Of a stretch of 37,911 nucleotides of DNA, positions 1-37,911 are shown piece after piece; position 1 is the stretch's first letter, and each line of letters begins with the position of its first letter. A model generated the notes under the pieces. It made no database searches, was not told the DNA's origin, and worked only from the letters and a program-made list of their open reading frames with translations. The stretch is taken from the NCBI GenBank assembly GCA_038874475.1, contig JAVZCJ010000011.1, positions 1 to 37,911 of the forward strand, given 5' to 3'. The stretch is from Nitrososphaerota archaeon (GTDB lineage: Archaea > Thermoproteota > Nitrososphaeria_A > Caldarchaeales > JAVZCJ01). The position numbers and the translations under genes were made by a program.

Positions 1-549
1 ATATTTTTCTCATTTTTATTTTTTAATGAAAGAATATCTTTTATTGTTTTTATTGGAGCTTTAATAATTATTTTAGGAATATGGATATTATATAAAGAAG
101 AAAAATCAAATTATTCAAATGATAATGATAAGAAAGGATATTTAGCAGCAATTCTATGTGCTATTTTATGGGGATTAAGTATAAGCTTAATGGGAGAAGC
201 TTTAAAATTCTTAGATTCTTTAATTGCTAATACTTTAAGAACAATAGTTCTTTCAATATTTTTTATTTTCTTAATGTTTTTTAATAATATTAGAAAGAAA
301 ATATTTAATATTAAAATTAGAACATGTTTTATATTAGGTTTAGCTGGATCCGCTTTTGGATTTGGATGGATTAGTTTATCTATAGGGTTAATACTTATAG
401 GTACAGCTAAAGCTATTCTAATTTCTAATACCACTCCTTTATTTTCTTTAATTATTGGAAAAATATTTTTAAAAGAAAAAATTGGAATAAATATAGTAAT
501 AGGTGCGATAATAATTTTTATTGGAGTTATATTTATTAATTTAGGATAA
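1..549 (+). CDS. EamA/DMT-family transporter, C-terminal part (5' truncated by window)
   Basis: The frame is open from base 1 to the TAA at 547-549, so the true start lies outside the window. The visible 182 residues are almost wholly hydrophobic. A first helix is followed by a short charged linker (rich in K, E, N and D) near base 95-140, then four or more helices. This is the pattern of the second half of a ten-helix drug/metabolite transporter of the EamA type. The segment with small residues G, A and F near 340-380 and the final helix ending soon after a K/E-rich loop fit the family. Substrate cannot be predicted. An ATG at 190 is internal to a helix and is unlikely to be the start. Confidence 0.7.
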   Translation: MFFSFLFFNERISFIVFIGALIIILGIWILYKEEKSNYSNDNDKKGYLAAILCAILWGLSISLMGEALKFLDSLIANTLRTIVLSIFFIFLMFFNNIRKKIFNIKIRTCFILGLAGSAFGFGWISLSIGLILIGTAKAILISNTTPLFSLIIGKIFLKEKIGINIVIGAIIIFIGVIFINLG

Positions 550-780
550 ATAAATGTTAACTTAATATTATGTAAGAAAGATAGTTTTAGCAAAATTTTC
601 ATCGCAGAAAAAGTGATATTTCATAAACATATCAAAAATAGCGGAATAGATCTAAACTTTATAGAAAATTTTGTATCAACACAATTACATTTATACCACT
701 ATTTAAATTAAAAAAAAGAGATATAACCTTAAATTTGAATATCAAGAAATATGTTATTGATCTTTTCCCCCAAAAAAAAG

Positions 781-789
781 TTTATATAC
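781..789 (+). promoter_or_regulatory. TATA box of Fe-alcohol dehydrogenase gene
   Basis: TTTATATAC preceded by an A-rich stretch (BRE-like). Its centre is about 33 nt upstream of the ATG at 819, placing transcription start a few bases before that ATG. This argues against the longer TTG-started reading frame from 735, which would have to be transcribed from upstream of this box. Confidence 0.5.
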
Positions 790-818
790 TTTCTATTAAA
801 GAAAAAGAGCGAATAAAT

Positions 819-2069
819 ATGAGCGACTTACCAGTCGATGCTACTTATTTAATTAGATCGTCGCCCATGAAGTTTGGTATCGGGGTTACTAGCGAAGTAG
901 GTTATGATCTTAAAAAACTTAAAGTATCAAAAGTACTAATTGTTACTGATAAATTCATAAATGAAGGAACAAAAATACCTGAAATAGTTAAGGAATCTGC
1001 TGAAGAAGAAAGTATTAAAGTTGATATTTGGGATGGTGTTGAACCTGAACCAAGTCTTCAATCTGTTAGAGAAGGAATAGAATTTGCTAAAAATAAAGGA
1101 TACGATGGATTCATTGGATTGGGAGGAGGAAGCTCTATTGATACTGCCAAAGCTATAGACTTATTTACAACATATCCTACAGATTTTTACGATTATCTCG
1201 CCAAGCCTATAGGAAAAGGAATGGACGTGCCTGGACCAATAAAGCCACTTATAGCAATACCTACAACAGCCGGTACTGGAAGTGAAACTTCTCCTGTTTG
1301 TGTTATTAGTTTACCTGAATTGAAAACAAAAAGCGGCATCTCTAACGATACATTAAGACCTACTCTAGCCATTTTAGATCCTTTGAATACTATAACTATG
1401 CCACCAAAAGTTACGGCATCTACTGGCATGGATGCGCTTATGCATGCTATTGAGGCATACACTAGTAAACCATACGATACTAAAGTTAAACCAGCAACCC
1501 CACTAGAAAGGCCAGTTTATGTAGGTTCTAATCCAGTAACAGATCTTTTAGCTGAAAAAGCTATTAAGCTTATAGGCGATAATCTTAGACGTGCTTTTTT
1601 AAATGGTTATGATATAGAGGCTCGTTCTAATATGCTTTTAGCTTCTTTTCTTGCTGGCGTTGCTTTTACAAATGCAGGTGTTCATATACCACATGCTATG
1701 AGTTTCCCAATAGGTGGAAGGATACATGTACCCCATGGGGTAGCTGTTGGAATAGGCGGACCTGCATGTCTTATCTTTACGATATCTTCATCGCCAGAAA
1801 AGCATGCTTATATAGCTCAATTATTGGGTGAAAAAATAGATGGATTATCAAAAATTGAGGCTGGACTTAAAGCACCCGAGGCACTCATAAAATTAATGAA
1901 AGATTTAGATTTTCCTAATGGGCTCAGCGCTCTTGGTTTTTCTGAAAGGGATGTACCTGAGCTTGCTGAAGATACCTTAAAACAACAGAGATTGATTATG
2001 CAAAGTCCAAGAATTATTTCTAAACAAATATTAGAACAAATTTTCTATAAAGCTTTAAAATATTGGTAA
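819..2069 (+). CDS. Iron-containing alcohol dehydrogenase
   Basis: A 416-aa group III (Fe-dependent) alcohol dehydrogenase that interconverts alcohols and aldehydes with NAD(P)H. The nucleotide-binding GGGSS motif is at about residues 102-106, followed by IDTAKA. The metal ligands of the family are all present: D205 and H209 in MDALMHAIEAY, H292 in HIPHAM and H306 in HVPHG, with the usual 14-residue spacing between the last two. Length is normal for the family. The frame extends upstream to a TTG at 735, but the ATG at 819 is preferred because a TATA box sits at 781-789. Codon use seems richer in C/G third positions than in neighbouring genes, so recent acquisition is possible. The next gene is an aldehyde ferredoxin oxidoreductase, which could take the aldehyde product. 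Confidence 0.93.
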   Translation: MSDLPVDATYLIRSSPMKFGIGVTSEVGYDLKKLKVSKVLIVTDKFINEGTKIPEIVKESAEEESIKVDIWDGVEPEPSLQSVREGIEFAKNKGYDGFIGLGGGSSIDTAKAIDLFTTYPTDFYDYLAKPIGKGMDVPGPIKPLIAIPTTAGTGSETSPVCVISLPELKTKSGISNDTLRPTLAILDPLNTITMPPKVTASTGMDALMHAIEAYTSKPYDTKVKPATPLERPVYVGSNPVTDLLAEKAIKLIGDNLRRAFLNGYDIEARSNMLLASFLAGVAFTNAGVHIPHAMSFPIGGRIHVPHGVAVGIGGPACLIFTISSSPEKHAYIAQLLGEKIDGLSKIEAGLKAPEALIKLMKDLDFPNGLSALGFSERDVPELAEDTLKQQRLIMQSPRIISKQILEQIFYKALKYW

Positions 2070-2192
2070 TATAAACTATAAGAAAAATATCGGGATTTAA
2101 ATGGTCTTTCTCGATTCATGTTTATTTCTTCTTTCTATTGAGCTCTACATAATTTTTGGCATAATCCTAGTTGACTTTATAGATAAAGGAAG

Positions 2193-2200
2193 TATAAAAA
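2193..2200 (+). promoter_or_regulatory. TATA box of AOR gene (leaderless)
   Basis: TATAAAAA about 27 nt upstream of the ATG at 2224, with no Shine-Dalgarno sequence in between. This fits a leaderless transcript for the first AOR gene. Confidence 0.45.
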
Positions 2201-2223
2201 TAGAAAAATTTTAGGTACTCGCT

Positions 2224-4110
2224 ATGTTAAATTCATTTTGTAATGGAAAAATTCTTAGAGTAAACTTATCTCTAAATAAATTGATATTTGAAGAGCTAAA
2301 CGAAGGTTTTTATAGGACTTACTTAGGTGGTAGAGGATTTGGCGCATATTTTCTTTATAAAGAACTACTTCCTCATATTGATCCATTTGCTCCAGAAAAT
2401 AAGATTATATTTGCTACAAGTATTATAACTGGTGTACCAATACCAGGAGTAAATAGATTTAGTGTTATTTCAAAATCTCCACTTACAAATGGATTTGGAG
2501 AAGCTGAAGCTGGAGGATATTTTGCTAATGAGCTTAAATCATCAGGCTTCGATGCTATAATTATTGAAGGCACATCAGAAAAACCAGTATATTTATCAAT
2601 TATAGATGGCAAAGCTGAGATTAGAGATGCTGAGCATCTTTGGGGTAAAACGACAAAAGAAGTTACTGAAAAAGTTAAGAAAGAATTAAAAGATCCATTA
2701 ATAAGAGTTGCTTGTATCGGCCCATCCGGTGAGAAACTAGTAAGATTCGCTAATATAATATGTGATCAAAGGTATGCTGCTGGACGTAGTGGATTAGGTG
2801 CAGTAATGGGTTCAAAAAAGCTTAAAGCAATAGCTGTGAGGGGACATAAGAAATTTAAGTTTTATGACATGAAAAAGTTAATTGAAATTGCAAGATATTT
2901 TACAACAAATTGGAAAAATCATATAGGTTCAATGAGTCGACATATTTATGGAACATTAGATTTATTAACAGTTTTAAACTATGATGGCACTCTTCCTACA
3001 CTTAACTTTAAAGGCGGATCATTTGAAAAAGCAGATTTAATTAGTGGAGAAGAAATGAATAAAAAAATATTAATCAATAGAGAAGGTTGCTTTGCATGTC
3101 CTATAAGATGTAAAAGAGTAGTCAAAGGAAAAGAACCATATGTAACGGATCCAGATTATGGTGGTCCTGAATATGAAACAGTAGCAGCTTTTGGATCATT
3201 ATGCTATATTGATGATATTAATGCAATAGCTTTAGCAAATCAAATGTGTAATGCATATGGATTAGATACAATAAGCACGGGATGTGCAATTGCTTTTGCT
3301 ATGGAATGTTATGAAAATGGGATTCTTACAAAAGATGATGTAAATGGATTGGATTTAAAATTTGGAAATAAAGAAGCTATGCTTAAATTGATTGAGATGA
3401 TTGCTAAAAGAGAAAATATAGGCGACATTTTAGCTGAAGGAGTTATGAGAGCTTCCAAGAAAATAGGAAAAGGAAGTGAAAAATTCGCTTTACATGTTAA
3501 AGGAAAAGAAGTGCCAATGCATGAACCACGTGGCAAAGTAGGTCTTGCATTACAATATGCTCTTTCACTATCTGGAGCTGATCATATGCAATGTGCACAT
3601 GATCCGATTTTTGAAACGGAAAGAAAAGACTTAAAAATGATTGGAATAGAAAAAACGATTTTAAGAACAGATTTAGGACCGGATAAAGTTAAAGTATTCT
3701 ATTATTCAAACTTATGGTGGAGTTTATTAGATTGTTTAGGAATTTGTAAATTTACTTTCACTCCACACTCAGCCGGTGTTCTTACTCCAAATGATCTTGT
3801 TAATATTGTAAATGCAGTTACTAATTGGGATACAAGTCTTTGGGAGTTGATAAAATGTAGTGAAAGAGCTATAAATATAGCAAGATGTTTTAACATACGT
3901 GAGGGACTAACATCAAAAGATGATATAATTCCAGATAGATTCTTTGAAGAAATGGAGTTTGGTAGTAGGAGAGGGCAAAAGATATCTAGGAGCGATTTCT
4001 TTAATGCTAGAGATTTATACTATGATATGGCTGGATGGGATAAAGAAGGTAAACCTAGAAAAGCAAAATTATATGAGTTAGGATTAAGCTGGATAATTGA
4101 AAATATGTGA
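2224..4110 (+). CDS. aor: Aldehyde ferredoxin oxidoreductase (tungsten AOR family), copy 1
   Basis: A 628-aa cytoplasmic enzyme of the tungsten/molybdenum bis-pterin AOR family, which oxidises aldehydes to carboxylic acids and reduces ferredoxin. The N-terminal AOR domain starts at about residue 5 and contains the family segments GGRGFG (36-40) and AAGRSGLGAVMGSKKLKAI (186-203). The [4Fe-4S] ligands are C289, C292 and C296 (GCFACPIRC) plus C508 in DCLGIC, matching the CxxCxxxC + C arrangement of the Pyrococcus enzyme. Length is normal. The preferred start is the ATG at 2224, which follows a TATA box by 27 nt. A second, differently arranged AOR lies at 26772-28679 with its own ferredoxin; this copy has no adjacent ferredoxin gene. 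The natural aldehyde substrate cannot be told from sequence. Confidence 0.95.
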   Translation: MLNSFCNGKILRVNLSLNKLIFEELNEGFYRTYLGGRGFGAYFLYKELLPHIDPFAPENKIIFATSIITGVPIPGVNRFSVISKSPLTNGFGEAEAGGYFANELKSSGFDAIIIEGTSEKPVYLSIIDGKAEIRDAEHLWGKTTKEVTEKVKKELKDPLIRVACIGPSGEKLVRFANIICDQRYAAGRSGLGAVMGSKKLKAIAVRGHKKFKFYDMKKLIEIARYFTTNWKNHIGSMSRHIYGTLDLLTVLNYDGTLPTLNFKGGSFEKADLISGEEMNKKILINREGCFACPIRCKRVVKGKEPYVTDPDYGGPEYETVAAFGSLCYIDDINAIALANQMCNAYGLDTISTGCAIAFAMECYENGILTKDDVNGLDLKFGNKEAMLKLIEMIAKRENIGDILAEGVMRASKKIGKGSEKFALHVKGKEVPMHEPRGKVGLALQYALSLSGADHMQCAHDPIFETERKDLKMIGIEKTILRTDLGPDKVKVFYYSNLWWSLLDCLGICKFTFTPHSAGVLTPNDLVNIVNAVTNWDTSLWELIKCSERAINIARCFNIREGLTSKDDIIPDRFFEEMEFGSRRGQKISRSDFFNARDLYYDMAGWDKEGKPRKAKLYELGLSWIIENM

Positions 4111-4220
4111 AATATGTATAGACATTTTTGAATTATTAAAAAGTGATATCTTTTATGATGCTAATACTTTACATATAAAGTTGATAAATTATTATTTATT
4201 AAGGAGGTATAATAAAAACC

Positions 4221-4228
4221 TATATATA
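4221..4228 (+). promoter_or_regulatory. TATA box of LarA-like gene (leaderless)
   Basis: TATATATA centred about 26 nt upstream of the ATG at 4251, with an A-rich upstream element. The expected transcription start falls on or next to the ATG, so the mRNA is probably leaderless. An AAGGAGGT at 4201-4208 lies upstream of this box and so would not be in that transcript. Confidence 0.55.
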
Positions 4229-4250
4229 AGTTCATTTGGTCTACACTTCA

Positions 4251-5501
4251 ATGAAGAAGATATTTTCTTTACCATATGGTTCATCTAAAATAAAATTTAA
4301 GCTTTATTCTAAAGATATAAAAATAATAAAACCTAATAAAATTAAGTTTACTCATAAAAAAATTAATTTAGAAGATTTTTTAGATAACCCTATAGCTTCT
4401 CCTAAGCTTTCAGAACTTTTAAATAATAAAGATAAGATTACTATAATTACTAATGATATTACTAGGCCCATTCCAAAAGTAACAATTATTCAAGAATTAT
4501 TAAAATATCTTAAAAATAATGGAATTTCATATGATAATATTAAAATTTTATTAGCTACAGGAGCTCATAGAAAACATACATTAGAAGAAAAGAAGTTTCT
4601 TTTAGGAGAAGAAATATTAAAGAAAGTGAAAGTTATTGATCATGATGCATATAATGAAAGTGTGCTAGCATACATTGGTAAAACAAGTTTTGGTACCGAA
4701 ATTAAAGTTAATGAAGCTATATTGGATAGTTTTATAATTACTACTGGTATAATAGATTTACATTGGTTTGCTGGGTATACTGGAGGAGCTAAGAGTATTT
4801 TACCAGGAATATCAGCATATTCTTCAATAAATAAAAATCATTCAATGTTAACTCATCCTTTTTCAAAAGCAGGTGTTATAGATGAAAATCCTGTTAGAAA
4901 AGATATAGATGAAGCTGGTAAAATAGCTGGATTAAATTTTATTATTAATATTGTTTTAAATGATAAAAAAGAAATAGTAGAACTATTTGCTGGAGATTAT
5001 TTAAAAGCTCATAGAAAAGGTACAAAGCTTATTGATAAAATATATAAAGTAAATGTAGAAGAAAGATTTGATATAGTTATAGCGTCTCCTGGTGGATTTC
5101 CAAAAGATATTAACTTATATCAATCTCAAAAAGGTTTAGAATTTGCAAGTTATATAGTAAAAGATGGTGGAATAATTATATTGGTTGCTGAATGTCGCGA
5201 TGAAATAGGGAATAATGTTTTTGAAAAATGGATAATTAATTCGATTGGTCCAAATCAAATTATTGAGAGATTTAGTAAAGAAAAATTTGTTATAGGCGGG
5301 CACAAAGCATACGCATTTGCTAGAATAGCTGAAAAATCTGATATATTATTAGTTTCTTCAATTCCTAGGAAAAATATAGGGTTTATAAAATGTTTTTCTT
5401 CTATAGATGATGCACTTAAGTATGCTTTTGAAAAAATTGGGAAAGATGCATCTATAGCAATAATGCCATATGCAAGCTCAACATTACCTGTTACAAAATA
5501 A
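4251..5501 (+). CDS. larA: LarA-family nickel-dependent racemase (DUF2088)
   Basis: A 416-aa homologue of lactate racemase LarA, which isomerises 2-hydroxy acids with a nickel-pincer nucleotide cofactor. Residues known as functional in Lactobacillus plantarum LarA have counterparts: D69 and R72 in NDITRP, H106 in GAHRKH, H171 in LHWFAGYTGGAK and K181 (the lysine that tethers the cofactor). The N-terminal domain ends near residue 270 and the C-terminal domain ends in ASSTLP. The frame starts upstream at a TTG (4236), but the ATG at 4251 lies exactly where a TATA-directed leaderless mRNA would begin. The cofactor genes larB, larC and larE are not in the window. Substrate may be lactate or another 2-hydroxy acid; the adjacent malic enzyme makes pyruvate, which hints at lactate/pyruvate metabolism. 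Confidence 0.88.
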   Translation: MKKIFSLPYGSSKIKFKLYSKDIKIIKPNKIKFTHKKINLEDFLDNPIASPKLSELLNNKDKITIITNDITRPIPKVTIIQELLKYLKNNGISYDNIKILLATGAHRKHTLEEKKFLLGEEILKKVKVIDHDAYNESVLAYIGKTSFGTEIKVNEAILDSFIITTGIIDLHWFAGYTGGAKSILPGISAYSSINKNHSMLTHPFSKAGVIDENPVRKDIDEAGKIAGLNFIINIVLNDKKEIVELFAGDYLKAHRKGTKLIDKIYKVNVEERFDIVIASPGGFPKDINLYQSQKGLEFASYIVKDGGIIILVAECRDEIGNNVFEKWIINSIGPNQIIERFSKEKFVIGGHKAYAFARIAEKSDILLVSSIPRKNIGFIKCFSSIDDALKYAFEKIGKDASIAIMPYASSTLPVTK

Positions 5502-5720
5502 AAAAGCATCAGAAATTCTCCATTTGCAATGTTAGCGTTTAATAGCCCATTCTATAATAGTTATTATGTATTTTTATATTGCTTTATTATATACCACATT
5601 TTATTAAACAACCATAGTAGATAGTAAATAAAAGTTATGTAGATATGCCTTATTTAATAACTAGCCAAAAGAATTTATTTTTTAAGGGTATTTAGTAAAT
5701 AAAATTAAGGTAATTAATGT

Positions 5721-5730
5721 TTATATAATA
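5721..5730 (+). promoter_or_regulatory. TATA box of malic enzyme gene
   Basis: TTATATAATA centred about 33 nt upstream of the ATG at 5758, leaving room for a leader of only a few bases. No Shine-Dalgarno is present. Confidence 0.4.
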
Positions 5731-5757
5731 ACATAATAAGCATATCATAGCATTAAA

Positions 5758-7098
5758 ATGGTATCGAATATGAGAAAAGAAGAAAATAATTGGTATTTAG
5801 TAGCAAACAAGCTTCATTCTAGATATGGTGGCAAGATAGAAATTCTACCAAAGGTCCCCATTCTTAAACTTAAAGACTTCTCAATATGGTATACCCCAGG
5901 TGTTGCAAGTCCATGCAAAGAGATTCATAAAAACGGAAAAGATCTTTCCTTTGAATATACATTAAGATGGAATTATGTTGCTGTTATTAGTGATGGTACA
6001 CGTGTTCTAGGTTTAGGTGATATAGGTCCTGAGGCTGCAATACCAGTCATGGAAGGTAAAGCATTATTATTTAAGTACTTAGGCGGCGTTGATGCCGTCC
6101 CAATAGTCTTAAATACTAAAGATCCAGATAAGTTTATAGAAGTTGTTAAGCTTCTTGAGCCTAGTTTTGGAGCAATAAACTTAGAAGATATAGAATCTCC
6201 TAAATGTTTTTATATACTCGAAAAACTTACTGAAATACTTGAAATACCTGTTTGGCATGATGATCAGCAAGGAACAGCATTAGTAACACTTGCAGGCCTT
6301 ATTAATGCTCTTAAAATTGTAGGTAAAAAAATTGAAAATATAAAAGTAGCCATAGTAGGTGCAGGAGCAGCAGGCTTAGCAATAACCAAGTATCTAATTA
6401 AAGCTGGTGTTAAATCAGGAAATATTATCATGGTAGATAGTAAAGGAATTTTATATCAAGATAGAGAAGATCTTAAGAAGGATGATGTTTGGCTTAAATG
6501 GAAGAAATATTATGCTGAAATAACTAATGAAGAAAAAAGAGTTGGTGAAATTCCTAATGCTATGAAAGATGTAGATGTACTTATAAGTATAGCAAAACCT
6601 GAACCTGGAATAATTAAAAAGGAATGGATTAAATTAATGAAAGAAAATCCAATAGTATTTGCATTAGCAAATCCAATACCTGAAATATGGCCCTGGGAAG
6701 CTAAAGAGGCTGGTGCTAAAATAGTTGCTACTGGAAGAAGCGACTTTCCTAATCAAATAAATAATAGTTTAGGATTTCCAGCAGTATTTAGAGGGATATT
6801 AACCGTTGGAGCTAAGAAAATGGTAGATTCTATGTTCCTAGCAGCAGCTTATGCAATAGCTAAATATACTGAGAAGACTGGCATTAATGAGAATAGAATT
6901 ATACCAACAATGGAAGAATTAGAGATGTATGTAGAAGAGGCTATTGCTGTTGCTGAAAAAGCTATTGAAGAAGGAATTGCAAGAAAGAAACTATCAAGAA
7001 CTGAGCTTGAGGTAAATATAAGAGAACTGATATATAGACCTAAAAAGTACATGGATATAGCTATAAATAACCAACTTATACCGCCATATTCATATTAA
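5758..7098 (+). CDS. NAD(P)-dependent malic enzyme
   Basis: A 446-aa short-form (bacterial/archaeal) malic enzyme: malate + NAD(P)+ to pyruvate + CO2 + NAD(P)H. Visible motifs are YTPGVA (residues 45-50, catalytic Tyr), DGTRVLGLGDIGPEAAIPV (79-97), K101 in MEGKALL, NLEDIE (141-146) and WHDDQQGTA (166-174, metal-binding acids). The Rossmann motif GAGAAG is at 201-206, and ATGRSDFPNQINN follows in the C-terminal half. No phosphotransacetylase domain is fused. The start at 5758 follows a TATA box; an ATG four codons later is also possible. Coenzyme preference is not decided. Confidence 0.95.
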   Translation: MVSNMRKEENNWYLVANKLHSRYGGKIEILPKVPILKLKDFSIWYTPGVASPCKEIHKNGKDLSFEYTLRWNYVAVISDGTRVLGLGDIGPEAAIPVMEGKALLFKYLGGVDAVPIVLNTKDPDKFIEVVKLLEPSFGAINLEDIESPKCFYILEKLTEILEIPVWHDDQQGTALVTLAGLINALKIVGKKIENIKVAIVGAGAAGLAITKYLIKAGVKSGNIIMVDSKGILYQDREDLKKDDVWLKWKKYYAEITNEEKRVGEIPNAMKDVDVLISIAKPEPGIIKKEWIKLMKENPIVFALANPIPEIWPWEAKEAGAKIVATGRSDFPNQINNSLGFPAVFRGILTVGAKKMVDSMFLAAAYAIAKYTEKTGINENRIIPTMEELEMYVEEAIAVAEKAIEEGIARKKLSRTELEVNIRELIYRPKKYMDIAINNQLIPPYSY

Positions 7099-7586
7099 TA
7101 TACAAAAATCATTTTTAGAGTATGACGATATAAATTAATTACATCTTCCTGCAGAATCTATGAAAAACTAGTTAGCCTAAAGTGGGTTTTTAATTAAGTT
7201 ATTCCTATTATATATCCGTATATTATATATCGAATATTTTAGCAGAAAATAGTTCGTAATCATAAAAAATATGAGTAAAAAATAAAGTCATTTATTGTAT
7301 TTGAAGAGAAAAACAAATAATATTTCTCAAATAATTAAATATTTTATAGCTCCGATTCCTTAAGTTGGAGAAAAGTATGTAGGAAAATTATTAAAAAAAT
7401 TTATAAGAAATATTTCCTATTTCATATGAAAAAATAATGGCCTTAAATATTAATTTTTAGCATACTTAATGCATTTCAGATTTTAATATTTTAAAGAAAA
7501 ATATCGAATTTTAAAATTAATTTGTAAAAATTTAAATATTATATTATAGTTAAAAATAATATCTTTTTAGAATAAGGTGCTAGATT
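7099..7586. other. 488-nt intergenic region
   Basis: No ORF of note, tRNA or repeat array was seen. It is very AT-rich. Two near-identical segments, ATTATATATCC and ATTATATATCG, lie at about 7209-7235. A weak hairpin can be drawn at 7350-7370 (CTCCGA pairing with TTGGAG, one G-T pair). The promoter of the coiled-coil gene lies at its right end (7531-7538). Nothing else supportable. Confidence 0.5.
7531..7538 (+). promoter_or_regulatory. TATA box of coiled-coil gene next to the ubiquitin-like island
   Basis: TTTAAATA preceded by GTAAAAA (BRE-like). The expected transcription start is near 7560, giving a leader of about 25 nt that contains the AAGGTG ribosome binding site at 7574-7579 for the TTG start at 7587. 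Confidence 0.5.
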
Positions 7587-8432
7587 TTGGGGATATTAGG
7601 ATCAACTAAAGAAAGGGATGAAGCAATATTAAAAGAATTACGTGCAAAATTATCTGAATTAAAAGAAACTATTTCATTAGAAATGAGTAAATTTAATGAA
7701 AGAATTGAAAATTTGGAAAATAAAGTTTTAGAATTATCAGAAAAAATGAGTAGTTATACAGGTTATAATCCAGAAGTATTTAGTAAAATTGAAAATATTA
7801 CTATTAAAGCTGAAAAATTATCTTCAATATTAACAAGAGTTGAAGATTATGAATTGAGAATAGTATCTATTCAAGAAGGTTTACAGCATTTACTTGATGT
7901 TCTTCAAAAAGAAAGAGAAATTATTAGAGGAGATTTAGAAAAAATCTCTAAAGAAAAAGCTGAATTAGTAAATATGAAAGAAGAAATACAAAGATGGATG
8001 AATGAATTAAAAGAGAAGGAAGGAAGCTTTAATTTATTACAATCTTCAGTAAAAGAATTAGAAGACAAGAAATTAAAATTGGAAGAAGAGATCAAAGAAC
8101 TTTCTTCAAATTATCTTCAAATGATAAAAAATACTTCATTAATGCTTGAAGAACAAATTAGAAAAATGGATAGGTCTCTTAAATTTAGAGAAATAAGACT
8201 TGAAAGACTTATTAAAAAAGAAAAAGAATTATCTGAAGCTATAGCTAATTTACAAGAAAAAGAAAAAGAATTTAAAGCTATTGAAGAAAAAAGTTCAAAT
8301 CTTGGATTAAAAGTCCAAGAATTGGAAAAAAGGAGAGAAGCTTTAGAAAAAGAGATAAAAAGATTGGAAGAAGAAAGGAATAGATTAGAAAAAATTGTAA
8401 AGGATATGAGAAGTGCTATATTAAAACCTTAA
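7587..8432 (+). CDS. Long coiled-coil protein, function unknown
   Basis: A 281-aa soluble protein that is almost continuous heptad coiled coil from about residue 10 to 275, rich in E, K, L and I, with no Cys and no membrane segment. Composition of this kind defeats family assignment; it resembles SMC/Rad50-like rods without any ATPase head. The TTG start is supported by AAGGTG seven nt upstream and a TATA box at 7531-7538. It converges on the last gene of the ubiquitin-like operon: the two stop codons are separated by one base. That tight packing hints at, but does not prove, a link with that system. It may be a structural or scaffold protein; no function can be assigned. Confidence 0.75.
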   Translation: MGILGSTKERDEAILKELRAKLSELKETISLEMSKFNERIENLENKVLELSEKMSSYTGYNPEVFSKIENITIKAEKLSSILTRVEDYELRIVSIQEGLQHLLDVLQKEREIIRGDLEKISKEKAELVNMKEEIQRWMNELKEKEGSFNLLQSSVKELEDKKLKLEEEIKELSSNYLQMIKNTSLMLEEQIRKMDRSLKFREIRLERLIKKEKELSEAIANLQEKEKEFKAIEEKSSNLGLKVQELEKRREALEKEIKRLEEERNRLEKIVKDMRSAILKP

Positions 8433-8433
8433 T

Positions 8434-8766
8434 TTATTCTTCTTTACTTTTAGCAATAATTTCTGTTAATTCTTGTAGAGTATCAGTTAATACATCTAAT
8501 TGAGCTGCTATTCCAATTAGCATTTCTTTTATTTCTTTTAAACTATTTTCTATAGAAGAAATTTTCTCAGGACTAATGCCTGAGGATTCAATTTGAGAAA
8601 TTTTTTCAATTATTTTTTCATTTTCACTAGATACTAGCATTAATGCCTCTGCTATTTTTTTACTGCTTTCATATGTAGCTACTTTACCTTTAGGAGTATC
8701 TATATAAGATAATTCTATTTCATATACTTCATTACCACTATTTTTACTTTCACTATTTTCTTCCAT
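8434..8766 (-). CDS. Unknown 110-aa protein, last gene of the ubiquitin-like operon
   Basis: I do not recognise this family. About 15 polar N-terminal residues (E, S, N) are probably disordered. A short predicted beta segment follows (YEIELSYID, about residues 16-24), then two long helices (about 33-65 and 70-108) with heptad-like I/L spacing. There is no Cys, so it cannot bind zinc the RING way. Its ATG overlaps the stop of the RING gene by one base (TAATG), and a strong ribosome site GAGGTGA lies upstream inside the RING gene, so the two are probably translationally coupled and made together. Guilt by association suggests a partner of the RING protein or a conjugation substrate, but that is inference. 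Confidence 0.8.
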   Translation of the reverse strand: MEENSESKNSGNEVYEIELSYIDTPKGKVATYESSKKIAEALMLVSSENEKIIEKISQIESSGISPEKISSIENSLKEIKEMLIGIAAQLDVLTDTLQELTEIIAKSKEE

Positions 8767-9008
8767 TAAACAATCACCTCAAGAATAGACCTTCTACATA
8801 TAGGGCATGTTCCTCTTAATCTACTCCATTCAATAAAACATGCACGATGCCCTATTGCTCCACAATTTGGACATTTATATATGCTATCGTTAGGATTAAT
8901 TTCTAACATACATATAACGCATTTTAATTCTTCTTTAATAAAAACCTTTTTTTTAACAGTCCAATCCCAAAAACCTATACTTTTCCCTTCCTTAAAAACA
9001 ATCTTCAT
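8766..9008 (-). CDS. Small RING-finger protein (candidate E3)
   Basis: An 80-aa protein with one cross-brace zinc finger: C30, C33, C46, C49, H54, C57, C68 and C71. Spacing is CxxC-x12-CxxC-x4-H-xx-C-x10-CxxC, an eight-ligand C4HC3 pattern close to RING and RING-CH domains; W61 sits where RING fingers contact E2. The N-terminal 25 residues are basic and carry two Trp. It matches the small RING finger protein (srfp) that follows E1 in the Caldiarchaeum ubiquitin operon. The expected role is to bring the charged E2 at 10247-10726 to its substrate. It lies 46 nt downstream of the E1 stop; the ribosome site is weak (AGAGAAA). Its own stop overlaps the start of the 110-aa gene. Confidence 0.9.
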   Translation of the reverse strand: MKIVFKEGKSIGFWDWTVKKKVFIKEELKCVICMLEINPNDSIYKCPNCGAIGHRACFIEWSRLRGTCPICRRSILEVIV

Positions 9009-9054
9009 TTTCTCTAAAATCTTTTATTAATACTTCTTAATTAGTATTACGTTT

Positions 9055-10224
9055 TTAATCTTCAATAATTATTTTAATCGTAAGAGGAGTAAATCTTCTC
9101 GTTGTATTTATATGCATATAATCCCCATTTTTAATATCCAATTCTGAAAGTTTTTGATGATCTCTTAAAAGTTTTGTTTTATATTGTATTTCTGGGTCTG
9201 GTAAACTAAAAGATTTTGCTATTCTTTCTTTTAAATCTAAAATCGTTTCATTAATAGAAGCTTTAAATTCTATATAGCCTGTTTTAAAAGCTTTTCCACA
9301 TACAAAACAATTCTCATTTTTTTCAAGATCAATTGTTGTAAATGAATTAGCTTTAGAATCATAAACTAATAATCCTTTAATTATTTCACCAATACTTTCT
9401 TTATGAATAATTTTAAGAACCTCTTGTGATTGTATACCAGCAATTGTTGCAGCAATTGTTTGAAGAGCAGGAAGTTTAGGTTTAAGCTTTTCTTGCAAGC
9501 TTAATATAAAATTTTTTAATTCTTCATCAATTTTTTTAAGATGTTCTATAGAAGCATATTTAATATCATATATAGTCTTAAATCCACTATTAAAAATTCT
9601 TGAAATAATTTCAAAATCAATTTCTAAACCTTGCTGAATTAAATCATTAAATAAATCTTTTGGTGTTCTTCTTTTAAGAGTACATTCAGCTAATTGAACT
9701 TCATTTGGAATTAAATTTTCTCCATGGCATTCAATACATGAAGTTACTCCAGGAATAACAACTTGAACATTTCCATAAAAACCTTCCATTGCTCCATCTA
9801 CTAATGGCTTATTTAATTCTACAGCTAAAGAATTTAACCATCTTCTAGTAGGCCAATTATCAACACAAGAACATATAACATCTGCTTCTTCAAAAATTTT
9901 CCCTTCAAGAAAATGCACATCTATATTATATGATTCAACTTTAACGTATGGATTCATTCTTTTAATTCTTTTTTTAGCTACTTCTGCTTTTGGTTTACCT
10001 ATATCTCCTTTATGAAAAAGCATTTGTCTACTTAAATTTGATAATTCAATAACATCCATATCAACAAGAATTAATTTACCTATGCCGACTAAAGCAAGAT
10101 TTTTAGCTACTTCACATCCTGTAGCTCCTACACCTACAATTAATATTTTAGCTGAACTTACTTTATTTTGATCCCAGCCTTCAATAATAATTTGCCTGTC
10201 ATACCTATCCATTAATGACGACAT
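9055..10224 (-). CDS. E1-like ubiquitin-activating enzyme
   Basis: A 389-aa ThiF/UBA-fold enzyme that adenylates the Ubl C-terminus and carries it as a thioester. The ATP-binding GVGATG is at 31-36, followed by D57, N63 and R66 in DVIELSNLSRQ. Two zinc-binding CxxC pairs are C163/C166 and C306/C309. The probable catalytic cysteine is C181 in ECTLKRRTP, very like the UBA1/UBA3 crossover-loop motif. A region of about 200-250 fits a small Cys domain. Residues from about 315 to 389 look like a ubiquitin-fold domain (KLSELDIKNGDYMHI), the part that binds E2 in eukaryotic E1s. It is compact compared with about 1000-aa UBA1 because there is one adenylation domain. A GAGG ribosome site ten nt upstream supports the ATG at 10224 over a second one at 10212. 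Confidence 0.95.
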   Translation of the reverse strand: MSSLMDRYDRQIIIEGWDQNKVSSAKILIVGVGATGCEVAKNLALVGIGKLILVDMDVIELSNLSRQMLFHKGDIGKPKAEVAKKRIKRMNPYVKVESYNIDVHFLEGKIFEEADVICSCVDNWPTRRWLNSLAVELNKPLVDGAMEGFYGNVQVVIPGVTSCIECHGENLIPNEVQLAECTLKRRTPKDLFNDLIQQGLEIDFEIISRIFNSGFKTIYDIKYASIEHLKKIDEELKNFILSLQEKLKPKLPALQTIAATIAGIQSQEVLKIIHKESIGEIIKGLLVYDSKANSFTTIDLEKNENCFVCGKAFKTGYIEFKASINETILDLKERIAKSFSLPDPEIQYKTKLLRDHQKLSELDIKNGDYMHINTTRRFTPLTIKIIIED

Positions 10225-10246
10225 TTATCATAATCCTCAAATAAAC

Positions 10247-10726
10247 TTAAATAAAAGCCTGTTCTTCTTTTGCAAAAGCAAGAATATATTGTTTAACATG
10301 AGCTTTAAAAATATCTGGATTATATTTTAATTCCATAGCAGCTATAGAATTTAATGGATCATCTGGATTAGGTTCATTAAGTAAATTTCTTAAAGTTTCT
10401 ATAATTGAAAAAAGATGAATTGAAGGAGACCAATCTGCTTTTAAAAGAGACTCGCATATTCTAGCAGGCTGATCATCAGAAAAATTAGGATGCCATATTC
10501 TCGTATGCCAAATAATTTCTGGAGGTGTAAAAGGAAAAGATCTGGGTACAAAAATTTCTACTCTAAAATATCCATTTTCATATATTCCTGAGCCTACTAT
10601 AACGCCCATATAATGAGTTAAATCATTATCAACTATATCGAATAATGGTTCATTTTCTCTCATTAATTTATATTCTAATGCAAGTCTTTTCTCCCACATT
10701 AATTCAGGGAGCTCTGCAGTTTGCAT
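10247..10726 (-). CDS. E2-like ubiquitin-conjugating enzyme
   Basis: A 159-aa UBC-fold protein of near-canonical length. HPN is at 79-81, with N81 as the oxyanion residue. The catalytic cysteine C91 (ICESLL) stands ten residues after N81, W99 in ADWSPSIHL follows, and EPNPDDPLN is at 118-126. The N-terminal helix (about 10-22) carries basic residues that in eukaryotes touch E1. Its first 23 bases overlap the end of the Ubl gene in another frame. An AGGGGG eight nt upstream acts as a ribosome site, supporting the ATG at 10726; a second ATG at residue 10 lies beyond the Ubl stop but lacks a ribosome site. It sits between Ubl and E1 in one operon. Confidence 0.96.
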   Translation of the reverse strand: MQTAELPELMWEKRLALEYKLMRENEPLFDIVDNDLTHYMGVIVGSGIYENGYFRVEIFVPRSFPFTPPEIIWHTRIWHPNFSDDQPARICESLLKADWSPSIHLFSIIETLRNLLNEPNPDDPLNSIAAMELKYNPDIFKAHVKQYILAFAKEEQAFI

Positions 10727-10967
10727 TAATTAAGCCCCCTACAGTTCTCGTTATCAAAACTAATTTATCGCCCTCTGAAACTCCTAAATTTGCAAGAGTA
10801 TCGGTATCTTTTACAGCTCTGCCTCTATAAGTTAATCTGGTTGTATCTGGTGGAAGACGTTTAATAGCGCAAACTTTAGCTTTTATAGCTCCAATAGTAG
10901 CTTCTGGAGAAACTTCTAATTCTAATGGACTACCTCCACCTACTGCTGGAATAACTTTTATCTTCAT
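10704..10967 (-). CDS. Ubiquitin-like modifier precursor
   Basis: An 87-aa beta-grasp protein and first gene of the operon. The strand/helix order of ubiquitin is visible: strand 1 KIKVIPA, strand 2 LELEVSP, the main helix TIGAIKAKVCAIKR, then TRLTYRGRAVKDTDTLANLG and KLVLITRTVGG. The mature C-terminus would be G77-G78, but nine residues (LINANCRAP) follow, so the protein is a pro-form needing a protease; the Rpn11-like gene transcribed divergently from it is the obvious candidate. The tail holds one of two Cys (C84; the other is C33). The tail is encoded by the stretch that overlaps the E2 start. Confidence 0.95.
   Translation of the reverse strand: MKIKVIPAVGGGSPLELEVSPEATIGAIKAKVCAIKRLPPDTTRLTYRGRAVKDTDTLANLGVSEGDKLVLITRTVGGLINANCRAP
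10735..10740 (-). promoter_or_regulatory. Ribosome binding site of E2 inside the Ubl di-glycine codons
   Basis: AGGGGG lies eight nt before the E2 ATG at 10726. It is made of the last base of V76 and most of the G77-G78 codons of the Ubl gene. Pairing with the CCUCC of 16S rRNA would be five base pairs with one G-U. It decides the E2 start and ties E2 translation to the conserved Ubl terminus. Confidence 0.55.
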
Positions 10968-11060
10968 TTCCTTTACCCCTTAATTATTAATTTAAATTAA
11001 TTATAAGATAAATATTAATTTATGCTTTTACTTTATTTAAATTAATAAAAGTGGTTAAGA
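10968..11060. promoter_or_regulatory. Divergent promoter region between Ubl operon and Rpn11-like gene
   Basis: A 93-nt AT-rich spacer serves both directions. On the minus strand TTTAAATTA (10991-10999) is about 27 nt from the Ubl ATG (10967), and AAGGGG/AAAGGAA precede that ATG. On the plus strand TTTATTTAA (about 11032-11040) is about 25 nt from the GTG start at 11061. Shared control of modifier and protease is likely; no operator palindrome is obvious beyond the AT-rich symmetry around 10985-11003. Confidence 0.5.
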
Positions 11061-11852
11061 GTGAAAGCAAGAATTTATCCTCTTGCATTAGGTAAAATAT
11101 TAAGACATTCTTTAACGAATTTAGAAAGAGAAGTAATAGGATTACTTATTGGAAAACTGCAAGGTCAAGTTTTAGAAATATGGGATGCAGTAACTGGAGA
11201 ACAATATGGAAAACAAGGATTTGTAGAATTAAATGAAGAAATTCAAGCAGAAATTGCTGAGAAATTACAAAAAGAAAGAAAAGGGTTAACTATAGTTGGC
11301 TGGTATCATTCTCATCCAGGCTTAGGTTTATTTCTTTCAGGAACAGATATTTCTACTCAAAAAATTTATCAAAAACTTTATCCTAAAGCTGTTGCTTTAG
11401 TTATTGATCCACTATTATATAGTAAAACAAAAGAAATTATGGATATAAAATTTAAAATATTTAGAATTGGAAAAAATGATAGAGTAATTACTGTACCTAC
11501 TACTATTGGAATAAGAAAGTCAAAACTTTTAGAAAGTACTATATATGCAATGAATACGCTTGATTTAAGACATATAATAGACATAGATTCTAATCAAAAT
11601 GCTTTAAAAATAGATAAAAATTATAAAAAAGATAATGATAATATAGATAAATATTTTATAAAAGAAATTAATAATATAGAATATTTTCCTAATTCTTTTA
11701 AAAATTATATTTTATCAAAAATTTTTTCAAAAATAAATTTTGAGAAGATAGATAGAAAATATATGTTTTTATTAATTACATCTTTAAGTATAGCTTTAAT
11801 AATAACATTTATAATAATTATTATTAAAAGTTTTATTATAAGTATTCCATAA
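11061..11852 (+). CDS. Rpn11-like JAMM metalloprotease with C-terminal transmembrane segment
   Basis: A 263-aa MPN+/JAMM isopeptidase. The zinc site is complete: E24 in EREVIGLLIG, then H83, H85, S93 and D96 in HSHP-x6-S-x2-D. In the Caldiarchaeum system the Rpn11 homologue trims the Ubl precursor and removes Ubl from substrates, and the divergent placement next to Ubl supports the same here. The MPN domain ends near residue 150. A lysine- and asparagine-rich linker (about 150-233) leads to one strong hydrophobic helix, about residues 235-260, rich in I, L and F and ending SIP. That would anchor the protease by its tail with the active site in the cytoplasm. The start codon is GTG, probably leaderless. 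It is followed after 15 nt by a coiled-coil gene on the same strand. Confidence 0.95.
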   Translation: MKARIYPLALGKILRHSLTNLEREVIGLLIGKLQGQVLEIWDAVTGEQYGKQGFVELNEEIQAEIAEKLQKERKGLTIVGWYHSHPGLGLFLSGTDISTQKIYQKLYPKAVALVIDPLLYSKTKEIMDIKFKIFRIGKNDRVITVPTTIGIRKSKLLESTIYAMNTLDLRHIIDIDSNQNALKIDKNYKKDNDNIDKYFIKEINNIEYFPNSFKNYILSKIFSKINFEKIDRKYMFLLITSLSIALIITFIIIIIKSFIISIP

Positions 11853-11867
11853 ATAAAGTGAGGAAAA

Positions 11868-12638
11868 ATGCCTAAAAAAATAGTTATTAAGCCTATTGAA
11901 GAAGAAGGAAAGGAAGAAGTTAAAGAGGTAAAAGAAGAGGAAAAAGAAGTAAAAGAGGAGGAGGCAATAATAGTTAAAGAAATTAAAGAAGAAATAAAAG
12001 AAGGGGCAGAGTTAGATGAAATAGATAAAGCATATAAAGAAATAGAAAATAAAATTAATGAAATTAAGCTTAGAGATCATGTATTTCAAAAACTTGTTAG
12101 AGATGAAGAAATACATCCGAAAGTTATTAAAAAGATTCTTTTAAAATGGAATGATTTAAAGAGTCAAGTTTTAGAAGATGCAAAAAGAATTAGGGAAAAA
12201 TTAATTGTTACAAAAAGTTTGATTGAAGATGAATTTTCAAAAACTGAAGAAGATCTTTATTTAGCTACTATTGAAGTAAATACTATGGAATTAAAATCTA
12301 AAGAGAAGGGAGAAGTTAAAAAAGTTGGAAAAATAGAAGAATTGGAAGCAAAAATACCACTTTTAAGACAAAAATTGTTTCAATTAAGAAGTAAAATAAA
12401 AGACATAGATGAAAAAATTAATTTTTTGAATGATTTACCAAAAAGAATTAATGAATTAACTATTTCAACTCAAATACCTTCAGAACTTTATGAAGAACTT
12501 AGAAAAAGATATGGAGCAATATATGGAGATAAATGGGAAGGTATTTTAAAAGGAAATATAGCAAACATAGCTGAAAGCGAAGGTATTCCAAGAGAATATG
12601 CTATAATATTAGTATGGAAAAGACTTAAAAGTAGTTAA
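11868..12638 (+). CDS. Charged coiled-coil protein co-transcribed with the Rpn11-like gene
   Basis: A 256-aa protein I do not recognise. Residues about 9-55 are a repetitive E/K tract (KEEVKEVKEEEKEVKEEE), surely extended or coiled. Residues 60-190 form further coiled coil, and about 200-256 looks like a small folded helical domain (ELYEELRKRYG, GDKWEGILKG, YAIILVWKRL). There is no membrane segment or Cys. GAGG six nt upstream of the ATG marks the start, 15 nt after the protease stop, so the two form an operon. It could be an adaptor that brings substrates or complexes to the membrane-bound protease. A PRC barrel as in CdvA is not visible, so I do not call it a Cdv protein. Confidence 0.8.
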   Translation: MPKKIVIKPIEEEGKEEVKEVKEEEKEVKEEEAIIVKEIKEEIKEGAELDEIDKAYKEIENKINEIKLRDHVFQKLVRDEEIHPKVIKKILLKWNDLKSQVLEDAKRIREKLIVTKSLIEDEFSKTEEDLYLATIEVNTMELKSKEKGEVKKVGKIEELEAKIPLLRQKLFQLRSKIKDIDEKINFLNDLPKRINELTISTQIPSELYEELRKRYGAIYGDKWEGILKGNIANIAESEGIPREYAIILVWKRLKSS

Positions 12639-12996
12639 AGCTTTTATTTTAATAAATCAAATAATAATTTCTTAAAAGATTTATAATAATAAAGTTTTTT
12701 ATTTTTTAAGATGTTTGAAAATGATGAAAGTTGAAAAATTGCATAATGATATTCAATTATTTTGGTATTTTATTATAAATCATTAATAATATGAAGCAGC
12801 TTTTTGTCGCATTCATTTTTTAAAAAATGATTTTCAATGAAGCAATAAGTAAAGTAATTGTAGGAAATAATTTATTAAATTTTTTAATAATATTCATACC
12901 TTTTTCTCAAGAGTAATTTTTTATTCTAAAGAAAGAAGCATATATTTATGATTGAAGATGAAGAAAAGTTAATAAAGTTAAAGAAGGTGTAAAAAT
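12639..12996. other. 358-nt intergenic region with T-tract terminator and lysS promoter
   Basis: The left part holds a T-rich tract (12695-12708) that can end the upstream operon. A perfect A/T palindrome, ATTTTTTAAAAAAT, lies near 12816-12829. A CATATATTT TATA-like box at about 12938-12946 precedes lysS. No tRNA, tandem repeat or convincing ORF was seen; a 13-codon frame just before lysS is treated as chance. Confidence 0.5.
12695..12708 (+). terminator. T-rich transcription terminator after the coiled-coil gene
   Basis: Two T6 runs separated by one A, about 57 nt past the stop of the gene ending at 12638. Archaeal RNA polymerase commonly ends at such U-tracts. The genome is AT-rich, so chance occurrence is possible. 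Confidence 0.4.
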
Positions 12997-14706
12997 ATGA
13001 ATATGGATACGGTAGCTATTCCACCTAAAGAAACAAGAGTTAAAAAAGAAGACATCATTTTATTAAAAAATATAAATACTGAAACGGAAAAAACGATTTT
13101 TTGGGCAGATGAAATAGCTGAAAATATATTAAAAGAAAATCCAAAAGAAAAAAATATTATAGTTAAGGCAGGAGCTTCTCCATCAGGAGCAAAACATATA
13201 GGAAATTTAAATGATATATTGAGAGGTTTTTTTGTAGTCGAGGTATTAAAATTAAGGAATTTAAATGTCAGACATATACATACATGTGATGATAGAGATC
13301 CTCTTAGAAAAATACCTAATAAAGTACCTGATAGAGACGGAAAATGGCATGAATTTTCTGAGAAAGAGATAAAATATTTAAAAAAATATATTGGATATCC
13401 ATATGTAAATATTCCTGATCCATTTGGATGTTGTGAAAATTGGGCAAGACATTTTAATAATGTGTGGTTAGATGGTATAAAATCATTAGGAGTAGATATA
13501 GAAAATTATAATAATGATGATTTATATAAGGAAGGATTGTTCGATCCTATTATAAAAGAAATTCTTTTAAAAATTAATGAATCAAGAGAAATAATATCTA
13601 AATTTCAAGAAAATATTCCTAAAGATTATGTACCATTTATTGCAATATGTGAAAATTGTGGAAAATTAACTGGAAAAATAACGAATTTCAATTTAGAAGA
13701 AAAAATTTTAGAATATGAATGTATTGATAGGAAATTGGCTGGAGAATATTTAATAAAAGGATGTGGACATAAAGGAATCACAAATTTTAGAGGAGGAAAG
13801 CTTCCATGGAGATTCGAATGGCCTAGTCAATGGAAATTATTCAATGTGCATTTTGAGCCATTTGGTAAAGATCATTATGAAGGCTCATGGCCATCTGGAA
13901 AAGAAATATGTATTAAGATACTTAATCATAAACCACCTTTACCATATGTATATGAATTCTTTTTAGTTAATGGAGAGAAGATGTCTAGTAGATTAGGGAA
14001 TGTGTATATTACTCAGGATTTACTTAAAATTCTTGAGCCGGAAGTAATATTATATTTTTATTCTAAAAATCCTGAAAAACAAAGAAATTTAGATTTATCA
14101 AATTTGAATTTATTAGTAGATGAATTTGATAGGATAGAAAAAGTATTTTATGAAGAAATAGAACCTGCAAATGAAAGAGAGTATAGTTTAGCTAAAAGGA
14201 TATATCCTATTGTTATGAAAGGGAAAGCTCGTAAAATAAGAATTCCATATACTCATGCTGCAACTATTGCTCAATTAAAAATGTCTAGAGAACAAATAAT
14301 AAATGCACTTATAAGAAGCAAAATGGTCAACCCTAATATTACACAAGAAGATATAGACCACATAATTGAAAGAATTGAAAATTCTGGAGAATGGATTAAG
14401 AAATATGCGAATGAAAAATATAAAATTAAATTATTAGAAAAAATTTCAATTGAAGAATTAGATATATCAAATAATATGAAGAAAGCTCTTGAAGAATTAT
14501 CTAAATATATTGAAATAGAAAATGATGGAGAAAAAATTCAAAGTAAAATATTTTCTATAGCAAAAGAATATGGAATTAAACCAAGCGATTTCTTTAAAGT
14601 AATTTATAGATTATTTCTTGGAAAGAATGAAGGACCACGTTTAGGACCATTCCTAGCAATTTTAGATAAAAATTTTGTTATAAATAGGCTTAGGCTTATT
14701 GAATAG
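12997..14706 (+). CDS. lysS: Class I lysyl-tRNA synthetase
   Basis: A 569-aa archaeal-type class I LysRS that charges tRNA-Lys. The HIGH-like signature is GAKHIGN (residues 64-70) and the KMSKS-like signature is KMSSR (328-332). A CxxC zinc-like pair occurs in the middle (ICENCGK, near residue 220), and the alpha-helical anticodon-binding region fills the last 180 residues. Length is within the family's range. GAAGGTG seven nt upstream supports the ATG at 12997. The stop TAG directly abuts the stop of the convergent nuoM gene with no base between. Class II LysRS is not seen. Confidence 0.96.
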   Translation: MNMDTVAIPPKETRVKKEDIILLKNINTETEKTIFWADEIAENILKENPKEKNIIVKAGASPSGAKHIGNLNDILRGFFVVEVLKLRNLNVRHIHTCDDRDPLRKIPNKVPDRDGKWHEFSEKEIKYLKKYIGYPYVNIPDPFGCCENWARHFNNVWLDGIKSLGVDIENYNNDDLYKEGLFDPIIKEILLKINESREIISKFQENIPKDYVPFIAICENCGKLTGKITNFNLEEKILEYECIDRKLAGEYLIKGCGHKGITNFRGGKLPWRFEWPSQWKLFNVHFEPFGKDHYEGSWPSGKEICIKILNHKPPLPYVYEFFLVNGEKMSSRLGNVYITQDLLKILEPEVILYFYSKNPEKQRNLDLSNLNLLVDEFDRIEKVFYEEIEPANEREYSLAKRIYPIVMKGKARKIRIPYTHAATIAQLKMSREQIINALIRSKMVNPNITQEDIDHIIERIENSGEWIKKYANEKYKIKLLEKISIEELDISNNMKKALEELSKYIEIENDGEKIQSKIFSIAKEYGIKPSDFFKVIYRLFLGKNEGPRLGPFLAILDKNFVINRLRLIE

Positions 14707-16227
14707 TTATTTACCAAAACCAATACAAGCTATTGCTTTAAGGACTATTTCTAAAGTTGGACTAATGACTTCTGTTATTACTGTTGGATAAACTCCTAAT
14801 ATTACTGCAAGAGTAGCTAGTATTCCTATTGGAATAATCATTAATGCTGGTGCTTCTTTTGCATTTTTTACAAGTTCATTTGGTTCACCAAAGAAAACTC
14901 TACGAATAGTCCATAAACCATAGCCTGCTGTTAAAACGGCTGATATAATAGCTATGGCAGTAATCACTGCTCTTATAAAATCTATGCTACTTGATAAAGC
15001 AGTATACATAGAGCCGGCAAATATAAACAATTCTCCCCAAAAACCTAGTAATGGAGGGACTCCTGCTAATCCTAAGAAGCTTATTAAAGAGAAAATTGTT
15101 GTATAGGGCATTTTACTAGCTAATCCACGTAAATCGCTTATTCTTCTAGTTTTAAATTCATGCATGAAAATCCCTGAAACCATGAAGAGAACTGCTTTGC
15201 AAAGTCCATGGCTTACATAAAGAAGTACTGAGCCTACAATTCCTATGAATGAGAGAGAAGATATTCCAAATAGCAAATAGCCCATTTGAGAAATGCTAGA
15301 ATAAGCTAAAAGTCTCTTAAGATCATCTTGAGCTATAGCCATTAATCCACCATAAACCATTGTAATTAAAGCTAGAATGGACAAAGATGTCATGAAAGGC
15401 CATGAGTTTAAAACTCTTGGAAAAGCATAGTATATTATCCTTATTGCAGCATATCCCCCTATTCCGATCATTGCAGGAGATAACAATGCACTTATAGGAG
15501 TTGGAGCTTCAGCATGAGTATCTGGAAGCCACGTATGTAATGGGAATACTGCCATTTTCACAAAGAAACCTAAAAGTATTGCTATCACTATGACGATCAT
15601 CAATGTTAAATCTACTCCAGCAACTCTACTTGCGATTTCAAATATATCGAATGTACCTGCTAAAGAATATGTTGCAACTATTCCAGCTAGAAGGGATAAT
15701 GCACCTGCTTCAGTGAACATAAAGTATTTGAATGCTATCATTTCTTTTGGACCACTTCCCCATATTCCAACCAAGGCCCATGATGGTATTAACATGAATT
15801 CAAAGAAGAGAAAGAACGCTGCCAGATTTGTTGTTAATACCGTGCCTATCATTCCACTCGCATAAAGAGAATATAGAGCAAAATATGAACTTAGACCATG
15901 TTCATGTTCCATGTATTGTATAGAATATATAGCTACTACAAGAGACAATAAAGCAATTGTTAAAGCTATTGGTGCACTTATTCCATCAGCTACAAGAGTA
16001 AAATCTCCTACATATGGAGCCCATTTATATCTAGCTTCAATTTTTGCATCTGGGGCAATAGGAAGGCTGGTCGTTACTATTGCAAGCAAAATAGTGCTGT
16101 ATAAAAGAGATATAGCAACAATTATTCCAGTATATTTCTTTAAATATTTTCCAGCTATTAAAGCTATTACTGAAAAAACTAGCGGTGCAAATACTGCTTG
16201 TATTAAAAATTGTCCTGAATCTATCAT
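14707..16227 (-). CDS. nuoM: Complex I-like antiporter subunit NuoM, last gene of the operon
   Basis: A 506-aa protein of about 14 transmembrane helices, homologous to NuoM/FpoM and Mrp-type antiporters. It is one of three ion-translocating subunits in the membrane arm. The broken-helix region carries HTWLPDTHAEAPTPISA, followed by LLAYSSISQMGY and HEFKTRRISDLRGL, all typical of the family. Key charged residues in these helices are a Glu near residue 143 (FEFMLIPSWAL) and lysines in helices 7, 8 and 12. An AGGTGA site eight nt upstream fixes the ATG at 16227. It follows nuoL by 14 nt. Confidence 0.95.
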   Translation of the reverse strand: MIDSGQFLIQAVFAPLVFSVIALIAGKYLKKYTGIIVAISLLYSTILLAIVTTSLPIAPDAKIEARYKWAPYVGDFTLVADGISAPIALTIALLSLVVAIYSIQYMEHEHGLSSYFALYSLYASGMIGTVLTTNLAAFFLFFEFMLIPSWALVGIWGSGPKEMIAFKYFMFTEAGALSLLAGIVATYSLAGTFDIFEIASRVAGVDLTLMIVIVIAILLGFFVKMAVFPLHTWLPDTHAEAPTPISALLSPAMIGIGGYAAIRIIYYAFPRVLNSWPFMTSLSILALITMVYGGLMAIAQDDLKRLLAYSSISQMGYLLFGISSLSFIGIVGSVLLYVSHGLCKAVLFMVSGIFMHEFKTRRISDLRGLASKMPYTTIFSLISFLGLAGVPPLLGFWGELFIFAGSMYTALSSSIDFIRAVITAIAIISAVLTAGYGLWTIRRVFFGEPNELVKNAKEAPALMIIPIGILATLAVILGVYPTVITEVISPTLEIVLKAIACIGFGK

Positions 16228-16241
16228 TTTTCATATCACCT

Positions 16242-18368
16242 CTATATAATTATAATTTTAATAATTAAAAGAATTATAAATATACCTATCATAATTCCCA
16301 ATAAATTATAGTTTAATATTCCTGTATGCGTTTTCCTAAACTTATTACAAAAAGCAGCTCCAGCTCTAGCTAAAACATAATTGAAATTATCTATGCTAGA
16401 CAATTCTATGACTTTTAAAGACCATTTACTAAAGCTTACAACAAAATTTGCTAATACATAATTGAATTTATCTATTATGTTTAATTCTATTTTTCTCCAT
16501 ATTGCTCTACTTAAATTTATTAAAGGATAGACAAAGTAATTATAATAAAATCTATTTATATAGTATCTATTATACAGAAATACTCTAATACTATTTAAGA
16601 ATGGCTTGCGTTCCATTACTCCTTTAATATCGATACTCCTTTTTACATATATATAATATGATGGAATTGCACCTATAGCTAAAACTATTACTGAAGTTAT
16701 TGGAACAATTAATGATAAAAGTTCTTCTGAAGCAGCACTACTCATTTTAGAGAAAATAATTGTTTCTCCTAAATATTCATGAAATGTTTCTTCAAGCCAA
16801 CTTTTTGCAAATGGTCCTATTAAACCGAAGAATATTGTTCCACATACAAGTAAAGCATAAGGAACCCACATTATTTTTGGAGCTTCATGAATATGATGCC
16901 CTTCTTTTTCAAGTTCTTTCAAATGATGGCTTTTTTCTCCAAAGAATACGATTCCTATCATTCTAATACTATAAAAGCTTGTTATAATAGCACTTATAGC
17001 TGCTAAAATGAATATTAAATATTGATTGGCTAATAAAGTAGATTCAAGGATCATATCTTTACTCCAAAAACCACTGAATAAGAATGGAAATCCCATTAAT
17101 GATAAAGCAGCTAATAGAGTAACCCAGAAAGTTATTGGCATGTTCTTTCTTAATCCACCCATGTCTGTCATAAATCTTGATTCACATGCATGAATTATAG
17201 CTCCTGCAGATAAAAATAATGCAGCTTTAAATAATGCATGGCTCATTAAATGAAAAACTCCTGCAACATATCCTATTATAAAATCGGCAGTCAATCCTGC
17301 AACTCCAAGAGCAGTCATCATATATCCAAGCTGGCTAACAGTTGAATATGCAAGAACTTTCTTTATTTCTTTTGAAACAATTGCTTGAGAACCAGCTATA
17401 AAAGCTGTAATAATACCTATCCAAGCTACTACATAGAAGAAAATTATCAAATCGTTTGGAGATGCCCCAACCCATGTAGCTTTATAAATTATTGGGAAAA
17501 TTCTTCCAACAAGATATACTCCTGCTTTAACCATTGTAGCAGCATGTATAAGTGCACTAACTGTTGTTGGTCCAGCCATAGCATCTGGAAGCCATTCCAT
17601 TAATGGAAGCTGAGCAGATTTACCTATTGGACCACCAAATAATAATATAGTAGCTGGAATCAATATATGAATAGGAACTTTACTTATAGCTCCTTCTTGA
17701 AGTTCTATAAAGTTTAATGTACCACTGAATGCAAGTATCATAAACATTCCTATAAGCATTGAGATATCTCCAATTCTAGTTGTTATGAAAGCTTTCATTC
17801 CACAATGTGATGGAGGATATGCTTCAGGTTTTTCTCCAACCCAACATTTAAGCCAATCTTTTTCAGAATCTCTATACCAAAAACCAATTAAACCATAGCT
17901 GCATAATCCTACTCCTTCCCATCCAAATAGCATTTGTATTAAGTTATCAGACATTACTAATAATAGCATATTCCCTATAAAGAAGTTCATGAAGAACCAA
18001 TATCTTGTAAGACTAGGGTCTCCATGCATATAAGCTAATGAATAAACCATTATTAGAAAAGAAATTATAGCGACAACATTCGCCATAATTATGCTTAATG
18101 GATCTAATAAAACTCCTACTTTCAGTTCACTTAATATTGGTGCATTTGGAATTCTTATCCAATCCAATTGATTATTTATTGGCCAATGTATTCCATGTTC
18201 AAAAAGTAAAGGAATAAGAGAAATTGTTGAAAGCATTGCTAATAAAGAAAAGAAAATTGCTCCATAATCTCTAGCTTTAGAATGAATTTTAGCTAATATA
18301 GGAGTTAATAAGGCTCCTAAAATTGGGAAAATCCAACAAAGCCAAGCTTGATAAATAAATTCACTCAT
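16242..18368 (-). CDS. nuoL: Complex I-like antiporter subunit NuoL
   Basis: A 708-aa membrane protein, the largest antiporter-like subunit. Helices run through most of the length, and the C-terminal third (after about residue 520) fits the long lateral helix and final anchor of NuoL. Motifs include LLFGWEGVGLCSYGLIGFWY, PLMEWLPDAMAGPTTVSALI and HAATMVKAGVYL. Frame continuity would allow a GTG three codons earlier, but that GTG is part of the ribosome site GGAGGTG, which is six nt before the ATG at 18368, so 18368 is the start. The gene overlaps nothing and begins one base after the stop of the preceding gene. Confidence 0.96.
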   Translation of the reverse strand: MSEFIYQAWLCWIFPILGALLTPILAKIHSKARDYGAIFFSLLAMLSTISLIPLLFEHGIHWPINNQLDWIRIPNAPILSELKVGVLLDPLSIIMANVVAIISFLIMVYSLAYMHGDPSLTRYWFFMNFFIGNMLLLVMSDNLIQMLFGWEGVGLCSYGLIGFWYRDSEKDWLKCWVGEKPEAYPPSHCGMKAFITTRIGDISMLIGMFMILAFSGTLNFIELQEGAISKVPIHILIPATILLFGGPIGKSAQLPLMEWLPDAMAGPTTVSALIHAATMVKAGVYLVGRIFPIIYKATWVGASPNDLIIFFYVVAWIGIITAFIAGSQAIVSKEIKKVLAYSTVSQLGYMMTALGVAGLTADFIIGYVAGVFHLMSHALFKAALFLSAGAIIHACESRFMTDMGGLRKNMPITFWVTLLAALSLMGFPFLFSGFWSKDMILESTLLANQYLIFILAAISAIITSFYSIRMIGIVFFGEKSHHLKELEKEGHHIHEAPKIMWVPYALLVCGTIFFGLIGPFAKSWLEETFHEYLGETIIFSKMSSAASEELLSLIVPITSVIVLAIGAIPSYYIYVKRSIDIKGVMERKPFLNSIRVFLYNRYYINRFYYNYFVYPLINLSRAIWRKIELNIIDKFNYVLANFVVSFSKWSLKVIELSSIDNFNYVLARAGAAFCNKFRKTHTGILNYNLLGIMIGIFIILLIIKIIII

Positions 18369-18369
18369 T

Positions 18370-19896
18370 TTATACACCTCCTAAAAGATTATTAGAAGCT
18401 AATTCAACAATTTTAATAAATAAATCCAATTTGATTGTTATTAAAATACATAATATTGCTAAAACAATTATTGGAAATACCATTGATAAAGGTGCTTCAT
18501 GAACTTTTTCAACTATTTCTGTGGGCTTTTTTAACATTATTCTTTGAGTTAACCATAAATAATAAGAAGCTGCAAAGATACTATTTAAAATAACAATTAT
18601 AGAAATTGCTAACATAAAATTATTTTCAGGAATACTTAAACTAGCTAAAATTATGAATAGTTTACTCCAAAATCCACTTAATGGAGGAATTCCTGCTAAA
18701 TTAAATAATCCAATAGATAAAGATAATCCACTTAAAGGCATTTTTTTACCAATACCTTCAAGTTTAGAAATCGCTCTAGTTTTAGCTTCATGAGTAAAGC
18801 ATCCTGAACATAAGAAGAGTAACCCTTTACTAATCGCATGATTTAATATATGCAATAGTGAACCAATTATAGCTATTCCAGCAATCGATGCTTCTTTTAA
18901 ACCATAATGAGTTAAAACATAAGCACCTATCCCTCCTCCAACAAGAATATAACCTATATTAACAATGCTTGAATAAGCTAATAATCTTTTTATATCCTTT
19001 TGCATTAAAGCCATAAAATTAGCTATAGTAATTGTTAAAACTCCAAAAAGCATTAAAATTGTTCCAAAATCAAATATTTTTGGATGGAAAATTGTAAATA
19101 AACTTCTAAACATAGCATAGACTCCAGTTTTTATAACAACTCCTGAAAGCATAGCACTTATAGAGCTTGGAGCTGCAGGATGAGCATCTGGCAACCATGT
19201 ATGTAATGGAACCATTGCTGCTGTTACACCAAATCCAACAATTATCATACATATTACAAGATATAGAAGAGATAATGGAGCTGAACCATTTCCATATATC
19301 GTTTCAATTGCCGAATGCAATTTTGTAAAGTTTAAGCTTCCTACTAAGCCATATAGTAGAGAAATACCGTATAAAGAAATCAAAGATCCAATAGTACTCA
19401 TAACTAAATATTTAAATCCTGCTTCAACTGGTTCCCATTTATATTTTCTAAATGAAACAAGAGTATAAGATGCTACACACATCATTTCCCAAAAAACATA
19501 TAAGTTAAAGAAGTCATTTGAAAAAGCTACTCCAATCATTCCAGCTACAAGAATTAAAAGCAATGAATAATATTTATCTAATCCACTATCAACTTCCATG
19601 TATTTAATAGAATATATTGAAACTAGCAATCCTAATCCACAAAATATGATTGCCATGTATAAACTAAGATTATCTACTCTTAATTCAACTCCAAGTGGAG
19701 GGCCATAAGGATCTATTGTAAAACTTTGTGGAAGATTTCCAAAAAAGCTATAAAGAATAATAAAAGCTATTAAAAACGCAGCTATAGCAACAATATCCCT
19801 AATTTTCTCAAATCCTATTTTTTTACCCAATAGGTCAATTAATGGAATTATGGCAGCTGCTCCAAGTAAAACAATTATAGGTTGTAATATCATCAT
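18370..19896 (-). CDS. nuoN: Complex I-like antiporter subunit, NuoN position (NuoN/NuoM type)
   Basis: A 508-aa polytopic protein, the third antiporter-like subunit. Its motif HTWLPDAHPAAPSSISAM and the following VVIKTGVYAMFR are closer to NuoM/MrpD than to classical NuoN, so the name rests on its place after nuoK and on there being three antiporter genes. A conserved Glu in FWEMMCVASYTL (about residue 136) and LLAYSSIVNIGYIL match the proton-path helices. The ribosome site AAGGTGG lies within the last codons of nuoK. An ATG immediately after the first gives a start uncertain by one codon. Confidence 0.9.
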   Translation of the reverse strand: MMILQPIIVLLGAAAIIPLIDLLGKKIGFEKIRDIVAIAAFLIAFIILYSFFGNLPQSFTIDPYGPPLGVELRVDNLSLYMAIIFCGLGLLVSIYSIKYMEVDSGLDKYYSLLLILVAGMIGVAFSNDFFNLYVFWEMMCVASYTLVSFRKYKWEPVEAGFKYLVMSTIGSLISLYGISLLYGLVGSLNFTKLHSAIETIYGNGSAPLSLLYLVICMIIVGFGVTAAMVPLHTWLPDAHPAAPSSISAMLSGVVIKTGVYAMFRSLFTIFHPKIFDFGTILMLFGVLTITIANFMALMQKDIKRLLAYSSIVNIGYILVGGGIGAYVLTHYGLKEASIAGIAIIGSLLHILNHAISKGLLFLCSGCFTHEAKTRAISKLEGIGKKMPLSGLSLSIGLFNLAGIPPLSGFWSKLFIILASLSIPENNFMLAISIIVILNSIFAASYYLWLTQRIMLKKPTEIVEKVHEAPLSMVFPIIVLAILCILITIKLDLFIKIVELASNNLLGGV

Positions 19897-19899
19897 TCT

Positions 19900-20211
19900 C
19901 TACCACCTTAATCTTCTTAATTTTCTTAAATCTATGCTTCCATAATGTCTATAAGCATTAAGTATTAATGATAAAGCTACAGCAGCAATACATGCAGCAA
20001 TAGAAATAGAAATAATAGTTATTGATTGAGCAAAATAATCTACACCATTTTTTGAAAAACCAAGCGTAATAAAGTTTAGATTTATAGCTGAAGTAATTAT
20101 TTCTATTCCAATAATTGTTTTAACCATATTCCTTTTAGAAGAAATGCAATAAAAGCCTAATATTATAAGTAAAAGAGAAGTAGTTAAATATATACTTAAT
20201 ACATCATTCAT
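19900..20211 (-). CDS. nuoK: Complex I-like subunit NuoK
   Basis: A 103-aa protein with three transmembrane helices, the NuoK/MrpC fold. Conserved Glu residues of the proton path are visible (GIEIITSAINLNFI in helix 2). The longer open frame beginning at 20277 would add a lysine-rich N-terminus that merely overlaps nuoJ2; the ATG at 20211 has GAGG in front of it and overlaps the nuoJ2 stop by eight nt, so it is the start. The helix-2 Glu corresponds to E36/E72-type residues of NuoK. Confidence 0.93.
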   Translation of the reverse strand: MNDVLSIYLTTSLLLIILGFYCISSKRNMVKTIIGIEIITSAINLNFITLGFSKNGVDYFAQSITIISISIAACIAAVALSLILNAYRHYGSIDLRKLRRLRW

Positions 20212-20512
20212 ATTCTTCTTCCTCCTTTTCTTCAATAATAGGTTCTTCAATAACCGCTTCTTCCATTGCTCCTTCACCTTTCTCGATTCTAAATAATGCA
20301 GCTATTGCTGCAACAGAAGCAAATACAATAAAACCTTGTATAAAAACATCAATAGACCTATATGTCCAAATAAAATATGGTTCTTCTTCAAGAGATGGAT
20401 TTCCTAAACTTTGCGGGATTGGAATAAATTTTGAAAAATCTATTGCATAAAAAGATGCTACTATCAATATAAGAGCTGCAATTATTATAGATAAAATTTT
20501 TTCCAATCTCAT
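20204..20512 (-). CDS. nuoJ: NuoJ C-terminal half (J2)
   Basis: A 102-aa protein with two helices: the first about residues 8-26, the second about 55-74 (FIQGFIVFASVAAIAALF). Between them is an extended loop, and the C-terminus is an E-rich tail. It corresponds to the last part of NuoJ, which in archaeal Fpo complexes is also encoded as J1 and J2. It overlaps J1 by four nt (ATGA) and has GGAGGAG upstream. The acidic tail (EEPIIEEKEEEEYE) is unusual for NuoJ. Confidence 0.85.
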   Translation of the reverse strand: MRLEKILSIIIAALILIVASFYAIDFSKFIPIPQSLGNPSLEEEPYFIWTYRSIDVFIQGFIVFASVAAIAALFRIEKGEGAMEEAVIEEPIIEEKEEEEYE

Positions 20513-20757
20513 TCTATTCTCCTCCTTTTTATAGTATGCATAACAGCTAGAAATAGAACTGTTACGGCACCTGCATAAATAGCTAATTGGAAAACAGCTA
20601 CATATGGTGCTCCTAAAATATAGAAAATTATTGCTAAGAATATACTGAATATAGAGAAAGAGAGGATAGCTTTAGTTAAATCTTTTAATTCGATTGATAA
20701 TAAAGCAAATAGTATTAAAAGGAAAATTAATACTAAATGTAATATCATATCATTCAT
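20509..20757 (-). CDS. nuoJ: NuoJ N-terminal half (J1)
   Basis: An 82-aa protein of three helices matching the first part of NuoJ, including the conserved helix-3 pattern YVAVFQLAIYAGAVTVLFLA that carries the pi-bulge tyrosine region in complex I. GGTGA six nt before the ATG sets the start, one base after the stop of nuoI. The split from J2 is by overlapping stop and start in different frames, so it is a real two-gene arrangement rather than one damaged gene. Confidence 0.9.
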   Translation of the reverse strand: MNDMILHLVLIFLLILFALLSIELKDLTKAILSFSIFSIFLAIIFYILGAPYVAVFQLAIYAGAVTVLFLAVMHTIKRRRIE

Positions 20758-20758
20758 T

Positions 20759-21097
20759 TTATTTCACCACAAGAGTTCTTCTATCAAATGCTATAATTTC
20801 AAAATCTTTTGTAAGTTCAATAGCATTCTTTGGACAACTTTCTGCACATTGAGCACAAAAAGTACAACGGTCCAAATAGAAAATTGGCCTTTTACCTTTC
20901 TCATCAGAAGTCATTTCACATGCTCCAGATGTGCAAACTGTTGCACATATCCCACAACCAATGCATCTATCTCTATGAAAAGAAATTTTCCCTCTATATC
21001 CTTCAGGAATGTGTACTAATTCTTTTTCTTTAAATGGATATAATACTGTAGCTCTCTTTTTAAATAAATGTTTATATAATTCTTTAAACATTGCCAT
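20759..21097 (-). CDS. nuoI: 2x[4Fe-4S] ferredoxin subunit NuoI
   Basis: A 112-aa peripheral-arm subunit with two [4Fe-4S] sites: C45, C48, C51, C55 and C78, C81, C84, C88. It carries electrons from ferredoxin or another donor toward the NuoB cluster. The N-terminal 40 residues form the amphipathic lead seen in NuoI. GGTGA upstream of the ATG at 21097 sets the start. No NuoE, F or G genes follow or precede, so this subunit is the likely entry point for electrons, as proposed for ferredoxin-using complexes. Confidence 0.95.
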   Translation of the reverse strand: MAMFKELYKHLFKKRATVLYPFKEKELVHIPEGYRGKISFHRDRCIGCGICATVCTSGACEMTSDEKGKRPIFYLDRCTFCAQCAESCPKNAIELTKDFEIIAFDRRTLVVK

Positions 21098-21098
21098 T

Positions 21099-22082
21099 TT
21101 AAATCACCAATCTAACTAAAAAGAATTGTAAAACTGATAATGGTAATAAATAATTCCATGAAAAATCAACCATTTGGTCTATTCTAAGACGAGCAAACAA
21201 AGCTCTAATAGTTGATAAAATTAATAAAACAATGATAGTTTTTATTATGAAATAGATCGTATAAAAGAAAGGTTCTAAGCCAGGTATGACTGGCCCTAAT
21301 GGACCACCAAGATAAAGTGCAACAGCTAAACCAGAAACATAAACTAATTCTAAATCTCTAGCAAATCTAAATAAAGCTAATTTTCTACCTGAAAATTCTG
21401 TTAACCAACCAGCAACAATTTCTTGTTCAGCTTCAGGAATATCGAAAGGAACTCTTTCAAGTTCAGCTTGAGCAGCAATAACATAAATTGCAAAACCTAA
21501 CGCTTGAGGACCAAATATAAGCCAAGGATGTGTTGATTGATATTTTACTATTTCTGAAATCCTTAAAAATCCAACATTTAATGCAACACCAACTATTGAA
21601 AGCATTAAGGGTATCTCATATCCGAGCAATTGTAATACTGCTCTTTCAGCACCAACTGCTGAAAATCTATTATTTGAAGATAAACCAGCACAAAAAACTA
21701 ATATACAAAATAAAGTCATAATTGCTATAGCAAATATTATATCTCCATCAAAAGATAAAATTCCACCAGCATTTATTATTGGAAGCAAAAGAGTTGCTGT
21801 AAGAATTATTGAGAAAGAGAATATTGGAGCTAAAGTAAAAAGTATTTTATCAGCTGCTTTTGGAACAATATCTTCTTTTGCAATAAGTTTTATAAAATCT
21901 GCTAAAGGTTGAAGTATTCCAAATGGTCCTGCGTAAAGAGGGCCAACTCTATTTTGAAGCTTTGCATAAAATTTTCTATCAATCCATTCATATAATAATG
22001 AAATAATTCCTATGAAGAGAAAACCAGGAAAAATGAATATTTCAAGAATTTTGAATGCAAATTCTATTTCAAACATTTTCAT
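21099..22082 (-). CDS. nuoH: Complex I-like membrane subunit NuoH
   Basis: A 327-aa, eight-helix membrane protein that joins the peripheral and membrane arms. Family motifs are clear: YAKLQNRVGPLYAGPFGILQ, LADFIKLIAKEDI, PFDIPEAEQEIVAGWLTEFS and FARLRIDQM. The frame is open to an ATG at 22097, but the ATG at 22082 overlaps the nuoD stop as TGATG, a typical coupling arrangement. A further ATG at 22076 is also possible. Acidic residues in the PEAEQEIVAG loop, important in coupling, are kept. Confidence 0.95.
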   Translation of the reverse strand: MKMFEIEFAFKILEIFIFPGFLFIGIISLLYEWIDRKFYAKLQNRVGPLYAGPFGILQPLADFIKLIAKEDIVPKAADKILFTLAPIFSFSIILTATLLLPIINAGGILSFDGDIIFAIAIMTLFCILVFCAGLSSNNRFSAVGAERAVLQLLGYEIPLMLSIVGVALNVGFLRISEIVKYQSTHPWLIFGPQALGFAIYVIAAQAELERVPFDIPEAEQEIVAGWLTEFSGRKLALFRFARDLELVYVSGLAVALYLGGPLGPVIPGLEPFFYTIYFIIKTIIVLLILSTIRALFARLRIDQMVDFSWNYLLPLSVLQFFLVRLVI

Positions 22083-23269
22083 CAACTCTTTTTCCATTCT
22101 TTCTTAGAATATTCCTTTAATTCTTCCCATGACCATGTCCATTTTTTATCTTTCTCGATATCTAAAAATTGTACTCTACCTGTACAACAAAGACAAGGAT
22201 CAATAGAAGCATATGCAATTGGAATATCAGCTATTTTAACAACATAATCTCCACTTGAAGTAAGCATACGGCATAGAGCTGGAATATTTGCTAATGTTGG
22301 AGTACGAACTTTATATCTATAAGGCTTCTCACTTCCATCAGATACGACATAATGTAAAAGCTCTCCTCTTGGAGCTTCAACTCTAGTAATCGCTTCACCT
22401 TTTGGTGGTTTAAGAGGGAGCTTAATTCTTATAGGTCCTTTAGGTAAATGATCTAAACAATACCTTATCATATTTATACACTCAAAAATTTCATCTACAC
22501 GTACTAGAACTCTTGAAAAAACATCACAATATGGATAAGTTATTACATTGAATGGTACTTCATCATGAGCAGCATAAGGAGCATCTGCTCTAACATCATT
22601 TTTAACATTTGAAGCTCTTAAAAGAGGGCCTACAGCACAAAGTTTAACAGCATCAATAGTTTTAAGGATTCCTACTTCTTTAGTTCTAGTAAGTATTGTT
22701 GGTTCAGCTGCTGCAACACTTTTATAATATTTTGTACGTTCTTCAACTATATCCATTGTTTTTCTTATCTTATATTCAATATCGCTTGTAATATCTCTTC
22801 TAACTCCTCCAATTGTTGTATAAGCAGTATTAACTCTATTGCCAGTTATTGTTTCAATCAAATCCATAACTCTTTCTCTATCTCTCCAAACATACATGAA
22901 TAATGTATCAAAACCTATTTCATGACCAGCTACTCCAAGCCATAAAAGATGGCTATGAATCCTATTCAATTCTTCAATTATTACTCTTAAATATTGAGCT
23001 CTAGGAGGAATTTCTTTATCATAAAGTTTATCAACATTTAAAGTATAGCATATTGTATGAGCAACATTACATATTCCACATATTCTTTCAGCCAAATAAA
23101 TATTTTGAATATAGTTTCTATATTCCATTGCTTTCTCTATTCCTCTATGCATATAGCTTACATCCACGTCTACTCCAACAACATATTCTCCTTCAACTTC
23201 CAATTTTAAAAGAATAGGTTCTGGAAGAGCTGGATGTTGTGGACCTATTGGTACAGTAAATGATGACAT
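22082..23269 (-). CDS. NuoD-like subunit with [NiFe]-hydrogenase ligand motifs (group 4 hydrogenase large subunit)
   Basis: A 395-aa protein homologous to NuoD and to the large subunits of Ech/Mbh-type [NiFe] hydrogenases. Unlike true complex I NuoD it has both nickel-iron cysteine pairs: C64 and C67 in ERICGIC, and C359 and C362 in DPCLCC. The N-terminal GPQHPALPEP is the hydrogenase form; complex I has GPQHPSTHG or similar, so the His near the quinone head is absent. After DPCLCCTGR there is a 30-residue tail (366-395), the place where maturation proteases cut other hydrogenases. GAGGTG precedes the ATG at 23269. I therefore call it a catalytic hydrogenase subunit; use of a quinone is less likely. 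Confidence 0.93.
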   Translation of the reverse strand: MSSFTVPIGPQHPALPEPILLKLEVEGEYVVGVDVDVSYMHRGIEKAMEYRNYIQNIYLAERICGICNVAHTICYTLNVDKLYDKEIPPRAQYLRVIIEELNRIHSHLLWLGVAGHEIGFDTLFMYVWRDRERVMDLIETITGNRVNTAYTTIGGVRRDITSDIEYKIRKTMDIVEERTKYYKSVAAAEPTILTRTKEVGILKTIDAVKLCAVGPLLRASNVKNDVRADAPYAAHDEVPFNVITYPYCDVFSRVLVRVDEIFECINMIRYCLDHLPKGPIRIKLPLKPPKGEAITRVEAPRGELLHYVVSDGSEKPYRYKVRTPTLANIPALCRMLTSSGDYVVKIADIPIAYASIDPCLCCTGRVQFLDIEKDKKWTWSWEELKEYSKKEWKKS

Positions 23270-23271
23270 TT

Positions 23272-23733
23272 TTATACACCTCTTAAAGGTTTAGGATGTT
23301 CAGGTTTATACTCTTTTCTTAATGGATATACTCCTTTTGGCCAATTTTCAGGAAGGACTACTCTTTTCAGATTTGGATGTCCTCTGAAGTTTACACCAAG
23401 TAAATCATATACTTCTCTTTCATAAAAGCTTGCACCTGGAATGATATCAGTAATAGTATCTATTTCAGGATTATTTTTATCTATAGAAGTTTTAACATTT
23501 ATTGTAGTGCTTCTTCCTAAATGTGCAATTATTTGTATTTCATTACTCATGTCTATTCCAGTTATGGTTTGTATATGAGGAATATTGAAATTTTCAACAA
23601 TGAATTTAATAACTTCTTTATAAGATTCTTTAGGAACAACTATATTAATTATATTTTTTCTAGGTATAGAAGATTCTATTATTTTCTCTTTAAAAGCTTC
23701 TTTTAATTTATTTAAAAAATCTTCATCACTCAT
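23272..23733 (-). CDS. nuoC: NuoC-like 30-kDa subunit
   Basis: A 153-aa peripheral subunit. The family signature is present near the C-terminus: ERE..DLLGV.F.GHP.L.R..LPE.WP, followed by YPLRKEY (about residues 113-146). It is a separate gene, not fused to NuoD as in some bacteria. It begins two nt after the nuoB stop, with GTGG in front of the ATG, and ends two nt before the nuoD start. It is a structural subunit without cofactor. Confidence 0.95.
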   Translation of the reverse strand: MSDEDFLNKLKEAFKEKIIESSIPRKNIINIVVPKESYKEVIKFIVENFNIPHIQTITGIDMSNEIQIIAHLGRSTTINVKTSIDKNNPEIDTITDIIPGASFYEREVYDLLGVNFRGHPNLKRVVLPENWPKGVYPLRKEYKPEHPKPLRGV

Positions 23734-23735
23734 TT

Positions 23736-24158
23736 TTAACCACTTCTAATCTTTTTTACAAGAGTTGCAACAGCTTGAATTATTGCTTCTGGTTTTACTG
23801 GGCAACCGGCAATATATGCATCTACTGGAATTACAGCATCCAACCCTTCATAAACATTATAGCAACCTCTAAATGCTCCTCCACTCATAGTACATGTTCC
23901 TACCGCAACAACAAATTTTGGATCAGGGATTTGCTCATATATTCTAACAACTCTATCTTTCATTTGTCTTGTAATAGGACCAGTTACAATGAATATATCC
24001 GCATGTCTTGGACTACCCTTAAGAAGGGCACCAAACCTTTCTAGATCGTATCTTGGAGTTAAAGCTGCTAAAATTTCTATATCACATGCATTACATGCTC
24101 CTGTACAAAGATGCACTATCCAAGGGCTTCTTGATCTAGCCCAACTTATAATACCCAT
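23736..24158 (-). CDS. nuoB: NuoB-like small subunit of hydrogenase type
   Basis: A 140-aa subunit that binds the [4Fe-4S] cluster next to the active site. Cysteines are C18, C22 and C25 (CTGACNACDIE), C89 (GTCTMSGG), C99 and C119 (AGCPVKPE). Complex I NuoB has an adjacent Cys-Cys pair; here the pair is C22-x2-C25, as in EchC/MbhJ hydrogenase subunits. The following LTPRYDLERFG is also common in that group. AAGGG lies about nine nt before the ATG. It pairs with the NuoD-like subunit to form the hydrogenase module. Confidence 0.94.
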   Translation of the reverse strand: MGIISWARSRSPWIVHLCTGACNACDIEILAALTPRYDLERFGALLKGSPRHADIFIVTGPITRQMKDRVVRIYEQIPDPKFVVAVGTCTMSGGAFRGCYNVYEGLDAVIPVDAYIAGCPVKPEAIIQAVATLVKKIRSG

Positions 24159-24174
24159 GTTACTTCAACCCTTT

Positions 24175-24522
24175 TTAACTTTTTCTTCTCAAAATAAATA
24201 ATGCAATAAATAAGAGAAAACAATAAATTGATGTAAGAGCTAATAAAATTGGTTTAAAAGGATTTTCGGGTGGAAAGCCCATAGATAAAACTAGAATCAT
24301 AGCAACAATATCAAAAACCATGAAAAGAGCAGCATAATCAAATAAATGAATTACGACAGGAACCTTTTCTGCTGGAACATCTTCTCCACATGCATATGAA
24401 GAAACTTTATCTTTTGATTTGGATGGATTAGGAGCAATTTTTCCAGATAGTATATATATAATAATTGTAATAAAGAGAGAAAGAATGAAAATAGTTATAG
24501 GAGAAGTCATAGCACCCAACAT
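24175..24522 (-). CDS. nuoA: Complex I-like subunit NuoA, first gene of the operon
   Basis: A 115-aa, three-helix membrane protein. The family loop YACGEDVPAEK (conserved Cys) and the helix YAALFMVFDIVAM with its central acidic residue are recognisable. The frame reaches a TTG at 24537, but the ATG at 24522 has GAGG nine nt upstream and is preferred. NuoA is normally found in complex I and Fpo but absent from Ech- and Mbh-type hydrogenases, so its presence beside hydrogenase-type NuoB and NuoD is notable. The 86-nt spacer before it holds TTTAATTTAA-type AT-rich sequence suited to a promoter. Confidence 0.93.
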   Translation of the reverse strand: MLGAMTSPITIFILSLFITIIIYILSGKIAPNPSKSKDKVSSYACGEDVPAEKVPVVIHLFDYAALFMVFDIVAMILVLSMGFPPENPFKPILLALTSIYCFLLFIALFILRRKS

Positions 24523-24608
24523 ATTTGAGCGCCTCAATTACATTTTTCAACTAAAATTAAATTAAATAAAAGTTTTTCTATTATAGAAATGTTAAAAAGG
24601 TTTAATAT

Positions 24609-25118
24609 TTAAACAATTTTTAATACATTTAAAACATTAATAATAATTTTAGTTGCTTTAATACTTGCTTTTTCTACTATTGGAGAAATGCTTAATCCAA
24701 AATCTATAGATTTTGGTTGAATTCCAAGAATTATTGTTTTTATACCCATACTTTCATGTAAGAATTTAGATAAAAGCGATAATGGTAAAGTATGAGTTGA
24801 AATTATTCCAATTTTGCTTAATTCTTCAGGCAATATTAATCTTATATCTCCAGGGTTACCTTTAAAATCAACAGCATCTATTATTATTAAATGAGAAGGT
24901 TTAAATTTTCTTATTTGACCAATAAAATTTTCTGGAACAGTTTCTGAAATAATTATTTTTAAATATTCAGAAGAATATTTTTCTAATTTTTTAGCAATTT
25001 TTAATCCTACTATATCATCTCCTCTTAAAGGATTTCCAACACCCATTATAATAATTTTTCTTGCATTTTTTAACCATTCTATTAAATTTTCTTTAATAAA
25101 ATTTTTTTCAAGAGACAT
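24609..25118 (-). CDS. hycI: [NiFe] hydrogenase maturation endopeptidase (HycI type)
   Basis: A 169-aa protease of the HycI/HyaD/HybD family, which clips the C-terminal tail of hydrogenase large subunits after nickel insertion. The signature GVGNPLRGDDIVG is at 26-38; D35, D81 (IIDAVDF) and H109 (STHTLPLS) match the nickel-sensing ligands of HycI, and GIQPKSIDFG follows at 132-141. It lies upstream of nuoA on the same strand, separated by 86 nt, and is probably leaderless. Its position supports the reading of the NuoD-like subunit as a processed hydrogenase; the likely cut is after R365 of that subunit. Confidence 0.93.
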   Translation of the reverse strand: MSLEKNFIKENLIEWLKNARKIIIMGVGNPLRGDDIVGLKIAKKLEKYSSEYLKIIISETVPENFIGQIRKFKPSHLIIIDAVDFKGNPGDIRLILPEELSKIGIISTHTLPLSLLSKFLHESMGIKTIILGIQPKSIDFGLSISPIVEKASIKATKIIINVLNVLKIV

Positions 25119-25193
25119 AATATAAATTAGAGAAAAATTTAGAAAATATTAAAGTTTATCATAAGTAGTTTAAAAATTTTTATTCAACAATAA

Positions 25194-26426
25194 ATGATAA
25201 GAAATGAAGATAAATTGATAAAGATTGGATTAATAGGTAAAACAAATACTGGAAAAACAACTTTTTTCAATGCAATAACTATGAAGTCTGCAGAAGTATC
25301 AACTTATCCATTTACAACAAAAGCTCCAAATATAGGAATTGGGAATGCAATAACTCTTTGTGTATGTAAAGAATTTAATGTAAAAGATAATCCTAAAAAT
25401 TCTGCTTGCAAAAATGGATGGAGAATAATACCGATAGAAATAATAGATTTACCTGGATTAATAAAAGGAGCATGGGCTGGAAAAGGACTTGGAAATGAAT
25501 TTTTAGGAGTTGCTTCTCAATCAGATGCTTTACTCCATTTTGTAGATGCTTCAGGAAGTATTGATGCTGAAGGAGTTATAACTGAACCTGGTGTAGGAGA
25601 CCCAATAGCAGATTATTATGATATAGAAGAAGAACTTATACTTTGGCTTTTAAAAAATTTAAGAAAAAATGAAGAAAAAATAATAAGAGATTTAAAAAGT
25701 GGAAAAGATTTAGTATCTTCAATAACAGATGCTTTAAAAGGATTTAAAATAAATGAAGAACATGTGAAAATAGCTTTAATTAAAAGTAATTTAGAAAAGA
25801 AAGATTTTGAAAATTGGAATCAAATAGATGATAGGAAATTTATTGAAGAATTAAGAGAAATATCTAAACCAACATTAATAGTAGCAAATAAAATAGATTT
25901 GCCAACAGCAAAAGAAAATTTTGAAAGATTAAGAAATGAATTCCCAGATAAAATAATTGTACCATGTAGTTCAGAAGCTGAATTAATACTTAGAAAGGCT
26001 GAAAAGAAAGGGTTAATAGAATATGTTCCAGGAGATGAATCTTTTAGAATATTGAATGAAAGTATGTTAACTGAAAAACAAAAATGGGCTTTAAATCAAA
26101 TAAACTTAAAAATATTTGGAGAATATTTAAGAACAGGAGTTCAATTTGCTATAAATGTAGCTGTTTTTAAATTATTAAGAATGAATGCAGTTTATCCAGT
26201 TTATGATTATGAAAAGCTTAGTGATAAAGATGGGAATGTTTTACCAGATGTATTCTTAATGCCTCCAAATTCAACAATAATAGATTTAGCAAAACAAATT
26301 CATACAGAACTTGCTAAAGGAGTATTATATGCAATAGATGCTAGAAGTAAACTTAGACTTCCAGTAAATTATCAATTAAGAGATAGGGATGTTTTAACAA
26401 TAGTTTCTGCAAGAGCAAAAAAATAA
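25194..26426 (+). CDS. Archaeal YchF/Obg-type GTPase with TGS domain
   Basis: A 410-aa translation-associated GTPase. The P-loop GKTNTGKT is at 15-22, the G3 region reads DLPGLIKGAWAGKGLGNEFL, and the specificity motif is NKID, which predicts GTP (bacterial YchF has changed residues and uses ATP). A helical insertion follows the G domain. The last 80 residues form a TGS domain ending in YQLRDRDVLTIVSA. It is divergently transcribed from the hydrogenase protease gene, 75 nt apart, and probably leaderless. Role in ribosome function is known only by family. Confidence 0.94.
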   Translation: MIRNEDKLIKIGLIGKTNTGKTTFFNAITMKSAEVSTYPFTTKAPNIGIGNAITLCVCKEFNVKDNPKNSACKNGWRIIPIEIIDLPGLIKGAWAGKGLGNEFLGVASQSDALLHFVDASGSIDAEGVITEPGVGDPIADYYDIEEELILWLLKNLRKNEEKIIRDLKSGKDLVSSITDALKGFKINEEHVKIALIKSNLEKKDFENWNQIDDRKFIEELREISKPTLIVANKIDLPTAKENFERLRNEFPDKIIVPCSSEAELILRKAEKKGLIEYVPGDESFRILNESMLTEKQKWALNQINLKIFGEYLRTGVQFAINVAVFKLLRMNAVYPVYDYEKLSDKDGNVLPDVFLMPPNSTIIDLAKQIHTELAKGVLYAIDARSKLRLPVNYQLRDRDVLTIVSARAKK

Positions 26427-26449
26427 AAAAATATTTTTATTTAAAAATT

Positions 26450-26731
26450 TTATCCTCCACCAACTATTCCTGTAATAGATAGCATACTATCATTATTTAT
26501 TTCTTCTTCATTTAATTTTGATATTGTTTTTCCATTCAATATAATTAGTACATCAGGCTTTACTTCATTTTTTTCTGTTAATAAAATATTTTTAAAATTA
26601 AATCCATATTTATCTATTAAAATATTTATTAATTCTGATAGTTTCATTCCTTTTTCAATGGATATTTCTTCTATATGTTTTCCAGTTATTGAAGTAATTG
26701 GTGCTCCATAAATTATTTTTATTTTTATCAT
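26450..26731 (-). CDS. MoaD/ThiS-like sulfur carrier, ends in GGG
   Basis: A 93-aa beta-grasp protein with a C-terminus IVGGG. The GG end exposed without a tail marks it as a sulfur carrier or a SAMP-like modifier that needs no trimming. It is transcribed after the second AOR gene (40-nt gap), and AOR enzymes need a pterin cofactor whose dithiolene sulfur comes from MoaD; so MoaD function is the likely one. It lacks sequence resemblance to the Ubl at 10704-10967 beyond the fold. No adjacent MoaE or MoeB is seen; the E1 in the ubiquitin island is the only ThiF-type enzyme in the window. Confidence 0.85.
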   Translation of the reverse strand: MIKIKIIYGAPITSITGKHIEEISIEKGMKLSELINILIDKYGFNFKNILLTEKNEVKPDVLIILNGKTISKLNEEEINNDSMLSITGIVGGG

Positions 26732-26771
26732 TATTTATATTATGTGATATTTTTAGCAATATAAAAAGTTT

Positions 26772-28679
26772 TTAAATTTTCTTTAATTCTTCAGCTACAT
26801 CTTCTAATCCTAATTCTTTAAGTTTTTTAAAAGTAGGTATTCCTGTTTCAATATCCCAACCCATTGCTTCATAAAATTCATTAAGCATTAAATCTAAGTT
26901 TTTAACATATTCTCCTTTTACTGGACCAGTAGCTATTGGTTCATACATTCTTTTTGGAAGTTTATCATCTTTTCTATTAAACCCTTCTCTTACATTAAAG
27001 CATCTTTTTAGATTATATACTCTTTCACCAATTTTCATCAAATCATATTCATTCATTTCTATTCCAGTAAGCGAAGAATAAATATTTGCATAATCTTTAG
27101 CTGTTATCATATTACCTTCAGAACCCATTGAAGCGAATTGGCACATTCCCATTATTTCTGGAATTTGACCAAATATTGCAAAAAATCTATACGCTATACC
27201 TTTCCCTTCTTCAATAAATTTACCTTTTGGAGGCCATGGCAATCCAAATTGCTTTAAGCCATAATCATTTAAACTTTCTGGGCTTCTATCATATAAACCT
27301 GGGAAACCTGAATGAACATGACATCCCCCTCTATATTCTACAGCATATTTTATTGCCATTATTTTTGTTTCTCCTCTAGGATCATGAGCAGGCATTTCAA
27401 GCCCTTTTGTATGAAGAGCAAGTTCAGGTGCTCCATACCCTATTTTTTCAGCTGCTCTCATAACTCCTTCAGCTAATAAATCTCCTATTCTTTCTCTTTT
27501 AGCTATTAATTTTATTAATTCTATCATAGTTTCAGGATTGTTCCATTCAAGTTTTATCCCTTTAACTAAATCTTCTTTTATCCATCCTTTTTCATAACAT
27601 TCTATAGCAAATGCTATTACATTTCCAGCTGAAATAGTATCTAATCCATAATTATTACATAGATAATTTGCTTTTATTATTGCTTCCAGATTGCTTAAAT
27701 ATATCCATGGGCCAAGCATATCTGCTGTTTCAAATTCAGGTCCTTCATGAGGAGGAGTTGCCCATATTCCATGCTTAACTTCAGAGTACCTTCCACAACC
27801 TATTGGACATGCAAAGCATGCTCTCCTTTTTATAAGATATTTACTCAATAATCTTTCACTTGAAACATCTTCAGCTCTTTCAAAAAACCCAGTATAACCA
27901 TATTTTGTTGGTAATGCTCCCATAGCATTTAAAACTGTTATTGCATTAATTGTTCCAAACCTCCTTAAAGCAGTTTTCTTAAGAAGAGCCTTTTCAGCTT
28001 CTGTAACAAATTCATAAAATTTTTCTGGATTTGCAATTTCAATATCTTTTTCTCCATTTATTGCTATAGCTTTTAAATTTTTAGAACCCATTATTGCTCC
28101 TCCTCCACATCTTCCAGCAGCCCTATCTCTATCATTCATAACCGCTGCAAATCTAACCAATTTTTCTCCTGCAGGGCCTATGCATGCGATTGATGCTTCT
28201 GGTTCTTTAATTTCTTCTAAAATTATTTCAGTTGTTTCATGAACTGTTTTTCCATATAAATGTTGAGCATCTTTAATTTCTACTTCTCCATTATTAATCC
28301 ATATATAAACAGGCTTATCAGATTTCCCTTCAATTATTATATGATCAAAACCTGCATATTTCATTTTAGGACCGAATATTCCACCTGAACGAGATTCTCC
28401 AAATGCATTTGTTAAAGGAGATTTAAAGCATATTTCATAACTCCCTGAGCAGGGACAAAGTGTTCCAGTAAGTGGTCCAGTTGAAAAAATTATTTTATTT
28501 TCAGGGCTTAAAGGATCTATTTTAGGCTTTAATTCATACCATAAAATTGCAGCTGCATAACCTGTGCATCCAATATATTTTTTAATAAAATCTTTTCTTA
28601 AAGATTCTTTCAAAATCTTCTTTTTACTTAAATCTATTCTAAGAATTTGGCCAGCATAACCAAAAATTTTTTCACTCAT
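26772..28679 (-). CDS. aor: Aldehyde ferredoxin oxidoreductase (AOR family), copy 2
   Basis: A 635-aa tungsten/molybdenum pterin enzyme that makes acid from aldehyde and reduces ferredoxin. It shares the AOR layout with copy 1: GYAGQILRIDLS at the start, the pterin segment RAAGRCGGGAIMGSKNLKAI, a cluster site ACFACPIGCGR (CxxCxxxC), and a last Cys in IMGMCQF. It is clearly diverged from copy 1 and so may use a different substrate. The frame opens at an ATG (28709) inside the ferredoxin gene, but GGTGA in front of the ATG at 28679 and the 10-nt gap to the ferredoxin stop support 28679. It forms an operon ferredoxin-AOR-MoaD. Confidence 0.95.
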   Translation of the reverse strand: MSEKIFGYAGQILRIDLSKKKILKESLRKDFIKKYIGCTGYAAAILWYELKPKIDPLSPENKIIFSTGPLTGTLCPCSGSYEICFKSPLTNAFGESRSGGIFGPKMKYAGFDHIIIEGKSDKPVYIWINNGEVEIKDAQHLYGKTVHETTEIILEEIKEPEASIACIGPAGEKLVRFAAVMNDRDRAAGRCGGGAIMGSKNLKAIAINGEKDIEIANPEKFYEFVTEAEKALLKKTALRRFGTINAITVLNAMGALPTKYGYTGFFERAEDVSSERLLSKYLIKRRACFACPIGCGRYSEVKHGIWATPPHEGPEFETADMLGPWIYLSNLEAIIKANYLCNNYGLDTISAGNVIAFAIECYEKGWIKEDLVKGIKLEWNNPETMIELIKLIAKRERIGDLLAEGVMRAAEKIGYGAPELALHTKGLEMPAHDPRGETKIMAIKYAVEYRGGCHVHSGFPGLYDRSPESLNDYGLKQFGLPWPPKGKFIEEGKGIAYRFFAIFGQIPEIMGMCQFASMGSEGNMITAKDYANIYSSLTGIEMNEYDLMKIGERVYNLKRCFNVREGFNRKDDKLPKRMYEPIATGPVKGEYVKNLDLMLNEFYEAMGWDIETGIPTFKKLKELGLEDVAEELKKI

Positions 28680-28689
28680 AAGATCACCA

Positions 28690-29172
28690 TTATTTAGGAT
28701 ATGGTTCAAGTGGTACAGATTCTTTCTTTAATAATTTAGATATAATTAAATTCTTATAATAAACTGCTTTTGTAGAATCAACATATTCTAAAACTTTTTC
28801 TGGACAATTTTTTACACATTCAGGTTCTCCATCGCATAAATCGCATATTAATGCTTTCTTTGTTACTGGATCGATTGTCGCAGCTCCATATGGACAAACA
28901 AAAACGCATTGAGCGCATCCAATACATTTATCAATTAATACATTTATTGCACCATTTTTCTTATTCCTTATTATCGCTCCTACTGGACAAGAATTAATAC
29001 ATAAGCCACATTGTATACATAATACTGGAGAATCTATATATGGTTCGCTTCTAACAACATGTATCCTAGACCTTGATGGATTATTAATTTTAAAATGGTG
29101 GAATGAACAATATAATTCACATAAATGGCAACCTGTGCATTTTTTAGGATGTATTATTATATTTTTCCACAT
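28690..29172 (-). CDS. Four-cluster ferredoxin partner of AOR
   Basis: A 160-aa iron-sulfur protein with sixteen Cys in four [4Fe-4S] sets: C12/15/18/22, C52/55/58/62, C83/86/89/93 and C110/113/119/123. Such proteins are electron-transfer subunits next to AOR genes (AorB-like) or in HycB/DmsB-type enzymes. The frame reaches an ATG at 29208, but a TATA box (TATATAAA) covers that ATG, so the ATG at 29172 is chosen. It is co-transcribed with AOR copy 2 and may carry its electrons to the soluble ferredoxin pool or to the hydrogenase complex. Confidence 0.92.
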   Translation of the reverse strand: MWKNIIIHPKKCTGCHLCELYCSFHHFKINNPSRSRIHVVRSEPYIDSPVLCIQCGLCINSCPVGAIIRNKKNGAINVLIDKCIGCAQCVFVCPYGAATIDPVTKKALICDLCDGEPECVKNCPEKVLEYVDSTKAVYYKNLIISKLLKKESVPLEPYPK

Positions 29173-29208
29173 ATTCCAAAACCCTTTAATAAATAATGAT
29201 GTTATCAT

Positions 29209-29218
29209 TTATATATTT
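29209..29218 (-). promoter_or_regulatory. TATA box of ferredoxin-AOR-MoaD operon
   Basis: On the minus strand AATATATAAA immediately precedes the upstream ATG at 29208. The expected start of transcription is near 29187, which makes the ATG at 29172 the first usable one. It overlaps the last codons of the GPN GTPase gene. Confidence 0.5.
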
Positions 29219-29964
29219 TATATTTCTCCACATTCACAAAATGTTTCTCTAATTCTATCGTATAAATATTCAATTCCAAAACCATTAATTGCTGAAATAA
29301 AAGCTATAGATGTTTCAGGAATATATTTCATATAAATTTTTAATAATTCTTTTGAAATTTCTGAAAGTAAACCATGATCTTTTGAAATATTTTCATATAA
29401 AATTTTCCAATTTTTAAATAAATCAGCTTTTTCTTCATCAATTTTATCTATTTTATTTAATATTGGTATAACTGGTATTCCAAGCCTAAGTTTAGTAGCT
29501 ATACTTAATCCAAGGAATACTACTATATCTGAAATTGTTTCTGCTGTTTCAGGATCGATTAAGAAAATAGCTTCTGTTGGACCATATTTAATAAATTCTT
29601 TTGATATTACTGGTCCAAAATTTCTAAAAACAAAAATTTCCATTTGCCCAGGAGTATCTACTATTATATATTCATGGTTTAGGTTTGCTATTTCTTTAAC
29701 AATTTTTGAAGCTATTTTAGCTATTCTATTTGCTGCTTCAATAAATGCTCCATTTGGACCAAGGTTTAATTCATTCATTATATTTTTTATTGTAAAATAT
29801 TTTCTTATATCGAATGAGGCTTCATAAGGTAAATTTTCTATGCCTGGGTCTAAATTAACAATTCCTACATTTAAATACATATTTTTAATCATCCATTCAG
29901 CCAATTTTTTTGATAAAATTGTTTTTCCTGCTCCAGCGGGTCCAATTATTAATATGGTTAGCAT
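29218..29964 (-). CDS. GPN-loop GTPase
   Basis: A 248-aa archaeal homologue of eukaryotic GPN1/XAB1-type GTPases, dimeric enzymes linked in eukaryotes to RNA polymerase II assembly. The Walker A is GPAGAGKT (8-15), the family-defining G69-P70-N71 sits in LGPNGAF, a DTPGQMEIF G3 motif follows, and NKID marks guanine specificity. Length is normal. A TATA-like TATATTTTT about 26 nt upstream suggests a leaderless mRNA from the ATG at 29964. Its end lies next to the promoter of the AOR operon but no functional link is implied. Confidence 0.94.
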   Translation of the reverse strand: MLTILIIGPAGAGKTILSKKLAEWMIKNMYLNVGIVNLDPGIENLPYEASFDIRKYFTIKNIMNELNLGPNGAFIEAANRIAKIASKIVKEIANLNHEYIIVDTPGQMEIFVFRNFGPVISKEFIKYGPTEAIFLIDPETAETISDIVVFLGLSIATKLRLGIPVIPILNKIDKIDEEKADLFKNWKILYENISKDHGLLSEISKELLKIYMKYIPETSIAFISAINGFGIEYLYDRIRETFCECGEI

Positions 29965-30127
29965 AATCTATTTTTTAAAATGGATAAAAATATACTTTCA
30001 TTAATAAAATATTTTTTCCATAGTTAAAAAATAATTTTAAAAAAAAGGGGAAACGAATAGTTAAATAGTGGTTTTTCAATATTTTTTAGTAATTAAAATA
30101 GTGAAAAGTAAAGAAAGAGGCTAAAAT

Positions 30128-31117
30128 ATGGTAGAAAATTCTTATGAAGAAACATTAGAAGAAAGTAAAAAAATGAGTTTTCTAGAAAGATTTATTGGAA
30201 TAATCATTAAGCCTAGAAAAACAATAGATGATATTAAAGAAAGAAATGGATATATTGGTGGATTAATAATACTTATTTCAGCCATAATAGTAAATATTTT
30301 TTGGAAAATATATCTTGGAAGTAATAAAATAACTCTTAGTAATTCATTAATGATACCTATCCCAAATTTTATTTTATCAAGCTTAGATATTCAAACATTA
30401 ATCACAAATACACTTATAATGTTTTTAATTTCTTTCGCAATATTCATTGGTTTATTTTGGCTATTAGCTCAAATAATGAAAGAAAGTGAAGTAAGTATAA
30501 TTAAATTTCTTAATTCAATATTACATTCTTTTGCAATTCTTTTAATAGGTGGTTTAATTTTAATATGCGTAGTATTTGCTTTTCCAACATTAAATTTTAG
30601 TTTTGAAAAAGCTATTGGAATAAATGCAACAATAAATAATGTAACTATGCAAGGAATATTTATAGAACCTATAATTATAAAAGGAGATTCAAAAGCTATT
30701 AATTTACTTAATTCAACTATAATGTATTCTAAAGAAATTAATGCTGAACTTTTAAACGCATCAAGAGGATTAGTAGCTTTGTATAATGCATCAATGAAAG
30801 ATGTTAACATAGGAGATTACTATATTGAAGAAATTAATGCTTCAAAAATTTTTCTTAATAATTTAAATATGAGTAGATTTGATATGCAATATCAATATTT
30901 TGATTTTCCATTATCAAATGGAGAAGAATTATCTTCTATTCCATATTTTCAAGTATTGAATATTGTATATTTTTATCTTCCAAAAATTCTTTGGGTTTGG
31001 ATTACTATTTTAGGAGCATTAGGATTGAATAGAATTTATTTAGTTTCTAGAAATAAATCAATAATTTCTGCATTACTTGTTATTTTCATTATGCTTCTTA
31101 CTGGACTTGCTGATTAA
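30128..31117 (+). CDS. Yip1-like membrane protein with a glycosylation-rich external loop
   Basis: A 329-aa membrane protein. The N-terminal cytosolic piece ends in PRKTIDDIKERNG, the lead-in common to Yip1-family proteins. Helices are at about 43-62, 90-115, 128-152, then 275-297 and 305-326. The loop of about 120 residues between helices 3 and 4 has seven N-x-S/T sequons (NAT, NVT, NST, NAS three times, NMS) and is probably outside and glycosylated. GAGG seven nt upstream supports the ATG at 30128. Yip1 assignment is by pattern only; function unknown. Confidence 0.65.
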   Translation: MVENSYEETLEESKKMSFLERFIGIIIKPRKTIDDIKERNGYIGGLIILISAIIVNIFWKIYLGSNKITLSNSLMIPIPNFILSSLDIQTLITNTLIMFLISFAIFIGLFWLLAQIMKESEVSIIKFLNSILHSFAILLIGGLILICVVFAFPTLNFSFEKAIGINATINNVTMQGIFIEPIIIKGDSKAINLLNSTIMYSKEINAELLNASRGLVALYNASMKDVNIGDYYIEEINASKIFLNNLNMSRFDMQYQYFDFPLSNGEELSSIPYFQVLNIVYFYLPKILWVWITILGALGLNRIYLVSRNKSIISALLVIFIMLLTGLAD

Positions 31118-31128
31118 ATTTAATATTT

Positions 31129-31884
31129 TTATTCTATAATTTTTCCATCGAATGTTATTTCTCCAGAAATTATTCTTGTACTTGAAATTGGTTTTCCATC
31201 TTCAGCTAAAACTAATGGGCATATTTCTATTTCTAATGGTTTAAGCAATTTTTCAATTCTAAGCCTATTTATTTCATTTGCTACTCCTGCTGTAAAAGGA
31301 CTTACTATAATAGCATCTAAAGCAGGATCTATTATCGATGGACCATAAGCATCATCTATAGCAACTATTTCAGAAGCTTCTAACCAATTGTATTTTTTTA
31401 ATGTTTCTTTTAAATCTTTAAGTCTTTCAGAATATGGTTTAATAGAATGTTTTTTAAAATTTTTAGCAAAATCATCACTTGTTAATCCTATTAAAACTTT
31501 TTCTCCATTTTTAAAAGCAGTCCATAAAAGTGATAAATGGCCATAATGTATTTCATTAAATGTTCCTCCTAAAGCCACTTTTGAATATTTTTTATTTTCT
31601 GGAAGAGGTTTCTTTATTTCTTCTTCAAGTTCTTTAGCAGTAATCCTAAGTTCATAAAGCAATACTATTGCTTCACCTAAAGGAATTGATAAACGATTAG
31701 ATAATTCTCTTGGAGTAATTAATGGATTTTCAGGCAAAATTTTTTCTATTAAATATGCTTTATGATGAGAATACATTATTAAAGAATGGGCTGTTTCAAC
31801 TAATATATCCCAAAGCTCATTTTCGCATATTCTACGATCTATTTGTTTATCTATTTTAAAATTTTCTTTTTTAATACGATCCAT
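31129..31884 (-). CDS. coaD: Archaeal phosphopantetheine adenylyltransferase with extra N-terminal domain
   Basis: A 251-aa protein. Residues about 100-251 are a nucleotidyltransferase of the archaeal CoaD type (4'-phosphopantetheine + ATP to dephospho-CoA): GGTFNEIHYGH (106-116; HxGH is H113 and H116) and ISSTRI near the end. Stand-alone archaeal enzymes are about 150 aa; here an extra 100 residues precede, mostly helical, with a stretch resembling a small helix-turn-helix (LITPRELSNRLSIPLGEAIV, 55-74). The extension is in frame with no internal start that would restore the short form. Upstream TATA-like TATATATC suggests a leaderless transcript. The extension could bind DNA or a partner; unknown. 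Confidence 0.9.
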   Translation of the reverse strand: MDRIKKENFKIDKQIDRRICENELWDILVETAHSLIMYSHHKAYLIEKILPENPLITPRELSNRLSIPLGEAIVLLYELRITAKELEEEIKKPLPENKKYSKVALGGTFNEIHYGHLSLLWTAFKNGEKVLIGLTSDDFAKNFKKHSIKPYSERLKDLKETLKKYNWLEASEIVAIDDAYGPSIIDPALDAIIVSPFTAGVANEINRLRIEKLLKPLEIEICPLVLAEDGKPISSTRIISGEITFDGKIIE

Positions 31885-32110
31885 AATATCAATTTTATTG
31901 AGTATAGAGATATATAATATTTTCTATAAAAATTTAAAAGGAGAAATGAGATTTATAAATTCAAAATATAAAAGGAGAAATTTAAGTTTTTATTAAAAAT
32001 TAAAAATCCTTAAATATTTTATATATTATTCTAAAAATTTTAAAAGATACTTTTATAAAGGATTGTGTATAAAAATAATTAGAGTAAAAAGCGTTGAGGA
32101 AAATAGAAAA

Positions 32111-32392
32111 ATGGACATATCAGAATATATTGAAAAAGTCTTAATAGAAGCTGAAGAAACTTTAAAATTTTGTGAAATGGCTATTCAAAATGAGAATAGG
32201 CTCGAATTAGTTTATGAAACATTATCTGAGCTTGCAAATACTTTAGATATATTACTTAATGAGCCAACTGTACCTATGGATAAAAGGAAAAAAATTAAAA
32301 AATATAGAGATAGAGCGAATATATTATTATTTAGAGCTCAAGTTTTGCTTAAAATGTTTGAAGATAGTAAAGCAAAATATTCTTATTATTAA
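32111..32392 (+). CDS. Small all-helical protein upstream of the second JAMM gene
   Basis: A 93-aa protein with about three helices (5-27, 32-52, 60-88), rich in E, L and K. The pattern, ending in KKYRDRANILLFRAQVL, recalls the three-helix MIT domains that bind ESCRT-III tails, but the match is only by eye. The frame is open from a TTG at 32063; a TATA-like TTTTATAAA at 32050-32058 would start transcription near 32080, so the ATG at 32111 with TTGAGG upstream is chosen. The JAMM gene starts 51 nt after the stop. Not assigned to a family. Confidence 0.7.
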   Translation: MDISEYIEKVLIEAEETLKFCEMAIQNENRLELVYETLSELANTLDILLNEPTVPMDKRKKIKKYRDRANILLFRAQVLLKMFEDSKAKYSYY

Positions 32393-32443
32393 TTTTGTTT
32401 TAAAATTTTATTAATATCTTAATTGTTTTTATTATATCAAGCC

Positions 32444-32851
32444 ATGGTATTACTAATTAGTGAAGAGCATTATAAAAGAATTTTAAAACATTGTGAAGAA
32501 GTTTATCCAATAGAAGCGTGCGGAATGCTTGGAGGAATAAAAATTGGAAATTCGAAAATAGTAAAAAAGGTATACGAAGCTACAAATACTTTTAATTCTT
32601 TTAGAAGATATCAAATCCATCCAGTTGAAGAATATGAAATACTTCGAGATATAGAAAAATCCGAATTAGAACTTGTTGGAATATACCATAGCCATCCATT
32701 TTGGTCAGCTTCTCTTTCATCAATAGATGAAGAAACTTTTTCATGGCCTGATTGTTCATATGTAGTTATTTCAATTAAGGATAAAGAAGTAAAATCATTT
32801 ATATTAGATAAAAATGGAAAATTTTTAGAAGAAAAAATAGAATTTTATTAA
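32444..32851 (+). CDS. Second JAMM/MPN+ metalloprotease (short form)
   Basis: A 135-aa single-domain JAMM protease. The zinc site is complete: E24 in IEACGMLGG, then H82, H84, S92 and D95 (HSHP-x6-S-x2-D). Short forms like this in archaea and bacteria cleave ubiquitin-like or sulfur-carrier proteins, for example archaeal JAMM1 on SAMP conjugates and Mec+ on CysO. It has no membrane segment, unlike the 11061-11852 protein. Candidate partners in the window are the MoaD-like protein (26450-26731) and the Ubl. The frame extends seven codons upstream to a TTG, but the ATG at 32444 starts a normal MPN N-terminus. Confidence 0.92.
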   Translation: MVLLISEEHYKRILKHCEEVYPIEACGMLGGIKIGNSKIVKKVYEATNTFNSFRRYQIHPVEEYEILRDIEKSELELVGIYHSHPFWSASLSSIDEETFSWPDCSYVVISIKDKEVKSFILDKNGKFLEEKIEFY

Positions 32852-32995
32852 TTTTATTTAATTTTTTATAATTTTTTAAATTGATAAAAATTTAATTTAA
32901 AAAATAAATTATTTTGAAATGAAACATTCAATAAAAATTTTTATAATTTTAAATAATTATTAAATTTGAATAATTGGAATAAAAGAGTGAATAAT

Positions 32996-34420
32996 ATGGA
33001 AGATTTACTTCAATATGCAATAAGATATGCAAGAGATAAAGGTGCTAGTTATGCGGAAGCAAGATATCAAGAAGATACAAAAGAAGTATCTTTATTAAAA
33101 AATGGAGTTCCAGAAATAACTGGATTACAAATAAGGAAAGGTATGGCTATAAGAGTCATAGTAAATGGTGCATTAGCTTTCTCTTCAATAAATAAATTAA
33201 CAAAAGGAGATATAAGAAAAGCTGTTTTAGATGCTATCAATTCTGCAAAAGCAGCTTCAAGAAAAATAAAAAATCCAATATTATTAAGTGAGGAAAAAGT
33301 TTTTGAAGATAAAGTAATTTTAAAACCTAGAATAAAATTTGAATCAATAGATCCAGAAGATAGAATGCTTTTCTTAAAAGAAATAGATAATGAAATGGTT
33401 AAAACTGTTGAAACTAAAGGAGCAAAACTTCCATCAAGATTTTTGAATTTAATTTTAATGGATACTATAAAAAATGTAATAACAAGTGATGGGGCAAATA
33501 TTTTTAGTCATATACCTCGTGTGTTTCTTGAGGCATTCTTAACAGTTTTTAATCAACAAAAAGGGGTATTGCAAAGATTTAAAGAAGTTGGTGAAGCAAA
33601 TGGATGGGAAGCTGTTGAAAGATGGAATTTAATAGAAAAATTTAATGAAGAAGTTTCTATTTTAGTAAAAAGTTTACTTGAAGCAAAAGAAGCACCAAAA
33701 GGAACAATGGATGTAGTTCTTGGACCTGAAATAGTTGGATTAGTATGCCATGAATCTTCAGGTCATCCACAAGAGGCTGATAGAATTCTTGGGAGAGAAG
33801 CTGCTCAAGCTGGAGAAACTTATCTTAAACCAAAAGACATAGGTTTAAAAATTGGAAGTGAGTATGTAACAATAATAGATGATCCAACATTGCCAAATAG
33901 CTATGGTTTTTATCTTTATGATGATGAAGGAGTGAAAGCTAGGCCTAGAGTTTTAATAGATAAAGGTGTAATAAATGAATTTTTACAAAATAGGGAAACG
34001 GCAAAAGTTTTTAATACAAATTCAAATGCAGCTTCTAGAGCTGTAGCATATGATAGAGAACCAATAGTTAGAATGGCTAATACATATATGAAACCAGGAG
34101 ATTATTCATTCGAAGAATTAATAGAAGATATAAAAAATGGAATATATATGAAATTTTTCCAAGAATGGAATATTGATGATAGACGCTTTAATCAAAAATA
34201 TGTTGGTTCAATTGCTTATAGAATTGAGAATGGAGAATTGAAAGAAATGTTACGTAATCCTGCTTTAGAAATAACTACACCTGGACTTTTCTCAGCAGTA
34301 GATGCTGTTGGAAGAGACTTAAAATTTACAGCTGCTATTTGTGGAAAAGGAGACCCGATGCAAGGTTGTCCAGTATGGGTTGGAGGACCACATATTAGAT
34401 TAAGAAATGTAAGAATGTAA
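32996..34420 (+). CDS. tldD: TldD-family metalloprotease
   Basis: A 474-aa zinc protease of the TldD/PmbA family, which in bacteria works as a TldD-TldE pair on peptides and modified precursors. The zinc motif HESSGHPQEAD is at 252-262 (H252, E253, H257), followed by AAQAGETYLKP and LYDDEGVKARP. Length is normal for TldD. The partner subunit TldE/PmbA is not in the window. The frame opens at a TTG (32966); the ATG at 32996 with AGAGTGA upstream is more likely, and a GTG three codons earlier is possible. Confidence 0.95.
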   Translation: MEDLLQYAIRYARDKGASYAEARYQEDTKEVSLLKNGVPEITGLQIRKGMAIRVIVNGALAFSSINKLTKGDIRKAVLDAINSAKAASRKIKNPILLSEEKVFEDKVILKPRIKFESIDPEDRMLFLKEIDNEMVKTVETKGAKLPSRFLNLILMDTIKNVITSDGANIFSHIPRVFLEAFLTVFNQQKGVLQRFKEVGEANGWEAVERWNLIEKFNEEVSILVKSLLEAKEAPKGTMDVVLGPEIVGLVCHESSGHPQEADRILGREAAQAGETYLKPKDIGLKIGSEYVTIIDDPTLPNSYGFYLYDDEGVKARPRVLIDKGVINEFLQNRETAKVFNTNSNAASRAVAYDREPIVRMANTYMKPGDYSFEELIEDIKNGIYMKFFQEWNIDDRRFNQKYVGSIAYRIENGELKEMLRNPALEITTPGLFSAVDAVGRDLKFTAAICGKGDPMQGCPVWVGGPHIRLRNVRM

Positions 34421-34421
34421 T

Positions 34422-34916
34422 TTAAGTATATTCTTTAAATGTAAGAGTTAAAGTTATATCATATTGTCCTCTTGAAGTAAGTACTCCAACACTTATTTTT
34501 TCTCCTTCGAGTTTTGGATTATAAGGTATTTTAACTCCTACTATGATATAATCTCCAGGAGTTATTAATGGAAGTGTTGGATTTTCTTTATTGAAAATTT
34601 CCATTTTTCTATTACTATAAAATATGTATACTGTTGTATTTGAGTGAAAGTCTTTATAAGATTTATCATTTATTTTAATATCTTTAATATAAATATTAAC
34701 CGAACCAATATTACTAACTTTCAAATTAAAATAAAAATCTCCTGAAATTGTTTTATTCATCCATGTATTTTTTAATTCTATTTCATTTATCCCAGCAAAA
34801 ATTATAATAGCACCTTTACTTAAATATATTTGTGTTATAAATAGAATAGTCGCTAATAAAGAAATTATTATTAATGTTGAAGTTGCACGACTTATAGCAC
34901 TATATTGTTTAATCAA
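34422..34916 (-). CDS. Type IV pilin/archaellin-like protein 1
   Basis: A 164-aa secreted or surface protein. A short basic start (IKQYSAISRA) precedes one hydrophobic helix (about 11-32), as in class III signal peptides; cutting before ISRA is possible. The rest is beta-rich with the segment NIGSVNIYIKDIKINDKSYK (about 72-91). The last third, PLITPGDYIIVGVKIP and GVLTSRGQYDITLTL, closely matches the layout of the protein at 37027-37503, so the two are paralogues. The start is TTG with AGGG close by; no other start fits. It converges on tldD with one base between the stop codons. Confidence 0.7.
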   Translation of the reverse strand: MIKQYSAISRATSTLIIISLLATILFITQIYLSKGAIIIFAGINEIELKNTWMNKTISGDFYFNLKVSNIGSVNIYIKDIKINDKSYKDFHSNTTVYIFYSNRKMEIFNKENPTLPLITPGDYIIVGVKIPYNPKLEGEKISVGVLTSRGQYDITLTLTFKEYT

Positions 34917-35067
34917 TTCCCTAAATACTTAATAAACAAACTAGTATATAATATTTTTTCTAAAAAATTGTTTTTATAAAAAAATTTTCTCAAAAAATAT
35001 TAATTTTAATGAAAAATAGAGAATATAATTAAATTGTATAGAATAATTATAGATATTTTTACATTAT

Positions 35068-35101
35068 ACTTATAAACCTCCTTGCAATAATACTTATAAA
35101 A
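35068..35101 (+). repeat. Tandem TATA-like direct repeat upstream of unknown operon
   Basis: ATACTTATAAA occurs twice, about 24 bp apart, just before the gene at 35128. The right copy is about 30 nt from the TTG start and can serve as its TATA box; the left copy could direct a second start site. Confidence 0.5.
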
Positions 35102-35127
35102 TATATTATTCTTTATGGTGCTTATTA

Positions 35128-35556
35128 TTGAGCTGGTATGTATTAATAGAAAAAAATGGTAAAATTATAGATGCTGCAAAAATTGGTTCGAATGATTATT
35201 TATATTCTTTATCTGGAAAATTTGGATTTCATATAATTGATTCTATTTATAATTATTTAACAGATGAAGAGATGATTGCAGGAGAGAAAAATTGTATTAA
35301 AGTTTTTAATCAAGATACATTTGAAAATATTTTAAGATTTTATTTTAGAGTATCTGAAGAAATATTTAATGCAAATCCTGGAATTATAAATGATTTAAAT
35401 AATGGAATTATTTATTCAGATTATTCAGATGAAACTTGGATGTATTCTATAGCTATTACAATTTCAAAATTTGTTAGAAAAGCTAGAGCTATTGCAGCAG
35501 AATTTATTTTTAGATATATGAAAGAGGGGGAAATATTTGAGAATAGAAGCAAATGA
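35128..35556 (+). CDS. Unknown 142-aa protein, first of a two-gene operon
   Basis: I do not recognise this. It is a soluble mixed alpha/beta protein: an N-terminal beta pair (WYVLIEKNGKIIDAAKIG) followed by helices, with a C-terminal basic helix (KFVRKARAIAAEFIFRYM). The TTG start is supported by GGTG seven nt upstream and by the TATA repeat at 35068-35101; no earlier ATG is in frame. Its last 20 bases overlap the next gene, so they are surely co-transcribed. One Cys only, no motif of catalysis seen. Confidence 0.75.
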   Translation: MSWYVLIEKNGKIIDAAKIGSNDYLYSLSGKFGFHIIDSIYNYLTDEEMIAGEKNCIKVFNQDTFENILRFYFRVSEEIFNANPGIINDLNNGIIYSDYSDETWMYSIAITISKFVRKARAIAAEFIFRYMKEGEIFENRSK

Positions 35557-36766
35557 AATTCTTGTTTTAGATATTAAAAAAATGCTAGAGAATACTTTAG
35601 GAAGCAAATGTGTAGCATATATGAGTGACATTACTTTTCCATGGGAGAAAAATTTTCGTTATACGAAAAATAGAAAATGGGAAATTTATCCAATTATGAG
35701 AGGACCAATATTTTCAATATATGAAACATTTGAAGATATTATATATATTGAATCAAACCTTCTTTTTAATGAAAAAGAAATAATTTCAAATATAGCTTTA
35801 ATGGAAATTAAAGAAGAAAGTAAAAGTGAAGCTATTAAAGAATTAAAAAGTAAAATTTATGAAAATCTGATAGATTTTATTCATGGAAAAGCTGTTAAAA
35901 TAATTGAAGATTTTTCAAAAAGAGAAAATGTAGATATAAGTTTAATTTCAGAATATTTAGGGGATTCTATTGTATTAAAATTTGATTCGAGAAATTTATC
36001 AATAAATGAAAAATTTTCTCTTATAAATAAGTACGTATCTATATTGATTAATGTTTGGAATGAAATAATGGGTGCAGATGATAGCTTATGCAGAAAAGCA
36101 TATGAATTTAGTTTACCTATTGAAATGAATAAAGATTTTACTTCATTATTGAAAAAAATTAAATCTATTTTAGAAAAAAATGTTAGAATTAAATTTCTTA
36201 TTAAAAAGGAGAGTTTTACACTGTTTTCTATAGTTCCTTTTTCAGAAGATTCTTTCATTTCTAGTATTGACATATCTCCCAAAGATATCATTATCAGAAG
36301 TAAAGCAATATATTCTTTTTGGAATGCTATGCATTATTATACAATTTATAAAAGTTCTCAAAAATTTATTGAAAATATTGAAAAAAGAATGAGATGGAAA
36401 CAATTCAATGATTCTTTATGGAGAATTTTAAATATTAAAGAAAAAGAAGAATTGGATAGTTTTTCAGATATAATGCCTGAAGTAATGAATGATATAAAGC
36501 AATTGAATGAATTAATAGGAAAAATAAATAGAAAATATGATGTTAAATTAGATATAGAAATAGCTCGCATATTAATTAAATTTATTGGGAAGATTGAAAT
36601 TCAGGAATTAAAAGAAGATAGAATAATTCCTATGATAGAAAAATATATTAATGCTATTAAAGATGCATACAATTCTTCTCTTGAATTAAAGAATATAAAA
36701 GAAATAGAAAAATATGCGAAAGAAATACTTAAAGAAAGAATAAAAAAAGAAGAATATTTATTTTAA
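35537..36766 (+). CDS. Unknown 409-aa protein, second of a two-gene operon
   Basis: I do not recognise this family. It is rich in K, E, I and S and appears all-cytosolic. The first 100 residues contain aromatic-rich stretches (FPWEKNFRYTKNRKWEIYP), the middle is helical and the last 120 residues form long charged helices. There is no P-loop, no zinc cluster, and no membrane segment. The TTG start is strongly supported by AGAGGGGG six nt upstream, and the gene overlaps the preceding one by 20 nt in another frame. The neighbouring genes on both sides are pilin-like, so a surface-appendage or DNA-uptake role may be considered, but nothing in the protein shows it. Confidence 0.75.
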   Translation: MRIEANEILVLDIKKMLENTLGSKCVAYMSDITFPWEKNFRYTKNRKWEIYPIMRGPIFSIYETFEDIIYIESNLLFNEKEIISNIALMEIKEESKSEAIKELKSKIYENLIDFIHGKAVKIIEDFSKRENVDISLISEYLGDSIVLKFDSRNLSINEKFSLINKYVSILINVWNEIMGADDSLCRKAYEFSLPIEMNKDFTSLLKKIKSILEKNVRIKFLIKKESFTLFSIVPFSEDSFISSIDISPKDIIIRSKAIYSFWNAMHYYTIYKSSQKFIENIEKRMRWKQFNDSLWRILNIKEKEELDSFSDIMPEVMNDIKQLNELIGKINRKYDVKLDIEIARILIKFIGKIEIQELKEDRIIPMIEKYINAIKDAYNSSLELKNIKEIEKYAKEILKERIKKEEYLF

Positions 36767-36861
36767 AATTTTAAAATATTCCATTATTAAAAATTAAATT
36801 TTGAGAGTCTTAAATGTTTATTTTTTATCTTTAAAAATTACCTGTTAAGCAAAAAAGTAAA

Positions 36862-36870
36862 TTTATATAT
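36862..36870 (+). promoter_or_regulatory. TATA box of the small-peptide/pilin operon
   Basis: TTTATATAT preceded by AAAAAAGTAAA (BRE-like). The expected transcription start is near 36892, which leaves a short leader containing the GAGGGGAG ribosome site at 36904-36911. Confidence 0.55.
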
Positions 36871-36914
36871 TTTCATTTTCTCATTATAATTAAAGAATAG
36901 AAAGAGGGGAGTAT

Positions 36915-37034
36915 TTGATAGGTTTTATTAAATTCTCTTTTCCAATGATGATTATTTTATTTTTTACTATTTTAATAAATTTTAATATCATTCTTTTAAA
37001 ATTAAGTATTTTCAAGAGAGAAAGATATGTATAA
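36915..37034 (+). CDS. 39-aa single-helix membrane peptide upstream of pilin-like gene
   Basis: A short frame that starts at TTG (36915), three nt after GAGGGGAG, the strongest ribosome site in this area, behind a good TATA box at 36862-36870. It encodes one hydrophobic helix (FPMMIILFFTILINFNIIL) and a basic C-terminus (KRERYV). It ends at TAA 37032-37034, overlapping the ATG of the pilin-like gene at 37027 by eight nt, so translation of the two is probably coupled. It is either a small membrane subunit or a leader peptide; no family is recognised. Confidence 0.55.
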   Translation: MIGFIKFSFPMMIILFFTILINFNIILLKLSIFKRERYV

Positions 37035-37503
37035 AAATAAAGGAATAAGTAAAATACTAGTAACAGTGATTTTAGTTTCAATTTGCATAGTTATTACGAT
37101 TGCTGTGGTTTATTGGATATCTGGAATTACTGAAAGATATACGAGTGTTAAGAAAATAGAAATTTTAAGTGTATGGAGTGAAAAGAAAATTAATGATTTT
37201 CACATATTTATTAATTTTAAAAATACTGGGAATGCGATTATAAGAATATGTAATATAGAAATAAATGGAAAACCATTTAAAATTTTTGCACTTGGAACGA
37301 CAGTATCCCTAAGTAATGAAAAGACAGATTGTGATTTAGATCCTTCAAATGAAAAAACATTTCTACCAGTAGAACGTGGAGAACGTGGAGCAATAAAAAT
37401 AGTCATTCCATTCTTTGCAGTATCTGCTGGACAAAAGATGGACATAACAATCCGTACAACTGATGGTGGAGAATATCATACTTCTCTTATTTTAGAAGAG
37501 TGA
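37027..37503 (+). CDS. Type IV pilin/archaellin-like protein 2
   Basis: A 158-aa surface protein with a classic archaeal class III leader: a short basic start NKG followed by ISKILVTVILV and a single helix to about residue 30; the likely cut is between G and I. The mature part has the fold layout of protein 1 (NTGNAIIRICNIEINGKPFK, then an end of TTDGGEYHTSLIL). Two Cys in the middle (near residues 74 and 99) could pair outside the cell. The ATG overlaps the upstream 39-aa peptide by eight nt. A prepilin peptidase and pilus ATPase are not in the window. Confidence 0.8.
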   Translation: MYKNKGISKILVTVILVSICIVITIAVVYWISGITERYTSVKKIEILSVWSEKKINDFHIFINFKNTGNAIIRICNIEINGKPFKIFALGTTVSLSNEKTDCDLDPSNEKTFLPVERGERGAIKIVIPFFAVSAGQKMDITIRTTDGGEYHTSLILEE

Positions 37504-37569
37504 AACAAATAAAAACATTGAGAAAATATTTTATTTTTAAAAAGTTGAAAATGTAAAAATGGAATTTGT

Positions 37570-37911
37570 ATGGAAACTAAAAATCTTCTTTTAAAAAATA
37601 TAATTGATAATTATATGAAAAAAGTTTCAGGATTAAAAGAATATTGTGAAAGATGCTTAAGGACTGAAAGATGGAATGGAAATGTAGTTTTAATGATAGT
37701 AGATGCATCTTTTACTTCAATTGGATTAAATTATTTTACTTCAGTTGTTCCCAAAGTTGAAGAATTTTATGAAAAATTTATTAAAAATGGAAAAATAAAA
37801 AATTTAAAAGATCTTTCAAATGTAAATATTAATGAATTAAGAAAAATATGGAAGAATAAAAGATCATGTTATATTGCAAAAGAAATTTCTTCTTATTTAT
37901 CAACTTTAAAT
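37570..37911 (+). CDS. Unknown protein, 3' end outside window
   Basis: Open frame from an ATG at 37570 to the window end, 114 residues visible and mostly helical. It starts METKNLLLKNIIDNY, has a CERC pair (residues 26-29), and contains a run NLKDLSNVNINELRKIWKN reminiscent of helix-hairpin-helix-type helical proteins such as base-excision glycosylases. That resemblance is weak and no catalytic residue can be pointed out. It lies 66 nt past the pilin-like gene on the same strand. Codon use matches the neighbours. Confidence 0.6.
   Translation, partial: METKNLLLKNIIDNYMKKVSGLKEYCERCLRTERWNGNVVLMIVDASFTSIGLNYFTSVVPKVEEFYEKFIKNGKIKNLKDLSNVNINELRKIWKNKRSCYIAKEISSYLSTLN

Follow-up and report, generated by a model that had tools for sequence, protein, structure and literature searches.

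A known archaeal ubiquitin system with overlooked, conserved candidate parts in a Caldarchaeales genome

The window analyzed here, a 37,911-nucleotide stretch of contig JAVZCJ010000011.1 from a Nitrososphaerota archaeon of the order Caldarchaeales, encodes a compact ubiquitin operon. Its ubiquitin-like modifier (Ubl; 10704..10967, minus strand) is an 87 aa precursor with a Pfam ubiquitin match of 2.2e-12, the C terminus of which reads RTVGG up to the di-glycine and continues into a nine-residue tail, LINANCRAP. The E2 conjugating enzyme gene (10247..10726, minus strand; 159 aa, UQ_con 3e-29) overlaps the Ubl gene by 23 nt, and its product carries an HPN motif at residues 79–81 and a catalytic C91, both of which are invariant in alignment A1. 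In the E1 activating enzyme (9055..10224, minus strand; 389 aa), Pfam identifies a ThiF domain (2e-65) and a C-terminal ubiquitin-like domain (5e-7); C181 lies within ECTLKR, a GxGxxG motif is found at residue 31, a CxxC/CxxC zinc site is also present, and among PDB entries UBA1 and UBA3 are the protein's closest relatives. Adjoining the E1 gene is that of a small, E3-like RING finger protein (8766..9008, minus strand; 80 aa, zf-RING_2 5e-10) with eight zinc ligands (C30, C33, C46, C49, H54, C57, C68 and C71). An Rpn11-like JAMM deubiquitinase (11061..11852, plus strand; 263 aa, JAB 1.5e-19) with residues H83/H85/D96 adjoins these genes in divergent orientation, across a 93 bp AT-rich intergenic region (10968..11060) that presumably acts as the shared promoter of the divergent genes. 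The Pfam E-values, together with conservation in ~40 other genomes, exclude chance as the source of this operon. An earlier note on this DNA had placed Ubl, E2, E1 and RING on one strand with the JAMM gene divergent, had read E1 C181, E2 C91/HPN, the eight RING ligands and the JAMM triad as intact, and had recognized a eukaryote-like archaeal ubiquitin system of known core and Caldiarchaeum subterraneum gene order; every operon gene lies where that note had put it, and domains, residues and synteny agree with each of these points.

The C. subterraneum operon consists of Ub, E2, E1, srfp and Rpn11, and sequential E1-E2-E3 activity as well as precursor cleavage have been shown experimentally for its proteins (PMC5654768, PMC6043591). 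The window has in common with it the genes, their order and strands, the catalytic residues, the nine-residue Ubl tail, the E1 C-terminal UBL domain and three flanking genes, with core protein identities of 44–76%. It differs in two respects: the window JAMM protein has a predicted C-terminal transmembrane helix, and the second RING gene of the window's genome appears to have moved away. That the operon encodes a sulfur-carrier (SAMP or Urm1-like) system instead is very improbable. Such systems likewise pair a beta-grasp modifier with a ThiF-type E1 and a JAMM protease, the E1 fold here is of the MoeB/ThiF type, and the genome also encodes a MoaD-like protein (26450-26731) as well as another JAMM protein (32423-32851); these two are separate genes in the window for such a system. 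SAMP/Urm1 systems operate without an E2 or RING, whereas a true E2 and a RING are encoded in the operon, and membership was rejected on this ground. The E1, E2 and Ubl also cluster phylogenetically with the Caldarchaeales/Asgard ubiquitin set, and experiments on C. subterraneum found no cross-reaction between the SAMP/JAMM pair and the Ub/Rpn11 pair (PMC6043591). Assignment to the bacterial anti-phage E1-E2/JAB operons (CBASS or Bil-like) was likewise rejected, as there is no fused E1-E2 and no recognized defence gene beside the operon. The PADLOC E1-E2 models matched the E1 over the shared ThiF domain only and did not match the E2, and no CD-NTase or effector was recognized in the window's ORF list.

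In a comparison set of ~100 relatives, the E2 and core system was present in 44/44 sampled Caldarchaeales genomes and in 0/17 others of the phylum. In a tree of E1, E2 and Ubl the order Caldarchaeales groups together (support 90), and the window falls within it as sister to Terraquivivens (bootstrap 100). Horizontal gain by the window's lineage finds no support in this tree; on this phylogeny, the system is one of ordinary vertical inheritance in Caldarchaeales. The window had been thought to come from a divergent relative, a view contradicted by its position inside the order and by the 76% identity of its Ubl to the C. subterraneum type (99% in the sister species). Nor are the extra genes at the operon's ends peculiar to this window, as had been supposed, since the flanks are kept through the order and all three occur in C. 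subterraneum; their identity to the C. subterraneum proteins is 30–38%, versus 48–76% for E1, E2 and Ubl. The proposal that these flanks hold new candidate parts fared better, and for a 110 aa protein, the family of which extends to the Asgard archaea, the support is stronger than had been claimed.

The gene for this 110 aa protein (8434..8766, minus strand) lies after the RING gene, with a one-base overlap. An N-terminal beta-hairpin bearing a TPxG motif (TPKG, residues 24–27) is followed by a coiled coil, and T24, P25 and G27 are invariant in 29 TPxG sequences. At E <= 3.2e-15 the family was detected in 40/44 Caldarchaeales genomes; in the rest of the phylum the profile search returned only weak coiled-coil matches without the hairpin (E >= 7e-9, beginning at model position 20 or later), which were dismissed as cross-hits. 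The TPxG gene adjoins a RING gene throughout Caldarchaeales as well as in several lineages of Asgard archaea, with a RING gene within ~1.5 kb in 24 of 31 Asgard loci, and hhalign of the order alignment against the Asgard alignment gave 96%. When a 44-residue hairpin-only profile built from Caldarchaeales was run on 2991 ORFs, the 19 top-ranked were Asgard ORFs, all located <=201 bp from a RING gene (P = 8e-25), ruling out mere coiled-coil similarity as the source of the Asgard matches. The Asgard clusters (Hermod-, Hod/Heimdall-, Baldr-, Jord- and Sigynarchaea) resemble the window in their Ubl, E1, E2, RING and RING-adjoining TPxG coiled-coil protein, but differ in gene order, in the UEV/Vps23-like genes that adjoin them and in having a full JAMM in few loci; some Asgards carry a fusion of a TPxG relative with a Cdc48-like AAA+ ATPase. 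The AF2 model of the TPxG protein has low global confidence (pTM 0.35), and its fold search gave no match at E <= 0.001. A PDB sequence search with the 110 aa protein yielded no useful match, the family profile found only coiled-coil matches in the PDB, mostly missing the hairpin, and against Pfam it gave scattered coiled-coil matches only.

Given this linkage, the most probable role of the TPxG protein is that of a partner dedicated to the RING ligase. It would be dispensable for catalysis, because C. subterraneum RING, E1 and E2 sufficed in vitro without it (PMC5654768). A rather improbable alternative is that it serves as a substrate, an inhibitor or an assembly scaffold for other clients: adjacency does not give the direction of the relation, and Rad50 coiled coils are sites modified in vitro in C. 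subterraneum (PMC5654768). The TPxG protein is, however, most conserved in its hairpin and not in a lysine region, and that a relative is fused to an AAA+ motor in some Asgards is easier to reconcile with an adaptor than with a substrate.

Two other flanking genes encode coiled-coil or helical proteins. The first, cc7587 (7587..8432, plus strand; 281 aa), is a conserved convergent neighbor of the TPxG gene, and homologs of this coiled-coil protein occupy the same position through the order and are also present in the detached f2 module. The second, cc11868 (11868..12638, plus strand; 256 aa), is encoded after the JAMM gene; homologs of this all-helical protein were found in 31/31 sampled Caldarchaeales genomes, and genomes sampled from beyond the order gave no match. 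Its AF2 model (pLDDT 83) matched no PDB fold at E<=0.001, and a PDB sequence search with the 256 aa protein was of no use. Assignment to ESCRT-III was rejected, as no ESCRT fold came up in the search with this model and the genome's Snf7-like genes are on contig C5. The flanking coiled-coil genes could be historical neighbors of a functional core, without a role in ubiquitylation, a reading in keeping with their faster evolution, with the location of cc11868 ~8 kb away in some f3 genera and with the activity of the core without the flanks in vitro (PMC5654768). For the flanks as a whole this is unlikely: the TPxG gene stands beside RING across two phyla and in several gene orders, chance linkage over that time being implausible, and its species distribution tracks the ubiquitin system. 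For cc11868 and cc7587 it is harder to exclude than for TPxG.

A second, polytopic membrane RING protein (RING2) normally follows the ubiquitin cluster. In the window's genome it is found on another contig, C17: blastn places a synteny breakpoint relative to the sister species at 7539..7586, and the RING2 side resumes on C17 from ~base 9440. By hydropathy scan, as opposed to a trained predictor, the 36 RING2 members mostly have four transmembrane segments and a RING. In Calditenuaceae, the RING, TPxG, coiled-coil and RING2 genes are kept whole as a module where it is detached from Ubl-E2-E1, and RING2 and the coiled-coil protein at 7587-8432 appear to belong to the same module as TPxG and RING. 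Because this membrane RING, normally in the cluster, sits elsewhere in the genome, the description of the system as complete is not quite right. The genes that the earlier note listed are all present; the off-contig RING2 and the C-terminal helix of the JAMM protein had escaped it. This helix is predicted at residues ~234–255 (hydropathy 3.02 at residue 237) in the window and sister species only, and is absent from 34 homologs in the order; the scan, again hydropathy and not a trained predictor, fits a single C-terminal hydrophobic helix with a positive N-side. The JAMM protein of the window's family (two species) is thus predicted to be anchored in the membrane, and therefore part of the ubiquitin cycle would probably take place there.

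The locus is best read as a ubiquitin system that is already known, with conserved parts that had been overlooked. From the genes observed, their conservation and linkage, and the membrane segments predicted, it is likely that this is a vertically inherited ubiquitylation system and that its conserved unit extends beyond the one described so far, taking in TPxG, RING2 and cc7587; in this family the JAMM would also be membrane-anchored. Judging from the conserved residues, in this species the JAMM protein would trim the nine-residue tail off the Ubl precursor, E1 would adenylate the di-glycine end and take the Ubl on C181, the Ubl would be handed to E2 C91, and the small RING would stimulate transfer from E2 to lysine; JAMM would also strip the modifier from targets. 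Each of these reactions has been demonstrated experimentally with the C. subterraneum orthologs. The TPxG beta-hairpin may dock on the ligase or on a substrate-handling machine, with the coiled coil oligomerizing the protein, while the membrane-embedded RING2 and cc7587 may work in the same module and part of the cycle may run at the membrane by way of the JAMM helix. Eukaryotic Hrd1/Doa10 with Cdc48 offers a parallel only in how such a system may work, in its polytopic RING, membrane deubiquitinase and possible link to a Cdc48-like motor. It is conceivable, though distinctly tentative, that TPxG is the adaptor through which the RING ligases of archaea connect with a Cdc48-like AAA+ unfoldase and that, with the polytopic RING and the membrane-anchored deubiquitinase, it forms a primordial pathway of membrane-protein quality control, a precursor in type to Hrd1/Doa10-Cdc48.

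Of the candidates for the ancestor of the eukaryotic ubiquitin system, the archaeal one is the best. To our knowledge the archaeal system has been described as five parts, with substrates unknown and no known adaptors. The TPxG family, the JAMM helix, RING2 with its apparent relocation and the detachable module go beyond the published accounts consulted. The TPxG, RING2 and JAMM proteins are small, come from thermophiles and are testable in the reconstituted C. subterraneum cascade. The TPxG family, which adjoins RING in Caldarchaeales and Asgard archaea alike, offers a concrete candidate for the ligase partner that has been missing, and the membrane RING ligase and candidate tail-anchored deubiquitinase point to a possible site of action of the system.

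An ORF check, with Pfam in agreement, located the Ubl precursor (10704-10967), E2 (10247-10726), E1 (9055-10224), RING (8766-9008) and JAMM (11061-11852) genes, which the earlier note had described as a complete eukaryote-like ubiquitin operon. All of the catalytic residues it listed were confirmed: E1 C181, which sits within ECTLKR, E2 C91 with HPN at 79-81, the eight RING zinc ligands (C30, C33, C46, C49, H54, C57, C68 and C71) and the JAMM metal-site residues H83/H85/D96. That observation is sound overall, and this core is the known system, published for Caldiarchaeum subterraneum and six other Aigarchaeota (PMC5654768, PMC6043591, PMC6053391). The E1 C-terminus carries a ubiquitin-like domain (Pfam, 5e-7), as previously described for this E1 class (PMC5654768). 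The Ubl precursor extends nine residues beyond its di-glycine; in relatives this tail may be absent or up to about 20 residues long, and it frequently overlaps the E2 reading frame, and its absence from some of them indicates that Ubl processing is not required in all members. The Ubl gene is clearly higher in G+C than the window (0.386 vs 0.277) and its protein is 99% identical in the sister species, both consistent with strong protein constraint.

The window genome (1.92 Mb, 30 contigs) and this one sister species, with proteins 89-99% identical, form a separate family among the sampled genomes, their relatives within the Caldarchaeales (Aigarchaeota) being Caldarchaeum, Pelearchaeum, Terraquivivens, Wolframiiraptor, Geocrenenecus and Calditenuaceae. 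The E2 family is present in 44 of 44 genomes of the order, counting one 57%-complete bin with a divergent copy only, and in 0 of 17 from elsewhere in the phylum. The operon had been attributed to a divergent relative, but a tree of E1, E2 and Ubl places the family beside Terraquivivens (bootstrap 100); the ubiquitin system is order-wide and inherited vertically.

The flanking genes had been taken for extras of this window that add candidate parts. New candidate parts are indeed present, most clearly the TPxG gene (110 aa, 8434-8766), but homologues of this gene, cc7587 (281 aa, 7587-8432) and cc11868 (256 aa, 11868-12638) are found at corresponding places in most of the order, including C. subterraneum (loci L044, which we take to be the type genome, and L047), and are therefore not additions of the window lineage. 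The cc11868 protein was found in all 31 sampled genomes of the order, with no match in sampled genomes from the rest of the phylum; its predicted model is all-helical (pLDDT 83), and a fold search at E <= 0.001 returned no related solved structure. On contig C3 of the window genome (75945-76118), a 63-aa fragment containing a stop codon resembles the middle of cc11868 and is possibly a decayed copy.

The TPxG protein begins with the family consensus motif IEI-x-x-I-x-TPKG-x-VPT, followed by a coiled coil; T24, P25 and G27 are invariant across 29 Caldarchaeales and Asgard sequences. In the predicted model, of which the local shape alone is usable (pLDDT 78.5, pTM 0.35), residues 21-30 form a short beta-hairpin with TPKG at its turn, and two helices follow. 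The window member has no matching model in Pfam or NCBIfam. No mention of the family was found in the archaeal-ubiquitin literature searched, and it may have been described earlier in subscription papers, which mostly fell outside that search. Because coiled coils match one another by composition, a profile restricted to the 44 residues of the hairpin region was built from 36 Caldarchaeales members and no Asgard sequences. Against 2991 ORFs of Asgard ubiquitin loci, each of its top 19 matches has a RING gene no more than 201 bp away, as do just 170 of the 2991 (P = 8e-25, an order of magnitude only, related genomes not being independent). Profile-profile comparison relates the Caldarchaeales and Asgard groups with 96% probability. 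TPxG occurs in 40 of 44 genomes of the order (E <= 3.2e-15) and in 56 of 195 Asgard genomes (E <= 1e-6); elsewhere in the phylum there were weak matches only, all without the hairpin. A RING gene lies within about 1.5 kb of TPxG in 24 of 31 Asgard loci examined; among the other seven, four have a RING at about 5-8 kb, two are short contigs with no RING there, and one has TPxG between the E1 and E2 genes, with no RING passing that threshold.

A TPxG-like N-terminus with its glycine changed occurs in Jord- and Sigynarchaeal loci, fused, near RING genes, to an AAA+ domain that among solved structures best matches p97/Cdc48, and another such fusion (locus L242) adjoins E1 and JAMM genes. These fusions suggest that the hairpin may link ligases to an unfoldase. 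A UEV/Vps23-like protein gene adjoins the TPxG gene in L122 (1312-2118) and similar Hermodarchaeal loci, a hint that the Asgard system may be connected with ESCRT. Adjoining a Sigynarchaeal ubiquitin operon (L125, 3186-4052) is a gene for a 288-aa chain of E2-like/UEV, RWD and RING domains, with similar proteins in L121 and L151.

Nearly all genomes of the order have two RING genes. The second, RING2, encodes about 240 aa; in 36 members several hydrophobic segments (mostly four) precede its C-terminal RING. Presumably RING2 is what PMC6043591 calls the "second E3 protein"; no mention of its membrane nature was found. The usual module order is RING, TPxG, cc7587 (convergent) and RING2. Calditenuaceae carry this module apart from JAMM-Ubl-E2-E1, yet in most of them it is whole (L166, L167, L170-L175), an arrangement that associates TPxG and cc7587 with the ligases rather than with the conjugation enzymes. 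Synteny with the sister species ends at window position 7539, and the RING2 side continues on contig C17 from about 9440, where RING2 is intact (locus L165, 9524-10249); it is separated from the cluster by a rearrangement or misassembly at this junction. The same contig carries a TnpB-like ORF (L165, 13360-14535) and an aldehyde ferredoxin oxidoreductase-like ORF (L165, 2212-4050), the third after two recognized by eye in the window (2224-4110 and 26772-28709).

The window JAMM differs from C. subterraneum Rpn11 in having a predicted membrane helix at its C-terminus (...KYMFLLITSLSIALIITFIIIIIKSFIISIP). Hydropathy of the tail reaches 3.0 over 19 residues in the window and the sister species, and at most 1.3 in 34 other members of the order, one of which is truncated at a contig end. 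Lysines and an arginine upstream of the predicted helix would suit a cytosolic catalytic domain. CsRpn11 has no such tail, and catalysis does not require its last helices (PMC6043591), so anchoring would govern location, not activity.

A MoaD/SAMP-like modifier (26450-26731) and a second, desampylase-like JAMM (32423-32851) indicate that SAMP and ubiquitin systems coexist here, as in C. subterraneum. Calditenuaceae genus g5 has, alongside the normal operon, a second, divergent cluster (L037, 7095-9869; L038, 9741-12520; L039, 9232-10531; L040, 7678-10544) encoding a stand-alone E1-like protein, a 273-aa single chain joining ubiquitin-like and E2-like parts, and a JAMM.

By analogy with the C. 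subterraneum biochemistry, the Ubl precursor would be trimmed, transferred through E1, E2 and RING, and deconjugated; proteasome subunits are encoded in the window genome. We newly propose that the TPxG protein probably works as a partner of the ligases. Some of the ubiquitin cycle probably also takes place at the membrane, by way of RING2 across the order and of the putatively anchored JAMM in this two-species family. The core system was already known; the TPxG family and the membrane parts are what merits attention.
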